From Thermococcus sp. JdF3 (GTDB lineage: Archaea > Methanobacteriota_B > Thermococci > Thermococcales > Thermococcaceae): a stretch of 64,000 bases of DNA. Both the position numbers and the translations under genes were made by a program. Every line of letters starts with the position of its first letter. Within the stretch, counting starts at the first letter, position 1. The stretch lies in NCBI RefSeq assembly GCF_012027495.1, contig NZ_SNUK01000002.1:248001-312000 (forward strand). The letters are read 5' to 3'. Of this stretch, positions 1 through 64,000 are shown one piece after another. A model generated the notes under the pieces. The model did no database searches. It had not been told where the DNA came from and worked only from the letters and a program-made list of their open reading frames with translations.

Positions 1-228
1 AAGCAGGAGGCCGACCTTGTAGTGTATCCTCTTCTGCCTTGAGTACGCTATCGCCGAGCTGAGGGAGGTGAATACAACTGCCGCGCTTGATGTGCCCACC
101 GCGTGGTGTATCTCGACGCCGAGGAAGTTCAGCGTCGGAACTATCAGGAATCCACCTCCAAGACCAAAGAGCGCCGCAAGGATGCCGATGAATACTCCGA
201 CTGCGAAGTAGCCGACGTATTTGAGCAA
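1..228 (-). CDS. TauE/SafE-family membrane transporter, N-terminal part
   Basis: The first 76 codons of a membrane protein whose 3' end lies outside the window. The N-terminus reads LLKYVGYFAVGVFIGILAA, then the glycine-rich turn FGLGGGFLIVP, then a second hydrophobic stretch with HHAVGTSSAAV. This helix plus GLGGGxLxVP pattern is characteristic of TauE/SafE (sulfite exporter-like, formerly DUF81) permeases, which are thought to export sulfur-containing organic anions. The start is a TTG at 228 because a strong GGAGGTGAT ribosome binding site sits just upstream (240-232). It is the last gene of a minus-strand run with the peptidase and dehydrogenase, 28 bp after the peptidase stop. The substrate cannot be read from the sequence. 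Confidence 0.75.
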   Translation of the reverse strand, partial: MLKYVGYFAVGVFIGILAALFGLGGGFLIVPTLNFLGVEIHHAVGTSSAAVVFTSLSSAIAYSRQKRIHYKVGLLL

Positions 229-256
229 GGAATCACCTCCGTCATTGATTGAACAC

Positions 257-1252
257 TCACAGTTCGAAGGCTATCGCCTCTATAAGCTTTATCAGTGCCT
301 CAAGGTCGGCCAGATGGAGGGTCTCCACCTCGCTGTGGAGGTACCTCATCGGAACGCTCAAAGCGAGAACCTCACTCTTGCCCTGGAAGACTGACGCGTC
401 CGTTCCGCCGCCGGTTACGCCAATCTGGAGGGGAATCCCGTTCCTCGACGCTATTTCCGCGACCTTTCTGGCGAGCCTCCTCGTGTAGATGGCCGAGTTG
501 TCCACTGCCCTTATCACCGCTCCTCCGCCGAGGCGGACGTCACCCGTTAGCTCGCCACAGCAGGCAAAGGAATCGACGGCGAAGGCGTATCTCGGAGTGT
601 AACGCTCCGCCAAAAAGCGGGCGCCCTTGAGGCCAATCTCCTCCTGCACGGTGAAGGCGAAAATCCACTTCCCATCCAAGTCGTGGTCAACCAGATCCTT
701 TATCGCCTCCACGAGGGCAACGACCCCAAAGCGGTCATCGAGGGAGCGGGTGGAGACGTAGCGGCCGTTGAGAACCGCAAAGTGCTTCTTGAAGACCGCG
801 TAGTCGAGCACCTTAACGCCGAGCTCTTCAGCCTCCTCCCGGCTTTCAGCCCCGATGTCTATGGCGAGCTTGCTCCATGGAACGGTGTCGAACTTCCGTT
901 CAAGGTTGAGGTGCACCGGAAGGGCGCCAATGACGCCGTCGAGCCTCCCGCTCTCGGTTATCACGTCGAGGTGTCTGCCGTAGAGCAACCTGTCGTCTAT
1001 GCCGCCGATTTTCCTGAAGGTCAGCTTTCCGTCGGGCCTTATGCCCGTCACGAGAAGCCCTATCTCGTCCATGTGGGCCATGAAGATGGCCTTTAGCTCG
1101 CCCTCGCCGAGCTCGACGACGAGGTTTCCAATCGTGTCAACCGTGTAGTCGGCGTAGGGCTCAAGCCACTCCTCTATCTTTTCCCTGACCTTTTCCTCGT
1201 AGCCGGAAATCCCCGGAACCCGGGTGATTTCCCTCAGTTCATCAACGAGCAT
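257..1252 (-). CDS. M42-family metalloaminopeptidase (TET-like)
   Basis: A 331-residue cytosolic aminopeptidase of family M42, whose members form tetrahedral dodecamers that trim peptides released by the proteasome. The di-metal site is complete: the first ligand is in FMAHMDEIGL, the bridging Asp in SLDDRFG, the catalytic Glu pair in VQEEIGLKGA, a metal Asp in FAVDSFA, and the last His in RYLHSEVETLH. The ATG at 1252 is preferred over an in-frame GTG at 1261 because GAGGTGG lies five bases before it and is overlapped by the longer version. It follows the dehydrogenase gene by 10 bp, so the two are probably co-transcribed. Family assignment is firm; substrate preference (deblocking, Glu or Lys type) is not visible. 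Confidence 0.9.
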   Translation of the reverse strand: MLVDELREITRVPGISGYEEKVREKIEEWLEPYADYTVDTIGNLVVELGEGELKAIFMAHMDEIGLLVTGIRPDGKLTFRKIGGIDDRLLYGRHLDVITESGRLDGVIGALPVHLNLERKFDTVPWSKLAIDIGAESREEAEELGVKVLDYAVFKKHFAVLNGRYVSTRSLDDRFGVVALVEAIKDLVDHDLDGKWIFAFTVQEEIGLKGARFLAERYTPRYAFAVDSFACCGELTGDVRLGGGAVIRAVDNSAIYTRRLARKVAEIASRNGIPLQIGVTGGGTDASVFQGKSEVLALSVPMRYLHSEVETLHLADLEALIKLIEAIAFEL

Positions 1253-1262
1253 CACAACCACC

Positions 1263-2264
1263 TCAGAGCATCCTAACCTTCTCGGGCGGACGTATCTTGA
1301 GAACCTCCCTGTTCACGAGCGTCTCCGGAACCTCACCCCTAAGAACAGCCAGGAGGTTCCTAACGGCCTGGAAGCCCATGTCCTCCATGGCTTCTCTCGA
1401 AAGGCCCGCGTAGTGGGGCGTTAGAACCGTCTCCCACTCATGTTTGAAAAGCTCGTGCTCCTGCACTGGCTCGTTCTCGAATACATCCGTCGCGTACCCC
1501 TTCAGTTTCCCTTCCTTGAGGGATTTCATGATGGCGTTCTCATCAACCAGGCTCCCGCGGCCAATATTGACGAGGTATTTGCCTTCGAGGAGCTTGAGCC
1601 TTTCCTCGTTGATGATGTGGTGGGTCTGCGGTGTGGATGGTAGGGCCAAAATCACGATATCGCTCTCCCTCAGGACGTCGTCGAGGGGGAGGTACCTGGC
1701 ACCGGCCTCCTCCTCTATATCGGGCTTCCGCGAGCGGGACCAGTAGAGTATCTCCGTCCCCATCGCCTTCATTCTCCGGGCTATGGCCTTTCCTATCGCC
1801 CCCATGCCGAGGATTCCGACCCTTTTGCCGTAGAGGGTCTCTATCTCCTTGAAACCACCCCACACCGTCCTGTGGGAGTCCCAGTTTCCTGAGCGGATAA
1901 ACCTGTCGGCGTAGGCTATCTTCCTGAGGAGTGCTATGGTCAGGCCAACGGCGAACTCGGCAACGGCCTCGCTGAGAACTCCCGCCACCTTGGTCACGTA
2001 TATCCCCTTCCTCGTTGCCGTCTCAACGTCAACGTGGTCGTAGCCGGCGGAATGACAGCTGATGACCTTTAACCGCTCGGCACTCTCGATGACTTCGCGC
2101 GGAAACCTGTTCAGCGGGGAGATTATGACGCCATCAAACTCGCCTATCTTTTCTTTGAGCTCATCGACGCTTGGATACAGGATGAATTCAACGTCCGCGT
2201 ATTTCCTGAGCTCCTCAACGGGCTTGCTCTTCATCTTGAAGAGAACGGCCACCCTAGGCCTCAT
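1263..2264 (-). CDS. D-isomer-specific 2-hydroxyacid dehydrogenase
   Basis: A 333-residue NAD(P)-dependent oxidoreductase of the D-2-hydroxyacid dehydrogenase family (glyoxylate reductase/phosphoglycerate dehydrogenase-like), interconverting a 2-keto acid and a D-2-hydroxy acid. Visible features in order are the N-terminal catalytic half, the Rossmann motif GILGMGAIGKAIARR near residue 150, the substrate Arg in NIGRGSLVDE, the Glu of the relay in DVFENEP and the catalytic His in LTPHYAG. ATG 2264 has an AAGGTGAT site directly upstream. It is the promoter-proximal gene of the dehydrogenase/peptidase/TauE run. Glyoxylate or hydroxypyruvate is a family-based guess for the substrate. Confidence 0.87.
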   Translation of the reverse strand: MRPRVAVLFKMKSKPVEELRKYADVEFILYPSVDELKEKIGEFDGVIISPLNRFPREVIESAERLKVISCHSAGYDHVDVETATRKGIYVTKVAGVLSEAVAEFAVGLTIALLRKIAYADRFIRSGNWDSHRTVWGGFKEIETLYGKRVGILGMGAIGKAIARRMKAMGTEILYWSRSRKPDIEEEAGARYLPLDDVLRESDIVILALPSTPQTHHIINEERLKLLEGKYLVNIGRGSLVDENAIMKSLKEGKLKGYATDVFENEPVQEHELFKHEWETVLTPHYAGLSREAMEDMGFQAVRNLLAVLRGEVPETLVNREVLKIRPPEKVRML

Positions 2265-2388
2265 GGTATCACCTTAAGATGCTTATCGAAACGACCCTAA
2301 TAAGGTTTTGCATGGAATTCGTCAAAAAGCCGAGCCGACACCGGGAAAACTTAAAAACTTTTTCGGTTTCTCCCTCTAGGTGGTGCAG

Positions 2389-3837
2389 ATGAGTAAGGTC
2401 GAGCGGAAGAAATGGAGCGAGAATTTCAGCGAGTGGTACAACGAGCTTATCGAGATCGCTGGAATTCAGGACAAGCGCTATCCTGTCAAGGGAATGAACA
2501 TCTGGCTGCCCTACGGCCTCAAGATAATGAGAAACATCGAACGCTTCGTCCATTCCGAGATGGAGAGAACGGGCCACGATGAGGTTCTGTTCCCGGCGCT
2601 CATCCCTGAAACCGAGTTCCAGAAGGAGGCCGAGCATATAGCCGGCTTCGAGGGCGAGGTCTTCTGGGTCACCCACGCTGGCCACGACCCGCTCGATATC
2701 AGGCTGATCCTCAGACCGACGAGCGAGACCGCTATGTACTCGATGTTCTCGCTCTGGATACGCTCTCACGCTGACCTTCCCTTCAAAGTTTATCAGATTG
2801 TCAACACCTACCGCTACGAAACGAAGCATACAAGGCCCCTCATCCGCGTCCGTGAGATAAGCAGGTTCTTTGAGGCCCACACGGCCCACGACAGCTACGA
2901 GGACGCCGAGAGGCAGATAAAGGAGGACCTCGAGATATTTGACGGCCTCGCGAGGTTCCTTGCGATACCGTACATAATCTCCAAGAGACCCGACTGGGAC
3001 AAGTTCCCCGGCGCTTACTACTCCCTCGGCGCCGAGGTCATGATGCCCGACGGCAGGACGCTGCAGATTGGAACCATGCACAATTACCGCCAGAACTTTG
3101 CGAAGGCATACAACATCCAGTACGAGACCGAAACCGGCGACCACGAGTTCGTCCACCAGACGACGTTCGGAATGAGCGAGCGCCTTTTGGCAGCGGTCAT
3201 AGCCATACACGGCGACGACAGGGGAATGGTTCTGCCCCCCACGATAGCCCCCATACAGGTCGTAATCGTGCCGATTCCCAAGAAGGATGCCGAGGCTGAC
3301 GTCTTCGCCTACGCCCGTGAGATAGCGGAGGAGCTGAGGGCGGCGGGAATAAGGGTTCACATTGACGAGCGCGACATAAGGCCCGGCAGGAAGTTCTACG
3401 ACTGGGAGCTCAAGGGGGTTCCCCTCCGCGTGGAAGTCGGTCCGAGGGACGTTGAAGGCAAGAAAGCGGTCCTTGCGAGGCGCGATACCCTTGAGAAGCT
3501 CGTGGTGGAGCGCGAGGACATAGTTGAGGAGGTCAGGAAGACCCTTGACGCGATCCACGAGAACCTTCACAAACGTGCCGGGGAGTTCCTTGAGAGCCAC
3601 ATAAAGCGCGTCGGGACCATAGAGGAGGCCAGGGCAGTCTTTGAGGACAGACGCGGCATTGTTGAGATTCCCTGGTGCGGCGAGGAGAGCTGCGGTCTCG
3701 AGATGGAGGAAGCCCTCGACGCCAAGATGCTCGGAACTCCCTATCCGGAGGAGAAGGCCAAAGCCCCCGAAGGCAAGAAGTGTCCCGTCTGCGGCAGGGA
3801 GGCCAGGTTCATAGCGAGGTTCGCGAGAACCTACTGA
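2389..3837 (+). CDS. proS: prolyl-tRNA synthetase (archaeal/eukaryal type)
   Basis: A 482-residue class II aminoacyl-tRNA synthetase that charges tRNA-Pro. Motif 2 sits in [20 protein letters not shown] and the ATP/proline pocket in [10 protein letters not shown]. The anticodon-binding domain follows (roughly residues 280-400), and the C-terminal zinc-like domain of the archaeal/eukaryal short form carries the pairs CGEESC and CPVCG before a terminal Tyr. ATG 2389 (MSKVERKKW) is chosen over the GTG at 2380 because AGGTGGT precedes it by four bases. An A/T-rich TATA-like element at 2350-2359 lies about 30 bp upstream, so the leader is very short. Single-gene transcription unit. Confidence 0.96.
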
Positions 3838-3845
3838 ACCCTGAC

Positions 3846-3855
3846 TCTCTTTTTT
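3846..3855 (+). terminator. T-rich archaeal terminator after proS
   Basis: A short pyrimidine tract ending in six T residues starts nine bases after the proS stop codon and lies in the 60-bp gap between two convergent genes. Archaeal RNA polymerase terminates on such T-runs without needing a hairpin. No stem is visible. Confidence 0.5.
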
Positions 3856-3897
3856 CAATTGATTCTGTAGGGATAATGGTAATGAAAAGAGAAAAGA

Positions 3898-4299
3898 TCA
3901 TGCATTCCGGGCCTCGAGCCCCTTGAGGGCATCTTCAAGGAGCGAAATGGCATCCCTGAGGGTAACGTATGCCTTTCTCATGTGAACGATGAACGGGAGC
4001 CAGGCTATGTTCTTGGATTCGAGAGGGTTGCCGTAGGACAGGGCAACCTTGTATTCGGCACTGGCGTTCTCGTAGAGCTGCATTACTGTCTGAAGGGTGG
4101 TGTTGTCGATGCCGGCGCTGACGCTCTCATTGTAGAGCCTGTGGAATTTGGACTCCCCTCCGATGTAGAGGTAGTACCACAGCTTCGTCTGCGTTATTAT
4201 ACTGGCCCTCGGGTCCTGGGGCTTCGCCGCGGTTGCAGCCCCCGCAAAGGGGACCATCATAATCATCAAAATGGCAAAGAGTGCAGCAACTCTCTTCAT
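3898..4299 (-). CDS. small secreted protein, unknown function
   Basis: A 133-residue protein with a clear Sec signal peptide: MKR, a hydrophobic core of about 15 residues (VAALFAILMIMMVPF), then AGAATA as a likely cleavage site near residue 24. The mature part is about 110 residues, rich in Tyr, Leu and Glu and apparently all helical, with few cysteines and no motif I recognise. ATG 4299 is preferred to the longer start at 4326 because GGAGGTGG lies a few bases upstream and the signal peptide then begins correctly. It is transcribed divergently from the carbamoyltransferase gene and convergent with proS. Probably a Thermococcales-specific extracytoplasmic protein. Confidence 0.75.
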   Translation of the reverse strand: MKRVAALFAILMIMMVPFAGAATAAKPQDPRASIITQTKLWYYLYIGGESKFHRLYNESVSAGIDNTTLQTVMQLYENASAEYKVALSYGNPLESKNIAWLPFIVHMRKAYVTLRDAISLLEDALKGLEARNA

Positions 4300-4334
4300 G
4301 GTTCCACCTCCGTCAAATGTATTCATCGAGCGGC

Positions 4335-4369
4335 ATTTTTAAATTCTTCCCTCCCCCAACGTTTAAAAA
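4335..4369. promoter_or_regulatory. divergent promoter pair
   Basis: Two TATA-like elements face away from each other. TTTAAAAA on the minus strand (about 4345-4335) serves the small secreted protein. GTTTAAAAAA on the plus strand (4360-4369) lies about 25 bp before the carbamoyltransferase ATG, implying a nearly leaderless transcript there. Confidence 0.55.
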
Positions 4370-4390
4370 ACGGGCATCGAACGAACCACC

Positions 4391-6013
4391 ATGATACTTG
4401 GAATCCACGACGGTCACGACGCTGGTGCAGTGCTGATAGACGGCGGAAGGATATTCGCGGTAAACGAGGAGAGACTGAACAGGATCAAGAAGTACCGCGG
4501 CTTTCCAAGGATGAGCGTGGCGAAAGTCCTCGAAATGGCTGGGGCATCGCCGGAGGACGTTGAGGCCATAGCGGTCGCTGGCATATTCAGGAAGCAAAAA
4601 CGCCTTCTGGAGCTTGAGGAGAACCTCAGGAGAATATTCGGAGCAGACTTCAAGAAGAAAGTCATCTTCGTCGAGCATCACCTGGCCCACTCCGCGGGTG
4701 CATACCACACCGCAGGCTGGCGTGAGGCGATAGCGCTGAGCATAGACGCCGCGGGAGACGGGCTAAGCTCTTCGATATACGTGGCGAGAGATGGGGAAAT
4801 GATCAGGATCGCACAGAGCACCTACATCGACTCCCTCGGAGATTTCTACGCCTCCGTTACCGAGCTTTTAGGATTCAAGCCCATGCGGCACGAGGGCAAG
4901 GTCATGAGCCTGGCGGCATACGGGAAACCAGCTTACGACCTGAGCTCAATAATAGAGCTCAACGGGCTGAGCTTCGACAACCATCTCGGAGTAATCGGGG
5001 TCGAAGCGACTAGGAAGCTCGCAGAGCTCTTTGATTACCCCCTCAGACACGCCAGGGAGATCGCCCTCCAGATGAAGCGCGGAAAGCTTGAGGGTAAGCT
5101 TCAGAAAAAGGCCACAGAGATAGCCGCCAGCGCTCAGGCACACCTGGAAAGGCTGATCGAAGAGCTCGGCCTCGGACTCAGAGGGCAGGAACTTCCCGTT
5201 GCCTACGCAGGTGGAGTTGCCCAAAACGTCAAGGCCAACGCTGTGCTGAGGCACATCGTCGGGGACGATAACCTGTGGGTCTTTCCGGCGATGGACGACG
5301 GCGGTCTGGCCTTCGGCGCCGCGGTTTTTGTGAAAGCCCAGTTCGAGAGGCTCGACGGGAAGTGGAGGCCCTCCAAACTGGAGCACATTTATCTTGGCCC
5401 ATCCTACGGAAGGGAAGAAGTTGAAGAGTTCCTGAAGATGGAGGGCGTTGAGTTTGAGGAGGTGGATGACGTCCCGGGCCTCGTCGCGGACGCCCTCGTT
5501 GAGGGCAAGCTGGCCGGATTCTTCCAGGGGGCAATGGAGTTCGGACCGAGGGCCCTAGGCAACCGCTCAATTTTGGCGGACCCGAGGAACGAGGAGGTCA
5601 AAGAGAGGCTCAACGTTGCCCTGAAGCGCGACGTCTTCCAGCCCTTCGCGCCTTCCCTGCTGTGGGAGAAGGCCAGGGAGTACCTCGAAGACCTGAACGG
5701 CTTGCCAAACGAGTTCATGACCATGAGCTACACGGCGAGTGAGGGGTTCAGAGAAGCCGCTCCCGCCGTTGTTCACGTGGACGGGACGACCAGGCCTCAG
5801 GCCGTAAGGAAGGAAACCAATCCAGCTTATTACGACGTAATCAAAGCCTTCGAGCGGAAGACGGGCCTGGGCGCGGTGCTGAACACGAGCTTCAACATGC
5901 ACGGCGAGCCGATAGTCTGCTCTCCAGAGGACGCGCTGAGAACCTTCAGAGCGGCGGGGTTGGACGTCTTTGTGGTAGAGGGGTTCGCAGTTTGGAAGGA
6001 GAGCAGGCCTTGA
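4391..6013 (+). CDS. carbamoyltransferase (NodU/CmcH/TobZ family)
   Basis: A 540-residue enzyme that should use carbamoyl phosphate and ATP to make carbamoyl-adenylate and transfer the carbamoyl group to a hydroxyl. The N-terminal Kae1-like half begins with GIHDGHDAGAVLI and contains the metal-site histidines in VEHHLAHSAGAYH. The C-terminal YrdC-like half carries GPRALGNRSILADPR and NTSFNMHGEPIV. Length and order match the full-length family. There is no neighbouring biosynthetic cluster, so the acceptor is unknown; archaeal members outside antibiotic clusters are poorly characterised. It stands alone between a divergent secreted-protein gene and a relic-bearing gap. Confidence 0.85.
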   Translation: MILGIHDGHDAGAVLIDGGRIFAVNEERLNRIKKYRGFPRMSVAKVLEMAGASPEDVEAIAVAGIFRKQKRLLELEENLRRIFGADFKKKVIFVEHHLAHSAGAYHTAGWREAIALSIDAAGDGLSSSIYVARDGEMIRIAQSTYIDSLGDFYASVTELLGFKPMRHEGKVMSLAAYGKPAYDLSSIIELNGLSFDNHLGVIGVEATRKLAELFDYPLRHAREIALQMKRGKLEGKLQKKATEIAASAQAHLERLIEELGLGLRGQELPVAYAGGVAQNVKANAVLRHIVGDDNLWVFPAMDDGGLAFGAAVFVKAQFERLDGKWRPSKLEHIYLGPSYGREEVEEFLKMEGVEFEEVDDVPGLVADALVEGKLAGFFQGAMEFGPRALGNRSILADPRNEEVKERLNVALKRDVFQPFAPSLLWEKAREYLEDLNGLPNEFMTMSYTASEGFREAAPAVVHVDGTTRPQAVRKETNPAYYDVIKAFERKTGLGAVLNTSFNMHGEPIVCSPEDALRTFRAAGLDVFVVEGFAVWKESRP

Positions 6014-6038
6014 GCTATTGTCTTTTCCTCCTAAAAAC

Positions 6039-6068
6039 CCTCTACCTTCAGGTGGGGGATTAGTCCCC
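6039..6068. repeat. tandem/alternative hairpins, possible IS200/IS605 end relic
   Basis: Two overlapping stem-loops. An 8-bp stem (6039-6046 with 6051-6058, two G-U pairs) closes a TTCA loop, and its 3' arm can instead form GGGGA/TCCCC (6055-6059 with 6064-6068) around TTAG. No gene covers them. Short GC-rich imperfect palindromes of this kind occur at the ends of IS200/IS605-type elements. No intact transposase or TnpB frame is adjacent; only a broken frame with two stops follows (6061-6166). The mobile-element reading is an inference. Confidence 0.3.
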
Positions 6069-6163
6069 TTGAACATGCTTGAGTAGTTGAAGCGCGAGTA
6101 TCTGACCGAGTTCCTCTCCGCCCCGAAGGGCGAAGCTTTCAAAGGAAGCAAGGTACGGAAGGA

Positions 6164-6244
6164 CTGAAGAAAGAAGGCCGCCTCGTCTGGGATTTGGGAG
6201 ACTTCGAAACCTTTATAAATGAGAAAACGTACTCTAAAGTATGA
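6164..6244 (+). pseudogene. 3' remnant of a second archaeal ATPase gene
   Basis: Read in frame from 6164, this stretch encodes LKKEGRLVWDLGDFETFINE and a short tail ending at a TGA (6242-6244). The intact ATPase that starts at 6241 ends with RGWLVWDLEDFEMLNLED, so the fragment matches the last 15 or so residues of that protein (LVWDL-DFE). It therefore looks like the decayed 3' tip of a tandem paralogue. The TATA box of the intact gene (6212-6219, TTTATAAA) now sits inside the relic, and the relic's stop overlaps the first codon of the intact gene. Confidence 0.6.
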
Positions 6245-7620
6245 TACTCACGAGTAAGTTTATTGACAGGGAGCGGGAGCTTGAGTTCTTGAGGGATAGA
6301 TACAGTTCTGGGGGTGCAGAGCTGATAATTCTCTACGGGCGGAGGAGGATAGGTAAGACCTACCTCCTTCAGCGGTTCCTCTCGGAGGTCGGTGGACTTT
6401 ACCTTCTCGCCGAGGAGAGCGAGACCGTTCTCGAGGACTTTTCAGAGAAACTGGCCGACTACTTCAACGATCCGGTGCTGAGGGAGAACCCGTTGAGGAA
6501 CTGGAGGGCTTTCTTTGCATATCTCTCTGAAAAAAGCTCGGAAAGGCTAGTGGTTGTCATAGACGAGGTTCAGTACGTGGCCAAGGCCCACAGGGAGTTC
6601 CTCAGCGTCCTCCAGAAGTACTGGGACACGAGTCTTTCAAAAACGAAGATAATGCTAATCCTCTGCGGCTCTCTTGTTTCGTTCATGGAGGGGATCCTCT
6701 CGGCAAAATCGCCGGTGTACGGCAGAAGAACCGGTGCATGGAAGGTTGAGGAGATGGACTTCTTCAGCGCGAGGAAGTTTCACCAGATAAGCCTTGAGGA
6801 GGCAATCCATGTTTACGCCGTCTTCGGCGGTGTTCCCCAGTACTGGGCCGACTACAACCCCAGTATGGGCTTTTGGGAGAACATCAGAAGGCTGCTCCTC
6901 TCCAGGGGGGCCAAGTACTACGACGAGCCGAAATACCTCCTCCGCGAGGAGCTGAGGGACGTCTCGCGCTACTTCTCAATTCTCAGGGCGATAGCTCTCG
7001 GCTACAACCGCTTCAGCCAGATAGCCGATAAGGCGCGGATTGAAAAGAACTCCCTCGGCAAATACCTCGGCGTTCTTCAGGGGATGGGCTACGTAACTGA
7101 GGAGTTCCCAGTTACCGGTGGGAGGAGGGGAATCTACAGGATAAGCGACAACCTCTTCGCCTTCTGGTTCCGTTTCGTTTACCCCCTTCGGGGCGAGATC
7201 GAGATGGGCCTCGACGTCGTTGAGGACATCAAGGCGGACTTCAACCGCTACCTCGGCTTCGTCTTCGAGAAAGTCGCCGAGCAGTTTCTGGTCGGGCTCA
7301 ACAGGGTTGGAAGCCTTCCGTTCAGGTTCACCAGGATTGGAAGATGGTGGCACAAGAGCCAAGAAATCGACCTGCTTGCTCTGAACGAGCGTGAGAAGAG
7401 GGCCCTTTTCATCGAGGTTAAGTGGAAGGAGCTGAGCGAGAGGGAAGCGGAGGGGATTCTTAGAGACCTTGAAAGAAAGGCCGAGCTTGTTGGGCTCGAC
7501 GGGTGGGAGAAAGGCTATGGGCTTGTTGCGAGGAAGGCCGATGAAAAGGAGAACCTGAGGAGCAGGGGTTGGCTTGTGTGGGATCTGGAGGATTTTGAAA
7601 TGCTCAATCTGGAGGATTAA
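6241..7620 (+). CDS. archaeal ATPase with C-terminal DUF234 nuclease-like domain
   Basis: A 459-residue member of the archaeal STAND-like ATPase family (PF01637 with DUF234, PF03008). The P-loop is GRRRIGKT at residues 33-40 and Walker B is VVVIDEVQYV near residue 103. A winged-helix segment (about 240-300) carries the pattern FSQIADKARIEKNSLGKYL. The C-terminal domain has the PD-(D/E)xK-like signature EIDLLALNE...LFIEVKW, suggesting a nuclease fold. These genes are abundant and patchily distributed in Thermococcales, often as degraded copies, and their role is unknown; a mobile or defence function has been suggested. TATA at 6212-6219 places the transcript start near the ATG, so it is probably leaderless. 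Confidence 0.85.
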   Translation: MILTSKFIDRERELEFLRDRYSSGGAELIILYGRRRIGKTYLLQRFLSEVGGLYLLAEESETVLEDFSEKLADYFNDPVLRENPLRNWRAFFAYLSEKSSERLVVVIDEVQYVAKAHREFLSVLQKYWDTSLSKTKIMLILCGSLVSFMEGILSAKSPVYGRRTGAWKVEEMDFFSARKFHQISLEEAIHVYAVFGGVPQYWADYNPSMGFWENIRRLLLSRGAKYYDEPKYLLREELRDVSRYFSILRAIALGYNRFSQIADKARIEKNSLGKYLGVLQGMGYVTEEFPVTGGRRGIYRISDNLFAFWFRFVYPLRGEIEMGLDVVEDIKADFNRYLGFVFEKVAEQFLVGLNRVGSLPFRFTRIGRWWHKSQEIDLLALNEREKRALFIEVKWKELSEREAEGILRDLERKAELVGLDGWEKGYGLVARKADEKENLRSRGWLVWDLEDFEMLNLED

Positions 7621-7803
7621 CGCCCGGAAGGAGATAATCCCAGGTGAAACATAGAGGTCTACCGGGATGGTCTCGGAGAACTGAATTGAGGGTCTCTCCA
7701 TCCAACAATCATGTTCCCCAACGTCCCTATTTGCACTTCGATGAACATCTTTTCGTTGAGGTAAAGTTATAAACATTGCCTCTAAGGAAGAGCGGTGATG
7801 CTC

Positions 7804-8973
7804 ATGGCGCTGAGCGACAGGTTGGAACTCGTCAACCCTTCTGAGATTAGAAAGCTCTTTGACCTCGCCCAGGGTGTTGAAGGCCTGATCTCCCTCGGAA
7901 TCGGTGAGCCGGACTTTGACACGCCGGAGCACATAAAGGAGTACGCCAAGGAGGCATTAGACAGGGGAATGACGCATTACAGCCCGAACGCGGGAATCAT
8001 GATGCTCCGCGAGGCCATATCCGAGAAGCTCAGGGAGCAGAACGGCATCGAGGCCGACCCCAGGAGCGAGATAATGATTCTCGTGGGTGCCAACCAGGCT
8101 TTTATTCTGGGTCTCGCCGCGTTCCTCAAAGAGGGCGAGGAAGTCCTCATTCCGAGCCCGATGTTCGTCAGCTATGCCCCGGCCGTCCTCCTGGCGGGCG
8201 GAAGGCCCGTCGAGGTGCCAACCTACGAGGAGAACGAATTCAGGCTGAGCGTGGACGACCTTGAGAAACATGTGAGCGAGAAGACCCGCGCGCTCATCAT
8301 CAACAGCCCCAACAACCCCACCGGCGCGGTTCTCACCAGGAAGGACGTCGAGGAGATAGCGGACTTCGCGGTGGAGCACGACCTGATGGTTTTTAGCGAC
8401 GAGGTCTACGAGCACTTCGTCTACGACGGGGCAAAGAACCACAGCATGGCCTCCCTCGACGGCATGTTCGAGAGAACTATAACGGTAAACGGCTTCTCCA
8501 AGACCTTCGCCATGACCGGCTGGCGCCTCGGCTTTGTTGCAGCCCCCTCATGGATAATCGAGAAGATGGCGCGCTTCCAGATGTACAACGCCACCTGTCC
8601 GGTCACGTTCGCCCAGTACGCCGCCGCCAAGGCCCTGGGGGACGAGCGCAGCTGGAAGGCCGTCGAGGAGATGAGGCAGGAGTACGACCGCAGAAGGAAC
8701 CTCGTATGGAAGCGCCTGAACGAGATGGGACTTCCAACGGTCAAGCCCAAGGGTGCCTTCTACATCTTCCCGCGCATTAGGGACACCGGCCTGACCAGCA
8801 AAGAGTTCAGCGAACTGATGCTCAAGGAGGCAAGGGTCGCGGTCGTCCCGGGAAGCGCATTCGGAAACGCCGGCGAGGGCTACATCAGGATAAGCTACGC
8901 GACGGCCTACGAGCAGCTTGAGGAAGCCATGGACAGGATGGAGACGGTGCTGAGGGAGAAGGGACTGGTCTGA
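7804..8973 (+). CDS. class I/II aminotransferase, aromatic/broad-specificity type
   Basis: A 389-residue PLP-dependent aminotransferase of fold type I. The PLP lysine lies in NGFSKTFAMTGWRLGF, the cofactor Asp in INSPNNPTGAVL...FSDEVYEHFVYD, and the carboxylate-binding Arg in YIRISYATAYE. The sequence closely resembles what I recall of the structurally characterised Pyrococcus horikoshii aromatic aminotransferase, including MALSDRLEL at the start, which supports ATG 7804 over the upstream GTG/ATG codons; GGTGAT precedes it by four bases. It would transfer amino groups between aromatic amino acids and 2-oxoglutarate. TATA-like AGTTATAAAC is at 7765-7774. Apart from that element the 183-bp gap upstream (7621-7803) shows nothing I can support. 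Confidence 0.9.
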   Translation: MALSDRLELVNPSEIRKLFDLAQGVEGLISLGIGEPDFDTPEHIKEYAKEALDRGMTHYSPNAGIMMLREAISEKLREQNGIEADPRSEIMILVGANQAFILGLAAFLKEGEEVLIPSPMFVSYAPAVLLAGGRPVEVPTYEENEFRLSVDDLEKHVSEKTRALIINSPNNPTGAVLTRKDVEEIADFAVEHDLMVFSDEVYEHFVYDGAKNHSMASLDGMFERTITVNGFSKTFAMTGWRLGFVAAPSWIIEKMARFQMYNATCPVTFAQYAAAKALGDERSWKAVEEMRQEYDRRRNLVWKRLNEMGLPTVKPKGAFYIFPRIRDTGLTSKEFSELMLKEARVAVVPGSAFGNAGEGYIRISYATAYEQLEEAMDRMETVLREKGLV

Positions 8974-8976
8974 GGC

Positions 8977-9633
8977 CTAAAGCCTCTCCAGCTCCACACC
9001 ATCCACCCTCTTCTTTTCCGCATCATAGTCCACAACGGCGTAGTACCCCCTGAAGAGGGGACCGGGATTCACGATCACTGTTCCGCCGATTCTATCGACG
9101 CTCCTCGCCTCGTGGATGTGGCCGGTGAGAACGAGCGGGGGTTCTTTCCTCTCTATAAACCCCCTCAGCGCTGGACTTCCCACGTGGAGGCCCGAATGAA
9201 CGCGGTCTGCATTCGTATCTTTTGGGGGCACGTGGGAGAGTATCACGTCCCCGTCGCGGTAGTTCCGCTCCAGAATCCCCCCAATTTCGTCCTCAGTGAG
9301 CTCCCAGAACGTGCGGAACGGTGTTATGTTTGAGCCGCCGATTCCAACTATGCCAACTTCACCAACCTCAACCCGTCTGTTGTGGGCAGTTATGCCCAAC
9401 TCCGTCAGGAACTCCGGAACGTCCCTGCCGTCGCAGTTTCCGTGTACCGCCACCACGGGAACTCCCAGCTCAAGCAGTGGTTCCAGAACTTCCCTGGCCT
9501 TATCAGAGCCGCTAAAATGTGTGAGGTCTCCGGCCACGAGGAAAGCGTCAAATTTCTCGCCCTCCAGTATTTCGGCGAGCTGGCGGGCCCTTTTGGAGTT
9601 TCCATGGATGTCGGTGACGGCTATCACCCTCAC
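8977..9633 (-). CDS. calcineurin-like metallophosphoesterase
   Basis: A 218-residue metallophosphoesterase of the MPP superfamily (Icc/YfcE-like). The five metal motifs are in order: VTDIHG (residues 7-12), AGDLTHF, VHGNCDG, LSHVPP and LTGHIHEA. Hydrolysis of phosphodiesters or nucleotides is expected, but the substrate is not predictable. The gene follows the adenylate-kinase-like gene by 3 bp and is probably translated from the same message. It converges on the aminotransferase gene with only 3 bp between stop codons. Confidence 0.87.
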   Translation of the reverse strand: MRVIAVTDIHGNSKRARQLAEILEGEKFDAFLVAGDLTHFSGSDKAREVLEPLLELGVPVVAVHGNCDGRDVPEFLTELGITAHNRRVEVGEVGIVGIGGSNITPFRTFWELTEDEIGGILERNYRDGDVILSHVPPKDTNADRVHSGLHVGSPALRGFIERKEPPLVLTGHIHEARSVDRIGGTVIVNPGPLFRGYYAVVDYDAEKKRVDGVELERL

Positions 9634-9636
9634 TCC

Positions 9637-10176
9637 TCATCCCTCCAGCCGCAGGTATGGCAGCACCTCGTCATACACACCGCTCCAGTCAACGATTCCA
9701 ACCCTCCTTTTGATTCCACCCTCAATGAGCTCGATTATCTCATCCACGACCTCATCCGGAGTCTTTCCCGTCGTGTCGACTTCCAGGACGTTCCCATTTT
9801 CCTCAAGGGCCTCGACCAGGATGACGTCCACCAGCTCCGCCTCAACGTTCTCGGCGAGCTTCTCCTTTGAGTAGCCCCGTTCCATCAATCTCTCAGCAAC
9901 GAGCTTGGGATTGGCGCGAAGGACTATTACGACGTCCGCCGGTACAAAGTGACTGAGGTGGCCGTCTATCACAACATCCTGGCCATGAAACTCCCGCAAC
10001 ATGGCTTCAGCCAGCTCATCAACATCTATCTCCAGCTCCTCGCCCACCATCTCGCCGATACCATTTTCTCTGGCGAATTCTTTAACACCCACGTATTCGT
10101 AGCCAAGCTTCTTGCTGAGGAGCCTCGATACAGTGGTCTTTCCGACCCCCGGCGTTCCGGTTACCACTATTATCAT
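9637..10176 (-). CDS. adenylate kinase-like NTPase (Fap7/CINAP family)
   Basis: A 179-residue P-loop kinase. The N-terminus is [20 protein letters not shown] with the Walker A motif at residues 7-14, followed by [18 protein letters not shown], where the AMP-binding/lid region of Fap7/CINAP proteins lies. These atypical adenylate kinases help process the small ribosomal subunit rRNA. ATG 10176 is favoured over an upstream start at 10248 because GGTGA precedes it by six bases and the extra 24 residues are not kinase-like. It overlaps no gene upstream and shares a 130-bp divergent promoter region with the small basic protein gene. Confidence 0.82.
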
Positions 10177-10307
10177 CCCCTCTTCACCGGGTGCGAGATA
10201 CGCGCTGGGGCTTATATCCTTGTCTTCCGTCGATTGACGAATGTACATGTAGCATTTATCGAAAACCTTATAAGGGCCAGGAGCGCCTAAGAGTTTAGGT
10301 GATATCT

Positions 10308-10529
10308 ATGGAGAAGTTGAAATCCACCCTGCTTCAGAAGAGGCTTGAGGTTGTCAAGAAGAGGAAGGAACTCCTCGCCCTTGAGGAGGCCCGCCTCGTG
10401 AGGATGGCCCGCCAGAAGAAGGCTGCCGCTTCCCAGCTCGCAAAAGTCAAGAAAGAGAAGGTCGCCCTTGCCCTCGAAGAGGCAAAACTCATAAGGGTCC
10501 TCAAGCAGAACGGCTACCCTGCCGTCTGA
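10308..10529 (+). CDS. small lysine-rich coiled-coil protein
   Basis: A 73-residue, highly basic protein made of heptad-like repeats (KLKSTLLQKRLEVVKKRKEL, then ALEEARLVRMARQ and again ALEEAKLIRVLKQ). The ALEEA+L+R segment occurs twice, so the protein is an internally duplicated helical hairpin or coiled coil. No catalytic motif is present. Start ATG 10308 has AGGTGAT four bases upstream, and a TATA-like element (CCTTATAAGG, 10266-10275) sits about 35 bp before it. RNA or DNA binding is plausible from charge alone; the function is unknown. Confidence 0.75.
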   Translation: MEKLKSTLLQKRLEVVKKRKELLALEEARLVRMARQKKAAASQLAKVKKEKVALALEEAKLIRVLKQNGYPAV

Positions 10530-10599
10530 GGTTTCTTCCAAAACTTTTAAACTCCCAACCGAATCTCGGGCTTAGAAAAACCTGGAAAGAGAAAGGGGA

Positions 10600-11817
10600 T
10601 CAGAAGACGTTGAGCTGGTCGTCGAGAATCATCTTCTGTATCTTCGTTATGTCGGCGAGCCAGGCGTCGGCTATCTCGTAGGCCGGCTTCTGGATGGTCT
10701 CGAGGCCGTAGCCCTTCTTCGGGATTATCTGGACGCTCGCGACGAGCGGCTCGTCGATGGGCTTGCCTATCTGGCTGAGTATCCTGACGTAGACCTCCTC
10801 GACACCCTCAACCTGCTCGGCTATGTCACTGGCAATGAGCATTGAGAGGAGGTTGTAAATCTTTCCGACGTGGCTGACCGGGTTCTTTCCGGCCGCGGCC
10901 TCCATGCTCATGTGCCTGTTCGGGGTGATGAGGCCGTTAACGCGGTTGCCCCTTCCAACGCTACCGTCGTCGCCTGCCTCAGCGCTGGTTCCGGTGACGG
11001 TGATGTAGTAGATTCCCTTCTCGGGGTCGTCTGCGGTGTTCACGTAGATGTTGACCTTTCTCTCGGTGTGGGCTTCGGCGACGCCCTTGGCGGCCTCATA
11101 GATGGCCTCCTTGACGGCCATGTACTCGTCCGGGTCGGCAACCTCGCTGTCCACCATGGCAGCCGCGATGGTGATGTCTATCTCGTCGCCCTTTCTGAGT
11201 CCCATGACCTTGATGTCCTCACCAACCGCCGGGTACTTCCTCTTAAACTCGTCGCTGTTGAGGAGCCTCTCGGTCTCGTAAACTATCCTCTCGGTCTCGC
11301 TGAGCGGGGCGTAGCCAACGCCGAAGCTGGTATCGTTGGCGAGCGGGATCGGGGTTTCCTTGGCCTTGTTGAAGACACCGACGAGGTCAACGCTTCCCTG
11401 GCCGATGCGGGAGTCGATGATGACGTGGTTCTCAAGGTCGAGGTGCCTGACGGCCTTCCTGAGGTACTCGCGGGCGGCTTTAATGGCAACCTCGTGAACC
11501 GGGAAGAGCTCGCGGTCAACGATCTCAACGGCCCTTCCTGAGAGAAGGATGTATATCGGCTTGATGACCTCACCGCCGCCGAAGCGCGGGTAGGCCTTTC
11601 CACCAACGACCTCCACCTGGTCCGTGTTGTGGTGGAGGATGATGCCGTACCTCTTCACGTACTCCCTGCTGAGCGCCCTGCTGACGGCTTCGGCTATGCC
11701 GTCGGCAATGCTGTCCGGGTGTCCTATACCCTTCCTCTCAACGAGCTCGACCCTCTGCATCTCGACGGGGGTCCTCATAAGCTCCTCAACAACTATGTTC
11801 CTGACCTTCTCAGCCAT
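10600..11817 (-). CDS. metK: S-adenosylmethionine synthetase, archaeal type
   Basis: A 405-residue archaeal methionine adenosyltransferase making S-adenosylmethionine from methionine and ATP. Archaeal MATs are diverged from the bacterial family; the recognisable blocks are [32 protein letters not shown], the glycine-rich [16 protein letters not shown] and [11 protein letters not shown]. Start ATG 11817 (MAEKVRN) has GAGGTGACG upstream; the longer reading from 11826 would overlap that site. The gene is monocistronic with a strong promoter at 11861-11870. Gene end and translation are complete. Confidence 0.95.
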
Positions 11818-11860
11818 GAGCGTCACCTCTCAGGGTTTGTATGGTCGGGTCTGTGCATCA

Positions 11861-11878
11861 GTTTATATACTTTTCGGC
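11861..11878 (-). promoter_or_regulatory. metK promoter (BRE plus TATA)
   Basis: On the minus strand the sequence reads CCGAAAAGTATATAAAC, a near-ideal archaeal BRE followed by a TATA box. It is placed about 25 bp before a predicted start near 11841 and about 45 bp before the metK ATG. Confidence 0.75.
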
Positions 11879-11954
11879 ATGAATTCGGGAGTCGAATATT
11901 CCTGTCAGTTATTTATTCCGAAACCCTTAAAATTTCCCCTGAAAATCATTCGCA

Positions 11955-12107
11955 TGAGCATCCGACGACGCCCGGCGGCCCGGTCCCGGGAGCGTTCGGG
12001 CAGCAATGAGCGGGTGCGACGATGCCGGGCGGACAGGGCTCGCCCTCCGGGCCACCGGAGGACGCCGTCCGGCCGCCGATGAGGGATGGGGATGGGTCGA
12101 GCCCACA
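11955..12107 (+). ncRNA. structured GC-rich RNA, H/ACA-like guide RNA candidate
   Basis: A GC-rich island with no plausible protein in the 327-bp gap between metK and the translin gene. A BRE/TATA-like element (CTTAAAATTT, 11927-11935) places a transcript start near 11955-11958 on the plus strand. An 8-bp stem (11969-11976 with 12024-12031) is followed after one base by ACA (12033-12035). A 7-bp stem GGGCTCG/CGAGCCC (12036-12042 with 12098-12104) is followed directly by ACA (12105-12107). Each closing stem with a 3' ACA is the H/ACA layout, and the same layout recurs at 19233-19361. The inner pockets are less clear here: a 7-bp hairpin CCTCCGG/CCGGAGG at 12044-12061 competes with a guide pocket. 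Guide targets are not assigned. Confidence 0.55.
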
Positions 12108-12144
12108 TTTTTAACCCCTTTGTCGGACTTCTTCCGGTGAGATC

Positions 12145-12792
12145 ATGGAGCTGAAGGAAATAATAGCCGAGATTAGGGAGGTTCTCGATGAGAAGGATTC
12201 GCTCAGGGAGGAGGCGCTGAGGCTAACGAGGGAGATAGTCCGGATGAGCGGGGATACGATAAAAGCCCTGCACAGGGGGGAGGTTGAGGAGGCGGAGAAA
12301 CGGCTGAGACTCGTCCGTGAGAAGGTCGAGGAGCTGAGGAGGAAGCTGAAGGACCATCCCGACCTTTACCACGCCGGCTACGTCCAGAGCGCCCACCAGG
12401 AGTTCGTTGAGGCCAGCCTGTTCTTCGCGTACATGACCGGGGAGGACTATCCCTCGCCGGGAAGGCTGGGCGTGCCCCACGCCGACTACGCCCTCGGTAT
12501 TGGGGACTTCATCGGTGAGCTCAGGAGACACTTCCTGCTGCTCCTCCTCGACGGTAACCTCGAAGAGGCGGAGAGAACCTACCGCACCATGGAGAAGACC
12601 TACGAGGAGCTGATGACGCTGGAGTATCCAAAGGGGCTCGTGAACGTAAGGGGAAAGCAGGACCAGGCAAGGAACATCCTTGAAAGGACCCTCGAGGACC
12701 TCATGAGGGCAAAGCTGAGCAGGAGTCTGGAGATAAAGCTCGACCTCGCGGCAGGGGCGCTGGAAAAACGGGAAGACGGGGCAAACAGATGA
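12145..12792 (+). CDS. translin family protein
   Basis: A 215-residue, almost entirely helical protein with the translin signature near the C-terminus, GLVNVRGKQDQARNILERTL, preceded by HADYALGIGDFIGELRRH and the acidic helix GNLEEAERTYRTME. Translins form octameric shells that bind single-stranded RNA or DNA, and some archaeal members have RNase activity with acidic residues lining the cavity. A TATA-like TTTTTAACC lies at 12107-12115, overlapping the end of the upstream ncRNA, and GGTGAG is six bases before the ATG. It precedes the nfi-ribK genes on the same strand by 33 bp. Confidence 0.8.
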   Translation: MELKEIIAEIREVLDEKDSLREEALRLTREIVRMSGDTIKALHRGEVEEAEKRLRLVREKVEELRRKLKDHPDLYHAGYVQSAHQEFVEASLFFAYMTGEDYPSPGRLGVPHADYALGIGDFIGELRRHFLLLLLDGNLEEAERTYRTMEKTYEELMTLEYPKGLVNVRGKQDQARNILERTLEDLMRAKLSRSLEIKLDLAAGALEKREDGANR

Positions 12793-12825
12793 AACAATTA
12801 CATAAAAACATAATTCGGTGATTAT

Positions 12826-13401
12826 GTGGTTACCGAATTGCAGAAAAAACTCGAGCGGATCGCCGCGGCCCAGGTGAAACTAGCCGGAAGGGTCGTGGAG
12901 AGAACCGTTGATTCCGGCAGTGTACGGGTCGTCGGCGCCGTGGACGTGTCGTACAGGAAAAACCTGGCAAGGGCAGCCCTGGTTCTCTGCACCTTCCCGG
13001 ACTGCGAGGTTCTGGGATCAAAAACGGCCGTGGTTGATGTCACGTTCCCGTACATTCCCACATATTTTTTCCTGAGAGAAACCAGGCCGGTTCTCATGGT
13101 GCTCCAGGGTGAGGAATTCGATGTTCTCCTCGTCGAAGGACACGGAAGGGCGCACCCGCGTGGCTACGGACTGGCCTCCCACATCGGTCTGCTGGTCGGA
13201 CGGCCAACCATAGGCGTTGCCAAGGGGCCCCTGAGGGGTGCGCCGGAAGGCTCATTCAGACGGATGGGAAAAGCTTATGTAAGCGTCGGCCATTTAATCG
13301 ACTTGGAATCCGCGGTGAGAATCATCGAGCCGCTGCTTGAGGGGGGTTATCCCAAACCGCTCAGGCTCGCCGACAGACTGTCGAAGAGGGAAACGCTATG
13401 A
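12826..13401 (+). CDS. nfi: endonuclease V
   Basis: A 191-residue endonuclease V, which nicks DNA (or RNA) near deaminated adenine (inosine). Family blocks are VGAVDVSYR with the first catalytic Asp at 40, [14 protein letters not shown] with the Glu at 85 and the PYIP wedge, and [19 protein letters not shown]. At the position of the third metal Asp (Asp110 of the Thermotoga enzyme, within a DG.G motif) this protein has Glu104. The start is GTG 12826, supported by GGTGATT. The stop overlaps the ribK start (ATGA), so the two are translationally coupled. Confidence 0.88.
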
Positions 13402-14036
13402 AGAGGATAAAGTTGCTCATCCTGCTGGCCAGAAGGGGGGCTATTGGAGAGAAGGTCAAGGTGACACTGAGGGATCTGGGCGATGAGCTCGGGGTTTCCC
13501 CACAGTCCGTTCTGAGGCTCCTCGAGGACATGGAGGAGGAGGGATTCATAGAAAAGTCCGTCGAGGGGAAGAAAACCTACGTCGAGATAAGCCCCAACGG
13601 CCTGGCCTTTCTGGAGGAACTCTGCGATGCCATATCGGGCGTCCTTTACAACGGCGTTATAATCGGCGAGGTCATCTCTGGAATAGGGGAGGGGGCGTAT
13701 TACGTGAGGCAGTACTCCCGGTTAATCGAGGAGTACCTGGGCTTCAAGCCGTACCCTGGAACGCTGAATATCCGCGTTATCTTCCCAAGGACTGTATTCG
13801 ATGCCCTCTGCGGCGTCAGGCCGGTCATCCTTCCGGGATTCGTAAAGGATGGGAGGACCTTCGGGGACGTCAAAGCATACCGGGTTAGGATAGGGGACGC
13901 CGAGGGTGCAATAGTTATCCCCTCGCGGACGGTCCATCCACCGAAGATAGCGGAAATAGTGGCTCCTATCTACCTCAGGGAGAAGCTGAACCTTCAGGAC
14001 GGCTCAAAGATAACGATAAAGGTCGTGAAATCATGA
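13398..14036 (+). CDS. ribK: CTP-dependent riboflavin kinase with N-terminal HTH
   Basis: A 212-residue archaeal riboflavin kinase that makes FMN from riboflavin and CTP. Residues 1-80 form a winged helix ([20 protein letters not shown]) and residues 85-212 the kinase barrel, with [24 protein letters not shown] and [17 protein letters not shown]-fused RibK proteins can also act as transcriptional regulators of riboflavin genes (RbkR), so a dual role is possible. It overlaps nfi by four bases and the next membrane protein gene also by four bases (ATGA). Confidence 0.9.
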
Positions 14037-14569
14037 ACCTGCGGGATGTAAATTGGAGGTCGCTCCTTGCCTGGGCGGGGGTGGGTTCGTTCATAGGCTT
14101 TGCGGTAGCGGTGGCCATGTACTCGCCCAGGGCTGGAAACGAGGGGTTCGTGTATCTGATATACATCGGCCTGCTCGCGGGAGCCCTGCTGGGCCTCAGG
14201 TACCCCGTTAACGTCAGGGCCTCCGCCTACGCGTTCCCCATGGGGTTCCTGGCCACTTCCCTGCTGGCGGGTCTGTGGACGGTAAGGGACGTAGGCCCCT
14301 CCGGGGCGTACGCGTTCATAGCCGTCGTCATGGCGGTCATGATGATCGTGGGGCCCTCCAGCTACCTGGACATGTTCCTCGTCCCGCTTGGCTACTTCGG
14401 CGGCTTCGCCGTGGCAATGCTGGCCTTCAAGGGGTACGAACCCCTCCAGGGCACCGAGGGGGCCGTTGCGAGCCTGTTCGTCGTCGGGGTCATGGGGGCA
14501 GTGCTGGCCTTCTTCGCGGTATTTGCGAGGTGGGCCTTCGAGGTGGCGAGGAGTCTTCCCAGGAGGTAA
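14033..14569 (+). CDS. multi-pass membrane protein, unknown function
   Basis: A 178-residue integral membrane protein with about five hydrophobic helices (around residues 9-29, 37-55, 62-80, 88-128 as two, and 142-165). A cytoplasmic-looking basic tail ends in SLPRR. The loops are short and lack conserved metal or catalytic motifs. Its start overlaps the ribK stop (ATGA), which suggests co-translation but not necessarily a shared pathway. Transport of a flavin or flavin precursor would be a guess from context only. Confidence 0.7.
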
Positions 14570-14610
14570 CTTTTAAATACGTCCACCGACAACCTATTCC
14601 GGTGATTAAA

Positions 14611-14820
14611 ATGGTGATGCGCCTCTCAAAGCTCTACGGAAAGCAGATATACAACACCAAGGGCTACTACGTCGGCTACGTCGACGAGATTCTGATCGAT
14701 GTTGACAGGGGCCAGGGAAAGGTGCTGGCCCTTGGACTGCCGGGTGAAAAGGTCGGCGTGCCCTACAACAGGGTTACCGCGATAGGTGATATAATACTCG
14801 TAAAGGCAAAAGAAGAGTGA
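14611..14820 (+). CDS. PRC-barrel domain protein
   Basis: A 69-residue single PRC-barrel domain: MRLSKLYGKQIYNTKGYYVG, then GYVDEILIDVDRGQGKVLAL, then a C-terminal strand VPYNRVTAIGDIILVK. The fold is a small beta barrel found in RimM, the photosynthetic H subunit and many stand-alone archaeal proteins, usually as a protein- or RNA-interaction module. ATG 14611 has GGTGAT four bases upstream. A promoter (TTTTAAATA, 14571-14579) gives it its own transcript. It converges directly on the DHH phosphoesterase gene with adjacent stop codons. Confidence 0.82.
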   Translation: MVMRLSKLYGKQIYNTKGYYVGYVDEILIDVDRGQGKVLALGLPGEKVGVPYNRVTAIGDIILVKAKEE

Positions 14821-16284
14821 TCAGCCTTCTTTAACTTTTAGCGCCTCCAGGAACTTCTCCGTTATGGCCTCCTCCGCCAGCCTGAGGAGCGAGCCCTTGT
14901 CCTTGGCGAGCTTGAAGATTCCAAGGGGGATTCTCGCCCCTCCCGACTGGGAGTGGCCGCCGCCGCTGCCTATGTCGCCGAAGGCCTCCCTGAGGACCGC
15001 CCCGATGTTCACCCTGACGTCGCGAGTCCTGGCGGAAATCTCTATTCTGTCGTCCACTATGCCAAAGACGAGGACCGTGGTTATGCCCTCCAGGCGGAGG
15101 AGGAAGTCGGCTGACTCCGCTATGGCGTCGCGGTTGGTGATGAATCCCACGTTGCTGACGACAACGTTCTTGTAGATGCGCCTGTTCATTATTGCCTTTG
15201 CAAGTATCTCCGCCGTCTCGGTGCTTATGTCCGGGTGCTCTATCTTGTCAAGGAGCTCGTAGTCCACCTTGCCTGCCAGGAACTCGATGGCCTTGAGGTC
15301 GATGTGGCTCAGCTTGGAGAACTTCTTGGTGTCGATATAAATGCCGTAGAAGAGGGCAGTGGCCATGAGGGGGGACAGGGAGATGTTGAGCATTCTGAGG
15401 TACTCGGCGAGGATCGCGGCGGAGGAGTGAACATCGGGCCGTATGTCGAGGAAAGCGTCCTCCGGGATGAGCTCCTGAAGGTGCTGGAGTATCTGGTGGT
15501 GGTCGATGAGTATCTTTATCTTCTTGTAATCGGACTGATCAAGCGTCGTGAGGTTGCCGTTGGGCTGGCAGTCCACGAGGGCTATGAACGGGTAGCGCTT
15601 CAGCTCGTAGGAACCCCTGGAGACCTTCCTGAGATCAATGCCGAGAAGGTTCACGAAGGCCCTGTTCTCATGGTGGGCTATCTCGCCGCCGTAGACTATC
15701 TGGGTCTTGAAGCCGAGGGTCTGGGCTATGACGCTCAGGGCGGTCGCACTGGCTATTGCGTCCGGGTCGGGGTTGTCGTGCATGACTATCAAGAGGGAAT
15801 CCGCCTGATTCCGGAGCTCCTTGAGCTTCCTGACGAGGAGGTTAGCGTTTTTCCGCTCGCCGATCCTCTCGACCGTCCTGATGAGGGCATCCTTCAAGGC
15901 GTTCCTGGGCGTGACGGCGTAGTCGACCTTAACCTCCGCCTCGTACTCCTCGTTTATCTGGGAAACGAGGTCATCGAGGCCAACATCATCGGGAAGAACC
16001 GTAACGATAGGCACGTCTTTGTTGTTGGTCCTTATCACGTAGACGGTTTTTCTGATTACATCAACGTTCATGGTGGTGATTATGACGAGTTCGGCTTTGT
16101 CGACGCCGGCCTTCAGGAGGGTGGCGGTGTATGAGAAGTCCCCATTGATGACATGGAAACCGCTCTCCTCGAGGGCCTTGGCGCGGATCTCATCCTTCTC
16201 TATCACAGCCACCTCAAACTCTCCCCTGAGTGACTCGGCTATCGCGCGGCCGATTGCCCCGCCTCCCAGTACCAGCACCCGCAT
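14821..16284 (-). CDS. RCK_N-DHH-DHHA1 phosphoesterase (candidate cyclic di-AMP phosphodiesterase)
   Basis: A 487-residue three-domain protein. Residues 1-115 are a Rossmann RCK_N/TrkA-N domain starting MRVLVLGGGAIGRAIAESL. A DHH domain (about 150-320) carries HDNPDPDAIASA, LVDCQP and the name-giving LIDHHQ. A DHHA1 domain (about 350-480) ends with GDIGSGGGHSQSGGARIPLG. DHH-DHHA1 proteins cleave small nucleotides such as cyclic di-AMP or pApA, and the RCK-fused architecture has been proposed as the euryarchaeal cyclic di-AMP phosphodiesterase linked to potassium control. ATG 16284 is preferred over 16305 because GGTGG precedes it. A TATA-like TTTAAATA lies at 16311-16318. Confidence 0.82.
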   Translation of the reverse strand: MRVLVLGGGAIGRAIAESLRGEFEVAVIEKDEIRAKALEESGFHVINGDFSYTATLLKAGVDKAELVIITTMNVDVIRKTVYVIRTNNKDVPIVTVLPDDVGLDDLVSQINEEYEAEVKVDYAVTPRNALKDALIRTVERIGERKNANLLVRKLKELRNQADSLLIVMHDNPDPDAIASATALSVIAQTLGFKTQIVYGGEIAHHENRAFVNLLGIDLRKVSRGSYELKRYPFIALVDCQPNGNLTTLDQSDYKKIKILIDHHQILQHLQELIPEDAFLDIRPDVHSSAAILAEYLRMLNISLSPLMATALFYGIYIDTKKFSKLSHIDLKAIEFLAGKVDYELLDKIEHPDISTETAEILAKAIMNRRIYKNVVVSNVGFITNRDAIAESADFLLRLEGITTVLVFGIVDDRIEISARTRDVRVNIGAVLREAFGDIGSGGGHSQSGGARIPLGIFKLAKDKGSLLRLAEEAITEKFLEALKVKEG

Positions 16285-16398
16285 GTTCCCCACCTTTTTG
16301 CACAATAATGTTTAAATACAAGCGTCAATATACTAGGACGGTGAATTCCTCCTGGGAGTTTTTTGGCTGAAGGATATATATAGCTAATGGTGATGAAT

Positions 16399-18111
16399 AT
16401 GCAGCTGCCAGACAAGGGGCCACTCATGGAAAACGCGGTAGCAACCTCTGCGGAGGAGCTGGGAGCGCTCGTTCAGCGGGCGCTTTCCGGGGGCAACGGG
16501 GCTTTTCTGAAGATATTCGCCAGGGGCACCGGGGGTAAATACTACATCACCGTCCTCATTGACAGATCAAAGGTGCTCGCGGCGGAGTGTCTCGTGGTTG
16601 ACACGAAGCAGAATCTATCCGGAGAGGAAGCAATCAGGGTGCTGAACTCACTCATTGGAAAACCCATGGTTGTTGACGTTTATGCCCTTGACGAACTCGA
16701 GCTCAAACTGTCCGTGGCGGATAACGTCGATGTCTACGCTCAAACCCCAAAAATCCCGCTGGACGAGCTTTTCAAGGTTCCCGGCGAAGGGCCTCCCGCA
16801 GAACCCGTAAAGAAGGAAAAACCCATTGAGACGAAGGCAGCAATGGCAGCAACGGCCGGAGCGGCGGTGACCTCCCAGGCCGCTCCAGAGCCACAGCCCC
16901 TGGCCGTGGAGGCAGAGAAGCCCAGACCCGCCCAGACCCCCGCCGGAAAGCCCGAGGTTGTGATCAACCTGACCGGTGGGAGCATACCTGAGAGGGCCTT
17001 CCAGGTCTACGCGGAGGACCTCCTCAAGGAGGCCAAGAGGATAAAGGGCCTCACGATAAACAGAATAGAGTTTGACGCCAACGTGGGAGAGGGCGTTGTC
17101 TATCTCAATGTCCACATCCACGGGAACTCCACCGGCGATTCAAGGGACATAGAGGTGGCGGAGAAGAGGATGCTCCACGCCGTCAGCAAGTACGCGCCGG
17201 TTCTCCTCAGGGAGGCCGAGACAAAGCCGATAATCAGGGATGTGGGCATAATCATCGACGGACAGGAGCTCAAGCCCCAGGAGATAGTGGACAGGGACAA
17301 GAAGAAGACCGGCAACGTCACAAAGGACGGAAAAATTTCACTGTCGGTTCTCGAGAACGTGTGGCCGTACTTCAGCGCCTACGCAAGGACCGTTGTGGCT
17401 GAGATAGAGAGTGCGGGGATAAAGATAGACAAGGCCCACTTCGATATCAGGGGAAGGAAGGAGTTTGAGATAAACCTCTCCCTCGTCGTCGAGACGGGCA
17501 TGGCCAGGGACTCCGTTTACAGGGTGATCAGGGATATCCTGAGCAGGCACGCGAAGGAGCTCGGAAGGAGCCTGAAACGCTACATAACCGTCCACAACAT
17601 AGAAGTTGAAACCGTATCAAAGGCCAACGTGCCTGGAGCAACGGCCACGTCCACAGCCGTTGGAAGCGGCAAGGCAGCAGAGATACTGGCGAAGAAAGAG
17701 CTTATTGAAAAGGAGGTTGAGCAGCTTCTGAAGCAGGCGGGAATAGACGAACTCTCCGCACTCACAGAGGAGAAGAAGAAGGAAAGCGAGGAGACGATGC
17801 TCAGGAGCCGCATAGAGCCGGCAGTTGAGACCCTTAAGAACAGAATCCACGCGGAGCTTAAGCTCGTCCCGCGCGTCACGTTCAAGTGGCTCAAGCTCAA
17901 CCATGAGATAAGAAGCTCCACAGTCTACGTTGATATCGAGGCCAGCTTCCTCCGAGAAAACGTTGGAGGTCTTTTCGGCTCGTTCTCCGGAGTTTCCGAC
18001 GAGAAAATAAAGAAGGACATAGCGGCAACAATTCAGAGGGTCATCAAGGACGTGTCCAGGGAGTACGGAATTGCACTCAACCTGCGGAAATTGAACGTGG
18101 TCATCCGCTGA
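16399..18111 (+). CDS. DUF2226-like multi-module protein
   Basis: A 570-residue soluble protein, probably the Thermococcales DUF2226 family, with no enzymatic motif. The N-terminal domain (1-120) is followed by an Ala/Pro/Glu-rich linker (about 125-180). Three similar modules of about 110-130 residues follow, each with a long helix, two beta strands and a second helix: TINRIEFDANVGEGVVYLNV, IDKAHFDIRGRKEFEINLSL and FKWLKLNHEIRSSTVYVDIE mark equivalent strand pairs. The same module appears twice in the protein at 22090-23112. ATG 16399 is chosen because GGTGAT lies four bases upstream. TATATATA-like bases at 16373-16381 make the transcript nearly leaderless. Confidence 0.65.
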   Translation: MQLPDKGPLMENAVATSAEELGALVQRALSGGNGAFLKIFARGTGGKYYITVLIDRSKVLAAECLVVDTKQNLSGEEAIRVLNSLIGKPMVVDVYALDELELKLSVADNVDVYAQTPKIPLDELFKVPGEGPPAEPVKKEKPIETKAAMAATAGAAVTSQAAPEPQPLAVEAEKPRPAQTPAGKPEVVINLTGGSIPERAFQVYAEDLLKEAKRIKGLTINRIEFDANVGEGVVYLNVHIHGNSTGDSRDIEVAEKRMLHAVSKYAPVLLREAETKPIIRDVGIIIDGQELKPQEIVDRDKKKTGNVTKDGKISLSVLENVWPYFSAYARTVVAEIESAGIKIDKAHFDIRGRKEFEINLSLVVETGMARDSVYRVIRDILSRHAKELGRSLKRYITVHNIEVETVSKANVPGATATSTAVGSGKAAEILAKKELIEKEVEQLLKQAGIDELSALTEEKKKESEETMLRSRIEPAVETLKNRIHAELKLVPRVTFKWLKLNHEIRSSTVYVDIEASFLRENVGGLFGSFSGVSDEKIKKDIAATIQRVIKDVSREYGIALNLRKLNVVIR

Positions 18112-18114
18112 TTC

Positions 18115-18129
18115 TTTTTTCTCTTTTTT
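18115..18129 (+). terminator. double T-run terminator
   Basis: Two runs of six T residues separated by CTC begin three bases after the stop of the DUF2226-like gene. This is a typical hairpin-free archaeal termination signal. It lies just downstream (3' side) of the minus-strand C/D RNA gene as well, so it could stop only the plus-strand transcript. Confidence 0.55.
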
Positions 18130-18139
18130 CTATTGCATT

Positions 18140-18201
18140 TTCAAATCAGCACTCAAGATCGTCATCATCCTTGCGTCAGCACTGCCGAGATCATCATCCG
18201 C
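18140..18201 (-). ncRNA. box C/D guide sRNA
   Basis: On the minus strand all four boxes are present with ideal spacing: C ATGATGA (18197-18191), D' CTGA (18179-18176), C' ATGATGA (18168-18162) and D CTGA (18149-18146). The D' guide TCTCGGCAGTG is 11 bases and the D guide CGATCTTGAGTG is 12 bases. By the fifth-nucleotide rule these would direct 2'-O-methylation within targets reading CACUGCCGAGA (at G) and CACUCAAGAUCG (at C). A TATA-like element on the same strand (ATTTAATAA complement, 18226-18218) predicts a start at about 18198-18200, just before box C. The target RNA is not identified. Confidence 0.85.
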
Positions 18202-18292
18202 TCCAATTTCGCGGGAGATTTAATAACGTTGCTGGCATTTCGTCGAGCATCTAAACGTTAAGCTTTTAAGCTAACTGTGCAACCCAATCAAC

Positions 18293-19162
18293 ATGGACGC
18301 TCTAATCCTTGGAGTTCTGGCGGCGCTGGCATCGGCTTTCTCGTGGGCGACATCAACGATACTGATAAAGGCAGGAATGAGGGACAAGAGCCCGGTGACG
18401 GCCAACATATTCCGCCTCTACGCCGTCTCAGTGATGTTCGTTGCCATATTCCTCGCCAACGGCACCTTCTCGAAGGTCGCCGAGCTGTCGCCGAAGCTGC
18501 TCGCGGTGGCCTTCGTCTCCGGCGCTTTTGGCTTCGTTATAGGCGACTACTTCTACCTCAACGCCCTCAAGATGATGGGTGTCTCTAGAACAGTCCCCAT
18601 AACCTCCACCTACCCGCTGTGGACCATACTGTGGGCCTTTCTCTTCCTTGGAAGGGAAGTGAGCGCCCAGATAATCGTGGGCGCTGCCCTGGTGGTTTCG
18701 GCCATAGTGGTGGTGAGGAAGGCGGAGGAGGAAGAGGAGATAAACCCCAAGGGCTTCCTCTTCGCGATCCTTGCCCCAATCTCCTGGAGCTTCGCGATAC
18801 TCACCATGGACTGGCTCACCGGCTACGTGGACGTGCTCACGCTCGCGGGGATAAGAATGATGTTCGCGGCCTTAGCCGTGTCGCTGTTCCTGCCGAGGTA
18901 CGCGGGTGAGCTGAGGAGGATAACCCTCCGGGAAGCGCTCCTCCTGACCGGCGCCGCGGCCACGGGCCTGCTCCTCGGCCAGTACCTCTTCGTCTACTCG
19001 ATAAACCTCGTCGGCTCCCAGATATCGGCCCCGGTTTCGGCCATAAACCCCATAATAGCATCCACCCTGGCGATATTAATCCTCAAGGAGCCGCCCAACA
19101 GGAAGATACTTGAAGGACTGATTCTGGCCGTGCTGGGGGTCATACTAATCTCCACCGGCTGA
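18293..19162 (+). CDS. EamA/DMT-family transporter
   Basis: A 289-residue drug/metabolite transporter family protein with ten predicted membrane helices in two EamA repeats. The first ends near residue 135 with the charged loop RKAEEEEEINPKG and the second starts GFLFAILAPISWSFAI. Repeat hallmarks such as TSTYPLWTILWAFLFLGRE and INPIIASTLAILILKEPP are at equivalent positions. Members move amino acids, nucleotide sugars or small metabolites; the substrate is unknown. TATA-like CTTTTAAG (18262-18269) lies about 30 bp before the ATG. Confidence 0.85.
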   Translation: MDALILGVLAALASAFSWATSTILIKAGMRDKSPVTANIFRLYAVSVMFVAIFLANGTFSKVAELSPKLLAVAFVSGAFGFVIGDYFYLNALKMMGVSRTVPITSTYPLWTILWAFLFLGREVSAQIIVGAALVVSAIVVVRKAEEEEEINPKGFLFAILAPISWSFAILTMDWLTGYVDVLTLAGIRMMFAALAVSLFLPRYAGELRRITLREALLLTGAAATGLLLGQYLFVYSINLVGSQISAPVSAINPIIASTLAILILKEPPNRKILEGLILAVLGVILISTG

Positions 19163-19199
19163 GGCTCAGGTTTTTAAGGTGGTCGGCCATAAAGCCAAT

Positions 19200-19362
19200 C
19201 GCCGACAGTGAGGGGACAGTTCGTCTCCTCATGGGCTCGGTCAACCCGCCTCCGCGAGGTACTCGGGTTCCGTGAGCGGAGCGTGCTCACGCCGAGCCCA
19301 CAGGGCCGGGAGCATCCACCCGCGCGAGCGAATGAACGCGGGCCTCTGTACCCGGCCCACAA
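19200..19362 (+). ncRNA. multi-hairpin H/ACA guide RNA candidate
   Basis: A non-coding GC-rich stretch in the 280-bp gap before the CBS regulator. TATA-like TTTTTAAGG (19171-19179) predicts a start near 19200. A short hairpin (about 19211-19230) is followed by two H/ACA units. Unit 1: stem 19233-19240 with 19292-19299, then ACA 19300-19302; its upper stem 19250-19255/19276-19281 opens into GA on one side and TGA on the other, a kink-turn-like element. Unit 2: stem 19303-19310 with 19351-19358, then ACA 19359-19361; its upper stem CCCGCG/CGCGGG (19319-19324/19337-19342) holds a loop with GA and TGA. Its pocket strands AGCATCCA and CCTCTGTA leave 16 bases between upper stem and ACA, close to the family norm. 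Target RNAs are not assigned. Confidence 0.8.
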
Positions 19363-19442
19363 TTCGACGCACTTCTGAGGAAGGCTTATAACCGGAAGGG
19401 CGGGATTTAGTTTTTGAGAGCCGACATAACCGGTGGTTATTT

Positions 19443-20015
19443 ATGGTGATAATTCCCCGACCGATAGAACCACAGGAGATAAGGCGAATTCGCAAGGAGC
19501 TCGGAATAACCCAGGAGGAACTCGCGGAGAAAGCAGGGGTTACGCAGGCTTACATCGCCAAACTGGAGACAGGGAAGGTGGACCCTCGACTCTCAACCTT
19601 CAACCGAATCCTCCAGGCCCTGCTCGAGTGCAAGAGGGCCCAGCTGACGGCGAGGGACGTGATGTCATCTCCGGTTCTCTCAGTCAAGCCCTACGAGAAG
19701 GTCGAGAAGGTCATCAAGCTGATGAACGAGCACAACATATCCCAGATTCCGGTTATAGCGGGCAACAAGGTCGTCGGCTCCGTTACGGAGAGAACCCTCG
19801 TCAGACAGAGCCTTGAGTACGAGGACATCTATGACCACAAGGTCATGGAGGTAATGGAGGAGCCCTTCCCGATAGTGAACGAGGACGAGGACCTGGAGGT
19901 CGTCAAGTACCTCCTGGAAGAGCACCCCGCTGTTCTCGTCCAGAACAGGGAGGGCAGGATAACCGGCATCATCACAAGGGTGGACATATTCCGGATAGGG
20001 AAGGGGCGCGACTGA
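19443..20015 (+). CDS. HTH-CBS transcriptional regulator
   Basis: A 190-residue protein with an N-terminal Xre-type helix-turn-helix (residues 8-62; ELGITQEELAEKAGVTQAYI) fused to a pair of CBS domains (residues 65-190; MSSPVLSVKPYEKVEKVIKL and MEVMEEPFPIVNEDEDLEVV). CBS pairs bind adenosine nucleotides, so this is probably a nucleotide-sensing DNA-binding regulator, a fusion common in archaea. The start ATG 19443 lies downstream of a TATA-like CTTATAAC (19384-19391). No obvious target gene lies next to it, and the next gene has its own promoter. Confidence 0.85.
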   Translation: MVIIPRPIEPQEIRRIRKELGITQEELAEKAGVTQAYIAKLETGKVDPRLSTFNRILQALLECKRAQLTARDVMSSPVLSVKPYEKVEKVIKLMNEHNISQIPVIAGNKVVGSVTERTLVRQSLEYEDIYDHKVMEVMEEPFPIVNEDEDLEVVKYLLEEHPAVLVQNREGRITGIITRVDIFRIGKGRD

Positions 20016-20132
20016 GTTCCCCGCCCGGCAGTCCTTTGCATTCCCCTCTTCTAACCTCCGTGGCAAAAATATCCAACAAGTTTATATACCCCCGGCCCAA
20101 CCATCAGTGGACAAATAATCCAGGTGGTTGGA

Positions 20133-21995
20133 ATGAAAAAGACCGCGGTTTTGCTCATGGCCCTGCTCATCGGAGCGGTCGTGGCGTCCGGATGCCTGGG
20201 CGGTGGAACGACCGAAACGGGCACCACGACGGTCCCCGAAACATCAAGCTCATCGGGTACTGTACAGACCACCACAAACTCACAGACCCCGACTGAAACC
20301 ACGCAGACGGAGACCCCTCACTACCCAATCACCGTTGTTGACTTTGCCAACAGAACCCTCACAATTGAGAAACCCCCCGAGCGCGTCGTGACGCTGGCCC
20401 CGAGCATCACGGAGGACCTCTACTACCTCGGTCTCTTTGACAGAGTCGTCGGGGTTACGGACTTCGATGATTTTCCGCCGGGAGTTGCCAACGTCACCCG
20501 CGTGGGCGGCTACGGCCAGTACGCCAACCTCGAAGTGATAGCATCGCTCAACCCCGACCTGATACTGGTGGACAGTTACTCCATGACGATCCTCGAAGAC
20601 CTCCAGAAGATAGCCCCAGTTCTCGTGGTTGATCCACACAGCATCGACGACATCCCAAGGGCCCTTGACCTCCTGGGAGCAGTTTTCAACGCGGAGGAGG
20701 GCGCCAGGAAGGCGACGGCAGAGTTCGAAGCAAAGATAAACACGATAAGCTCCACCGTTAAGGATGAACCCCGTGTGAGCGTTTTCTACGTGGTCTGGAA
20801 CAGCCCGCTCATGACCGCCGGCGGCGGAACCTTCATCAGCGACGTCATAGAACTGGCCGGCGGAGAGAACATCTTCAACGATACGACCGGCTGGCCGACC
20901 GTGAGTCCGGAGCAGGTCATAGAGAGGAACCCCGACGTGGTGCTCCTCACCCCGCACTGCGGCATGAGCGTCCAGGACGTTTACAGCGGCCCCCTCGCGA
21001 GCATAAAGGCCGCCCAAGATGGAAAAGTTTACGTCATCGAGAACGAGAACGACCTCATCCACCCGAGCCCCCGCGTTGTCCTTGGGCTCGAGGCGGTTGC
21101 GAGGCTCCTGCACCCGGACGCCTTTAAAGTGGGCTACCCGCTCACGGTCACAGACTTCGCGGGGAGAACCGTCACGATCGACGACGAACCGGAGAGGATA
21201 GTCACCCTCGCTCCCAGCATAACGGAGAGCCTTTTCTACATAGGCGCGGGCGACAAGGTCATCGGGGTTACCGACTACGACGACTTCCCGCCGGCGGTTA
21301 AGAACATCACCCGGATAGGCGGCTACGGAAAGTACGCGAACCTCGAGGCCATAGCCGCACTGGAGCCGGACCTGATCCTGGTGGACGGATTCTCCATGGA
21401 TATAATGGAGAGCCTGGAGAGGATAGCCCCCGTCGTTGTGGTGGACCCCAGGAACATCACCGCGATCTACAACGCCCTTGAGCTCCTTGGGAAGATAACC
21501 AACCGCGAGGAAGGGGCCAGGGCAGCGGTGGCGGACATGCAAGCAACGGTCGGCTACGTCACCTCAACTGTAGCGGGACAGTCAAAGCCAAGGACATTCT
21601 TCCTCCTGAGCTACTACAACGGCTACTGGACGGCCGGAGCAGGAACCTTCGTCAACGACCTCATAACCCTCGCCGGCGGTGAAAACATCTTCAACGACGT
21701 CAACGGTTGGGGGGCGGCGAGCGAGGAGCAGATAATAGCCAGGAATCCGGAGGTCATAATAATCTCGCCCAACGCGGGAATAAAGCCCGATGACCTCTGC
21801 TCCGGTCCACTCGCGGAAGTCGATGCGGTGAAGAACGGAAGGGTCTACGTCCTCAGCGACGAGAACCTGGTCGTGAGGCCCGGGCCGAGGATAGTGCACG
21901 GGCTGGAGGAAATAGCCGGGTACCTGCACCCCGACGTCTTTAACCTTCAGCCCCAGCCCCTGGCCTGCAACGCAACGGTCGAGACCGGGGGCTGA
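20133..21995 (+). CDS. lipoprotein with two fused BtuF/FepB-type solute-binding domains
   Basis: A 620-residue secreted lipoprotein. The signal ends at the lipobox ASGC (Cys21), followed by a Thr/Ser-rich linker (24-62). Two homologous periplasmic-binding domains (PF01497) follow: about 64-332, starting YPITVVDFANRTLTIEKPPE, and about 334-604, starting YPLTVTDFAGRTVTIDDEPE. Both copies keep RVVTLAPSITE-like, GVTDFDDFPP-like and NPDLILVDS-like blocks, so they are an internal tandem duplication. Class III binding proteins carry iron-siderophores, cobalamin or haem to ABC importers; no permease or ATPase gene is adjacent. ATG 20133 has AGGTGGT upstream, and the TATA box (GTTTATATAC, 20080-20089) is about 45 bp before it. 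Confidence 0.85.
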   Translation: MKKTAVLLMALLIGAVVASGCLGGGTTETGTTTVPETSSSSGTVQTTTNSQTPTETTQTETPHYPITVVDFANRTLTIEKPPERVVTLAPSITEDLYYLGLFDRVVGVTDFDDFPPGVANVTRVGGYGQYANLEVIASLNPDLILVDSYSMTILEDLQKIAPVLVVDPHSIDDIPRALDLLGAVFNAEEGARKATAEFEAKINTISSTVKDEPRVSVFYVVWNSPLMTAGGGTFISDVIELAGGENIFNDTTGWPTVSPEQVIERNPDVVLLTPHCGMSVQDVYSGPLASIKAAQDGKVYVIENENDLIHPSPRVVLGLEAVARLLHPDAFKVGYPLTVTDFAGRTVTIDDEPERIVTLAPSITESLFYIGAGDKVIGVTDYDDFPPAVKNITRIGGYGKYANLEAIAALEPDLILVDGFSMDIMESLERIAPVVVVDPRNITAIYNALELLGKITNREEGARAAVADMQATVGYVTSTVAGQSKPRTFFLLSYYNGYWTAGAGTFVNDLITLAGGENIFNDVNGWGAASEEQIIARNPEVIIISPNAGIKPDDLCSGPLAEVDAVKNGRVYVLSDENLVVRPGPRIVHGLEEIAGYLHPDVFNLQPQPLACNATVETGG

Positions 21996-22089
21996 ACCGC
22001 CCACTTTTCTTCTTTGTCCCTGAATGCCATAACACATTCCCGAGGTAACCGTTTTATACTCGAATGGACATAACACCAACGGTGATACC

Positions 22090-23112
22090 ATGCGGGCGAT
22101 AGAATCGCTCGACTCGATTAAATTCGACGAACTGCTTGAGAGGCTCGAAGATATGGGGAACAAGCTCCTTCTCGTTAGGGCGTCCGGGGAGAGGATTCTC
22201 CTCCACGGGGGTGGCAGGATCGTGAAGAAATACACCGAACCTCCTGAGGAGCTGAGAAACGTCGAGATAGTAGAACTGGACAAGTTCGAGTTTCTCGACC
22301 ACCTCCAGGGAGAGGCGGAATCCCGGGGCACTCCGACGGCAGTGGAGTTTTCATATTCCCTCGACGCCCCGAGCGACGTCTACCTGCGCCTCGAGGAAGC
22401 CCTCCTCAAGGCGGTGTCAAAGGCCTACAAGACCCTCGGTGTCGCCGTTGGACGGGTCGAGCTGAAGGCTTCCGTGAGGTATGGCGCAACCGGTAGGGAC
22501 ATACTCCTCGTTAGGGGGAACGTGGAGGCGTTCTCGGCCGGTGAAGTGGAAAAAACCGGGCTGGCGCGGGTTCTGTCAGAGATCATATCCCGGGAGACCG
22601 GCTTCGACACCAGGGTTGTGATAATGGAGTTTAGCCTGACCAGAACCCCGGGAAAACCCGTGCTGAAGGTGCCCGCACCGCGGACTCACGTCAGGGGAGG
22701 AAGGGTTCTCGAGGTGCCACTCGGTGGAAAGGACACCGCGGCGATAAACAGGGAGAAGGTGGAGGCGGAGGTCGAGAGAATACTCCGCGAGGCGGGGATA
22801 GGAGAGCTCGCCGGAAAGCTCAAGGAGAGCGGTGGAAAGGGCGTTTCGGCAAGGGCGCTGGAAGCGTTCCTTCTGGAGAGGCTTTCCGATGCTGAGGAGG
22901 TAAAAGTGAATTGGGTCCGGGTCTCTCCGGCAGGAAACGGTGAATTCAAGGTCGCCATTGGGGCCTCCAGGAGGTCAAAGTCAAGGAGCGACGTTGAAAT
23001 AGCCGAGATGATTGGGAAAAGCATAGTGGCCGCTGAAAGGGAGGGCAGGGCCAGGGGGCTGGCTTTTAAGGTTTCCTCGGCGTTCCTGGTGCTGGAGGAG
23101 GACATCTATTAG
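22090..23112 (+). CDS. two-module protein related to the DUF2226-like gene
   Basis: A 340-residue soluble protein of unknown function. Residues 1-75 form an N-terminal domain (FDELLERLEDMGNKLLLVRA). Two modules of the helix-strand-strand-helix type follow, at about 90-190 (VGRVELKASVRYG) and 255-340 (VKVNWVRVSPAGNGEFKVAI). They are joined by INREKVEAEVERILREAGIG, which resembles IEKEVEQLLKQAGIDEL in the larger protein at 16399-18111. The two proteins therefore look like distant paralogues with two and three modules. ATG 22090 has GGTGATACC in front, and there is an A/T-rich TTTTATACT element at 22050-22058. Confidence 0.65.
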   Translation: MRAIESLDSIKFDELLERLEDMGNKLLLVRASGERILLHGGGRIVKKYTEPPEELRNVEIVELDKFEFLDHLQGEAESRGTPTAVEFSYSLDAPSDVYLRLEEALLKAVSKAYKTLGVAVGRVELKASVRYGATGRDILLVRGNVEAFSAGEVEKTGLARVLSEIISRETGFDTRVVIMEFSLTRTPGKPVLKVPAPRTHVRGGRVLEVPLGGKDTAAINREKVEAEVERILREAGIGELAGKLKESGGKGVSARALEAFLLERLSDAEEVKVNWVRVSPAGNGEFKVAIGASRRSKSRSDVEIAEMIGKSIVAAEREGRARGLAFKVSSAFLVLEEDIY

Positions 23113-23161
23113 GGTTCAATAACGTTAAAAGCTCCCTTCCCTATTTTCCCACGGTGGGAGC

Positions 23162-23332
23162 ATGGAGAGGAAGACGTTCTACAGGATTCTGCTGGTCATC
23201 GTGCTCGTCCTGACCGTCGTTTATACTATGGGAATAATGGGCGTCATACCGTTCCAGTGGAGCTACTACATCACCATCTTCATGATAATCCTGTTCTTTT
23301 ACCTGAAGCTGGATAAGATGTCGAGGGGATAA
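23162..23332 (+). CDS. 56-residue two-helix membrane protein
   Basis: A short open frame with convincing signals: GGTGGGAG sits two to nine bases before ATG 23162, and it encodes a basic N-terminus (MERKTFYR), one membrane helix (ILLVIVLVLTVVYTMGIMG), a Trp/Tyr turn (PFQWSYY) and a second helix ending in a basic tail (KLDKMSRG). A TATA-like GTTAAAAGC element lies at 23123-23131, separate from the preceding gene. Small two-helix proteins of this kind are often subunits or regulators of membrane complexes; no partner is evident here. Confidence 0.6.
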   Translation: MERKTFYRILLVIVLVLTVVYTMGIMGVIPFQWSYYITIFMIILFFYLKLDKMSRG

Positions 23333-23357
23333 CCAGATACATGCTCAAACCGGTGAC

Positions 23358-23423
23358 TTTTCTCTTTCGCAGGCCTCACCCCCTCAGGACGGGGAGGAGG
23401 TCAGAGGCTCTCAAAAGAGAAAG
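23358..23423. repeat. long imperfect hairpin
   Basis: A 66-base stem-loop in the gap between the small membrane gene and the convergent frhB gene. A 10-bp outer stem (23358-23367 with 23414-23423) encloses GCCTC/GAGGC (23373-23377 with 23404-23408) and CCCC/GGGG around TCAGGAC. It could act as a bidirectional end structure for the convergent transcripts, be a structured RNA, or be a decayed end of an IS200/IS605-type element. No conserved boxes were found that settle this. Confidence 0.4.
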
Positions 23424-23442
23424 TAACATTAAGAACGGAGCG

Positions 23443-24273
23443 TTAGAATAGGCACATCATGTTCTTCTGAGATCGAGCGAGCTTTTCCCTGGCCCCAGTG
23501 ATTACATCCCCAATAAACGGAGAACCATCTCTAACTTCTATATAGCCGCGTTTTTTGGCATTTTTTATAAGTTCATCAGCCTTTTTATTTCTGGCAATGA
23601 GTATCGTCCAGCCCGGTTTCGTCTCAACGACTCCAGCGGAGATATCACTCCAGCCACCAGTGTAATCCGTGCATACCAAACAGCCAACTTGGAGATACCG
23701 ATAAATTTCCCTGATCGAGAGTCTCAGAACTCCTCCGGGATGATGAACCTCTATAACGTCTCCTCTGAGAACTATATCCCTCACATCTCGTCCCTTTATA
23801 CCATGATTCATGTGCAGGTAGTTTATGAAGGTCTCAAAGGCAAAGGTGCCCATGCAGAACAGGCTTATGATGTATTCAATTCTCTCACCGAAGTCCGTCT
23901 CCAGCATTGGAAAGTCCCTCATCTGACCAAAGAACTGTGCCTGACAGGGCAAACAGACCACAGCGACTTGATTGAGGTTATTTTCTTCTATTTTTGTCTT
24001 TATCCGGGATGCAAAGGGCACAATGCTCCATTTATTGCCTACCGTTGCCAGGAGTTCTTTCCTGCTTCTTGCGACCACAGCTTTGCCCTCAAGTCCGTTG
24101 GTTCTCTTTGCAGTGACAACACCGTCTATAAGGCCCTCGTCAAGGGCATAGTTCAAGATGGCAGTCACCGCACCACCGCTTGCCACTTTTGTGTTGAGGA
24201 CCTCCCCATCAGTCGCCCTGGCAAGGTAAATGTTGAGTACGTGTCCTACAAAGGAGTCAGCGACGTTGATCAT
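23443..24273 (-). CDS. frhB: FrhB-family F420/flavin hydrogenase beta subunit
   Basis: A 276-residue member of the FrhB/FdhB family (PF04422/PF04432), the flavin and Fe-S subunit that passes electrons between a hydrogenase and F420 or another soluble carrier. Visible motifs are VASGGAVTAILNYAL, the cysteine pair VCLPCQAQFFG and the C-terminal YLQVGCLVCTDYTGGWSDIS. ATG 24273 has GGAGGTGG five bases upstream; translation from there overlaps the end of frhG by 17 bp. It is the last gene of the adh-frhAGB block. Whether it uses F420 is doubtful: Thermococcales are not known for high F420 levels, and related Frh enzymes may reduce a thioredoxin-type partner. Confidence 0.82.
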   Translation of the reverse strand: MINVADSFVGHVLNIYLARATDGEVLNTKVASGGAVTAILNYALDEGLIDGVVTAKRTNGLEGKAVVARSRKELLATVGNKWSIVPFASRIKTKIEENNLNQVAVVCLPCQAQFFGQMRDFPMLETDFGERIEYIISLFCMGTFAFETFINYLHMNHGIKGRDVRDIVLRGDVIEVHHPGGVLRLSIREIYRYLQVGCLVCTDYTGGWSDISAGVVETKPGWTILIARNKKADELIKNAKKRGYIEVRDGSPFIGDVITGAREKLARSQKNMMCLF

Positions 24274-24949
24274 CAGAACCACCTCCAAGTGTTAAAATCT
24301 GGGTGGCCCGGGGACATCGAATATAGCACGTCCCGCACCGTATGCACCTTTCCTGGACGAGATTTGGCCGTTTATCTACCAGCTTGAGGGCATGGGTGGG
24401 ACAGGATAGTTCGCACGCCCCGCAGCCGATGCAGAGGCCGGTAAGTACTACATCATCCAAAAGGTCAAAACCGCTTAGTTTCTTTATACCCCCGCAAATT
24501 CTAAAAAGCTCCAGTCTTCGTTCGTCTTCATGGAGATAAAATCTGAAAAAGGACTGGAGCATCAGCGGCGCTGGGGGGCAGCCCGGAATGGAGTAATCAA
24601 CCTTTATAATGCTGTTTATTGGCTGAAAGCTCCTGTGGTCCGGTCGGGGGTCTTGACCACCACGACAGAAGCGCAGGATTCCGCCGAATGCGGCACACGA
24701 ACCGTAGGCAACGACAACATCGGAGATTTCCCGGATATATTTGAGTTTATCAAGTATCTCCCTTTCGTTCACGCACACACCCCCGGTGATGACCGCAACG
24801 TTGTAACCGTCCGATTGGGGGTACCTGTCCACCATATATGGAGTGTCCAGTTTGACGATATCCTTGATTTCAGGATATGCACGCACAATGCTCACACTGC
24901 ATCCTGCACATCCACCAAAATCCCTGTGGAGAACATCAATCCTTTCCAT
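24257..24949 (-). CDS. frhG: FrhG-type NiFe hydrogenase small subunit with two ferredoxin clusters
   Basis: A 230-residue electron-transfer subunit. Residues 1-150 are a hydrogenase small-subunit domain with proximal cluster ligands in GGCAGCSVSIV, YGSCAAFGG and SIPGCPPAP. Residues 170-225 are a double 4Fe-4S ferredoxin (LCIGCGACELSCPTHAL and CIRCGTCYIRCPRA). This fusion is typical of FrhG. ATG 24949 follows GCGGTGAGACC. The gene starts four bases after frhA ends and overlaps frhB, so the three are one translational unit. Confidence 0.88.
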   Translation of the reverse strand: MERIDVLHRDFGGCAGCSVSIVRAYPEIKDIVKLDTPYMVDRYPQSDGYNVAVITGGVCVNEREILDKLKYIREISDVVVAYGSCAAFGGILRFCRGGQDPRPDHRSFQPINSIIKVDYSIPGCPPAPLMLQSFFRFYLHEDERRLELFRICGGIKKLSGFDLLDDVVLTGLCIGCGACELSCPTHALKLVDKRPNLVQERCIRCGTCYIRCPRATQILTLGGGSDDQRR

Positions 24950-24953
24950 GGTC

Positions 24954-26132
24954 TCACCGCCTTAGCCTGGCAACGTGTGTTGTACATGGGATGCATGGAT
25001 CATAAAGCCTCACAACGGCCTCAGCAGCCTCAACACTCAACCCCTTTACGGATTCTTCCATGACGGGGATATTGAACATCGTAGGGACAACTATCCTCGA
25101 ATAGAGTGTCCTTCCCTCCTCTCCAAGTTCAACAATATGCACCAAAGTTCCCCGCGGGGCTTCGTAGACACCGACGCCCTTACCCGGTCCAAAAACAATG
25201 TTCTGGTTCCTGAATGGTTCCTTCATATCAAGGGAATCCAGGATACTGCTCAATCTATGGAGTGCAATGCTGACGTCATCAACCCTCGCAGTGTGGAGGT
25301 CGTAGAGCGTCGAATAGCTCTTTTCCCGATAGGTACTCAACCTGGCCCTAGGGCCAACTTCAACGGGTTTCCCCTTGTACATCGCTATCATGGTAGTCGA
25401 TTCCTTGGAACTGGGGTTATCTTTCCGGAATTCGTAGTAGGGAATCAGCTTTATCTTACGAACATCGATGTTGAATCTATCGCCGTAGAAGAGTCCACTG
25501 GATAGATACCGGTTATCGAGTTTCTTTTCCCTCAACTCCATCGCAACATCGGTTTGAATGTCCTCGTCAACCAGCAGGTGTGCCAGCTCATTCCACGAGC
25601 GGAGCGTCTTGGGTAGTCTGGCCTTGAGGTTATTGAATACGCTCCACTTGGGGACGGGGTTTATGCCTCCAACCGTGAGATTGGGTGGGTGGGTCATTGC
25701 CCCCCCGAGTTTTAGCAGAAAGTCGCCGATTTTTGTGTGAAAATCAATCAGCATGAGGATTAACTTCTCCCGCTCTTCAGGCACTACCAAGTCAGGGACC
25801 ACCATGAGGAATTCGAGTAGATGACTCTGAATCCTGTTGATGAGCCCAAGTGCCTCCCTCAGGAGCACTCCATTTTTAGGAGGCTTTACTCCAATTGCAT
25901 TTTCTATGGCCTCCGCTGCAGCTATTCCATGGGAGGCGTGGCATAGGCCGCATATTCTCATGACAGCCTCCACAACGAAGAATGGGCTCTTCCCGATGAC
26001 CATTTTTTCAAATCCCCTGACTGGGGCGGTGGATATAAAAAGGGCGTCCTGGACTTCTCCCCCCTCCTCGTACATTACAAGTTTTGCATCCCCGGATACC
26101 CGACAGACTTTGCCGAGTTCAATTTCCCCCAA
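24954..26132 (-). CDS. frhA: FrhA-type NiFe hydrogenase large subunit
   Basis: A hydrogenase catalytic subunit of about 392 residues that binds the NiFe(CN)2CO centre. Both ligand motifs are intact: MRICGLCHASHG near residue 70 and DPCIPCTTHVARLRR at the C-terminus, where a maturation endopeptidase would cut after the His. The start is uncertain. TTG 26132 is favoured because GGGGGAG sits six bases upstream and the conserved promoter block (26179-26202) then lies at a normal distance. TTG 26171 and TTG 26201 are in frame, but the last overlaps the promoter motif. Sequence type is close to F420-reducing hydrogenases rather than to the hydA gene at 46217. Confidence 0.85.
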   Translation of the reverse strand: MGEIELGKVCRVSGDAKLVMYEEGGEVQDALFISTAPVRGFEKMVIGKSPFFVVEAVMRICGLCHASHGIAAAEAIENAIGVKPPKNGVLLREALGLINRIQSHLLEFLMVVPDLVVPEEREKLILMLIDFHTKIGDFLLKLGGAMTHPPNLTVGGINPVPKWSVFNNLKARLPKTLRSWNELAHLLVDEDIQTDVAMELREKKLDNRYLSSGLFYGDRFNIDVRKIKLIPYYEFRKDNPSSKESTTMIAMYKGKPVEVGPRARLSTYREKSYSTLYDLHTARVDDVSIALHRLSSILDSLDMKEPFRNQNIVFGPGKGVGVYEAPRGTLVHIVELGEEGRTLYSRIVVPTMFNIPVMEESVKGLSVEAAEAVVRLYDPCIPCTTHVARLRR

Positions 26133-26178
26133 AATGATCTCCCCCGATTTTCTTCTCAATTCGACCTGCAAACAAGCT

Positions 26179-26206
26179 AATAAAAAGATTTTTTGAACCA
26201 AAGGTT
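26179..26206 (-). promoter_or_regulatory. frhA promoter with AACCTTTGGTT palindrome and block shared with adh
   Basis: On the minus strand the perfect palindrome AACC-TTT-GGTT (26206-26196) is followed by an A-run and then CTTTTTATTAG, which can serve as BRE/TATA with a start near 26158. The 24 bases 26179-26202 match 27539-27562 upstream of adh at 21 positions without gaps. The palindrome recurs at 43319-43329 before the sulfhydrogenase operon. GTTCAAAAA within the block resembles a degenerate form of the GTTn3AAC site of the Thermococcales redox regulator SurR. Confidence 0.6.
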
Positions 26207-26274
26207 AAAAATAAAATACTCATGAAGCAAATAGAATATAAATTAAATCACAAAGGGCAGAAGAAAGCGTCTCC

Positions 26275-27495
26275 TTACCCTCTGCCGATAGGGTAAAGTG
26301 AATCACGGTATATAGACGCTATTCTCTCCCGGGTAGCCTCCACTGGGGCCATGGAAAGGAGCAGGTCAAGGCTCGGGGTCGTCATGGCCAGCTGTGTTAG
26401 CCTGTCAACATCCGCCTCAGTGAACCCAACATCCGCGAGCTTTTCAGTGATGCCGATGCTGAAGAGCCACTCCTCCACCCTCCTGGCGACGAGTTCCACC
26501 TCTCCCGGAACACCTTTGGCCTCGGGGACGAGCGGCCTGTACACCTCGGCAAGTACCTTCGCGGTGGCAGGGTAGATGTGCCGGATTACCGCCGGAAGGA
26601 GCATTGCAAGGCCAAGGCCGTGGGGCAGGTCCGGCTTGACTGCGCTCAATGGGTGCTCAAGGGCGTGCGTAAAGTGAAGCAGACCGTTGTCGAAGCTTAT
26701 TCCAGCTATAGCAGAGGCGTAGAGCAGGGCATACCTGGCCTGCAGGTTGTCAGGATGATTGAGAGCCTCCGGGAGATAGTTAAATATCAGCCTCGCAGCC
26801 TCTTTGGCGAGAAGTATTGAATATGGATTGGCTACCTTGGTTGTGGCAGCTTCGGTGATGTGATTGAGTGCATCGATGGTCACGTACAGGGTCTGCTCCG
26901 GAGGAAGCTTTGTTGTTAGTGCTGGGTCATCGATTGCGTAAAGGGGGTAGATGCAGTCGTAAGCTATGGCCGGTTTGTACTCCTTCTCAGGAATCGAAGC
27001 CACTGCGAACCTGTCAACCTCGGTTCCGGTTCCATGGGTTGTGTTTATCGCTATTATTGGCTTGGCCTTTGCCGGGGTAAACCTGAACTCGTAGAGGTCT
27101 CTGGCGGTCTTGTCCGGGTACTCCAGCAGAATCGCAACGCTCTTGGCACTATCGATAGGGCTGCCGCCACCTATGCCTATGACAGCCTGAGCCCCGAACT
27201 CTCTTCCCATCTCAGCCGCCTCGTCGATCATGTCAACCGTTGGGTTGGCCCTCACCCTGTCGTAATGAACATACTCAACGCCATTTTCCTCGAGGGCAGG
27301 CCTGACAACGTCCCATGCGCCGCACTTCTTGTAGGAACTCTTTCCAGTAACGAGGATAACCTTGTCCACGCCCTTCCCCTTAAGCTCCCGGACAATATCG
27401 TTAAATTTGTGTATGGCGCATAAACCAAAGTAGTTGGTTGTTTTGCACCTCATCTCGAAGACTTGGTTTATCGAAACGTGGGATTCCCACACCAT
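26275..27495 (-). CDS. adh: iron-containing alcohol dehydrogenase
   Basis: A 406-residue group III (iron-type) alcohol dehydrogenase that interconverts aldehydes and alcohols with NADP(H). Nucleotide-binding glycines are in VIGIGGGSPIDSAKS near residue 100, and metal-site residues lie in THGTGTEVDRFAVA, DALNHITEA and HALEHPLSAV...LPHGLGLAM. The sequence matches the well-known Thermococcus enzymes from MVWESH to the DSLYPIGRG end. ATG 27495 has GGAGGGT five bases before it; the longer frame upstream would cross the promoter. It lies between the large antiporter/hydrogenase operon and frhAGB and shares its promoter block with frhA, which suggests disposal of reductant by aldehyde reduction under the same control. 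Confidence 0.92.
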   Translation of the reverse strand: MVWESHVSINQVFEMRCKTTNYFGLCAIHKFNDIVRELKGKGVDKVILVTGKSSYKKCGAWDVVRPALEENGVEYVHYDRVRANPTVDMIDEAAEMGREFGAQAVIGIGGGSPIDSAKSVAILLEYPDKTARDLYEFRFTPAKAKPIIAINTTHGTGTEVDRFAVASIPEKEYKPAIAYDCIYPLYAIDDPALTTKLPPEQTLYVTIDALNHITEAATTKVANPYSILLAKEAARLIFNYLPEALNHPDNLQARYALLYASAIAGISFDNGLLHFTHALEHPLSAVKPDLPHGLGLAMLLPAVIRHIYPATAKVLAEVYRPLVPEAKGVPGEVELVARRVEEWLFSIGITEKLADVGFTEADVDRLTQLAMTTPSLDLLLSMAPVEATRERIASIYRDSLYPIGRG

Positions 27496-27538
27496 CGCAG
27501 ACCCTCCAAATGTACTCATTCGTATATAGTAGAAGCCC

Positions 27539-27562
27539 AATAAAAGGTTTTTTTGGACCAAA
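27539..27562 (-). promoter_or_regulatory. adh promoter block shared with frhA
   Basis: A 24-bp A/T-rich block that matches the frhA promoter block (26179-26202) at 21 of 24 positions. On the minus strand it reads TTTGGTCC, an A-run and CCTTTTATTG, compatible with an activator or BRE site followed by a TATA element and a start near 27525. A second TATA-like CTATATAC lies at 27529-27522, closer to the ATG. Confidence 0.55.
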
Positions 27563-27695
27563 TGTATACAACCACAAGTTTGTAACTTGAGGTGTGATAT
27601 TTGAATCCATACTCGCAATATTCGAACGTTTAATCAGAATAAACACTTATAAATGTTACGACAATGTTGTCAGAAAGATGTTTTGTTTTCTCAAC

Positions 27696-27728
27696 CCATA
27701 ATGGGTAAATTATGGTGTTTAATTAAAC
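27696..27728. repeat. A/T-rich palindromes between two transcription units
   Basis: CCATAAT and ATTATGG (27696-27702 and 27709-27715) form a perfect inverted repeat around GGGTAA. It is followed by the 12-base palindrome GTTTAATTAAAC (27717-27728), in the A/T-rich gap after the last gene of the large operon. They may be a termination region or protein-binding sites; nothing decides between these. Confidence 0.35.
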
Positions 27729-27745
27729 AAATTAAAAACAGACCG

Positions 27746-28261
27746 CTAAAGCATTCTCCCCACCCCCTCCAAGTTCATGGAGGATATCCTTTCCCTTGCT
27801 ATCTTCTCCGCGGTTCTTCTCATTATTCTGTCCTCAATCTCCTCAGATTCGCCGAAGAATATTGCCTCGGCGGGGCACATTTCCCCGCACGCTGGCTCCA
27901 TGCCCTCGGCCCTCCTCGCGGCGCACATGTCGCACTTGGTCACCACACGGATTCTGACGTTGAAGCTCGGAACTCCAAACGGGCAGACGGCAAGGCACAT
28001 CAGGCAGCCTATGCACTTCCCGGGGTCTATTATCACCGCCCCCTCGTGGTCCTTATATATCGCTCCAACGGGACATATCTCAAGGCAAGGGGCCCTCTCA
28101 CAGTGGCGGCAGTTTATCGGCACCGGAAGGCCCGAAACAGTGTAGTATATCCTTATGTTGGGCTTTCCATCGTGGATAAAATCACACACCCCCTGGCAGG
28201 TTTCACAGCCAATGCAGAGGCTGTAATCAACGTGGAGTATCTTCTTTGCCACATCACTCAC
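27746..28261 (-). CDS. polyferredoxin, four 4Fe-4S clusters (HycB/CooF-like)
   Basis: A 171-residue electron-transfer protein with four cysteine clusters in the dimethylsulfoxide reductase B/HycB arrangement: CIGCETCQGVC, CRHCERAPCLEICP, CIGCLMCLAVCPFG and CDMC with a distal CGEMCP. It is the last gene of the long minus-strand operon and overlaps the GltD-like flavoprotein by eight bases. The pairing suggests that it carries electrons between that flavoprotein and the hydrogenase module. It is similar in plan to the ferredoxin at 40734-41228, so the operon encodes two such carriers. Confidence 0.87.
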   Translation of the reverse strand: MSDVAKKILHVDYSLCIGCETCQGVCDFIHDGKPNIRIYYTVSGLPVPINCRHCERAPCLEICPVGAIYKDHEGAVIIDPGKCIGCLMCLAVCPFGVPSFNVRIRVVTKCDMCAARRAEGMEPACGEMCPAEAIFFGESEEIEDRIMRRTAEKIARERISSMNLEGVGRML

Positions 28262-29312
28262 CCCCCATCATCCACATGTGCATGCTTCTCGCGGCGTAGA
28301 GACCATCTTTAACAGCCTGTCCTACTTTCGACGGGCCCGTGACGACGTCTCCCGCGGCAAATATGCCCTCAACGCTCGTCATGTGTCTCCCATCCACGAC
28401 CACTCTGCCCTTTTTGTCCCTGGCTATCTCCACGCCCTCTCCGGCAGGCGGTGTGGGGGTCTGTCCCACGGCAAATATAACGTAGTCAACCTCCAGCCTG
28501 AACTCCGAGCCTTCAACAGGTACTGGCCTCCTTCTCCCGCTCGCATCGGGCTCACCAAGCTCCATCCTGACCATCTCGACGGCCCTTACTTTTCCATCTC
28601 CTATGATTCTGACGGGCATGGTTTTTTCGAGCCACTTAACCCCCCTCTGGATGAGCTGATGTATCTCATACGGGCCGGCGGGGGCTTCCTTTATGCTTCT
28701 CCGATAGCTGAGGTATACCTCATCAGCCCCAAGGAGAACGCTCTCAAGGGCCGCGTCCACCGCCGTGTGTCCCGCACCAACAACGAGGATTTTCTTGCTC
28801 TCAGGATGTATTATGTCCGTCCACTCCATGTGTCCGAGCTTAGCGCTCTTTATTCTGAACAGGTATTCCAGCGCGGGATACACCCCTTGAAGTTCGGCGC
28901 CCTCAAGTTCAGGTGTCCATGGCTCCCATGCCCCCGTGGCTATCAGCACCGCGTCGTAATTCTCCTTAAGCTCCGCTATGTGCACGGTCTTCTCAACGAA
29001 CTCGTCTCCTGCCTCATGTCCACACTCACCGCAGACCACCTTGGTCCTGGGGAAAAACTTGACCTCGAAGAGATCCTTGAGCTCACCACAGCCCTCTCTA
29101 ACGCGGTATATCGGAATCCTGAATTCAGGGATTCCAAAGAGCATCAAACCCCCAGGCTCGGGGAGCTTGTCGTAGACGTGCACCTCGTGTCCCTGGCAGA
29201 CGAGGTAACCTGCAGCGCTTAAGCCGGCAGGACCGGCCCCCACTATGGCCACCTTCTTTCCGCTAGGCTCTGGCCGGGACTTGCACAGAAATGCAAACCG
29301 CATTCCGCTCAT
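28254..29312 (-). CDS. GltD-like FAD/NAD(P)H oxidoreductase
   Basis: A 352-residue flavoprotein of the glutamate synthase small subunit/NfnB type. The FAD motif is VAIVGAGPAGLSAAG near residue 20, the NAD(P)H motif is LVVGAGHTAVDAALE near residue 175, and the C-terminal FAD contact is GIFAAGDVVTGPSKVGQA. The usual N-terminal 4Fe-4S domain is missing; the frame starts a few residues before the FAD motif, but a CGEC pair is inserted near residue 95. No glutamate synthase large subunit is nearby. In this operon it is likely the NAD(P)H entry or exit point, with the adjacent ferredoxin as partner. ATG 29312 has GGAGGTGG. Confidence 0.82.
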   Translation of the reverse strand: MSGMRFAFLCKSRPEPSGKKVAIVGAGPAGLSAAGYLVCQGHEVHVYDKLPEPGGLMLFGIPEFRIPIYRVREGCGELKDLFEVKFFPRTKVVCGECGHEAGDEFVEKTVHIAELKENYDAVLIATGAWEPWTPELEGAELQGVYPALEYLFRIKSAKLGHMEWTDIIHPESKKILVVGAGHTAVDAALESVLLGADEVYLSYRRSIKEAPAGPYEIHQLIQRGVKWLEKTMPVRIIGDGKVRAVEMVRMELGEPDASGRRRPVPVEGSEFRLEVDYVIFAVGQTPTPPAGEGVEIARDKKGRVVVDGRHMTSVEGIFAAGDVVTGPSKVGQAVKDGLYAARSMHMWMMGGE

Positions 29313-29632
29313 CTTTCCACCTCCATAACATCAATAAGCCTTAGGTTCCATACTGTCGGGTAGGCACCTTTCATCTCTACAATCCTCTTGAGTGTCCTGG
29401 AAATCATCCCCTCCGGGTCGTAAAGAACTCGAAAGTCACCAAATACCTCGGGATGGAGGTTGTGGAGGGAATTTGCCGGCACCACAATCACGTCCAGTCC
29501 CTCCCACTTTTCGGCGGCATCGGCGAGTAGCTCCGCCTTGTCCCCCTCTTTCAAAACCACAAGCCATGTCTCGCCCAGGAGTGCAATCCCGAGCAGGTTT
29601 TCACCGTAGTGCCTTCTGAACTCTCCAATCAT
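29309..29632 (-). CDS. small protein of the antiporter/flavoprotein junction
   Basis: A 107-residue soluble protein of unknown function. It starts directly after the MnhD-like gene and its stop overlaps the flavoprotein start (ATGA), so it is an integral operon member. The pattern YGENLLGIALLGETWLVVLK with FRVLYDPEGMISRTLKRI faintly resembles the first strands of a minimal nucleotidyltransferase fold, but the GSxxxGxxxxSD catalytic motif is absent. It may be a degenerate scaffold or assembly factor. Confidence is in the gene, not the role. Confidence 0.65.
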   Translation of the reverse strand: MIGEFRRHYGENLLGIALLGETWLVVLKEGDKAELLADAAEKWEGLDVIVVPANSLHNLHPEVFGDFRVLYDPEGMISRTLKRIVEMKGAYPTVWNLRLIDVMEVER

Positions 29633-31165
29633 CTACTTCACCCCCGCGATGAGCGCAGCCCGTATGTAACCCTCCACGTCCTTCAGCTGGGCCACGGCAG
29701 GGTTCACAACTCTATCGACCAGAATTGGGGAGAGTACCCCGAGAACCAGGCACGCAAGGGCGAGCGTCACAAGTACCGCCACCATCGAACGTGATTCATG
29801 GACCTCCCCCTCCCCATCCGGCTTTTTGATCCATAGCCAGTAAAGCATCCTCATATAGCTCACCAGAGCAAATAGACTTGATAACAGAAGTACTGCAACG
29901 AGAACGGGGCTTTTCTCTACGTAGGCCCTGTAAAGCAAAAGTTTGCTGAAGAAAACGTTTGTAGGAGGCAATCCCACAAGGCTCATCGTGGCTATCGCCA
30001 GGCTCACCGTAGTGAAGGGCATACTTTTTCCAAGCCCCTTTAGCTCATTCAGCTTCCTGCTTCCCGCCGTATGGATGAAGACCCCTACCGCGAGGAAGAG
30101 GAGAGCTTTCGCTATCGCGTGGTTTACCATGTGAAACACTGCGCCGGCGGTTCCGGCCTCGCTGTTCACTCCCACGGCCATCGCCAGGTAGCCCATGTTG
30201 AGTATTGTTGAGTAGGCTACTATTCTCTTGACATCGTCCTGAACGGTCATTGCGATGGATGATAAAAGGGCAGAGACCGCCCCGAGAATGAGGAGTAGCG
30301 TGCACATGATATCGCCAATATGAGAAACTTCCGGGACATAAGTCAGGCTGAGGAATCTCATAAACCCATAAATTCCGGCGTTGACCACCAGGCCAGACAG
30401 TACGGCTGAGACAGGACTTGGAGCCGCGGAATGGGCCCCTGGAAGCCAGAAATGGTTCGGCATTATCGCGGCCTTTATCGTGAAAGCCCACGTTATCAGC
30501 GCCATTGAAATGGCGAGGATGGGAACAGTGCTGTTCAAGGGTGTTGATATTGGGAATCCAATTCCGTGCAACTTCGCAGAGATGTCCGCAAAGTTCACTG
30601 TGCCAAGCCCCCGGTAGATCAGCACCAGGGCAAGGAAGTAGAGAGTCGTTCCTATGGAGCTTATTATCGCGTACCTGAGGCCAGAGTAAGCGGGATAGCC
30701 GTCCTCCGTGTAGAACATCACGAGGCCGTATGATGCTATCGCCGTCACTTCGAGCATCACAAACAGATTGAACGCGTCCCCCGTCATGAATATCCCGAGG
30801 AGACCCGCCTCAAGGCCAAGGTAAAGGGTGTAGAACCACTCCACACCGTCCTCACGACCCAGGTAGCGGACCGAGTAGACCGCCGTGAGGAACATCAGTG
30901 AGGCCGTTACGAGCACCATAACCGCCCCGAACCTGTCCACCTCATAGATTACACCGACCGGCACCTTCCAGCCGCCGAAGGAATAGGTTAACGGGAGCTC
31001 AGAGGAATAGACATCCCTGAAGAGTTCAACCCCCATCACGAGCGTTGTTCCGGTAATGAGTAGGGCGTAGCCAGAGATAAAGCGCCTACTCTTAATTATG
31101 GTGGAGAGTATGGGGAGTATGAAAGCGAAGGCCATTGGAATCGCGGGCAGTATTAATGGATTCAT
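29633..31165 (-). CDS. mnhD: MnhD/Mrp-type antiporter subunit
   Basis: A 510-residue integral membrane protein with about 14 helices, of the NuoN/MrpD antiporter-like family. The conserved Glu of helix 5 lies in LFVMLEVTAIASYGLVM, the Lys of helix 7 in FTIKAAIMPNHFWLP, the His-rich helix in HSAAPSPVSAVLSG, and further conserved blocks are VKRIVAYSTILNMGYL and GLPPTNVFFSK. It would form part of the Na+/H+ translocating arm attached to the hydrogenase. The start overlaps the mnhE stop by four bases. Confidence 0.9.
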   Translation of the reverse strand: MNPLILPAIPMAFAFILPILSTIIKSRRFISGYALLITGTTLVMGVELFRDVYSSELPLTYSFGGWKVPVGVIYEVDRFGAVMVLVTASLMFLTAVYSVRYLGREDGVEWFYTLYLGLEAGLLGIFMTGDAFNLFVMLEVTAIASYGLVMFYTEDGYPAYSGLRYAIISSIGTTLYFLALVLIYRGLGTVNFADISAKLHGIGFPISTPLNSTVPILAISMALITWAFTIKAAIMPNHFWLPGAHSAAPSPVSAVLSGLVVNAGIYGFMRFLSLTYVPEVSHIGDIMCTLLLILGAVSALLSSIAMTVQDDVKRIVAYSTILNMGYLAMAVGVNSEAGTAGAVFHMVNHAIAKALLFLAVGVFIHTAGSRKLNELKGLGKSMPFTTVSLAIATMSLVGLPPTNVFFSKLLLYRAYVEKSPVLVAVLLLSSLFALVSYMRMLYWLWIKKPDGEGEVHESRSMVAVLVTLALACLVLGVLSPILVDRVVNPAVAQLKDVEGYIRAALIAGVK

Positions 31166-31656
31166 GCTCCTCCCCCCTCGAAGATTTTCTTCGCGTTTTC
31201 CTCAAACTCTTCGAGGATTTCCTCCCTGCGTTTTTCAGGGTCCGATGTGGAGACGCTTATCCAGTTCACGTACACACAATGATCGTCCATGTGGACTGTC
31301 ACGGTCCCGGGGGTATTGGTGATTGAAGCGGCAACGAGGAAACGGGCGTATTCGTCTCCCAGGTTCAGGGGCACTTTAACGATACCCGGCCTGACATCCC
31401 CACTGAGTATCCTCCTGATGACGTCGGCGTGGGCCTTCGCCTCGATTACCGTGATGTACCTGAGAAAGTAGAGCGCAAAGCGGGCCCATCTCGCCGGGTT
31501 CAGGGCCTTGCCGGGGTTACTAACGAGGTGCTTCCCGAAGAGCAGTCCTGCCGCAAAGGCAGTTATCGCACCGGTGATTATGTCGTAAGCTGTTATCGAG
31601 CCAGTTATGATGATGTAGGTTACGAACGCCGCAATCATCACAGGGACAGACCTCAT
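31162..31656 (-). CDS. mnhE: MnhE-type antiporter subunit
   Basis: A 164-residue subunit with two or three N-terminal membrane helices and a soluble C-terminal domain holding the MrpE signature NTPGTVTVHMDDHCVYVNWI. ATG 31656 (MRSVPVM) is preferred over GTG 31665 because the ribosome binding site GGTGGGAG lies in between. It overlaps mnhC and mnhD by four bases each, in the usual Mrp operon style. Confidence 0.88.
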   Translation of the reverse strand: MRSVPVMIAAFVTYIIITGSITAYDIITGAITAFAAGLLFGKHLVSNPGKALNPARWARFALYFLRYITVIEAKAHADVIRRILSGDVRPGIVKVPLNLGDEYARFLVAASITNTPGTVTVHMDDHCVYVNWISVSTSDPEKRREEILEEFEENAKKIFEGGGA

Positions 31657-32036
31657 TCCTCCCACCCCGCAAGCTTCCGGACATCAACCGTCCCGTATTT
31701 CCTCTGGATGTGTATCACACCATAGGCCATGAGGACGGTAACCGCAAGGCCGATAACTATCGCAGTTATCGTCAGCGCCTGAGGGAACGGATCAACGCCT
31801 CTCTCCACGAGCTTCGTCACACCTTCACTCGAGTACTCAGTTAAAACCGGAGGAAGGGGGTTTTTGACGTCCCTGTAACCGAGGAATATGACAAGGACGT
31901 TCACCATATCTGAGAACAGGGACAGGCAGAGCACCTTCTTAACGAGGTTTGGCCTAACCGCCACTCCGTAGAGCGCTATTAGCATGGTGGCTACCGTTGC
32001 CGTTATCACCAGAGACGCTGCGAGGCTCATTGCCAT
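31653..32036 (-). CDS. mnhC: MnhC-type (NuoK-like) antiporter subunit
   Basis: A 127-residue three-helix membrane protein of the MrpC/NuoK family. The central block KKVLCLSLFSDMVNVLVIFLGY corresponds to the conserved second helix, and PFPQALTITAIVIGLAVTVLM to the third. A polar loop of about 25 residues between them is longer than in NuoK. It overlaps the MnhB-like gene by 10 bp. Confidence 0.87.
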   Translation of the reverse strand: MAMSLAASLVITATVATMLIALYGVAVRPNLVKKVLCLSLFSDMVNVLVIFLGYRDVKNPLPPVLTEYSSEGVTKLVERGVDPFPQALTITAIVIGLAVTVLMAYGVIHIQRKYGTVDVRKLAGWEE

Positions 32037-32743
32037 CCCTCCTCCGGATTCGCAAGGAGAAGAAAGATTATCGTAAACCCTGCCCCAACGGCTAAGAACT
32101 CGGCCAGATTATAGAGAAGCAGGCTTCCGCTCACGAGGAGTCCCCCCACCTTGACTGGATAAACGGGCAGGTTCTGCATAAAATGGAGTCCCCTCAGTAG
32201 GGGGTACACCGCGACGCACACTATGGTCAAGAGCCCCGCGGTTCTTATCCCAAGTGCCCGCGTCTTTGTTATCCCGTTCCTCTCAAGGGCCTTCTTGGAG
32301 AAGCCGACTATGATGAGCAGGGAACCGGCGGCGAGCATTGAACCCCCCTGGAAGCCGCCACCCGGGGTGAGGTGCCCGTGGAACGCCACCGAAGCAGACG
32401 CCACGAACGTGATGAAGGCCACGAGCTTGACCCCCGTTTTAACTACCTCTGTGAACCCTTCTCCCCGGGATTTCGGCCCGTTAAAGCTCCGGAACACCGA
32501 AACCGCACTTATTATGGCAAGAAAGAGCACTGCCGTCTCGAAGTACGTGTCAACGCCGCGGTAGTCCCACAGGATTGACGTGACAACTTCGGGCGAGCCG
32601 GCCGAACGTTCGCCGAGGTAGCTGTTCCCCAGGTAGAACTCACCAAGCGCCCCGACACCGACGATGCCTTCGACGTGGGGCTGTAGCAGGTATGCGGCGG
32701 AGAGTGTAATCAGCATGATCACCAGCATTCCAGCGATCCTCAA
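32027..32743 (-). CDS. mnhB: MnhB-type antiporter subunit with extra N-terminal domain
   Basis: A 238-residue membrane protein. Its second half is MrpB-like, with FHGHLTPGGGFQGGSMLAAG as the family signature and a GLLVSGSLLLYNLAEFLAVGAG tail. The first 90 residues resemble the MbhE/MrpA C-terminal segment, with one helix followed by VDTYFETAVLFLAIISAVSV. This fused order is known from Pyrococcus and Thermococcus membrane hydrogenases. ATG 32743 directly abuts the stop of the MbhD-like gene. Confidence 0.85.
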   Translation of the reverse strand: MRIAGMLVIMLITLSAAYLLQPHVEGIVGVGALGEFYLGNSYLGERSAGSPEVVTSILWDYRGVDTYFETAVLFLAIISAVSVFRSFNGPKSRGEGFTEVVKTGVKLVAFITFVASASVAFHGHLTPGGGFQGGSMLAAGSLLIIVGFSKKALERNGITKTRALGIRTAGLLTIVCVAVYPLLRGLHFMQNLPVYPVKVGGLLVSGSLLLYNLAEFLAVGAGFTIIFLLLANPEEGWQ

Positions 32744-32986
32744 TCACACCACCTCTTCCCGAGTTGTTTTGCTAACGAGAAACACCATCAGGCCCGTGGA
32801 TAGAGCGACGGAAATGGCAACGTAGGCGAGTACTATGTCAGGTGCCATGAGGGTGTACGCTGCGAGGATTACGAGACCACCAAAGAGCCCGGTGTAGAGG
32901 ATGGCCCTCAGCAGATCCCTCTCCGTGACCACAAGGTATGCGAGCCCAAGGCAACCGAGCAGGGCAAGGGCCGCAAGCTCAATCAT
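32744..32986 (-). CDS. MbhD-like (MrpA C-terminal) subunit
   Basis: An 80-residue, three-helix membrane protein. The middle block LVVTERDLLRAILYTGLFGGLVILA and the APDIVLAYVAISVALSTGLMVF helix match the DUF4040/MbhD segment that is part of MrpA in bacteria and separate in Thermococcales. ATG 32986 with GGAGGGGATTGGG upstream is preferred to a longer start at 33016. It overlaps the mnhG stop by eight bases. Confidence 0.82.
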   Translation of the reverse strand: MIELAALALLGCLGLAYLVVTERDLLRAILYTGLFGGLVILAAYTLMAPDIVLAYVAISVALSTGLMVFLVSKTTREEVV

Positions 32987-33311
32987 CCCAATCCCCTCCA
33001 AGCTCGTCGTGCTCAATCTTCACCACCCCTGCCCTCTCAGCGGCGTAGGCAAGCGCATGGCTCCCAACGGATGTCGTTATCAACAGGGTGAACGCACTCA
33101 GGAAAGCCACCCCCGCCACGGAGAGCAGTCCCCTGTCGAGAGCAATGAGGCCCGCCCCGATGAAGGGGTAGAACTTTCCTCCCACCGTACCAACGGTTGC
33201 AGCATGGAGCCTTAGGTAGAAGTTTCTAAAGCGATGCATCCCGACGGCCCCAAATATATCACAGACTGCCCCTACGATGAGCAGTACAACCCCGACGAGC
33301 GAGAGTATCAT
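32979..33311 (-). CDS. mnhG: MnhG-type antiporter subunit
   Basis: A 110-residue three-helix protein with the MrpG signature FGAVGMHRFRNFYLRLHAATVG followed by a GLIALDRGLLSVAGVAFL helix and TTSVGSHALAYAA. The C-terminal acidic tail (EHDELGGDWDD) is hydrophilic and cytosolic. It overlaps mnhF and the MbhD-like gene. Confidence 0.88.
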   Translation of the reverse strand: MILSLVGVVLLIVGAVCDIFGAVGMHRFRNFYLRLHAATVGTVGGKFYPFIGAGLIALDRGLLSVAGVAFLSAFTLLITTSVGSHALAYAAERAGVVKIEHDELGGDWDD

Positions 33312-33577
33312 ACCCCCACCTCCCCTTTAACGAGGTACTTTGACGCGAACACGTCGAGCACGAACGCCCAGAGAACAAGGAAGAAGGCTCCCCCTGCGAG
33401 CAGGTTGTTTTCGTAGTACACCGCTACGAGGAGTGCAATCAATGCGACGTCAAGGCTTACACAATCTCCCGCGAGTATTGAATCGAGAACCGTGGGGCCC
33501 AGTAGCACCCTTATGAAATAGACTACCCCCGCAACTCCGTAGAGCGCCATCAGGACGGGAATTGTGTGCTCAAACAT
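33308..33577 (-). CDS. mnhF: MnhF-type antiporter subunit
   Basis: An 89-residue three-helix protein with the MrpF hallmark RVLLGPTVLDSILAGDCVSLD, including the conserved membrane Asp residues, then a helix around NNLLAGGAFFLVLWAF. It is the first ion-translocating Mnh subunit after the hydrogenase module. Its ATG overlaps the end of the upstream small gene by eight bases. Confidence 0.87.
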   Translation of the reverse strand: MFEHTIPVLMALYGVAGVVYFIRVLLGPTVLDSILAGDCVSLDVALIALLVAVYYENNLLAGGAFFLVLWAFVLDVFASKYLVKGEVGV

Positions 33578-33824
33578 CAGGAACCCACCCCACCGTGATT
33601 TCTCCTTTCCTGAGGGCCTCCAGATGTTTTTCTACGATCCTCCTGTCCTCCCTGGGGAACGCTTCGATGTCAAGGACACCTTTCTCCAGCAGACTCGCGG
33701 TTTCGGGGCTTATCTCGCAGATTACCTCCTCAACCAGTGCACTGGACTCGAAGTGGTCCAGCACCCGGGAAACCTCATTTTGGAAGCCCAACGAGCGCCC
33801 TCTTCGCAGCAAGTATGCCCTCAT
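33570..33824 (-). CDS. small acidic operon protein, unknown function
   Basis: An 84-residue soluble protein (starts MRAYLLRRGRSLGFQNEVSR) lying between the hydrogenase small subunit and the antiporter genes. It overlaps the small-subunit gene by about 50 bp and mnhF by eight, so it is translated within the operon. It has one cysteine, no membrane helix and no recognised motif. A long acidic helix (FESSALVEEVICEISPETAS) suggests a protein-protein contact, perhaps bridging the hydrogenase and antiporter parts. Confidence 0.6.
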   Translation of the reverse strand: MRAYLLRRGRSLGFQNEVSRVLDHFESSALVEEVICEISPETASLLEKGVLDIEAFPREDRRIVEKHLEALRKGEITVGWVPDV

Positions 33825-34536
33825 AAGTTCTCACCACCTCAAGATAGTAGGAATAAAGCTTCTCAAGGCCATATCTGAGCCTAGAATCGCCCTCGTCATT
33901 TATGGTCTTCTCAACGAGTTTTTCCAACTCTTCTTTGCTTTCGGAGCTTTCAACGAGTTCCATAAAGCGTCTGAGCAGAGAGTAACCATCGAAATAGCCC
34001 AGCTCCTTCCTTATCCTTGCGCGGAGAAGGACCTCCACCCACGCGTTGAAGCTCTCCCTCGGGAGAACGAAGGTGCCCTCACTGAACCGCCTTCCCCTGA
34101 CTTTTTTCTCCACGATGTTTTTGAGGAGCGCAACGCCGTAGAGGATTTCCTCTGGCCTCGGGGGGCATCCCGGGATGTAGAGGTGCACAGGCAGGAACTC
34201 TGAGGTTCCACCCTTCAGAGGGTATTCAAGGGACTCCCTGTACTCGCGCCTCAGGGCGTAGCTGTCGTGAAATATCCCTCCGGAACACGCACAGGTTCCT
34301 ACGGCTATGACAATCCTCGGCTTTGGTGGCATGGCTTCGTAGGCCATCTTGGCCGCGTGGTATGCCTGCCTCGTTAAGGGTCCGGTGACCAGGAGGGCGT
34401 GGGCGTGCCTCGGCGTTGGGACGAGCTTTACTCCGAGCCTCTCTATGTCATAGTATGGGGTGAGCACGTCCAGTATCTCTATGTCGCAGCCGTTGCAGGC
34501 CCCGGTATTCACGTGGAAGACCCAAAGGGATTTCAT
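33775..34536 (-). CDS. membrane-bound NiFe hydrogenase small subunit (NuoB/HycG-like)
   Basis: A 253-residue subunit with the proximal 4Fe-4S cluster ligands in NTGACNGCDIE, VGTCACSGGIF and YIPGCPPRPEEIL. This is the NuoB/MbhJ/HycG family, which links the catalytic subunit to the ferredoxin subunit. A C-terminal helical extension of about 90 residues (charged, FMELVESSESKEELEKLVEK) is longer than in minimal homologues. ATG 34536 with GGAGGTGG is chosen over a start at 34593. The start overlaps the stop of the NuoI-like gene (TGATG). Confidence 0.9.
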   Translation of the reverse strand: MKSLWVFHVNTGACNGCDIEILDVLTPYYDIERLGVKLVPTPRHAHALLVTGPLTRQAYHAAKMAYEAMPPKPRIVIAVGTCACSGGIFHDSYALRREYRESLEYPLKGGTSEFLPVHLYIPGCPPRPEEILYGVALLKNIVEKKVRGRRFSEGTFVLPRESFNAWVEVLLRARIRKELGYFDGYSLLRRFMELVESSESKEELEKLVEKTINDEGDSRLRYGLEKLYSYYLEVVRTYEGILAAKRALVGLPK

Positions 34537-35030
34537 CACGGCTCCACCTCCCCGAACTTGGTGGCATTGAGTACCGTCAGCTTCAGCTTGCACTCGGAAC
34601 AGAGGGGGAGTTTTTCCCTCACCCTGTCAAAGTCAAGGATTCCCCTCGGAATCAGAGACAGTACCTTCTCCACCTGCCTTTCAGTGTAGCAGGTATACTT
34701 CCCGCAGCCCCTGCACCTGGCTAGCCTTAGCTCAACGACCTCCACGTGATCACTCCTGTCATCGGTGGCGGCCTCAAACTCCGCGGTGAGCCTGACCGCA
34801 CCCGTCGGGCAGACTTCCTCGCAGCGGGCGCACCTTATGCACCTGCCCACGTCGAGCACTATCCTTCTCGTCCCGTTTTCGGGGTCGTCTATCCTCAGTA
34901 TCGCGTTCGGCGGACAAGCGTTGGCGCAGGCACCGCAACCTATGCAGAGCACGGGGTCTATCCGGGGGATGCCCCTGTATTCCGGAGGAGCCTCTTCGGG
35001 CTCGAATGGGTACGCCTTGGTCACCGGCAA
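34536..35030 (-). CDS. hydrogenase ferredoxin subunit (NuoI/HycF-like)
   Basis: A 164-residue electron-transfer subunit. Two 4Fe-4S motifs, CIGCGACANACPPNAI and CIRCARCEEVCPTGAV, are followed by a second cysteine set, CRGCGKYTCY and LPLCSECK, which resembles the zinc-binding C-terminal segment of HycF/HyfH proteins. The start is TTG 35030, preceded by GGGTGGGA. It overlaps the end of the large-subunit gene by 10 bp. Confidence 0.87.
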   Translation of the reverse strand: MPVTKAYPFEPEEAPPEYRGIPRIDPVLCIGCGACANACPPNAILRIDDPENGTRRIVLDVGRCIRCARCEEVCPTGAVRLTAEFEAATDDRSDHVEVVELRLARCRGCGKYTCYTERQVEKVLSLIPRGILDFDRVREKLPLCSECKLKLTVLNATKFGEVEP

Positions 35031-36655
35031 ATTCCCACCCCCAGCCGCACCACCTTTGACTTTCCACTCTCGATATCAACCACCTGAACCCTCTCGGTGC
35101 AGGAGTAACACGGGTCGATGCTGGCTATAATCAAAGGTGCGTCCGCTATCGTGTAACCGACGAGCATGTCCGGCACAGTTTGCAGGTTGTTGTATGTGGC
35201 GGCCTTCACGCGCCAGCGGTAGATGGTATTTCTGTCCCCCGCCAGAATGTAGTGTACGTTCTCACCCCTGGGGGCCTCCACGGCTGAGATGCCTTCCGCT
35301 CCCTCCGGGATATCCCCAAAGTCCGCTAAGATGCCCCCGCCGGGCATCGCGTCGAGAATCTGCTCAATTAGTGAGATGCTCTGCCTTACCTCCTCTATCC
35401 TAACAGTGGCCCTCGCCAGAACGTCCCCTTCCTTCTCGACCGGAACTTCAAAGCTCAAATCCCTGTATGCAGCGTAGGGAAAGTCCCTCCTGACGTCGTA
35501 GTCCACACCAGACGCCCTTGCAACCGGCCCACACGCGTCCCAGGCCCGCGCCTTTTCTTTTGACAGCACTCCAACCCCTTCACATCTTTTGACGAACCCG
35601 CCGGAGGATAGGAGGAACTCCACAACATCGTTGAATTCCCTCTTCATTACATCGAGTTCCCTCTCCACAAGCTCCCTTCGGTAATCAAGGAGGTCTCTCC
35701 TCACGCCTCCAACGACAACGAGCCCGTAGGTCTTTCTGTTCCCGGTTAGCCTCTCAGCCAGCCACATGACCCTCTCCCTTATACGCCAGACTTCCATGAA
35801 CGCGGTGTCAAAGCCCACAAGATGTGCCGCAACACCAACCCACAGGAGGTGGGAGTGGAGCCGTTCAAGTTCGAGAAGCAGTGTTCTGATGTACTCGGCC
35901 CTCTCAGGAACTTCTATTCCGGCGGCCTCCTCTATTGCCTGGGCGTAGGCCGTTGAGTGACAGAAACCACATATCCCGCAGATTCTCTCGGCTATGAAGC
36001 ACACCTGGTTGTAGTTCAGCCTGCCCCTCGCGAGCTTTTCAATTCCCCGGTGGGAGTAGAAGCCCCTGTAATCGACGCCTACAATTTCCTCCCCCCTGAC
36101 AAAGAGTCTGAAGTGCGCCGGCTCGTCGAGGGCGATGTGGTACGGCCCTATCGCGTGAACACTCGTGCCTTCGGGAGGTCGGGCGTAGGGATACTTCTTC
36201 TCGCCAGGTGGGCTTTCCGAGTACTTGAAGTCCTCCCTGAGGGGATAAACACCCTCCGGCCAGTCGTCGGGCAGTATCAACCTCCTCCGATCCGGCAGAC
36301 CCTCCGCCTCAACGCCGAGAAGATCCTGAACTTCCCTCTCGAACCATAGAGCGCCCCTATGGAACTGGGCCACGCTCGGAAACACCGGCCTGTCCTCGGG
36401 GACGTATAGCCTCACGCCCAGGAGTTCTCCCTTTGAGGTATCCGCGAACCAGTACGTTATGCTGAATGCATCTTCGACCGCCCTTTCGTCAGTCCCAACC
36501 ATTGTAAAGAGCCTTACATTCTGCCCAGCGAGAAGGGACCTAACCATATTCTGAAAGTCCTCTGGCCTCGCCATTATCGTGTACAGCACTTTTTTCTCGC
36601 CAAGAGTTCTCTTTTCAAGGATCGGTCCAAACCTGGCCTCAAACTCCTCTATCAT
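35021..36655 (-). CDS. membrane-bound NiFe hydrogenase large subunit (NuoC-NuoD/HycE-like fusion)
   Basis: A 544-residue fusion. The first 170 residues are a NuoC-like 30-kDa domain (FHRGALWFEREVQDLLGV). The rest is the NiFe catalytic subunit with ligands in AERICGICGFCHSTAYAQ and IDPCYSCTER, followed by a tail of about 23 residues that a HycI-type protease would remove. The presence of both CxxC motifs means it should evolve or oxidise H2, unlike complex I NuoD. ATG 36655 has GGTGGTAAT upstream. It belongs with the two antiporter-like proteins and the NuoH homologue upstream. Confidence 0.92.
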   Translation of the reverse strand: MIEEFEARFGPILEKRTLGEKKVLYTIMARPEDFQNMVRSLLAGQNVRLFTMVGTDERAVEDAFSITYWFADTSKGELLGVRLYVPEDRPVFPSVAQFHRGALWFEREVQDLLGVEAEGLPDRRRLILPDDWPEGVYPLREDFKYSESPPGEKKYPYARPPEGTSVHAIGPYHIALDEPAHFRLFVRGEEIVGVDYRGFYSHRGIEKLARGRLNYNQVCFIAERICGICGFCHSTAYAQAIEEAAGIEVPERAEYIRTLLLELERLHSHLLWVGVAAHLVGFDTAFMEVWRIRERVMWLAERLTGNRKTYGLVVVGGVRRDLLDYRRELVERELDVMKREFNDVVEFLLSSGGFVKRCEGVGVLSKEKARAWDACGPVARASGVDYDVRRDFPYAAYRDLSFEVPVEKEGDVLARATVRIEEVRQSISLIEQILDAMPGGGILADFGDIPEGAEGISAVEAPRGENVHYILAGDRNTIYRWRVKAATYNNLQTVPDMLVGYTIADAPLIIASIDPCYSCTERVQVVDIESGKSKVVRLGVGICR

Positions 36656-36656
36656 A

Positions 36657-37535
36657 TTACCACCCCATCCATCCAACGAGCAGGAAGAAAATTCCGAGGG
36701 TCACGGCCATGGCCCCATTTCTAACGGCCTGATCGATGCGGTAGCGGGCACTCATCGCCTCATACACGACCATTCCAAGGAAAAGGAGTGCAAACGCACC
36801 GCACTGGAACAGTAACACAGTACTACCGCTCACGAATGGAAGGACGAGCATTGACGCCAGCAACCATATCATGGCGAACCGCTTTATCTGGAACGCCCAC
36901 AACATAATCGCAAACAGTCTTCCGCTGTACTCAGCAAGGGGACCACCGAGGAGCTCCGTTTCCGCTTCGGCTATGTCATACGGCACGAAACCAGCCTCAA
37001 CGTACGTCAGATAAATCAGCAGAAGGTATGCGCCGAGTACTGATATTGAGGGTTTTAATGCTGACGCCATGCCCTCTATGGTTAAAGCACCGGTTTTCAT
37101 CGCGAATATTCCAATAACAACCGCGAAAAGCGGTTTGAACACTATGGACATCGTGACCTCCCTGCCGGCACCGGCAGATGTGTAGGAGCTGGGAACGTTC
37201 AGAGCCCCCATCACGACAGCGGCTGAGAACATCGTGAAGACGTAGATAAAGGCTATGACGTCCCCTTCGAATCCGAAGGGTGCCTTTTCTCCAAAGGGCA
37301 GGAACAGGAGCATCCCTATGGCGCTCGCAAAGGCGATGTAGGGGGCCAGTCTGAATGTCAGGGAATCCACTGGGGAGTTACATTCTATCCTCAAAAAGCT
37401 CAGCAGGTCGTACCAGCTCTGGACAATCGATGGGCCGACACGCTTCTGAATCACTGCTCGGACCTTTCTTGCAACCCCATCAATGAAAGGAACCATCAGA
37501 GGCACGATGATTGGGGCGGCGTCCTGAGCGTTCAT
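36657..37535 (-). CDS. NuoH/HycD-like membrane anchor subunit
   Basis: A 292-residue protein with about eight membrane helices, homologous to NuoH, HycD and MbhM. Conserved blocks are KRVGPSIVQSWYDLLSFLR, the Glu-rich quinone-site equivalent VPYDIAEAETELLGGPLAEYSG, and a Lys/Glu in the preceding helix. It anchors the hydrogenase to the membrane and passes the conformational signal to the antiporter subunits. ATG 37535 follows GGGGGTGATAGG and overlaps the preceding gene's stop. Confidence 0.9.
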   Translation of the reverse strand: MNAQDAAPIIVPLMVPFIDGVARKVRAVIQKRVGPSIVQSWYDLLSFLRIECNSPVDSLTFRLAPYIAFASAIGMLLFLPFGEKAPFGFEGDVIAFIYVFTMFSAAVVMGALNVPSSYTSAGAGREVTMSIVFKPLFAVVIGIFAMKTGALTIEGMASALKPSISVLGAYLLLIYLTYVEAGFVPYDIAEAETELLGGPLAEYSGRLFAIMLWAFQIKRFAMIWLLASMLVLPFVSGSTVLLFQCGAFALLFLGMVVYEAMSARYRIDQAVRNGAMAVTLGIFFLLVGWMGW

Positions 37536-39316
37536 CCTATCACCCCCACGAAGGCCAGGAACGCGATTACCATCGCCACGAGCACGAGGAAAGTTGTCGC
37601 GAGCATCCCGTTCAGCTCCTTCGACAGCTCCTTGAAGCATGTCCCAAACCCGCAGGAGAGCCTGATCAGCGGCATGAACAGTGCCTCGTCAATGTAACCC
37701 CCTCCAGTCGAACGGTAGAACCTGCTCCCTGATAGTGCCAGGGACTGGATTCTGTCTCCCGCTGCCGAGATCCTCTGCACTGCCCCCGAAACGCCGGTGT
37801 ACATGTGCTCCGGCTTTATCTCAAACTCCTCTACGGGTTCCCCGTTGGTCCAGACTCCGCTCTCCCTTGCCCGGGGAGGCAGTGCCACGAACAGGGACGC
37901 AATGAGCACAGCTATTATCAGGGTGAAGAGCGGGAGGTCAAGCGTTGCTGGGTATGGAAGGCCCACTGGGCGCAGGAGGATACCGGGAACAACACCACCC
38001 ACAACGCAGAGGAACGCAAGAATCCCCTCGCCAAGAAGCATTGGTAAGGGAGCCTCCTCGGCTTCGACGTTTGGCTCGCAGGTAAACACACGGTAAAGCT
38101 TGAGGTAGGCCGCCAGGGTGAGCGCGCTCCCGAGGAGTGCAACTGCACCGCCCGCCACCAGGAGAGGGTTCTTCGATAGGAACGTCGCCCTGTAAATCAG
38201 CCACTTGCTCGCAAAGCCATTCAGAGGGGGTACACCTGACACTGCAAGGATTCCAACGATTGACAGCCCGAACGTGATAGGCATCTCTCTTGAGAGCCCC
38301 CTGATGCCCGTGTCCTTCCTTCCTGTCGCGTGGAGGATGTTGCCAGAGAGCATGAAAAGGAGGTTCTTGAACAGCATGTGGTTGAAGGAGTGCAGTAGGA
38401 CGGCTGTTATGGCCACTTCCTTGAGCTCCCCCGAAAGGAGCAGGTACGCCCCAATGGCGAGGAATATGTACCCCATGTTGTCGATGCTTGAGTAGGCCAT
38501 CATCCTCTTGATGTCCTTCTGGTTGAGTGCCAGCAACGAACCGAGGGCGATTGTGACGATTGAGAGCACCACAAGCGGGACCGCTATTGAACCCGCCCTA
38601 CCGAACGTTTCCAAGGTTCTTAACATCCCGTAGACCGCCATTTTGAGCATAACCCCACTGAGGAGTGCCGAAACATTACTCGGTGCAACGGGATGGGCCT
38701 CAGGGAGCCAGAAATGCAGGGGGAAAATGCCCGCCTTTGCTAGGAACCCCACGGTCAATGCCCAGATCACCCATGAGGGAACTACAGTACCGCTTAGCGC
38801 CGAATAGTCGAGGGTTCCCGCATGACTGTAGACATAGCCCAGCCCCATAATCAGGGGTGCAGTGTTCAGGGCGTGCATTGCAACAAGGTACACGACGCTG
38901 GCCCTCAGGGTTTCCCTCCTCTCGTGGTTATACATGATGAGGACGTAGGAGGCGGCCGTCATCAGCTCCCAGAAAATCAGGAGAGTGAGAAAGTCCCTGG
39001 CGAGGACTATCAAGGCCATAGAAAGCACAAATAGGGGGTATGCTGCGGTCACGAGGTGCCTCCTGCCCATATAGGAGAGCGAGTACACGGAGACAGCAAA
39101 GCCCGCCACTCCCACGAGTATGGCGAAGAACCCGGACAGTTCATCGGTGGCAAAGGCAACGGTGATTCCTGAAATGACGGTGTGGAAGACAATTCCCCCA
39201 GTAGCCTCAACCACCAGGGAAATGGACGCGAGCGCCGAGAGAACGCTCACTACCTTTGAGTTTCTGGACACCAGTCCTACGATGATAGCCAGGAGAAACA
39301 TCAGCGCAAATATCAT
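37532..39316 (-). CDS. large antiporter-like subunit (NuoL/HyfB type)
   Basis: A 594-residue membrane protein with about 15 helices of the NuoL/M/N family. Conserved blocks include LLIFWELMTAASYVLIM with the helix-5 Glu, VGFLAKAGIFPLHFWLPEAH, DIKRMMAYSSIDNMGYI and SGVPPLNGFASKW. A hydrophilic C-terminal loop (about 500-560, IKPEHMYTGVSGAVQRIS) precedes a last helix, a plan like HyfB/HycC. ATG 39316 with GGGGGTGG overlaps the stop of the other antiporter-like gene (ATGA). Confidence 0.88.
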   Translation of the reverse strand: MIFALMFLLAIIVGLVSRNSKVVSVLSALASISLVVEATGGIVFHTVISGITVAFATDELSGFFAILVGVAGFAVSVYSLSYMGRRHLVTAAYPLFVLSMALIVLARDFLTLLIFWELMTAASYVLIMYNHERRETLRASVVYLVAMHALNTAPLIMGLGYVYSHAGTLDYSALSGTVVPSWVIWALTVGFLAKAGIFPLHFWLPEAHPVAPSNVSALLSGVMLKMAVYGMLRTLETFGRAGSIAVPLVVLSIVTIALGSLLALNQKDIKRMMAYSSIDNMGYIFLAIGAYLLLSGELKEVAITAVLLHSFNHMLFKNLLFMLSGNILHATGRKDTGIRGLSREMPITFGLSIVGILAVSGVPPLNGFASKWLIYRATFLSKNPLLVAGGAVALLGSALTLAAYLKLYRVFTCEPNVEAEEAPLPMLLGEGILAFLCVVGGVVPGILLRPVGLPYPATLDLPLFTLIIAVLIASLFVALPPRARESGVWTNGEPVEEFEIKPEHMYTGVSGAVQRISAAGDRIQSLALSGSRFYRSTGGGYIDEALFMPLIRLSCGFGTCFKELSKELNGMLATTFLVLVAMVIAFLAFVGVIG

Positions 39317-40737
39317 TGTACCACCCCCAGAAGGGCGTAGCCAATAAAGGCGGACGTGAGGGAGAGGAGGATAAGCGAACACAGTGCCCCACTTACGATT
39401 CCGTCCACCCTTTTCGGCTCCCCTTCACTGAATATCATGGAGTTGATATTCCTCAGTGCTGAGTACAGAAGAACTACCGAATCCGCGAGAACCACGAGGA
39501 GGAGCAGGATTCCGAGCGGGACATCGTACATCTTCCCGGCGTTGAGGTATATGTAGAGCTTGCTAAAGAACACCCCAAACGGGGGCAGGCCCGCGAGTCC
39601 AAGTAGAGAAAAGCTCCATGAGTACGCCAGGAGGGGGGTTTCCTTCAGGCCCTTTATCCTTCCCATGTCCAGCGTCCCGTAGTAGTAGGTAAACGATCCA
39701 GCCGTCAGGAAGGCCAGTCCCTTGATGTAAGCGTGGTTCATCAGCTGAAAGAGCGCGGCTTTAATTCCAAGGGGGTTTCCGAGGACGGCAATGGCGACAC
39801 CGGTGTACATTATGGCACACTCCGCTATCGTGGAATACGCCAGCAGTTTCTTGGCATCGCTCTGCCTCGGATACTGGAGCATTGCAACGGTGAGGGTTGC
39901 CACGAGAATCAACGCCATGGGGTAGAAAACGGTGACTGGAGGCTCCATGAACTGGACGACCCTTATCAGAAGGTAGACCCCCATCTCTACCATAGCTGCG
40001 CCGTGGAGAAAGGCACTTGCCGGGGTCGGGGCCGCCATTGCGTCCGGGATCCACGAGTAGAGCGGAAACTGGGCGCTCTTGGTAAACGCGGCCACCATAA
40101 AGCACAGGAACAGTATCATCTTCTCCCTCTCGGGAAGTGCTCCCAGGAAGTCAAGCCCAAGGTCCCCGTATTTGATTCCATACGCCACCGCCGTGTAGAA
40201 GCCGATTATGGCCCCGAAGTTGGGAATCAGCAGGGCCTTGAGCGCCGCCCGTTCCGCCCTTTTACTGCCATAGAACCCCACAACACCCCAGCACGCGAGG
40301 CTCATAAGCTCAAAGAATATCAGCATCTGGAGCACCGTGGAGGAGTATATGAAAGCCAGCGTTGAACCAAGGAACAGCATCATCCAGCCGTAGAACCGGC
40401 CCTTCTGCTCCCTGTGCGGGTGGCCGACGTTCTTTTCATCCATATAGCGGACGGCATAGGTCAGAAACACCGCCCCTGCCGTGGAAACAACAAACGCCGT
40501 GAAGACGCTCGTGCCGTCTACACTAAGGCCGTAAACCTCCCCAAATCCATTCATGTCGAGGAACACAGCGTGAATCGGGTCCGGGGAGCGGTAAAACACC
40601 GCCGCAACAAGAACCTGAATCAGGGAAGACAACCAGAGCAGGGGGAGCATTACCGTGTCTGCCCTCCTGTCATCGAGCACGAAGCATACAACCCCGAGAT
40701 AGGCGAGCGCTATTGAAGAGAGTACGAGCGCAATCAT
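39313..40737 (-). CDS. second antiporter-like subunit (HyfF/MbhH type)
   Basis: A 474-residue membrane protein of the same antiporter family, with FFELMSLACWGVVGFYG (helix-5 Glu), AAFTKSAQFPLYSWIPDAM, PTPASAFLHGAAMVEMGVY and AKKLLAYSTIAECAIMYTG. It has no long C-terminal arm. With the larger NuoL-like protein and MnhD it makes three potential ion channels in the complex. ATG 40737 (MIALVLSS) is preferred to the start at 40746 because GGGTGTGGG lies between them. Confidence 0.88.
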   Translation of the reverse strand: MIALVLSSIALAYLGVVCFVLDDRRADTVMLPLLWLSSLIQVLVAAVFYRSPDPIHAVFLDMNGFGEVYGLSVDGTSVFTAFVVSTAGAVFLTYAVRYMDEKNVGHPHREQKGRFYGWMMLFLGSTLAFIYSSTVLQMLIFFELMSLACWGVVGFYGSKRAERAALKALLIPNFGAIIGFYTAVAYGIKYGDLGLDFLGALPEREKMILFLCFMVAAFTKSAQFPLYSWIPDAMAAPTPASAFLHGAAMVEMGVYLLIRVVQFMEPPVTVFYPMALILVATLTVAMLQYPRQSDAKKLLAYSTIAECAIMYTGVAIAVLGNPLGIKAALFQLMNHAYIKGLAFLTAGSFTYYYGTLDMGRIKGLKETPLLAYSWSFSLLGLAGLPPFGVFFSKLYIYLNAGKMYDVPLGILLLLVVLADSVVLLYSALRNINSMIFSEGEPKRVDGIVSGALCSLILLSLTSAFIGYALLGVVQ

Positions 40738-41228
40738 GGCCCACACCCCATCATGTCTTCAACTTTCCTGATGAACTCCTCCCTCCTGACGGCGGCCTCC
40801 TTCAGCTTCATCCCCACTATCTCCTCCTCGGTGGCCAGAATCAGCGCATCCATTGGGCAGGTCTCAACGCAGGCTGGAAGCTTGCCCTCCGCCCTCCGGT
40901 TGGCGCAGAGGTCGCACTTCACCATGACCTTGAGGCGTTCGTCAAAACGCGGTGTTCCAAAGGGACAGGCGATAGAACACAGCATGCAGCCAATACATTC
41001 ATGGTATTTAACGCGAACGGCCCCGTCCCCGTCTCTGTAAAGCGCCCTCGCTGGACAGATGAGCATGCAGGGGGCATTCTCACAGTGACGGCAGTTGAAG
41101 GACATCATCATTAGTTCGGACGTCTGCACGATGGATATGTTCGGCTTCCCGTTATGCTCCCTCGCGCAGGCCGCCTCGCAGGAGCCGCAACCTATGCACC
41201 TCCTGAAGTCAATGAACACCTTCTTCAC
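40734..41228 (-). CDS. polyferredoxin partner of the molybdopterin subunit (FdhB/HycB-like)
   Basis: A 164-residue four-cluster ferredoxin: CIGCGSCEAACAREH, CRHCENAPCMLICP, CIGCMLCSIACPFG and CDLC with CVETCPMDAL. Its gene overlaps the molybdopterin subunit by four bases, the standard arrangement for FdhA-FdhB pairs that pass electrons to a membrane hydrogenase. ATG 41228 begins MKKVFIDFRRC. Confidence 0.9.
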   Translation of the reverse strand: MKKVFIDFRRCIGCGSCEAACAREHNGKPNISIVQTSELMMMSFNCRHCENAPCMLICPARALYRDGDGAVRVKYHECIGCMLCSIACPFGTPRFDERLKVMVKCDLCANRRAEGKLPACVETCPMDALILATEEEIVGMKLKEAAVRREEFIRKVEDMMGCGP

Positions 41229-43096
41229 ATTTCATCCCTCCGAATCCTGCAGGGGCAGGCCCTGGATACCAAAAAGTTCCTAAGGGGCCCTAACGACAAT
41301 GCGGCCCGCACAAGGTCCCAGTGCACCACAACGACTCCCTTGAGCGTGCGGTTTGAGATTTTAGCCCTTACAACCATCCTGCTGTCCCCGACTTCAATCG
41401 CAATCTTGTCGCCGCTTGAAACGCCGAGGCGCGATGCATCCTCTGGGCTTATGAGGGCGGTATCAGTCTCCCCCATTCTCCCGGCCAGTAAACCCGGCAT
41501 AAATCGACCGGAATGCCCCCGAATGAGAAGTATCTCCCCTTCCGGAGGCCTGGATGGAATTACGTGGGCAAACCTTCGCTTTACCCCTGGGGGCCTTTCG
41601 AGTAAAACACCTTCTGGAGTCCCCACTAGCTTCCTCGGCCCAGGATATTCCGGAATAAGAAGGCTTATCTCCCTAAGCACCTCTTCGGCAAAGGTATAAC
41701 CGAAGCTTGGGAGGTTCATGGCCTTTCCAATCTCCCCAAGAATCGAAACCGCACCCCGCGCTTCACCGGGAGGTCTTTTGGCTTTTCCACACCACAGAAC
41801 CCTTCGTTCGAAGTTCGTCGTCGAGCCGCCTTCCTCATAGAGAAGAGCACTTGGAAGGATTATATCGGCGAACTTGGCCGTCTCGGTCATAAACGAGTCC
41901 TGCAGAATAACGAATTCCGCGTTCCTCAGGGTATCGAGGGCACCCGGGATATGGCGGGTTAAATCCGCCCCGAGGATGTAGAACACATCAATACCACCAT
42001 CCACCATTTCAGCAAGCGATTTCCCGGGGTTAGGATTCAGACCCTCAACAAGCCATGCCTTCTGAAAATCCCCTCTTTCACCGCAGGGGGTATAACCCGG
42101 GAGCAGGTCGGGAATGAGTCCCATGTCGAGGACACCCTGGGAGTTCCCGTACCTCGAGATGGGAAGAAACTTCATTCCTGAAATGAAGGTGAGCGTGATT
42201 AGAGTCCTTACGCAGGAGGCACCGTTTTCATTCATTGTAACTCCTGAACCCCAGAGAATGATTCCACGAGAGGATCTGAGGATTTCCTGTGCAACGGCGT
42301 CTATAACCCTCTCCTGAACCCCCGTCAGCTCCTCTCCATACGACGGAGGGAACCTCGATACGAGTCTTAGGACGTCCTCCGGAAGGACTGCTCCGAAGCG
42401 TTCGTCGGTTTTTATCAGGTGGTTCATAATGGAGAGCGCGAGGAAGACGTCCGTACCCGGCAGGGGCCGAAGGTGGAAATCGGCAAATTTCGATGTTCTC
42501 CCGGTTACAGGATCCACGAGAATTACCCTCGCCCCACGCTCTCTTGCCCTGGCAATCCTCCCGAGCAGTACCGGGTAATTTCCCGCCAGATCTGCTCCCC
42601 AGACTATGATCAGGTCTGCCCCGTCGATATCCGTAAAGGTTGCCCAGTGGCCCCACGCGTCCATTTCAAGAACCGCCCTAATCGAAACCCCATGGGAAAG
42701 GGAGGCGGTTGTATCGACGTTGTTGGTACCAAGCAACCTGGCAAGCTTCTGAAATAGATACGCCGACTCATTTGATACGATCTCTCCACCTATGAAACCA
42801 AGCATCTCGGGGTCATCGCGGGCGTATTTAGATAACTGAAAACCAACCTCACGAAGGGCGTCCGTCCAGCTAATCTCAACAAACTTTCCTTCCTCCAAAG
42901 CCCTCATAGGGCGTTTTATTCGGTTATTCCCAACGCCAGGTTCGAACATCAGATTTCCCCGCGAGCAGAGCTTGCCGGAGCCATTAGGGACGTCCAAATC
43001 TCGAAGATAATTTATCTCATGGGGACGTGAATGTTTTTTCTTCACCCCCATCCGGCAACCAATGCCACAGTGAAAGCACGTGACGATGGTGCGCAT
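41225..43096 (-). CDS. FdhA-like molybdopterin oxidoreductase with Ser at the Sec/Cys position
   Basis: A 623-residue Mo/W-bis-MGD enzyme of the formate dehydrogenase alpha family. The N-terminal 4Fe-4S ligands are present (CFHCGIGC and KLCSRG). Cofactor-binding blocks include LIIVWGADLAGNYPV, GRTSKFADFHLRPLPGTD, the SRYGNSQGVLDMG motif and a C-terminal MGD-binding beta domain (SPEDASRLGVSSGDKIAIE). The active-site motif of formate dehydrogenases (N-N-V-D..A-R-V-U/C-H-G) is NNVDTTASLSHGVS here, so Ser134 (codon 42695-42697) replaces Sec/Cys, while the following His135 is kept and the nearby Arg is Ser. No in-frame TGA is present. It is the first gene of the hydrogenase/antiporter operon. Formate as substrate is therefore uncertain. 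Confidence 0.85.
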   Translation of the reverse strand: MRTIVTCFHCGIGCRMGVKKKHSRPHEINYLRDLDVPNGSGKLCSRGNLMFEPGVGNNRIKRPMRALEEGKFVEISWTDALREVGFQLSKYARDDPEMLGFIGGEIVSNESAYLFQKLARLLGTNNVDTTASLSHGVSIRAVLEMDAWGHWATFTDIDGADLIIVWGADLAGNYPVLLGRIARARERGARVILVDPVTGRTSKFADFHLRPLPGTDVFLALSIMNHLIKTDERFGAVLPEDVLRLVSRFPPSYGEELTGVQERVIDAVAQEILRSSRGIILWGSGVTMNENGASCVRTLITLTFISGMKFLPISRYGNSQGVLDMGLIPDLLPGYTPCGERGDFQKAWLVEGLNPNPGKSLAEMVDGGIDVFYILGADLTRHIPGALDTLRNAEFVILQDSFMTETAKFADIILPSALLYEEGGSTTNFERRVLWCGKAKRPPGEARGAVSILGEIGKAMNLPSFGYTFAEEVLREISLLIPEYPGPRKLVGTPEGVLLERPPGVKRRFAHVIPSRPPEGEILLIRGHSGRFMPGLLAGRMGETDTALISPEDASRLGVSSGDKIAIEVGDSRMVVRAKISNRTLKGVVVVHWDLVRAALSLGPLRNFLVSRACPCRIRRDEM

Positions 43097-43433
43097 CCAG
43101 CTCCCTCCCGGCGATGAACACGATGGAGCATATCATCATCTATGTTCATTCAGAAGTTGTGATAACTCCACTTAAAGGGCTTTCCAAAACCGTATTTCCA
43201 AAACTAAAGGTTCTGGAGCCTTAAAATCAGAAATGCACACTTAGATTCCGGCGTGACCGGAAAAAAGAATAAACTCTTTTGTTTTATTCCTCACATGATA
43301 CGAAAACAAAACCGTTTCAACCTTTGGTTTAGAATTTTCGGGTTTAAAAACGCTTTTTTAACCTCCGGAGAAGCCTCAATTGAGGGGATAAACATGAGCA
43401 CGTGTATATTTATGTTCACCGGAGGTGGTTGGG
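43097..43433. promoter_or_regulatory. divergent control region of the two hydrogenase operons
   Basis: A 337-bp A/T-rich gap without a supported gene. For the minus-strand operon a TATA-like CTTTAAG (43176-43170, minus strand) lies about 75 bp before the FdhA-like ATG, with CCAAAACTAAAGGTT further upstream (43198-43212). For the plus-strand sulfhydrogenase operon the palindrome AACCTTTGGTT (43319-43329) is followed by GTTTAGAAT and a TATA element TTTAAAAA (43343-43350), predicting a start near 43371. A second TATA-like GTATATTTAT at 43404-43413 is closer to the gene. Near-matches to the SurR site GTTn3AAC are present, none exact. Confidence 0.6.
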
Positions 43434-44537
43434 TTGAGATACGTTAAGCTCCCGAAGGAAAACACCCACGTTTTCCTTGAAAGGCTGAAGGAGTGGGGCA
43501 AGCTCTACGCCCCGGTTAAGATATCCGAGAAGTTCTACGACTTCAGGGAAATAGACGACGTCAAAAAGGTGGAGTTCAGTTACAACAGGACGATAATGCC
43601 GCCGAAGAAGTTCTTCTTCCTGCCGAGGGAGAAGCTCTTCGAGTTCAACCTTGCAAAAGCGGAGTACAAGGAGGTCATAGAGGACGTCGAGCCCTTCGTG
43701 CTCTTCGGTCTCCACGCCTGCGACATCTTCGGCCTCAAGGTGCTCGACACCGTGTACCTCGACGAGCTCCCGGACAAGTACTACAAGGTCCGCAGGGAGA
43801 AGGGCATAATCATAGGCATCAGCTGTATGCCCGACGAGTACTGCTTCTGCAACCTGCGCGAGACCGACTTCGCTGACGACGGCTTCGACCTGTTCCTGCA
43901 CGAGCTTCCGGACGGCTGGCTCGTTCGCGTCGGAACCCCGACCGGCCACAGGATAGTGGACAAGAACATCAAGCTCTTCGAGGAGGTCACCACCGAGGAC
44001 ATCTGCAACTTCCGCGAGTTCGAGAACAAACGCTCGAAGGCCTTCAAGTACCACGAGGACTGGAGCAACCTGCGCTATCTCCTCGAGCTCGAGATGGAGC
44101 ACCCGATGTGGGACGAGCAGGCTGAGATATGCCTCGCCTGCGGCAACTGCAACACCACCTGCCCGACCTGCCGCTGCTACGAGGTGCAGGACATAGTCAG
44201 CCTCGACGGTGAAACCGGCTACCGCGAGAGGCGCTGGGACTCCTGCCAGCTCAGGAGCCACGGCCTCGTTGCAGGAAACCACAACTTCAGGCCGACCAAG
44301 AAAGACCGCTTCCGCAACAGGTACCTCTGTAAGAACTCCTACAACGAGAAGCTCGGCATAAGCTTCTGTGTCGGCTGCGGCAGGTGCACATACTTCTGCC
44401 CGGCGGGAATAAGCTTCGTGAAGAACCTGCGCACGATCATGGGACTTGAGGAGAAGACGTGCCCGGGAGAGGTAAGCGAGGAAATCCCGAAGAGGGGATT
44501 CGCCTACGCCTCGGAGATAAGGGGTGAGGACATATGA
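43434..44537 (+). CDS. hydB: sulfhydrogenase beta subunit (Fe-S)
   Basis: A 367-residue Fe-S subunit of the cytosolic NiFe hydrogenase (sulfhydrogenase), related to anaerobic sulfite reductase subunit A. Two 4Fe-4S motifs lie in the second half: [17 protein letters not shown] near residue 232 and [14 protein letters not shown] near residue 310. It passes electrons between the diaphorase subunit and the hydrogenase dimer. The start is TTG 43434 (MRYVKLPKE), because GGAGGTGG ends five bases before it. Codon use is strongly biased to C/G third positions, unlike the neighbouring minus-strand island, which fits high expression. Confidence 0.92.
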
Positions 44538-45418
44538 GCGAGGTAGTTCCAAGGGAGATTATGATGCCAGAGGAGAACCCCTACGCGCTCCACAGAGCGA
44601 AGGTTCTCAAGGTTTATCAGCTGACCGAGACCGAGAAGCTGTTCCTGTTCCGCTTCGAAGACCCCGAACTGGCCGAGAAGTGGACCTTCAGGCCCGGACA
44701 GTTCGTCCAGCTCACAATCCCCGGCGTTGGCGAGGTTCCGATAAGCATATGCTCCTCCGCGATGAGGAAGGGATTCTTCGAGCTGTGCATCAGGAAGGCC
44801 GGAAGGGTCACCACGGTCATCCACAAGCTCCAGCCCGGCGACACCGTCCTCGTTCGCGGCCCCTACGGAAACGGCTTCCCCGTTGACGACTGGGAGGGGA
44901 TGGACCTGCTCCTTATAGCTGCGGGTCTCGGTACGGCTCCGCTCAGGAGCGTCTTCCTCTACGCCATGGACAACCGCTGGAAGTACGGCAACATAACCTT
45001 CATCAACACGGCCCGCTATGGAAAAGACCTGCTCTTCTACAAGGAGCTCGAGGCGATGAAGGACCTCGCCGAGGCCGAGAACGTCAAGATAATCCAGAGC
45101 GTCACCCGCGACCCGGAGTGGCCGGGACTGCACGGAAGGCCGCAGAACTTCATAGTTGAAGCCAACACCAACCCGAAGAAGACCGCCATAGCCATCTGCG
45201 GTCCGCCGAGGATGTACAAGTCGGTCTTTGAGTCCCTCATCAACTACGGTTACAGGCCTGAGAACATATTCGTCACGCTGGAGAGGAAGATGAAGTGCGG
45301 AATAGGAAAGTGCGGCCACTGCAACGTCGGAACGAGCACGAGCTGGAAGTACATCTGTAAGGACGGCCCGGTCTTCACGTACTTCGACATAGTATCAACG
45401 CCTGGCTTACTGGACTGA
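44534..45418 (+). CDS. hydG: sulfhydrogenase gamma subunit (FAD, NAD(P)H, 2Fe-2S)
   Basis: A 294-residue diaphorase subunit. The FAD domain has [20 protein letters not shown], the NAD(P)H domain has [15 protein letters not shown] and [11 protein letters not shown], and the C-terminal 2Fe-2S site is [13 protein letters not shown] with a later Cys. It connects the enzyme with NADP(H) or NAD(H). The start overlaps the hydB stop (ATGA). Confidence 0.93.
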
Positions 45419-45428
45419 GGTGGTGGAG

Positions 45429-46220
45429 ATGGAAGGAAAGGTCAGAATTGGGTTTTACGCTCTCACCTCATGCTACGGCTGTCAGCTCCAGCTGGCCATG
45501 ATGGACGAGATACTCCAGCTGCTCCCGCACGCGGAAATCGTCTGCTGGTTCATGCTTGAGCGCGACAGCTACGAGGACGAGCCTGTGGACATAGCCTTCA
45601 TCGAGGGAAGCGTCTCCACCGAGGAGGAAGTCGAGCTCGTCAAGAAGATACGCGAGAACGCGAAGATAGTCGTCGCCGTCGGTTCCTGTGCCGTCCACGG
45701 CGGTGTGCAGAGCTGGGAGAAGGACAAGAGCCTTGAGGAGCTCTGGAAGACCGTCTACGGCGACGGAAAAGTCAAGTTCGAGCCGAAGATGGCCGAGCCG
45801 GTCGAGAACTACATCAAAGTCGACTACCGCATCTACGGCTGCCCGCCGGAGAAGAAGGACTTCCTCTACGCCCTCGGTACCTTCCTCGTCGGCTCGTGGC
45901 CGGAGGACATAGACTACCCGGTCTGCGTCGAGTGCAGGCTGAAGGGACACCCGTGCGTACTCATAGAGAAAGGAGAGCCGTGCCTTGGCCCGATAACGAG
46001 GGCCGGCTGCGACGCGAGGTGCCCGGGATTCGGGGTGGCGTGCATCGGTTGCCGCGGCGCGATAGGCTACGACGTTGCCTGGTTCGACTCACTAGCCAAG
46101 ACATTCAAGGAGAAGGGACTCACCAAGGAGGATATACTCCAGCGCATGAAGATGTTCAACGCCCACAACCCGAAGCTCGAAGAGATGGTTGAGAAGATAT
46201 TCCAGGGGGTGGAAGAATGA
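45429..46220 (+). CDS. hydD: sulfhydrogenase delta (small) subunit
   Basis: A 263-residue hydrogenase small subunit with three Fe-S clusters. Ligands lie in [31 protein letters not shown], then [31 protein letters not shown] and [13 protein letters not shown] 45429 with the overlapping GAGGTGGTGG site is preferred over the GTG at 45420. It overlaps hydA by four bases. Confidence 0.93.
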
Positions 46221-47506
46221 AGAACCTTTACCTTCCCATCACCGTTGACCACATAGCGCGCGTTGAGGGCAAGGGCGGCGTTGAGATAGTCGTCGGCGAC
46301 GAGGGTGTCAAGGAGGTCAAGCTCAACATCATCGAGGGGCCAAGGTTCTTCGAGGCCATCACCGTGGGTAAGAAGCTCGACGAGGCCCTGGCGGTCTACC
46401 CGAGGATATGCTCATTCTGTTCGGCTGCCCACAAGCTCACCGCGGTGGAGGCCGCCGAAAAGGCGATAGGCTTCACACCGCGCGAGGAAATCCAGGCACT
46501 CAGAGAGGTCCTCTACATCGGCGACATGATAGAGAGCCACGCGCTCCACCTGTACCTCCTCGTCCTCCCGGACTACCTCGGCTACTCCAACCCGCTCAAG
46601 ATGGTGAACGAGTACAAGAAGGAGATAGGCATAGCCCTCGACCTCAAGAACCTCGGAAGCTGGATGATGGACGAACTCGGAGCGAGGGCGATACACCAGG
46701 AGAACGTGGTCCTCGGAGGCTTCGGCAAGCTGCCCGACAAGGCCACCCTTGAGACCATGAAGAAGCGCCTTCAGGAGGCCCTCCCAAAGGCCGAGTACAC
46801 CTTCGAGCTGTTCTCCAAGCTCGAGCAGTACGGGGAGGTCGAGGGGCCGATAATCCACATGGCGGTAAAGCCGAGGGGAGACGTCTACGGCATCTACGGC
46901 GACTACATCAAGGTGAGCGACGGTTTCGAGTTCCCGGTCGAGGACTACAAGAAGCACATCGTCGAGAAGGTCGTTGAGCACAGCTTCGCCAAGCACAGCT
47001 TCTACAAGGGCGAGAAGCCCTTTATGGTCGGTGCGCTTCCGAGGCTGGTCAACAACGCGGAGACACTCTACGGAAGGGCCAGGGAGCTCTACGAGAGCCA
47101 CAGAGACCTGCTCAGGCCGACCAACCCCTTCGCGAACAACCTCGCCCAGGCGCTTGAGCTGGTCTACTTCACGGAGAGGGCTATCGACCTCATAGACGAG
47201 GCCCTCGCCAAGTGGCCGATAGCACCGAGGGACAGGGTTGAGGTGAAGGACGGCTTTGGCGTCAGCGCCACCGAGGCCCCGCGCGGAATCGTCACCTACG
47301 CCCTTGAGGTCAAGGACGGAAGGGTTGCCTACGCGGACATAATCACGCCGACGGCCTACAACTTCGCCATGATGGAGGTCCACGTCAGGATGATGGCGGA
47401 GAAGCACTACAACGACGACCCGGAGAGGCTCAAGTACCTCACCGAGATGGTCGTTCGCGCCTACGACCCGTGCATCTCCTGTTCGGTGCACGTGGCGAGG
47501 CTCTGA
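46217..47506 (+). CDS. hydA: sulfhydrogenase alpha (large, NiFe) subunit
   Basis: A 429-residue catalytic subunit of the cytosolic hydrogenase. The NiFe ligands are in [13 protein letters not shown] (about residue 64) and [13 protein letters not shown] at the C-terminus, where the protease trims the last residues after His. The enzyme interconverts H2 and NADPH and can reduce polysulfide. The maturation protease gene at 48171 is 0.7 kb downstream on the same strand. Confidence 0.95.
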
Positions 47507-47556
47507 TTTCTCAACTTTTTTAAGGCCTTGAGAATTACCAAAGACTGGGGAGGAAA

Positions 47557-47772
47557 ATGGGAGAGATAGTCATCCGGGTGAACGTTCCCGAGGGTTATGA
47601 GGAGAGCTTCAAAAAAGAAGTTGAGGAGATGGCCAAATACCTCAGAAACCGCGAAAAACTACGGAAAAACATGGAGAAGCTCTTTGGGATACTCAAGACA
47701 GACAAAACATGGAAAGAGATGAAGAGGGAGATGCATGAGGAACGTCTTGCTAGATACCTCGATTCTTATTGA
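47557..47772 (+). CDS. vapB: VapB-type antitoxin
   Basis: A 71-residue acidic/basic helical protein (starts MGEIVIRVNVPEGYEESFKK) whose gene overlaps the PIN toxin gene by 38 bp. An N-terminal strand followed by long charged helices and an arginine-rich end fits archaeal VapB antitoxins. The GGAGGAAA site precedes ATG 47557, and a T-rich/TATA-like CTTTTTTAAG lies at 47514-47523. Lower GC than hydA suggests a different origin. Confidence 0.75.
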   Translation: MGEIVIRVNVPEGYEESFKKEVEEMAKYLRNREKLRKNMEKLFGILKTDKTWKEMKREMHEERLARYLDSY

Positions 47773-48166
47773 GCACTTCAAGGGGAACCCTAAAGCCAGG
47801 AAAATCCTTTTGGGTCTCATAGATTCGGGTGACACCCTCTTTGTGAATCCAATAGTCTTCAGTGAGGTTGTCTACCTCCTGATCGGCTTCTATTCTGGTG
47901 TATCCCCGAGGAGTATAAAGGGAAAACCTGAAAGACTGCCTTCAGAACTGGATCTGATTTTTGAATCCCTTCAAGAGTATGCCTTTGTCGAACTCGGCGG
48001 GAGGACGTCTCAAATAGCCAAAAACCTCATCCAAAAGTACGCCATGCTCCCTAACGATGCACTGATTCTTGCAACCTGCATCGAGCACGGTTTTGCACTG
48101 GCAACTCTCGATGACGACTTTCCTGGCCCCGCGAAGGCGGAAGGTGTTGAACTTATAACGGGGTGA
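47735..48166 (+). CDS. vapC: VapC-type PIN-domain ribonuclease toxin
   Basis: A 143-residue PIN-domain protein. Acidic metal ligands are in VLLDTSILIEHF (Asp7), the Glu in VFSEVVYLL, Asp in MLPNDALILATC and Asp in LATLDDDFPG. VapC toxins cut tRNA or rRNA and are held inactive by VapB. The pair is placed between the sulfhydrogenase operon and its maturation protease. Confidence 0.88.
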   Translation: MRNVLLDTSILIEHFKGNPKARKILLGLIDSGDTLFVNPIVFSEVVYLLIGFYSGVSPRSIKGKPERLPSELDLIFESLQEYAFVELGGRTSQIAKNLIQKYAMLPNDALILATCIEHGFALATLDDDFPGPAKAEGVELITG

Positions 48167-48170
48167 TTCC

Positions 48171-48626
48171 ATGAGAACCCTCATCCTTGCACTCGGCAAC
48201 GAACTGATGAAGGACGATGGAATAGGACTGAAGGCCGGCAGAATACTCTCGGAAAAGGGCTACAACGTCCTCGATGTCGGCACGGACATATTCATGCTCT
48301 CCGCCCACTACAAAGGCGAGGAGCGGTTGATAATCATCGATGCAATCCTGAGCGAAAAGTTCCGGCCGGGCGAGATAATCCACCTGAGGGGCGAGGAAGT
48401 CTTCGATAAGCTGAAGGCCGAGATAAGGAGCGCCCACTTTATGGGAGCGATAGACGGCCTTAAGCTCCTTATGGCTATGGACGAGCGCCTTGCCAAAGCC
48501 GATATCCACTTTATCGGCGTCGTCGCGAAGGAGATAGACCTCGGAATGGAGCTCAGCGAGGAAGTCGAGAAGGCCCTTCCCAAAGTGGTCGAACTCGTTG
48601 AAAAACTTGCAGAAACTGAATCATAG
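48171..48626 (+). CDS. NiFe hydrogenase maturation protease
   Basis: A 151-residue HycI/HyaD/FrxA-family endopeptidase that removes the C-terminal peptide of a NiFe large subunit after nickel insertion. The nickel-sensing motif is GNELMKDDGIG (Glu11, Asp16), with further ligands in the VGTDIF segment and SAHFMGAIDGL. The gene begins four bases after vapC. Three candidate large subunits (46217, 35021, 24954) are in this window; the position suggests HydA. Confidence 0.9.
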   Translation: MRTLILALGNELMKDDGIGLKAGRILSEKGYNVLDVGTDIFMLSAHYKGEERLIIIDAILSEKFRPGEIIHLRGEEVFDKLKAEIRSAHFMGAIDGLKLLMAMDERLAKADIHFIGVVAKEIDLGMELSEEVEKALPKVVELVEKLAETES

Positions 48627-48662
48627 AATTAAATAAAAATTGAATCGAAGAACCGCCGAGAA

Positions 48663-48956
48663 TCAACCAAATAGCATCTCCAGCTCCTTCTTCATTATAC
48701 CTCTGTTCATCAGCAGGTGGATTATTATGAGGAACATCATTACGATGCCGTAGCGGGCGCGGAGCTTGAGGAAGTCGAGCTGTGTCATTCCAAGGAAGCT
48801 GCCGTTTTTACTGGAGATCAGCGTTCCAATCGTTATGAAGATGACTCCCAGAAAGCCCACGAAGAGTATCAGCGAGAATGCAGCCTTTATCTTGAGTTTC
48901 TTTCTCAGTTTGGGATTTCTCTTAGCCTCTTCGAAAGCCTTTGCCATCGGGTCCAT
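48663..48956 (-). CDS. two-helix membrane protein, unknown function
   Basis: A 97-residue protein with a basic N-terminus (EEAKRNPKLRKKLKIK), a membrane helix (AAFSLILFVGFLGVIFITIG), a short polar loop and a second helix (GIVMMFLIIIHLLM) followed by a charged tail. No motif is recognised. It has its own promoter: TATA-like GTTTTAAC at 48994-48987 on the minus strand, with the inverted repeat TTAGG-TTTT-CCTAA (49001-49014) just upstream. Confidence 0.7.
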   Translation of the reverse strand: MDPMAKAFEEAKRNPKLRKKLKIKAAFSLILFVGFLGVIFITIGTLISSKNGSFLGMTQLDFLKLRARYGIVMMFLIIIHLLMNRGIMKKELEMLFG

Positions 48957-49066
48957 GCTATCACCCTAAAGGTAAACTCCCGAACCGTTAAAACCTTTAG
49001 TTAGGTTTTCCTAATGAAAAACCGGGAGAAATCTGGAGAACAAGAAAATAAAAGAAAAATTTTCAA

Positions 49067-50416
49067 TCACATGCCACCGCTGACCGCCAGCTCTATTATC
49101 TTCCTTATCTCCACGAGGAACTCCATCGGGATGTCCTTCAGCATGGGTTCAAGGAAGCCCTTGACTATAAGCTGGGTCGCCTTCTCCTCGCTCAGGCCAC
49201 GGCTCATGAGGTAGAACAGCTCCTCCTCCCGTATCTTGCCTATGGCCGCTTCGTGGCTGAGCTCTGCATCATCGACCCTGCTCACAAGGCCGGGGTATGT
49301 CTCCATCGTGGCACTGTCGCTCATCAGCAGTGCGTCGCAGCTTATGTGTCCCCTGGTCCTTGGTGCCTCCGCCTTTATGACGCCCCTCGTTATCACCGTG
49401 CTCTCGTCCATTATGACGGCCTTACTGGCGTTTATTCCCGCGGCGCCCCTGCCCCGAAGGTACATCTCGCCGCCAAGATCAACGTACCAGTCATTCTGGC
49501 CGAGGATTATGCCGTTCAACTCCACGTAGCCGTTCTCGTCCACCCAGTACTTGGGGTTGGCTATGTTGCTCCTGCCCGTTCCGAGGCCGACGGTGGTGTT
49601 GATGAAGCGCGCTCCTTTGCCGATTCTCGCCCTGGTCATTGGCCTCGTGTGAACGTACTCCGGCCAGTTCTGGAGGACGGTCAGCTGGGCCCTGGCGCCG
49701 TCGCCGATGTATGCCTCTGTCATGTCGAGGTGGAGGGAGTGCTTGAGCAGAATCGGCGCGGTACAGCCCTCGATGAGATGGAACTCCGTGTTCTTCTCGG
49801 CGATTATGATTATGTGCGGCGCCTGGGCCAGTGCGCTCTCCTGAATGAGGAAGAACAGGTGCAGCGGGAACGGGACCTTGAGTCCCTCCTTGAGGTAGAG
49901 GAATATCCCACCGTTCCACACCGCGGTGTGATAGGCGGCAAGCTTGCTCTCGTCAGCCCGAAACATCTGGAGGAAGTGCCTCTTAACAACGTCCGGGTAC
50001 CTCCTGACGGCATCCTCCATCGGCAGAACGATAAGACCCTTCTTCTCCCACTCCCTGAGGAACTCGTTGTAGATTACACCCGTGTCCGTCTGAACGGCCA
50101 GACCGGCTATGTACTTCTGCTCAACTTCACTTATGCCCAGTCTGTCGAGGAGGGCCTTCATCTCCGGGGGCAGGTCATCGAGACTCTCGATGTTCTCGGG
50201 AACTCCCGCTATCTCCGGCTTGGCGATGAACTTAAGCAGCTCCTCCTCGCTGATTATGGGGTCCCTGTGCGGGGCCCTCTCGAATGCCTCCAGAGCCCTG
50301 TACCTTATCCTCGTCATCCACTCCGGCTCTTTGTTCCTCCTGGCGAGGTTCTCTATCTCCTGTGCTATGATCTCCTTGGCCTCCTGAATGGTCACGGAGT
50401 CGGGATGGGGGCTCAT
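49067..50416 (-). CDS. sufB: SufB/SufD-family Fe-S scaffold protein
   Basis: A 449-residue Fe-S cluster assembly protein. The right-handed beta-helix core is recognised by PFPLHLFFLIQ, the ARAQLTVLQNW turn and AGINASKAVIMDE, and the C-terminal helical part by DDAELSHEAAIGKIREEELFYL, which is the SufB/SufD signature. It works with SufC; the stop of sufC overlaps its start (ATGA). No second Suf scaffold, SufS or SufU lies nearby, as in many archaea that have a minimal SufBC pair. Confidence 0.88.
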   Translation of the reverse strand: MSPHPDSVTIQEAKEIIAQEIENLARRNKEPEWMTRIRYRALEAFERAPHRDPIISEEELLKFIAKPEIAGVPENIESLDDLPPEMKALLDRLGISEVEQKYIAGLAVQTDTGVIYNEFLREWEKKGLIVLPMEDAVRRYPDVVKRHFLQMFRADESKLAAYHTAVWNGGIFLYLKEGLKVPFPLHLFFLIQESALAQAPHIIIIAEKNTEFHLIEGCTAPILLKHSLHLDMTEAYIGDGARAQLTVLQNWPEYVHTRPMTRARIGKGARFINTTVGLGTGRSNIANPKYWVDENGYVELNGIILGQNDWYVDLGGEMYLRGRGAAGINASKAVIMDESTVITRGVIKAEAPRTRGHISCDALLMSDSATMETYPGLVSRVDDAELSHEAAIGKIREEELFYLMSRGLSEEKATQLIVKGFLEPMLKDIPMEFLVEIRKIIELAVSGGM

Positions 50417-51153
50417 TCTCCCACCTCCTCGAATATCCTGCCGAAGCCCTCGCTCTCTATCCTCTCCACCAGTTCGCCGCTTCCGGTCTTCACTATCCTG
50501 CCGTCCTTCATTACGTGGACCCTGAGCTTCTCCCGATCGAGGTGTCCGAGTATCCTGCCGTAGTGTGTGATGAGGAGCACGGCCGTGCCGCGCTGGTGTA
50601 GCTCCTCTATCTTCCTGCTGATGACGCTCAGGGAGTCAACGTCGACGCCGCTGTCAGGTTCATCCAGGATGAGGAGCTTCGGCTCTATGAGGAGCGCCTG
50701 GAGGAGCTCAAGTCGCTTCCTCTCGCCTCCAGAGAAGCCAACGTTAACGTAGCGGTGAAGGTCCTCCTCCCGGAACCACAGCTCCTCCGCCTTTTTGACT
50801 ATCCTGTCGTAGGCCTCTACGGGATCAACGCCCTTCGTCTCAACCAGAACCTGCTGGAGGAACTCGATGATCCTAACGCCCTCAACCTCGTGGGGGTGCT
50901 GGAAGGCCAGCATTATCCCCCTCCTGGCCCGCTCGTCGGGGCCAAAGCCGGTTATATCCTCCCCGTCGAAGAGTATCCTTCCGCCCTCCACGGAGTACCT
51001 GGGATGACCGGCTATTGTGAGGGCCAGCGTTGATTTCCCAGAGCCGTTCGGTCCCATGACAACGTGAAACTCACCTGGATTCACTTCGAGGGTAAGGCCT
51101 TTGAGTATGGCCCTGCCCTCCACCGAGACTTGAAGGTTCTCAACTTTGAGCAT
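50413..51153 (-). CDS. sufC: SufC ATPase
   Basis: A 246-residue ABC-type ATPase. Walker A is GPNGSGKST near residue 33, the Q-loop is AFQHPHEVEG, the signature is FSGGERKRLELL, Walker B is LLILDEPDSGVD and the switch His is in LLITHYGRIL. It powers cluster assembly on SufB. ATG 51153 has GAGGTGAGC immediately upstream. Confidence 0.93.
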   Translation of the reverse strand: MLKVENLQVSVEGRAILKGLTLEVNPGEFHVVMGPNGSGKSTLALTIAGHPRYSVEGGRILFDGEDITGFGPDERARRGIMLAFQHPHEVEGVRIIEFLQQVLVETKGVDPVEAYDRIVKKAEELWFREEDLHRYVNVGFSGGERKRLELLQALLIEPKLLILDEPDSGVDVDSLSVISRKIEELHQRGTAVLLITHYGRILGHLDREKLRVHVMKDGRIVKTGSGELVERIESEGFGRIFEEVGE

Positions 51154-51279
51154 TAGCTCACCTCCGTGGGTAACGTGGATGGGACGTTTTTTAAGCATTT
51201 CCGGACATGAATGGGAACCACAAATCAAAACACGGTTATCAGAGGAATTTACGAGCGACTAAGAATGGAAGGGAAAAGC

Positions 51280-53184
51280 TCAAAGGGAAAGCGGAAGCGC
51301 CTCCCTTATGCGCCTGAGAAGCTCTTCCTTCCGTTCGGTATCAACCAGGGCTATCTCAAGGACCTGGTCGATGGTATCGACCGGGAATATCTGTATCTTC
51401 TCCGCCTTGTCCCTGCTGAGGAAGACGTCCTTCTCGTTGGCCCTGGGGATTATGACCGTCTTTATGCCGGCCTCGATTGCGGCCTCTATCTTCGGCGTGG
51501 CGCCTCCTATCGGGAGCACCTCGCCGAGGACACTGAGTGAACCGGTCATGGCAACGTCCTGCCTTATCGGTATCTCCTCCAGCGCGGATATAACCGCGGT
51601 GGCCACGCTTATGCTCGCCGAGTCGCCCTCGACACCCTCGTAGGTCTGGAGGAACTGGACGTGTATATCGTAGCGGCTTATGTCCTCGCCCTTGTAGCGC
51701 TTGATTATCGCCGAGACGTTCTGAACTGCTTCCTTAGCTATCTCACCCAGCTTTCCGGTGACTATAATCTTGCCCTCCTCCTTGCTGGCGGCGGGGGCGA
51801 CGACCGCCTCTATCGGCAGGACTATACCGCTCTGCTCGCCTATGACGGCGAGACCGTTCACGCGGCCGATTCCCTTGCCGTCCGCCTTGATAACCTGGTA
51901 CTCCTTCTTCCTCTCGATGTACCAGTCGGCGAGCTGCTTCTCGAGCGGCTTTGCCATTCTGACGGCCTCTATCACGTCCTCCCTCTCGACGTACTTCCTG
52001 CCCTTCTTGACGGCTATGTCCCCCGCGGCCCTGACGATACCGCCGAGGTCACGGAGACGGAGGGTAAGGTGACCCTTTCTGCCTGCCCGCTTCTGGGCCT
52101 CCCTGACTACCTCCTCGACGGCCTCCCTGGTGAAGTGGGGTATCTTTCCGTCACGGATTACCTCCTGCGCGACGAACTGAACGAGCTTCTTTCTGTTCTC
52201 CAGGGTGTCCGGCATCGTCGTGCGCATGTAGACCTCGTAACCGTAGCCCCGTATACGGGAGCGCAGGGCGGGGTGCATCTTGTCAACGGTGTCGAGGTTT
52301 CCTGCCGCAACGAGGACGAAGTCACACGGTACCGGCTCGGTCCTGACCATGGCACCGCTCGACATCTCGCTCTGGCCGGTTATCGGGAACTTCTTCTCCT
52401 GCATGGCAGTGAGGAGGCTCTGCTGCATCTTGAGGCTCAGGGTCGCCACCTCATCTATGAACAGGACTCCCTTGTGGGCGCGGTGTATCATTCCCGGCTC
52501 AACCCTCTCGTGGGCGGGCGTTCCGAGGCCGCCGCTCTGGAACGGGTCGTGCCTGACGTCGCCGAGGAGCGCGCCCGCGTGCGCGCCGGTTGCGTCTATG
52601 AACGGCGCCTTGGTTCTGCCGCAGTTGTCCACGAGAAGCTTCGGGACGAGAACGGAGCCCTTGAGGCGCATGTTGGAGAGCGCCATTATGGTGAGTATAA
52701 CGACAAAGAGACCCATCAAGAGCGTCGTCGCGCTGAAGTCTATGAAAAGGGCGAGCATGACGGTGAACATAACGAACAGGAGGATGTAGGACTTTATATT
52801 CTCCTGGCCCTTGGCCTTCTCCCGGTACTTCTCGACTATCCTTCTTCCCTGGCAGGCGGGAACGGTCTTTATCTTGGGCATGTTCTCGTCTTCTGGGTTC
52901 GGGAAGACCAGTATGTCTTCGAGGTTCTCCGTCGGGAGAAGCTCCGCCATGGCCTGACCGAGCATGGACTTGCCGGTTCCAGGTTCCCCGATTAAAAGGA
53001 CGTGCCTCTTCTGGTTCGCCGCAGTTCTGATGACCTCGACGGCATGTTCCTGGCCGATAACCTGGTCTATGAGCTTCTCCGGAACCCTGATCTCCTCGGT
53101 GGTGCTGAAATCCACGCCCAGCTCCAGGCTCTCGCCGTACTCCCTGGGGGCCAGGGCCTCTTCAATCTTTTCTTTGTCCCCCAT
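51280..53184 (-). CDS. lon: membrane-anchored LonB ATP-dependent protease
   Basis: A 634-residue archaeal LonB. Walker A is GEPGTGKS at residues 66-73. Two membrane helices (about 131-150 and 153-171) are inserted in the AAA domain, Walker B is [11 protein letters not shown], and the C-terminal protease domain has the catalytic Ser in [12 protein letters not shown] and Lys in [10 protein letters not shown]. It degrades damaged or unfolded membrane and soluble proteins. ATG 53184 with GAGGGA is the real start; upstream in-frame codons belong to the opposite-strand gene. No intein interrupts it, although inteins occur in some Pyrococcus homologues. Confidence 0.94.
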
Positions 53185-53301
53185 TTTTCTTCCCTCTTTC
53201 GTTCTCTCAACTCCGAATGCTCGGGGCGATTTATAACTTTTTTGAGGCACCTGAGAAAAAGCTAAAATAGTGCATAGAATCCATAATGAATGGTGAAAGC
53301 G

Positions 53302-54105
53302 ATGAGGGTAGAGGATCAGATAGTGTTTACGGCGCATCACGGGAACTGGAAGGTGGCGGACAGGCTCCTCGATATGGACGACGAGAAGGTGGCTCACTTC
53401 ATAGCGAGCATCGCCAACACGGTCAACGCGAAGATACCTGAGTACCTCACGGAGGTTATGAACGTCGCGGGAATATCGAGCCTCGCCGAGGAGCTGGCGC
53501 AGAAGAACCTGAGCGATGCTGTCGTAGCTCTTAAATCCCCGGGAACCGCGAGGAAGCTGGGCCAGCTCGTCTTCGAGGACGACAAGAAGCTCAGGAAGCA
53601 CCTCGTTGATGTCGCCAAGGCGCTCCTCGTCAGGGAGGTTCTCTCCAAGAAAGCCCCCGTGGACTACCCAGAGGGGCCGCTGAGCGAGGTCAGGATAGTC
53701 TTCCCGTACAACGAGGACCACGTCAACTTTACGGCGTTCCACCTCAGCGCGGAGCACGGCAAGTGGAGGGCCGTCCGGAGGCTCATAATCGACGACAAGA
53801 CGCCGATGGCGGACGTCGCAAGGCTCCTCGCGGGCATAAACGAGAGCATAACCCTGAAGCTCCCCGTCTACGCCGGCATCGACGTGGAGGGAATAGACGC
53901 ATGGTTCGGCGAGTTCAAGAAGGTTAAGAAGGCGGAGATTCCTGCGGTCGTTGAGAAGTACCTGCACTTCCCTGCCGAGAACTACGCCCCCAGGCCGTTC
54001 GTTGAGCATGCCCGTGTTTACGCCCTGAGGACGGCCCTGGAGAAGATAGGCCTGCCCCTCGATGTCCCGGCCAAGAGCCTTGAGAAGTACCTGGAGAAGA
54101 AGTGA
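53302..54105 (+). CDS. duplicated-domain archaeal protein (DUF2666-like)
   Basis: A 267-residue soluble protein of two homologous halves. [18 protein letters not shown] (about residues 6-23) and [20 protein letters not shown] (about 137-156) open equivalent domains, each followed by a helical segment ([19 protein letters not shown] and [19 protein letters not shown]). It appears to be the archaeal DUF2666 family, whose function is unknown. ATG 53302 has GGTGA five bases upstream and is preferred to the ATG at 53290. It is divergent from lon. Confidence 0.7.
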
Positions 54106-54111
54106 TTGGAA

Positions 54112-54186
54112 ATCCCGTGATGAAGCCGAGGACACCCGAGCGGTGCCCCAGCCGCAATGAGGAGTCTTCGCTTCGCTGATTCTCCG
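54112..54186 (+). ncRNA. box C/D guide sRNA
   Basis: In the short gap between the DUF2666-like gene and ridA the plus strand has box C GTGATGA (54117-54123), a D' box CCGA (54136-54139, one base off CTGA), C' ATGAGGA (54157-54163) and D CTGA (54176-54179). Both guides are exactly 12 bases: AGCCGAGGACAC and GTCTTCGCTTCG. Predicted targets read GUGUCCUCGGCU (methylation at C) and CGAAGCGAAGAC (at G). Weak complementarity of the flanks (GGAAATC and GATTCTCC) could form the terminal stem. No separate promoter is obvious, so it may be processed from the upstream mRNA. Confidence 0.75.
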
Positions 54187-54200
54187 TTGGGGGTGAAAAC

Positions 54201-54584
54201 ATGAAAAAGGAAACCGTCTTTACTGAAAGGGCCCCGAAGCCGATAGGGCCGTACAGCCAGGGGATAATCGCCGAGGGAAGGCTCCTCTTCGTCTCCGGGC
54301 AGATACCGATAAACCCCGAAACCGGGGAACTTGTGGAGGGGGGCATAGAGGAGCAGGCCAGGACGGCGATTGAGAATCTTCTGGCGGTGGTCGAGGCCGC
54401 GGGGGGAAGCGCCGAGAACGTGGTGAAGGTCACGGTTTACATCAGGAACATGGGTGACTATGCCAGATTCAACGAGGTCTACAACCGCTACTTCTCCAAC
54501 TCCAAGCCTGCCAGGGCGGTTGTTGAGGTCTCAAACCTGCCCAAGGGCGTGGCGGTTGAAGTGGAGGCCATCGCCGTCCTCTGA
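54201..54584 (+). CDS. ridA: RidA-family enamine/imine deaminase
   Basis: A 127-residue trimeric RidA/YjgF protein that hydrolyses reactive 2-aminoacrylate and related imines made by PLP enzymes. Family landmarks are [21 protein letters not shown], the Arg in [14 protein letters not shown] (residue about 105) and Glu in [11 protein letters not shown] (about 120). GGGGGTGAAAAC precedes the ATG. Length is normal for the family. Confidence 0.93.
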
Positions 54585-54621
54585 GTCTTTTCCTATTTTC
54601 ACAGACCGGGAAGGTGAAAGC

Positions 54622-54993
54622 ATGGACGTCGTGAGAATAAGGAGAGAGCTGCTCGAATACCTGCTGGAGCTGGCGCGCGAGTTCTACCCAAACGAGTTCG
54701 CCGGTTTCCTGAGGGAGAAGGACGGGGTCTTCGAGGAGGTTCTCATAGCCCCCAACCCGCACTTCGGCACGAGCTCGGCTTTCTTCGACACATGGATGCT
54801 GCCCTACGACGGGAGCATAAAGGGAACCGTCCACTCACATCCGGGGCCGAGCGCCAGGCCCTCCCAGGCGGACCTCCACTTCTTCTCGAAGTTTGGAGGC
54901 GTTCACCTGATAATAGCGTATCCCTTTACGGAAGACGCTGTCAGAGCGTACCTGAGCAGCGGCGAGCGCATCAGGATGGAGATAGTGGACTGA
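54622..54993 (+). CDS. JAMM/MPN+ metalloprotease (desampylase-like)
   Basis: A 123-residue zinc isopeptidase of the JAB1/MPN+ family. The upstream Glu lies in YPNEFAGFL and the JAMM motif is HSHPGPSARPSQADL, giving H-x-H-x7-S-x2-D. Haloarchaeal HvJAMM1 homologues remove ubiquitin-like SAMP proteins, so cleavage of small modifier conjugates is the best guess. ATG 54622 follows AAGGTGAAAG. It is on the same strand as ridA, 37 bp after it. Confidence 0.85.
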   Translation: MDVVRIRRELLEYLLELAREFYPNEFAGFLREKDGVFEEVLIAPNPHFGTSSAFFDTWMLPYDGSIKGTVHSHPGPSARPSQADLHFFSKFGGVHLIIAYPFTEDAVRAYLSSGERIRMEIVD

Positions 54994-55074
54994 GCGCACA
55001 GCGCAAGGGATCGACGCTCGTTCATGTGAAAATTCTTAAAAAGGTGGGCCGCACTAAGAGTTTTGGTGTTGGAC

Positions 55075-55452
55075 ATGAAGGTGCGTGACGTTCTGGACAG
55101 GCTGGACGAGAAACAGAAGAGGACAGTGATGCAGTGTTTTGAGACATGCAACATACCCGACCTCGACAGGGAAGTGGACATCCACGTCGATGACGAAACG
55201 ATGGGGTTCCTCAAGGCGATATCCAATCCCCTGCGGTTCAGGATACTCAAGCTTCTGAAGGATAACTGGATGTGCGTGTGCCTGATATCCAAGATACTCG
55301 AGCAGGACCAGACCCTGATCAGCCACCACCTCCGTACCCTAAAGGCCCTGAACCTGATCGACGAGCGCAAGGAGGGCAAGATGCACTTCTACAGAACCAA
55401 CAAAGATGTGCTCGAGGAGTATCTCACAAAGGTTCGTGAGGGGCTGGTGTGA
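55075..55452 (+). CDS. ArsR-family metal-responsive repressor
   Basis: A 125-residue winged-helix regulator. The DNA-recognition region is LISHHLRTLKALNLI and the wing is GKMHFYRT. WMCVCLISKIL puts a Cys-x-Cys pair at the alpha-3 position used by ArsR/SmtB sensors for arsenite, lead or cadmium, and a further Cys pair (QCFETC) lies near residue 20. ATG 55075 is used rather than the in-frame GTG upstream; TTCTTAAAAAGG at 55033-55044 is the likely TATA region. No metal transporter is adjacent. Confidence 0.82.
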   Translation: MKVRDVLDRLDEKQKRTVMQCFETCNIPDLDREVDIHVDDETMGFLKAISNPLRFRILKLLKDNWMCVCLISKILEQDQTLISHHLRTLKALNLIDERKEGKMHFYRTNKDVLEEYLTKVREGLV

Positions 55453-55769
55453 CCGTGAACGAGCACCAGGAAAAAGTTGACAGGCTCGTCAGGGAGTTCG
55501 GCGGCTACTGGAGCCCCTTCGAGATGCTCGCGGCGCTGGTGGAGGAGGTCGGCGAGCTGGCTGACGAGCTTCTGAAGGTCGAGGGTGTAAAAGGCACGGG
55601 GGAGAAGGAACGTCTGGAGGAGGAAATTGGCGACGTGGTCTTCGCACTCGCCTGCATCGCGAACTACTACGGTGTCGACCTCCTGACCGCGCTGGAGAAA
55701 AGTGTGAAAAAGTACCTGGTCCGCGATGGAAACAGATGGAAAGAATCCGATGAAGACTCAGAAAAATAA
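55449..55769 (+). CDS. MazG-like nucleotide pyrophosphohydrolase
   Basis: A 106-residue single-domain MazG protein. The metal-binding helices have LVEEVGELADELLK and LEEEIGDVVFALACIANYY, matching ExxE...ExxD of the all-alpha NTP pyrophosphatases that remove aberrant nucleotides. GTG 55449 overlaps the ArsR stop (GTGA), so both are made from one message. The C-terminus is polar and short. Confidence 0.87.
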   Translation: MTVNEHQEKVDRLVREFGGYWSPFEMLAALVEEVGELADELLKVEGVKGTGEKERLEEEIGDVVFALACIANYYGVDLLTALEKSVKKYLVRDGNRWKESDEDSEK

Positions 55770-55774
55770 AGATA

Positions 55775-55811
55775 TTTCACTGTAACAACTGGTTTCACTG
55801 TATAACCAAGT
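55775..55811. repeat. operator-like repeats upstream of the Lrp gene
   Basis: TTTCACTGTA occurs twice in direct orientation (55775-55784 and 55793-55802). The second copy sits inside an imperfect inverted repeat AACTGGTT...AACCAAGTT (55787-55811). They lie about 75 bp before the TATA-like ATTTTTATAATC (55873-55884) of the Lrp-family gene and could be regulator sites. Confidence 0.4.
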
Positions 55812-55925
55812 TTTACGCGTATACTGCCTCCGTGGAGTGACCGAAGGGTTAGAAATAATCCAACTTATAGAAACATTTTTATAATCGAATGGTCAACTAG
55901 GATAAAAGCACCTGGAGGTGAAGGG

Positions 55926-56375
55926 ATGGCGGATAAAATAAACGGAATAGACATCCGCATTTTAAAGCTCCTCTCAAAGAACGCCCGCCTTACTTACAAG
56001 GAACTCGCCGAGATTCTTGGTACCACCAGACAGAGAATATCCAGGAGGATGGACCGTCTCGAGAGGAACGGCGTCATAAAGAAGTACACCGTTATACCCG
56101 ACTACGACGCCCTCGGCTACGTCCACGTGATCCTCGGAATAACCGTCAAGCCATCGGTCAACATCGACGAGATAATCCCCACCCTGGTTGAGGACGAGAA
56201 CATCAAGATCATCCAGCGCGCCATCGGCTCCCACAGCCTGGTCATACACATAGTCGGGCCAAAGGACATGAAGGAGCTCGAAAAGATCATCTCAGAGGTC
56301 TCCAGGAAGATACCCGGAATCGATACTCTGGATATAACATTCGTCACAGAGACCGTCAAGTTCGAGGTTCTTTGA
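55926..56375 (+). CDS. Lrp/AsnC-family transcriptional regulator
   Basis: A 149-residue feast/famine regulator. The helix-turn-helix is in YKELAEILGTTRQRISRRMDRL (about 23-44; the recognition helix is TTRQRISRRMDRL). The C-terminal RAM domain spans about 65-149 (VILGITVKPSVNIDEIIPTL, IGSHSLVIHIVG). Such proteins form dimers to octamers that bind amino acids. GGAGGTGAAGGG precedes the ATG, and the promoter region carries repeats at 55775-55811 that may be its own operator. Confidence 0.9.
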   Translation: MADKINGIDIRILKLLSKNARLTYKELAEILGTTRQRISRRMDRLERNGVIKKYTVIPDYDALGYVHVILGITVKPSVNIDEIIPTLVEDENIKIIQRAIGSHSLVIHIVGPKDMKELEKIISEVSRKIPGIDTLDITFVTETVKFEVL

Positions 56376-56453
56376 TTTCCCTTACTTCCTTCGTCAACCG
56401 CCGAGAGAAAGAATAATAAACGCACCGCAGCACTTCTTCCCAAGGTGGCAACG

Positions 56454-57176
56454 ATGCTCGAAAGAATCGCCGTGGACTTGGCAGTGGTCGCCGGACTGGG
56501 CCTCGGCTCGTACTGGTTCGGGGCCCTCGACGCAAAGGGTGCCATCGCAGCGGCGGTGCTGGGGCTTGTTGTCATAGAACTCGGCGGGATTTATCCGTTC
56601 CTGGCCATGGTGGCCTTCGTTGTCATCGGCGTTCTTGCAACCAAGTACCGGTTTATGGAGAAGGTCAGACTCGGCGCGGCCCAGAGCAGAAACGGAGTCA
56701 GGAGCTGGGGCAACGTCCTTGGAAACGGGCTCGCTGCCGCCATCTTCCTGGTCTTCGAGCGGCTGTCCCATATGGATGTCTTCTGGGCGGCGACGTTCGC
56801 GGCCATTGCAACCGCAAACGGGGACACCCTTGCCAGCGAGCTTGGGAAGGTTTTCGGGAGGAGCCCGAAACTGATAACCAACTTTAAACCCGCCAGGCCG
56901 GGAACCAACGGCGCCGTGTCCTGGGCAGGTGAAGTCTTTGCCCTTACCGGAGCGCTGGCGATAGCACTGTTCGCCCTCCCCCTGACGGAGGAGAAGGGGC
57001 TTATGCTCCTCGCGGTTACCCTGGGCGGCTTCATCGGGGTTAACCTGGACAGCCTCATAGGCGCCACCCTGGAGAACGAGGGCATCACCAACAACAACTC
57101 CACCAATTTCCTGGCCTCACTCCTGGGCGGCTTCGTGGGCGCTGGCCTGTTCTACATCCTTCACGGGGGAGCATGA
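56454..57176 (+). CDS. DUF92 membrane protein (TMEM19-like)
   Basis: A 240-residue membrane protein with about six helices of the DUF92 family. Signature blocks are AAIATANGDTLASELGKVFG, KPARPGTNGAVSWAGE and FIGVNLDSLIGATLE followed by the Asn-rich NNNSTNFLASLLGG. In bacteria and plants related proteins act in phytyl or isoprenoid phosphate metabolism, so a polyprenyl-phosphate role is possible but unproven. ATG 56454 has AAGGTGGC upstream. Confidence 0.85.
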   Translation: MLERIAVDLAVVAGLGLGSYWFGALDAKGAIAAAVLGLVVIELGGIYPFLAMVAFVVIGVLATKYRFMEKVRLGAAQSRNGVRSWGNVLGNGLAAAIFLVFERLSHMDVFWAATFAAIATANGDTLASELGKVFGRSPKLITNFKPARPGTNGAVSWAGEVFALTGALAIALFALPLTEEKGLMLLAVTLGGFIGVNLDSLIGATLENEGITNNNSTNFLASLLGGFVGAGLFYILHGGA

Positions 57177-57206
57177 GATTTTAAAACCACTAAGTGAGAA
57201 TTTCCC

Positions 57207-57268
57207 CGGCGGATGATGACTACGGCGGATTCCTGAGCGGTGAGGACGACCTTAGGGTCTGACGCCGT
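57207..57268 (+). ncRNA. box C/D guide sRNA
   Basis: All boxes lie on the plus strand: C ATGATGA (57213-57219), D' CTGA (57233-57236), C' GTGAGGA (57240-57246) and D CTGA (57259-57262). Flanking GGCG (57208-57211) and CGCC (57263-57266) form the terminal stem. The D' guide is CTACGGCGGATTC and the D guide CGACCTTAGGGT, predicting targets GAAUCCGCCGUAG (methylation at C) and ACCCUAAGGUCG (at U). A TATA-like ATTTTAAAACC (57178-57187) places transcription start at about 57207, so this RNA has its own promoter. Confidence 0.88.
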
Positions 57269-57319
57269 TTGCATAACGTGCAATTCCATAACTGAAGAAT
57301 TAAAGAGAGGTTCGATGGG

Positions 57320-58390
57320 TTAATCGGAAACCGCCTCTCCCTTTGCCTCCCGCTCCCCTGCGTATTCCTCATAAACCTCCCAGAGGGACACGAGTGCGGC
57401 TGGAATGCCGTGCTCGGTGGCAAATGTCATGTACGGGGCAAGGTCGATCACGTAATCCGCGAACCTGAAGAGGCCCCTCGGAATCCCCTCGCGGGAGCCG
57501 ATGAACACCACGACCTCCTTCGCATGGAACATGTCGCGCGCAAGCCTCTCTCCAACCTGTGCCACGGTTGGGCCCTTGGGGTCAGTTATTATGAGGAGCC
57601 TTTTGTCCCTCCTTTTGTCGCGAACCACCTGATAAAGGTCCCACACGCTGACGGGGACCTTCTCAACCTTCCATGGATAACTCTCACGCTGTATTCTGTG
57701 CCTGCTCTCCTGACCAACCCTGACACCTTTGATGAACTCGGCCAGCTCGAGGGCATCCATCTTTCCCTTCGGGGCTATTATGAGCTCCTTCACCTCGAAG
57801 GCCTGGGCGGCCCTTCCGATCTTCTCTCCAAAGGAGCGGCAGACCTTGTAGCCTCCCCAGTACGGCATCTGGACAACGGTGACCTTGCGGAAGAGCTCCC
57901 TGGCGTCCCTCTTGTCCGGAGTGAACTTCCTGAACTCCTCGCCCGGGAGAACCGAAACGTACGCCCTGTCGCCGATTATCTCGACCCGAACAACCTTGTC
58001 CGGCCAGCTGAGGTTCACGTCGGCGCCCGTGAGCTCGCGCACCCTTGCTCCAAGCTCCCTGTTGACGTCGATGCTTGAGAACCCGTGCTTTCCGCGCCTC
58101 TTCGTCCTCACCGCAAAGGTCTCGTCCTCCGCTATGAGGGGGGCCACCTTCTCGGCGGTTTCGACGATCCTCTCGAGCTCGGCGGGAACCTCCACCAAAA
58201 CAGGAATGACCCTCTCGATCTCGGGGATGCCGAGCATCACCTCGGCCGCGTTCCCGTCCCCAGTCTCCACGATGACGAGTCCGTAATAGCCCATCGGAGA
58301 GATCCAGACCTCGGCGTCAGGGAGCGCCTCCCCGATGTAATTGGCCGCAACGCCCTCCATACCCCTCTGTGTCTTCACGAGAAACTTCAC
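57320..58390 (-). CDS. THUMP-SPOUT RNA methyltransferase
   Basis: A 356-residue protein predicted to methylate RNA. An N-terminal ferredoxin-like/THUMP region spans about 1-165 (LIAEDETFAVRTKRRGKHGF is the THUMP core). The C-terminal SPOUT knot follows, with LLIITDPKGPTVAQVGERLA, VVVFIGSREGIPRGLFRFADYVIDL and the end FATEHGIPAALVSLWEVYEEY. The SAM-binding trefoil knot fits the GSREGIPRG loop. The start is GTG 58390, preceded by GGTGAG. The modified nucleotide is not predictable. Confidence 0.82.
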   Translation of the reverse strand: MKFLVKTQRGMEGVAANYIGEALPDAEVWISPMGYYGLVIVETGDGNAAEVMLGIPEIERVIPVLVEVPAELERIVETAEKVAPLIAEDETFAVRTKRRGKHGFSSIDVNRELGARVRELTGADVNLSWPDKVVRVEIIGDRAYVSVLPGEEFRKFTPDKRDARELFRKVTVVQMPYWGGYKVCRSFGEKIGRAAQAFEVKELIIAPKGKMDALELAEFIKGVRVGQESRHRIQRESYPWKVEKVPVSVWDLYQVVRDKRRDKRLLIITDPKGPTVAQVGERLARDMFHAKEVVVFIGSREGIPRGLFRFADYVIDLAPYMTFATEHGIPAALVSLWEVYEEYAGEREAKGEAVSD

Positions 58391-58477
58391 ACACTCACCC
58401 CCGGAAAACACTCGCGAGGATATTTAAAAGCATGTGGGAAGCAGCAGAAGATCGGAGAATAGAGAATTAAGAGGCCC

Positions 58478-59080
58478 TCAGGCCTCCGGCTCGGCGAGAA
58501 CCTTGATCTTCCTGATCTCGGCCCTCTTGATCGGGTAGATCTTCCTGGCTTCCTTGGCCATCTCGGCGGCCATCTTGCCGCTGACGGCCTCGAGAACGAA
58601 GTCCCTGTAGTTCAGCTCCTCGGCCTTCTTGTGGATGATGTCCCTGATGATCTCCCTGATGGCCCTCTCCTGGCTGGTCTGGATGCGCCTGTAGGCGATG
58701 ACCATGCCCATGACGCGGAGCTTGTAGCCGTCCTTGGTGGTGACGTTGTAGATACCATCAACGCGGGTGGTTCTCCTCCTGACGAGGCTCCTTATGTAGC
58801 TCCTCGAGAGGGTGTGGCCCTTGAACTTGGTGTAGGCGTTCTGGCCCTTGACGTCGTAGACCTGGAAGTAGAGCTTGACCTGGCCCTTGGTGAAGTCGCC
58901 GGTGAGGTCCTTGAGGGTGGTCTCGATGACCCTTCCTATGACCTTCTCCGGCTCGTCGGCCGGGGTAAGGCCTATCTCCTTGCTCCCGAAGAAGTCCGGA
59001 GCGTAAACTATATACCACTCCTTGCTCTTCCACTTATCCTTGGTAGCGGCAGCCTTCTTCCTTGGGTTAACTTTTGCCAT
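58478..59080 (-). CDS. rps3ae: ribosomal protein eS1 (S3ae)
   Basis: A 200-residue small-subunit ribosomal protein found in archaea and eukaryotes. It starts [19 protein letters not shown] and has [40 protein letters not shown] and the C-terminal [19 protein letters not shown]. It is the last gene of the rps15-GAN-pcc1-eS1 operon, 15 bp after pcc1, with GGAGGTG overlapping that gap. Confidence 0.95.
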
Positions 59081-59095
59081 CTTAACACCTCCACT

Positions 59096-59356
59096 TCACA
59101 CCTTTTCGGTAACATCTTCGGCGATTTTGATTGAAAACACCAAATCGTCCAGCGCTTTGATGAGTGTTTCAATCTCACCCGAGTATTTAACCTTTGTTAT
59201 GACGTCCCCATTTTCCCATCGGGTCAGCACATTTAAACTTTTCTTTAGGCCACCAGGAATGCTGGCGTTGTCCACTTCGAGGGACCGGGCTATGGCCTCC
59301 GCCCTCTTCGGATCGCCGTAGTGCCAGACCATCTCCACCCTGGCCTCAACCCTCAC
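59096..59356 (-). CDS. pcc1: KEOPS complex subunit Pcc1
   Basis: An 86-residue Pcc1 protein, the dimerisation subunit of the KEOPS complex that adds threonylcarbamoyl to adenosine 37 of ANN-decoding tRNAs. The fold shows as [40 protein letters not shown] and the C-terminal helix [23 protein letters not shown] 59356 is chosen over a start at 59386 because GGAGGG lies eight bases before it and family proteins are about 80 residues. It overlaps the GAN gene end by 11 bp. Confidence 0.85.
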
Positions 59357-60776
59357 TGGATTTTCCCTCCCGGAGCTGCCTTCCAAGGGCCTCGTTGAAG
59401 AGTTTGATGAACTCCTCGATCCTGTCCCTCGGGAAGCGGATTCCAGCGGCTATCGCATGCCCCCCGCCTTCTCCGCCGAGCTTCTCCGCGACCTCACGCA
59501 GTGCATCGCCGAGGTGGTAGCCCTTCTCAAGGGCCCTCTCCGTGGTTCTTGCGGATCCCTTCACGAGGCTCTCGTCCTCGTCGCTGTCGGCCAGCACTAC
59601 GACCGGCTTCTCGGGGTCAACCAGCCCGGCGTTTATCGCTATGTTGGCGGCGATGCCGACGAGAGTGTCCCTGATGCTCCTGCCTGCGTAGAAGACGTAG
59701 GCGTGCTCTCCCTCGTCCGCCATGCTCCAGTTCTGGATTATAAACTTCCTGGCCTCTATCTGTTCCCGCTTGTAATCGTCAAGCATCTTCCTGGCGCGCC
59801 TGTAGGCATCCCCGTCACCGAGGCATATCGCAACTCCCAGCGTCCCGGCGTTCAGTCTGCCGGTGGCGTTGAGGAGCGTGGCGAACTCCCTCGCCTCGTG
59901 CCTCGGGTCGCCCTCCGGGTAGAGCGGGCTTACCACCACGTCCCCAATGAGCCGGTCTATGGCCTCCTTGGGGGCGCCGTGTTTGATGAGGTGTATCACC
60001 AGTGCATCGTGAAGCTTCCGCTTCTCCTCCTCGCGGAGCTGCCAGTACTTCACCTCCGGGTCGAAGCCCCTGGCGCGGAGCCACTCTATGGCCTTCCGCT
60101 CATCGCCAGTTACCTCGGGAATCTCCGGGTTGGTGGAGTAGGCCAGCATCTGGCGTAGAGGCCGGCTTTCGCGCCCGAAGAGGCGAAGTTCCTTCCGAAC
60201 CTCCAGGATGCCGAGTTCCTTTCCGTCCTCTATGATGTCAAGGTTCATGCCGTGGAACGTGCCGTCTATCTCCTGCATGTCGCCGACGGCGCCGACGAGG
60301 GCGATATAGGCCAGATCCCGATTCTTCTCGTTCATCTCCCTGGCGACGAAGTAGGCAACGCCCGAACCGCTGAGATCGCGGACGCTGTTGGCGCCAAGGG
60401 GGACGGGGTTAACGAGAACGTGGGAATCCGTGGAGAACCCGTCCCTCTCGGGTGGATGATGGTCCGCAACAACGACAGTGGCGCCTTCGAGGTACTTCTC
60501 GATGAGACCCATCGAGCCGCTTCCCAGGTCGCTGAAGACGTATATCCTGTGCTTTTCAGCGGCCAGCTCCTTTATGAGCTCCTCGCTCACCTGTTTGACG
60601 ATGCTGAGCTGGAAGGTCCCGCCCTCGCGCGCCACCGCTTTGGCCAGGATTGCTCCTGCCGTTATACCGTCCGCGTCGCGGTGGGAGACTATGCGGATGG
60701 TGTGCCCTAACTCAATGTGCATTCTGATCAGTTCGGCGCCCTCCCTGGCCCGCTCCAAAAACGCCCCTCTATCCAC
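59346..60776 (-). CDS. GINS-associated nuclease GAN (RecJ-like DHH exonuclease)
   Basis: A 476-residue archaeal RecJ/Cdc45 relative. DHH motifs are [34 protein letters not shown] and [10 protein letters not shown]; the DHHA1 domain ends in [20 protein letters not shown]. In Thermococcus the GAN protein binds GINS in the CMG-like helicase and degrades single-stranded DNA from the 5' end. The start is GTG 60776 with GGTGGTGA upstream. It sits between rps15 and pcc1, the gene order I recall for Thermococcales GAN. Confidence 0.9.
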
Positions 60777-60816
60777 GGCAGGTTCACCACCGCAGGTTTA
60801 AGAAGAAGGAAAGGGA

Positions 60817-61272
60817 TCAGCGGACCAGGAGCTTGGCCTGCTCCGGATCGTAGCGCCACTTGGCCGGCAGCTTGCCGGTCCTGCGGTAGTACTTGACGAG
60901 GCGCCTAATCTTGCTCTCGGTGAGCTGGAGACCGCGCCTTGAGTGCTTGTCCTTCGGGTGCATCTCGAGGTGCTTCCTGAGCTTGACGGCCTTCCTGATG
61001 AGAGCCATGAGGTCCTCCGGGATGCTCGGCGCGAGGCCGTTCTCCTCGAGGATCTTGGTTATCTTCTTGCCGGTGACGAGCTTGACGCTCGGGATTCCGT
61101 ACTGATCCCTGAGGATGGTTCCTATCATGGCAGCGCTGTAGCCTTCCTTCCTGAGCTTGATAACGAGCCCCTCGACCTCCTCCGCCGTGTACTCAACCCA
61201 GGTCGGCGGAGCGGTCCTCGGTGGCCTCTTAGAACCAGACTTACCTCTCTTTCTCGCGTGTATCCTTGCCAT
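60817..61272 (-). CDS. rps15: ribosomal protein uS15
   Basis: A 151-residue archaeal/eukaryal S15: [19 protein letters not shown], then the archaeal N-terminal domain ([35 protein letters not shown]) and the conserved rRNA-binding part [15 protein letters not shown] with [17 protein letters not shown] 61272 has GGGAGGTG six bases upstream. It is the first gene of an operon with GAN, pcc1 and eS1. Its 5' end overlaps the last 32 bp of the LAGLIDADG gene in another frame. Confidence 0.96.
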
Positions 61273-62254
61273 ACCATACACCTCCCGGTGACGGCCAGCT
61301 CCCGCCAGCCGCCCCTTCGCGTTGGGAATTGATGGGAGGTTTAAAAAGGTTTGCCCTCTTGACGTATCCCCGTCCACGCTTCTCGTATTCGATTAGCCAC
61401 CTTCTGATAGCCTCTGCTGGAGGATAACTTTCCTTCAGCTCTATAGCTCTCCGAAGTTTTTCTGATTTCCTCGTTGCCGTAAAACCAACGTTTTCATAAA
61501 AAGATACCACATCCCCAAAGCGTGAAATCCACAGGACGAACATATCAACGTTTGAGGTGTACACCTCTCCTCGAATCGTGAATTCGTGACCTTTAGAGTA
61601 TAACTTTACCATCCGTGAACGAATCCCCAGTTCTTTAAGGAGTTTCTTGGCAAATTTCAGAACCTGAACGTCTGAGTTGACGACCCCGACTTTAACATCG
61701 AACGTTTTCCCGGCATTCACAGTTGGAAATCCCTCACTATCAAAGAACCCCCTGAGGAACTGCACTGGGTACCTCTCCGACAGGGAGAACAGGGTCTCCT
61801 TTGAGCTGCTTAAAAGCTGAAACAACGTTTTGTTGCTCCCTTCAACATAGAACCTATCCACCCTGGTCGAATCACTCTCAAGACCCACAGTTGTTCTGAC
61901 TCCCAACCGTTGAAGTGACTCGGCAAAAGCCTTAGCGAACTCTTCATCAATGACCTTAAGCTTGACGAGGTACCTTCCATTGGATTTCCTGTGAATACTC
62001 CCATCGCCCAGATAAACTCCGATTACATAGGAAAGTTCCGGTGAAGGCTCTGTTACGATGCGTTTAATCCGGTTGAACGGGTCGTGAGTACCCTTGCACC
62101 AGCGGAGCACCGTTGCCTTTGAAAGCCTGAGCTGGTACTCATCGGCTATAATATCGACGATTTTGCCATAGGAACATCCCATAGAACACAGGAACTTTAC
62201 CCTCTCAACAACCTCGTGAAGTTCATTTACACCTAAATCTTTAATTTTCCTCAT
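61241..62254 (-). CDS. free-standing LAGLIDADG homing endonuclease
   Basis: A 337-residue protein with an N-terminal helix-turn-helix ([12 protein letters not shown], about residues 43-54) and two LAGLIDADG helices: [13 protein letters not shown] (about 74-86) and [11 protein letters not shown] (about 166-176), each keeping its acidic metal ligand (Asp, Glu). It is not inside an intein or intron. Codons are A/T-rich compared with rps15 and AcnX, as expected for a mobile gene. TATA-like CTTTTTATT lies at 62293-62285 on the minus strand. The last 35 codons run through the rps15 promoter and leader and stop inside rps15, suggesting loss of an earlier stop after insertion. Confidence 0.8.
61273..61347 (-). 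promoter_or_regulatory. rps15 promoter and GC-rich leader
   Basis: On the minus strand TTTTTAAA (61346-61339) is the TATA box, giving a start near 61318 and a leader of about 45 bases that is very GC-rich (GGCGGCTGGCGGGAGC) and can fold. Bacterial S15 controls its own leader; a similar role here is only a suggestion. The whole element lies inside the 3' end of the LAGLIDADG reading frame. Confidence 0.5.
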
Positions 62255-62362
62255 GACTATCGATTAACGTAACACACGCGACAATAAAAAGTTTACCCCT
62301 CCTCCGGGCACACATACAACCACCACTGCACAAACAAAGACACTAAAGCACAGAAATGAATA

Positions 62363-62440
62363 TGGTAGCGGGGGGAAGATTTGAACTTCCGACCTCCGGG
62401 TTATGAGCCCGGCGGGCACTCCTAGCTGCCCCACCCCGCT
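62363..62440 (-). tRNA. initiator tRNA-Met (CAU)
   Basis: On the minus strand the sequence starts AGCGGGGTGGGGCAGC and folds perfectly. The acceptor is AGCGGGG/CCCCGCT, the D stem GGGC/GCCC, the anticodon arm CCGGG-CTCATAA-CCCGG and the T arm GGAAG-TTCAAAT-CTTCC; discriminator A and CCA are encoded (62363-62365). The A1-U72 pair and the run of G-C pairs next to the anticodon loop mark it as initiator rather than elongator. There is no intron. TATA (ATTTATAAAC, 62480-62471 minus) gives a leader of about 10 bases. Confidence 0.97.
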
Positions 62441-62470
62441 GCTCGACCCGTAGTTAGTGAACCGTGCAGG

Positions 62471-62501
62471 GTTTATAAATTTTACGGGAGGGATTTATAA
62501 C
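62471..62501. promoter_or_regulatory. divergent promoters of tRNA-iMet and AcnX
   Basis: Two TATA boxes back to back. GTTTATAAAT (62471-62480) read on the minus strand drives the tRNA. GATTTATAAC (62492-62501) on the plus strand lies about 35 bp before the AcnX large-subunit ATG. Confidence 0.7.
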
Positions 62502-62531
62502 CCACCCCACCCCAATCCCCACGGTGGTGTC

Positions 62532-63692
62532 ATGTACCTGACCAAGGAGGAGGAGCTGATTCTGGCGGGGGAGTACGGCTACGCCCTCCAGAAGGCGATG
62601 GAGATACTCGTCGCCCTTGGAGAAATTTACGGTGCTGAGAGACTCATTCCGATAAAGAGCGCCCAGATTGCAGGCGTTTCCTACAAGAACATCGGCGATG
62701 CGGGGATGGAGTTCCTGAGGGACTTCGCCGACGCCGGCGCAAAGGTCAGCGTCTACACGACCCTCAACCCCGCGGGCATGGGCGACGATGAGTTTATGGA
62801 AAAGCAGAGGGAAGTTCTCGAGCTCTACAGAAGGATGGGGATTGAGATCACCTCAACCTGTACCCCGTACTACGGCGCGAACCTTCCGAAGTTCGGCGAC
62901 CACATAGCCTGGAGCGAAAGCTCGGCCGTCAGCTTCGCCAACTCCATCCTGGGCGCAAGGACGAACAGAGAAGGCGGTCCGTCAAGCCTGGCCGCCGCGA
63001 TAGTCGGCAGGACCCCCAACTACGGCCTCCACCTGGACGAGAACAGGAAAGCGACGGTGATTGTCAACGTTGACGCGGAGGTGGAGACCTTCGTTGACTA
63101 CGCGGCCCTCGGCTACCACCTGGGCAGGACGCTCGGCAACGATGTGCCCTACCTCAGGGGGTTAAAACCCGAGAGAACCGAACTCCTCAAGGAGATGGGA
63201 GCGGCGATGGCAGCGAGCGGGTCGATAGCGCTCTACCACGTGGAGGGCGAGACTCCAGAGTACCGCACCGCAATAGCGGAGGAACTTGAGACGATAACCG
63301 TTGAAGATTCCGATATTAGGGCCATGCGGGAGGAGTTCAGGGACGACTGGACGGACATAGACATGATCCTCATCGGCTGTCCCCACGCATCCCTCGGAGA
63401 GGTGAAGGAGATTGCGGAGCTCCTCAGGATGCGCGGGAGGCCCCTCAGGATACCCCTGTTCATCACGGCAAGCGGCGCCGTCAAGGCTTTGGCCGATGCC
63501 CTCGGCTACACGGAGATAATAGAGCGCTACAACGGGAGAATAATAGCGGACGTCTGCTTCGTTGTCTCCCCCATAAAGGGATGGTACCGGGGGATAGCCA
63601 CCAACAGTGGAAAATCCGCGTTTTACTTCCGCTCATTCGGATTCAGCGTCAGGCTGGACGATGCAGAGGACTTGATAAGGGAGGCGCCGTGA
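62532..63692 (+). CDS. AcnX-type phosphomevalonate dehydratase, large subunit
   Basis: A 386-residue aconitase X catalytic subunit. In archaea AcnX dehydrates 5-phosphomevalonate to trans-anhydromevalonate 5-phosphate, the third step of the archaeal mevalonate pathway for lipid synthesis. Landmarks are [32 protein letters not shown] with a cluster cysteine, [34 protein letters not shown] and a late cysteine in [15 protein letters not shown]; the three Cys fit the 4Fe-4S site. ATG 62532 has GGTGGTG upstream. The small subunit follows at 63703. Confidence 0.9.
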
Positions 63693-63702
63693 GGTGGCGG
63701 GA

Positions 63703-64000
63703 ATGAAGCTCAAGGGAAGGAAGATAGTCGGGGGAAAGGCAGAAGGAGAGCTGATAGTTTCCAGGAAAGCCCTTTCGTTCCTCGGCGGTGTTGACCCCGA
63801 AACGGGCATCGTCACCGATGCGGAGAGCGACATAAGGGGGCAGAGCATAGCCGGGAAGATACTCGCGTTCCCCCGCGGGAAGGGCTCGACGGTCGGTTCC
63901 TACGTCATCTATGCCCTGAAAAAGAACGGGAAGGCACCGAAGGCCATAATCGTCGGCGAAGCTGAGACCATAGTCGCGACGGGTGCAATAATAGCCGGCA
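63703..64000 (+). CDS. AcnX-type phosphomevalonate dehydratase, small subunit (partial)
   Basis: The first 99 codons of the swivelling-domain subunit (DUF126) that completes AcnX; the 3' end lies outside the window. Recognised by [34 protein letters not shown], the loop [17 protein letters not shown] with the conserved substrate Ser, and [23 protein letters not shown] 63703 follows AGGTGGCGGG and comes 10 bp after the large-subunit stop, so the two are co-transcribed. Confidence 0.9.

Follow-up and report, generated by a model that had tools for sequence, protein, structure and literature searches.

HgcF, a two-unit box H/ACA RNA of Thermococcus sp. JdF3, and a candidate rRNA anchor at its 5' end

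The HgcF locus and its surroundings

The 64,000-nucleotide stretch of Thermococcus sp. JdF3 DNA analysed here (the window) yields four Rfam matches when scanned as a whole with cmscan. The best of these, at 19201-19372 on the forward strand, is to the HgcF family (RF00058; 138.8 bits, E 7.5e-32, model positions 1-168 of 168), for which the gathering score is 70 bits. We are highly confident that this stretch is HgcF (Pab35), a box H/ACA sRNA of a Thermococcaceae genome with a TATA promoter of its own (Table 1); upstream of the RNA, the TATA element is the main conserved feature in the alignment, with little else preserved. The HgcF/Pab35 family is already described, and a guide RNA of this kind is ordinary among this archaeal group. 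An earlier, sequence-only reading had proposed a two-unit archaeal H/ACA guide RNA at this place, and had suggested as checks a covariance search, a search for covarying pairs in relatives, and the prediction of rRNA targets from the pocket strands. The covariance search bears out the two-unit guide RNA over its full length and adds the name of the known family, which that reading did not give; the 5' hairpin, which it had noticed, it left unexplained.

Directly downstream on the same strand lies a gene (19443-20015) for a protein that, by eye, resembles a combination of HTH and CBS domains; a TTATAA stands near 19386, and a similar coding start also follows HgcF in another genome (locus L066). 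This arrangement could suggest that the HgcF stretch is a cis-acting leader or attenuator of the 19443 gene, a reading that we consider extremely improbable, given that the stretch matches a known family of trans-acting guide RNAs, that the gene has the TTATAA as an element of its own, and that, according to PMC4652768, the transcript of the Pyrococcus abyssi orthologue stops soon after the RNA. Further along (20124-21995, +), a 623-aa ORF appears, by eye and from its repeated sequence, to encode two tandem domains similar to ABC-transporter binding proteins. ORFs also overlap the RNA itself on both strands, but a coding reading was rejected because lengths vary by single bases and other non-multiples of three and because the stretch covaries as RNA.

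HgcF is matched in 60 of the 61 genomes of the genus and in 91 of the 115 genomes of the class. Counted by hand, these 91 all fall among the 94 members of the same family, with none among 21 genomes from four other families; none of the 14 control genomes has a match. Within the family, 90 of the 91 matches lie above the cut-off, one copy to a genome, and additional weak matches fall below it. Weak second matches about 7 kb away in three genomes (G002, G020 and G048) are probably counterparts of HgcE (RF00060, Pab105), the second known H/ACA RNA of the window, which lies 7.2 kb upstream of HgcF (11998-12123, +; 72.1 bits) and belongs to the same RNA class but is a different guide. The window also holds the box C/D RNA sR45 (RF01274; 54113-54181, +; 58.6 bits) and, at 14937-14955, 19 nt perfectly complementary to the genome's own 23S rRNA at 144-162, a stretch in which self-folding is possible and the match may be due to chance.

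The match in one of the genomes (G085) has exactly the coordinates, 318,231-398, that are printed for P. abyssi in PMC4652768. According to the same source, this orthologue is transcribed from 318,227 to 410; the transcript starts 4 nt upstream of the conserved RNA and includes the 5' tail. The JdF3 RNA has in common with P. abyssi HgcF/Pab35 the two H/ACA units, the 5' hairpin, the ACA boxes, the predicted targets and the whole Rfam model, and differs from Pyrococcus HgcF by sequence only, the top of its 5' hairpin being longer.

Table 1. Features of HgcF and its promoter in the JdF3 window
Feature	Position	Strand	Description and basis
TATA element	19171-19177	+	TTTTTAA; first base about 30 nt before the first conserved base of the RNA
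5' tail	19201-19207	+	GCCGACA; conserved, predicted unpaired
Proposed rRNA anchor	19201-19213	+	5'-terminal 13 nt, complementary to 23S CCUCGCUGUCGGC (P. abyssi 2590-2602)
5' hairpin	19208-19232	+	Variable top; 5' arm common to the anti-23S stretch
Unit A	19233-19302	+	Lower stem, guide strands, upper stem, K-turn, ACA; Rfam match, covariation and target score
Unit A lower stem	19233-19240/19292-19299	+	GGGCTCGG/CCGAGCCC, 8 bp; ACA 19300-19302 immediately after
Unit A guide strands	19243-19246 and 19285-19291	+	Predicted target U2672 (P. abyssi numbering)
Unit A upper stem	19250-19255/19276-19281	+	Covariation, 5 of 6 pairs changed on both sides
Unit A K-turn	19256-19257/19273-19275	+	GA...TGA; sequence
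Unit B	19303-19361	+	Lower stem, guide strands, upper stem, K-turn, ACA; Rfam match, covariation and target score
Unit B lower stem	19303-19310/19351-19358	+	GGGCCGGG/CCCGGCCC, 8 bp; ACA 19359-19361 immediately after
Unit B guide strands	19311-19317 and 19344-19349	+	Predicted targets U2697 and U2549
Unit B upper stem	19319-19324/19337-19342	+	Covariation alignment
Unit B K-turn	19326-19327/19333-19335	+	GA...TGA; sequence
3' tail	19362-19372	+	End of the Rfam match; weakly conserved

Structure of the two H/ACA units

The elements from which the sequence-only reading had built its case are all present: two 8-bp stems that run directly into an ACA, GA/TGA kink-turn-like elements in both units, the 5' hairpin, and the upstream TATA element. 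The pocket strands that it gave (19311-19318 and 19343-19350) were right within a base or two. The K-turn GA/TGA elements of both units, recognised by sequence alone, are mostly conserved in an alignment of 88 sequences. The computed energy of the fold, -87.6 kcal/mol, lies well below that of shuffled sequences (-67.9 +/- 4.7; z -4.22; 0 of 200 as stable). Because the minimum-energy fold does not contain the unit A pocket, the top of that unit forming two hairpins instead, the argument rests on comparison and not on energy; the pocket form of unit A is the one that covariation backs.

The alignment comprises 88 of the 91 HgcF matches and leaves out one that is cut by a contig end (L104), one that has no 5' domain (L066, in genome G033), and a partial one below the cut-off (G044). 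Across both units, 97.1% of the cells are paired and 14 of the 28 pairs have changed on both sides, so that covarying pairs are indeed found in relatives. Two-sided changes fill 79 cells, compared with 12.8 in shuffles, and on all five measures used each of 500 shuffles falls short, with the caveat that related sequences can beat such shuffles without structure and that the counts of pairs and of types are more robust. When the partners are slid by 1 to 3 columns, pairing falls to 28-51%. In L066, the lower stem is strongly changed and still paired (CGCTTGG/CCAAGCG).

Predicted targets in 23S rRNA

Both pockets were scored against the complete 23S rRNA of the JdF3 genome (L032), and targets emerge for each; to predict them from the pocket strands had been a proposal of the sequence-only reading. 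For unit A, the top uridine in the whole 23S is U2672 (L032 4175, CGUGAGC-U-G-GGUU; score 29, next 19), and for unit B, it is U2697 (L032 4200, ACAGG-U-C-GGAUGCU; score 29, next 24); a weaker site of unit B, U2549 (L032 4052, ACAGAG-U-C-G), ranks fourth with a score of 18 under this simple scheme. The pockets pair with U2672 by 7+4 bp, with U2697 by 5+7 bp and with U2549 by 6+1 bp, and the guide bases that adjoin the target uridine lie 14-15 nt from the ACA, as counted by hand. If 23S is taken to start at P. abyssi 206831, these uridines receive exactly the numbers 2549, 2672 and 2697. Each of the three sites is the same in 30 of the 30 23S loci examined, which are 30 of the 44 places listed.

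By our count on the E. coli sequence, U2672, U2697 and U2549 correspond to Psi2580, Psi2605 and Psi2457, which in that bacterium are made by stand-alone enzymes. U2697 has reportedly also been assigned to Pab35 by Muller et al. 2008. For P. abyssi, PMC4652768 gives the pairs Pa35.1-L2672 and Pa35.2-L2549 and notes that in the second of these the 3' duplex has just one base pair; the computed spacing reproduces both pairs, the single-bp 3' duplex included. PMC4652768 itself nowhere contains the string "2697".

In each unit, the kink-turn would be bound by L7Ae, and the stem with its ACA by Cbf5-Nop10-Gar1; the pocket, once opened, would pair to the left and right of an unpaired domain V uridine of 23S, and Cbf5 would isomerise that uridine. 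Unit A would act on the equivalent of P. abyssi U2672 and unit B on U2697 and U2549, three sites that lie around the peptidyl transferase centre; this guide activity in JdF3 we infer from the sequence.

The 5' domain and its complementarity to 23S rRNA

Positions 2-6 of the 5' tail are invariant in all 88 aligned sequences, with a single departure at position 1 and two at position 7, and positions 1-7 are unpaired in the minimum-energy fold of 83 of the 88. The hairpin that follows forms a helix of 7-11 bp in 88 of 88, with C-G/U-A and G-C/U-A exchanges. The first 13 nt, that is, this conserved single-stranded tail together with the 5' arm of the hairpin, are complementary to 23S, and no other stretch of the RNA matches 23S as well. 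Across the 2.14-Mb genome, the complementary pattern is matched exactly in 23S and otherwise only by the gene for HgcF itself, in a search that covers 23S completely and 16S only in part because the latter is cut at a contig end. An 18-nt 5' motif (at most one mismatch) is present in 88 of the 115 class genomes and absent from all 21 that belong to other families; it occurs almost only at HgcF, with two further one-mismatch sites (G007 and G019).

The 2590-2602 strand of 23S lies opposite the unit A target; its last base directly adjoins U2603, and it starts 5 nt from U2585. By sequence, GGCUC at 2600-2604 pairs with GAGCU at 2668-2672, which places G2600 opposite U2672, in helix H90. This position of the match adds weight to it but was noticed afterwards. 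The peptidyl transferase strand at L032:4093-4105, as in the 23S of the class, reads CUCGCUGUCGG, with a C at E. coli position 2503, an A in most 23S; G8 of the HgcF tail is complementary to this C.

All 13 pairs are kept in 87 of the 88 genomes. On a tree built from the rest of the RNA, some 27 changes fall in the 13 positions and 26 of them keep pairing; 24, however, affect positions 9 and 11, at which C/U and A/G variation would be allowed by the hairpin in any case, so that they are not independent evidence. The 23S strand is identical wherever it is found in the family, with exact matches in 42 of the 61 genomes of the genus and, counted by hand, in 24 of the 33 other family members, most of the remaining family genomes being drafts that gave no hit; because the strand is invariant, no compensatory change is visible. 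Computed at 85 C for this genome, the duplex with 23S has -8.6 kcal/mol, against -3.3 for the hairpin region to be opened. The duplex being the stronger, an exchange of strands is energetically allowed, in a rough estimate that leaves out the cost of opening the rRNA.

How surprising the 13-nt match is depends on how it is scored. Under a permissive score that allows runs of G-U pairs, as good a match arises for the first 40 nt in 90 of 2000 shuffles, in 412 of 2000 shuffles of the whole RNA, and in 105 of 3198 40-mers of the window. Under a strict score, with at most one G-U pair, a 13-nt match to 23S is reached by 75 of 10000 shuffles of the first 32 nt and by 389 of 5000 shuffles of the whole RNA, and by 13 of 20000 when the 13-mer is fixed at the 5' end; the base rate is 78 of 127976 window 13-mers. 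In HgcE, used as a control, no match of the 5' tail to 23S was found; that RNA, unlike HgcF, has no 13-nt complementarity to 23S, its longest strict match being 10 nt.

Most of these frequencies, together with the variation at positions 9 and 11, which the hairpin by itself explains, would fit the view that the 5' tail and hairpin do no more than protect the end of the sRNA or serve its processing and that the complementarity is a coincidence, and we give this view an even chance. It also accords with genome G033, where both H/ACA units (L066, about 200-345) are kept with no recognisable 5' tail or hairpin, an apparent natural loss of the 5' domain. Coincidence, however, leaves unexplained why the unpaired GCCGACA is among the most conserved parts of the RNA and why the match falls on the strand that faces the RNA's own target, and it has to accommodate the rarity of the strict match when fixed at the 5' end.

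A possible anchor on domain V

An alternative that we find plausible, if somewhat short of even odds, is that the 5' end of HgcF is a built-in rRNA anchor, an accessory guide within an archaeal H/ACA RNA. The single-stranded tail GCCGACAG would serve as a toehold, after which the 5' arm of the hairpin would be displaced to give a 13-bp duplex with 23S 2590-2602. Such a duplex would hold the RNP on domain V and keep the strands of the U2672 helix apart, so that unit A could reach its target. It would also occupy the strand between Psi2585 and Psi2603, and may time or enable the modification of these two positions.

Extra pairing with rRNA is established for some yeast box C/D snoRNAs (PMC5389607). 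Among these, snR13 and U18 have accessory guides, that is, a second rRNA-pairing stretch outside the guide and near the target, as proposed here for the HgcF 5' end; they are yeast methylation guides with a tested function, whereas HgcF is an archaeal H/ACA RNA with a putative anchor recognised by its sequence (PMC5389607 and PMC8522698).

According to PMC6138745, the 2585-2603 strand carries two pseudouridines with no known guide, Psi2585 and Psi2603; formation of the former depends on the H/ACA proteins together with an RNA. One might then see the 5' domain as a non-canonical third unit that guides one of the two, the more so as the match directly adjoins U2603 at one end and starts 5 nt from U2585 at the other, as the same paper leaves the identity of the RNA for Psi2585 open and suggests a new type of guide, and as a motif Pab35.3 is listed, with no details in the text, in PMC4652768. 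We nevertheless regard this as very unlikely. A duplex that runs unbroken for 13 bp does not make a two-sided pocket, and inspection by eye showed no second guide strand that is conserved. PMC6138745 reports that Psi2585 was produced by none of the P. abyssi guide sRNPs it tried, and that Cbf5-Gar1 can form Psi2603 in vitro with no RNA present, as happens in vivo when Nop10 is lacking. With geometry and published tests against it, we do not claim a guide function of the 5' domain for Psi2585 or Psi2603.

Two other pairings of the 5' domain were considered by eye and rejected. A two-sided pocket for U2585, U2588 or U2603 would require a candidate strand that is not conserved: the GCAAG that comes after the hairpin in Pyrococcus, and that would face CUUGC, is GCACG or missing in Thermococcus. 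Pairing of the 5' tail with the UCGG of the unit A lower stem is at odds with stem changes that are not mirrored in the tail.

For the proposed anchor, the published in vitro tests on U2585 carry no weight in either direction, since their substrate, 2583-2599 in Thermococcus kodakarensis numbering (PMC6138745), holds only about half of the complementary stretch. For this genetically tractable species, the same paper has deletions of cbf5, nop10 and gar1. In the literature covered on HgcF, Pab35, accessory base-pairing and orphan pseudouridines, from which subscription journals are mostly absent and which was available in part, no pairing of the 5' tail with rRNA is mentioned, and the 5' hairpin and tail are the part of the RNA left unexplained there. 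Because PMC6138745 leaves the modification of 2585-2603 open in Thermococcales, and the HgcF tail pairs precisely there, the 5' end of this RNA appears to merit a second look. If the anchor is real, HgcF would be an archaeal H/ACA RNA with a separate docking or strand-opening element, similar to those of some yeast box C/D snoRNAs.
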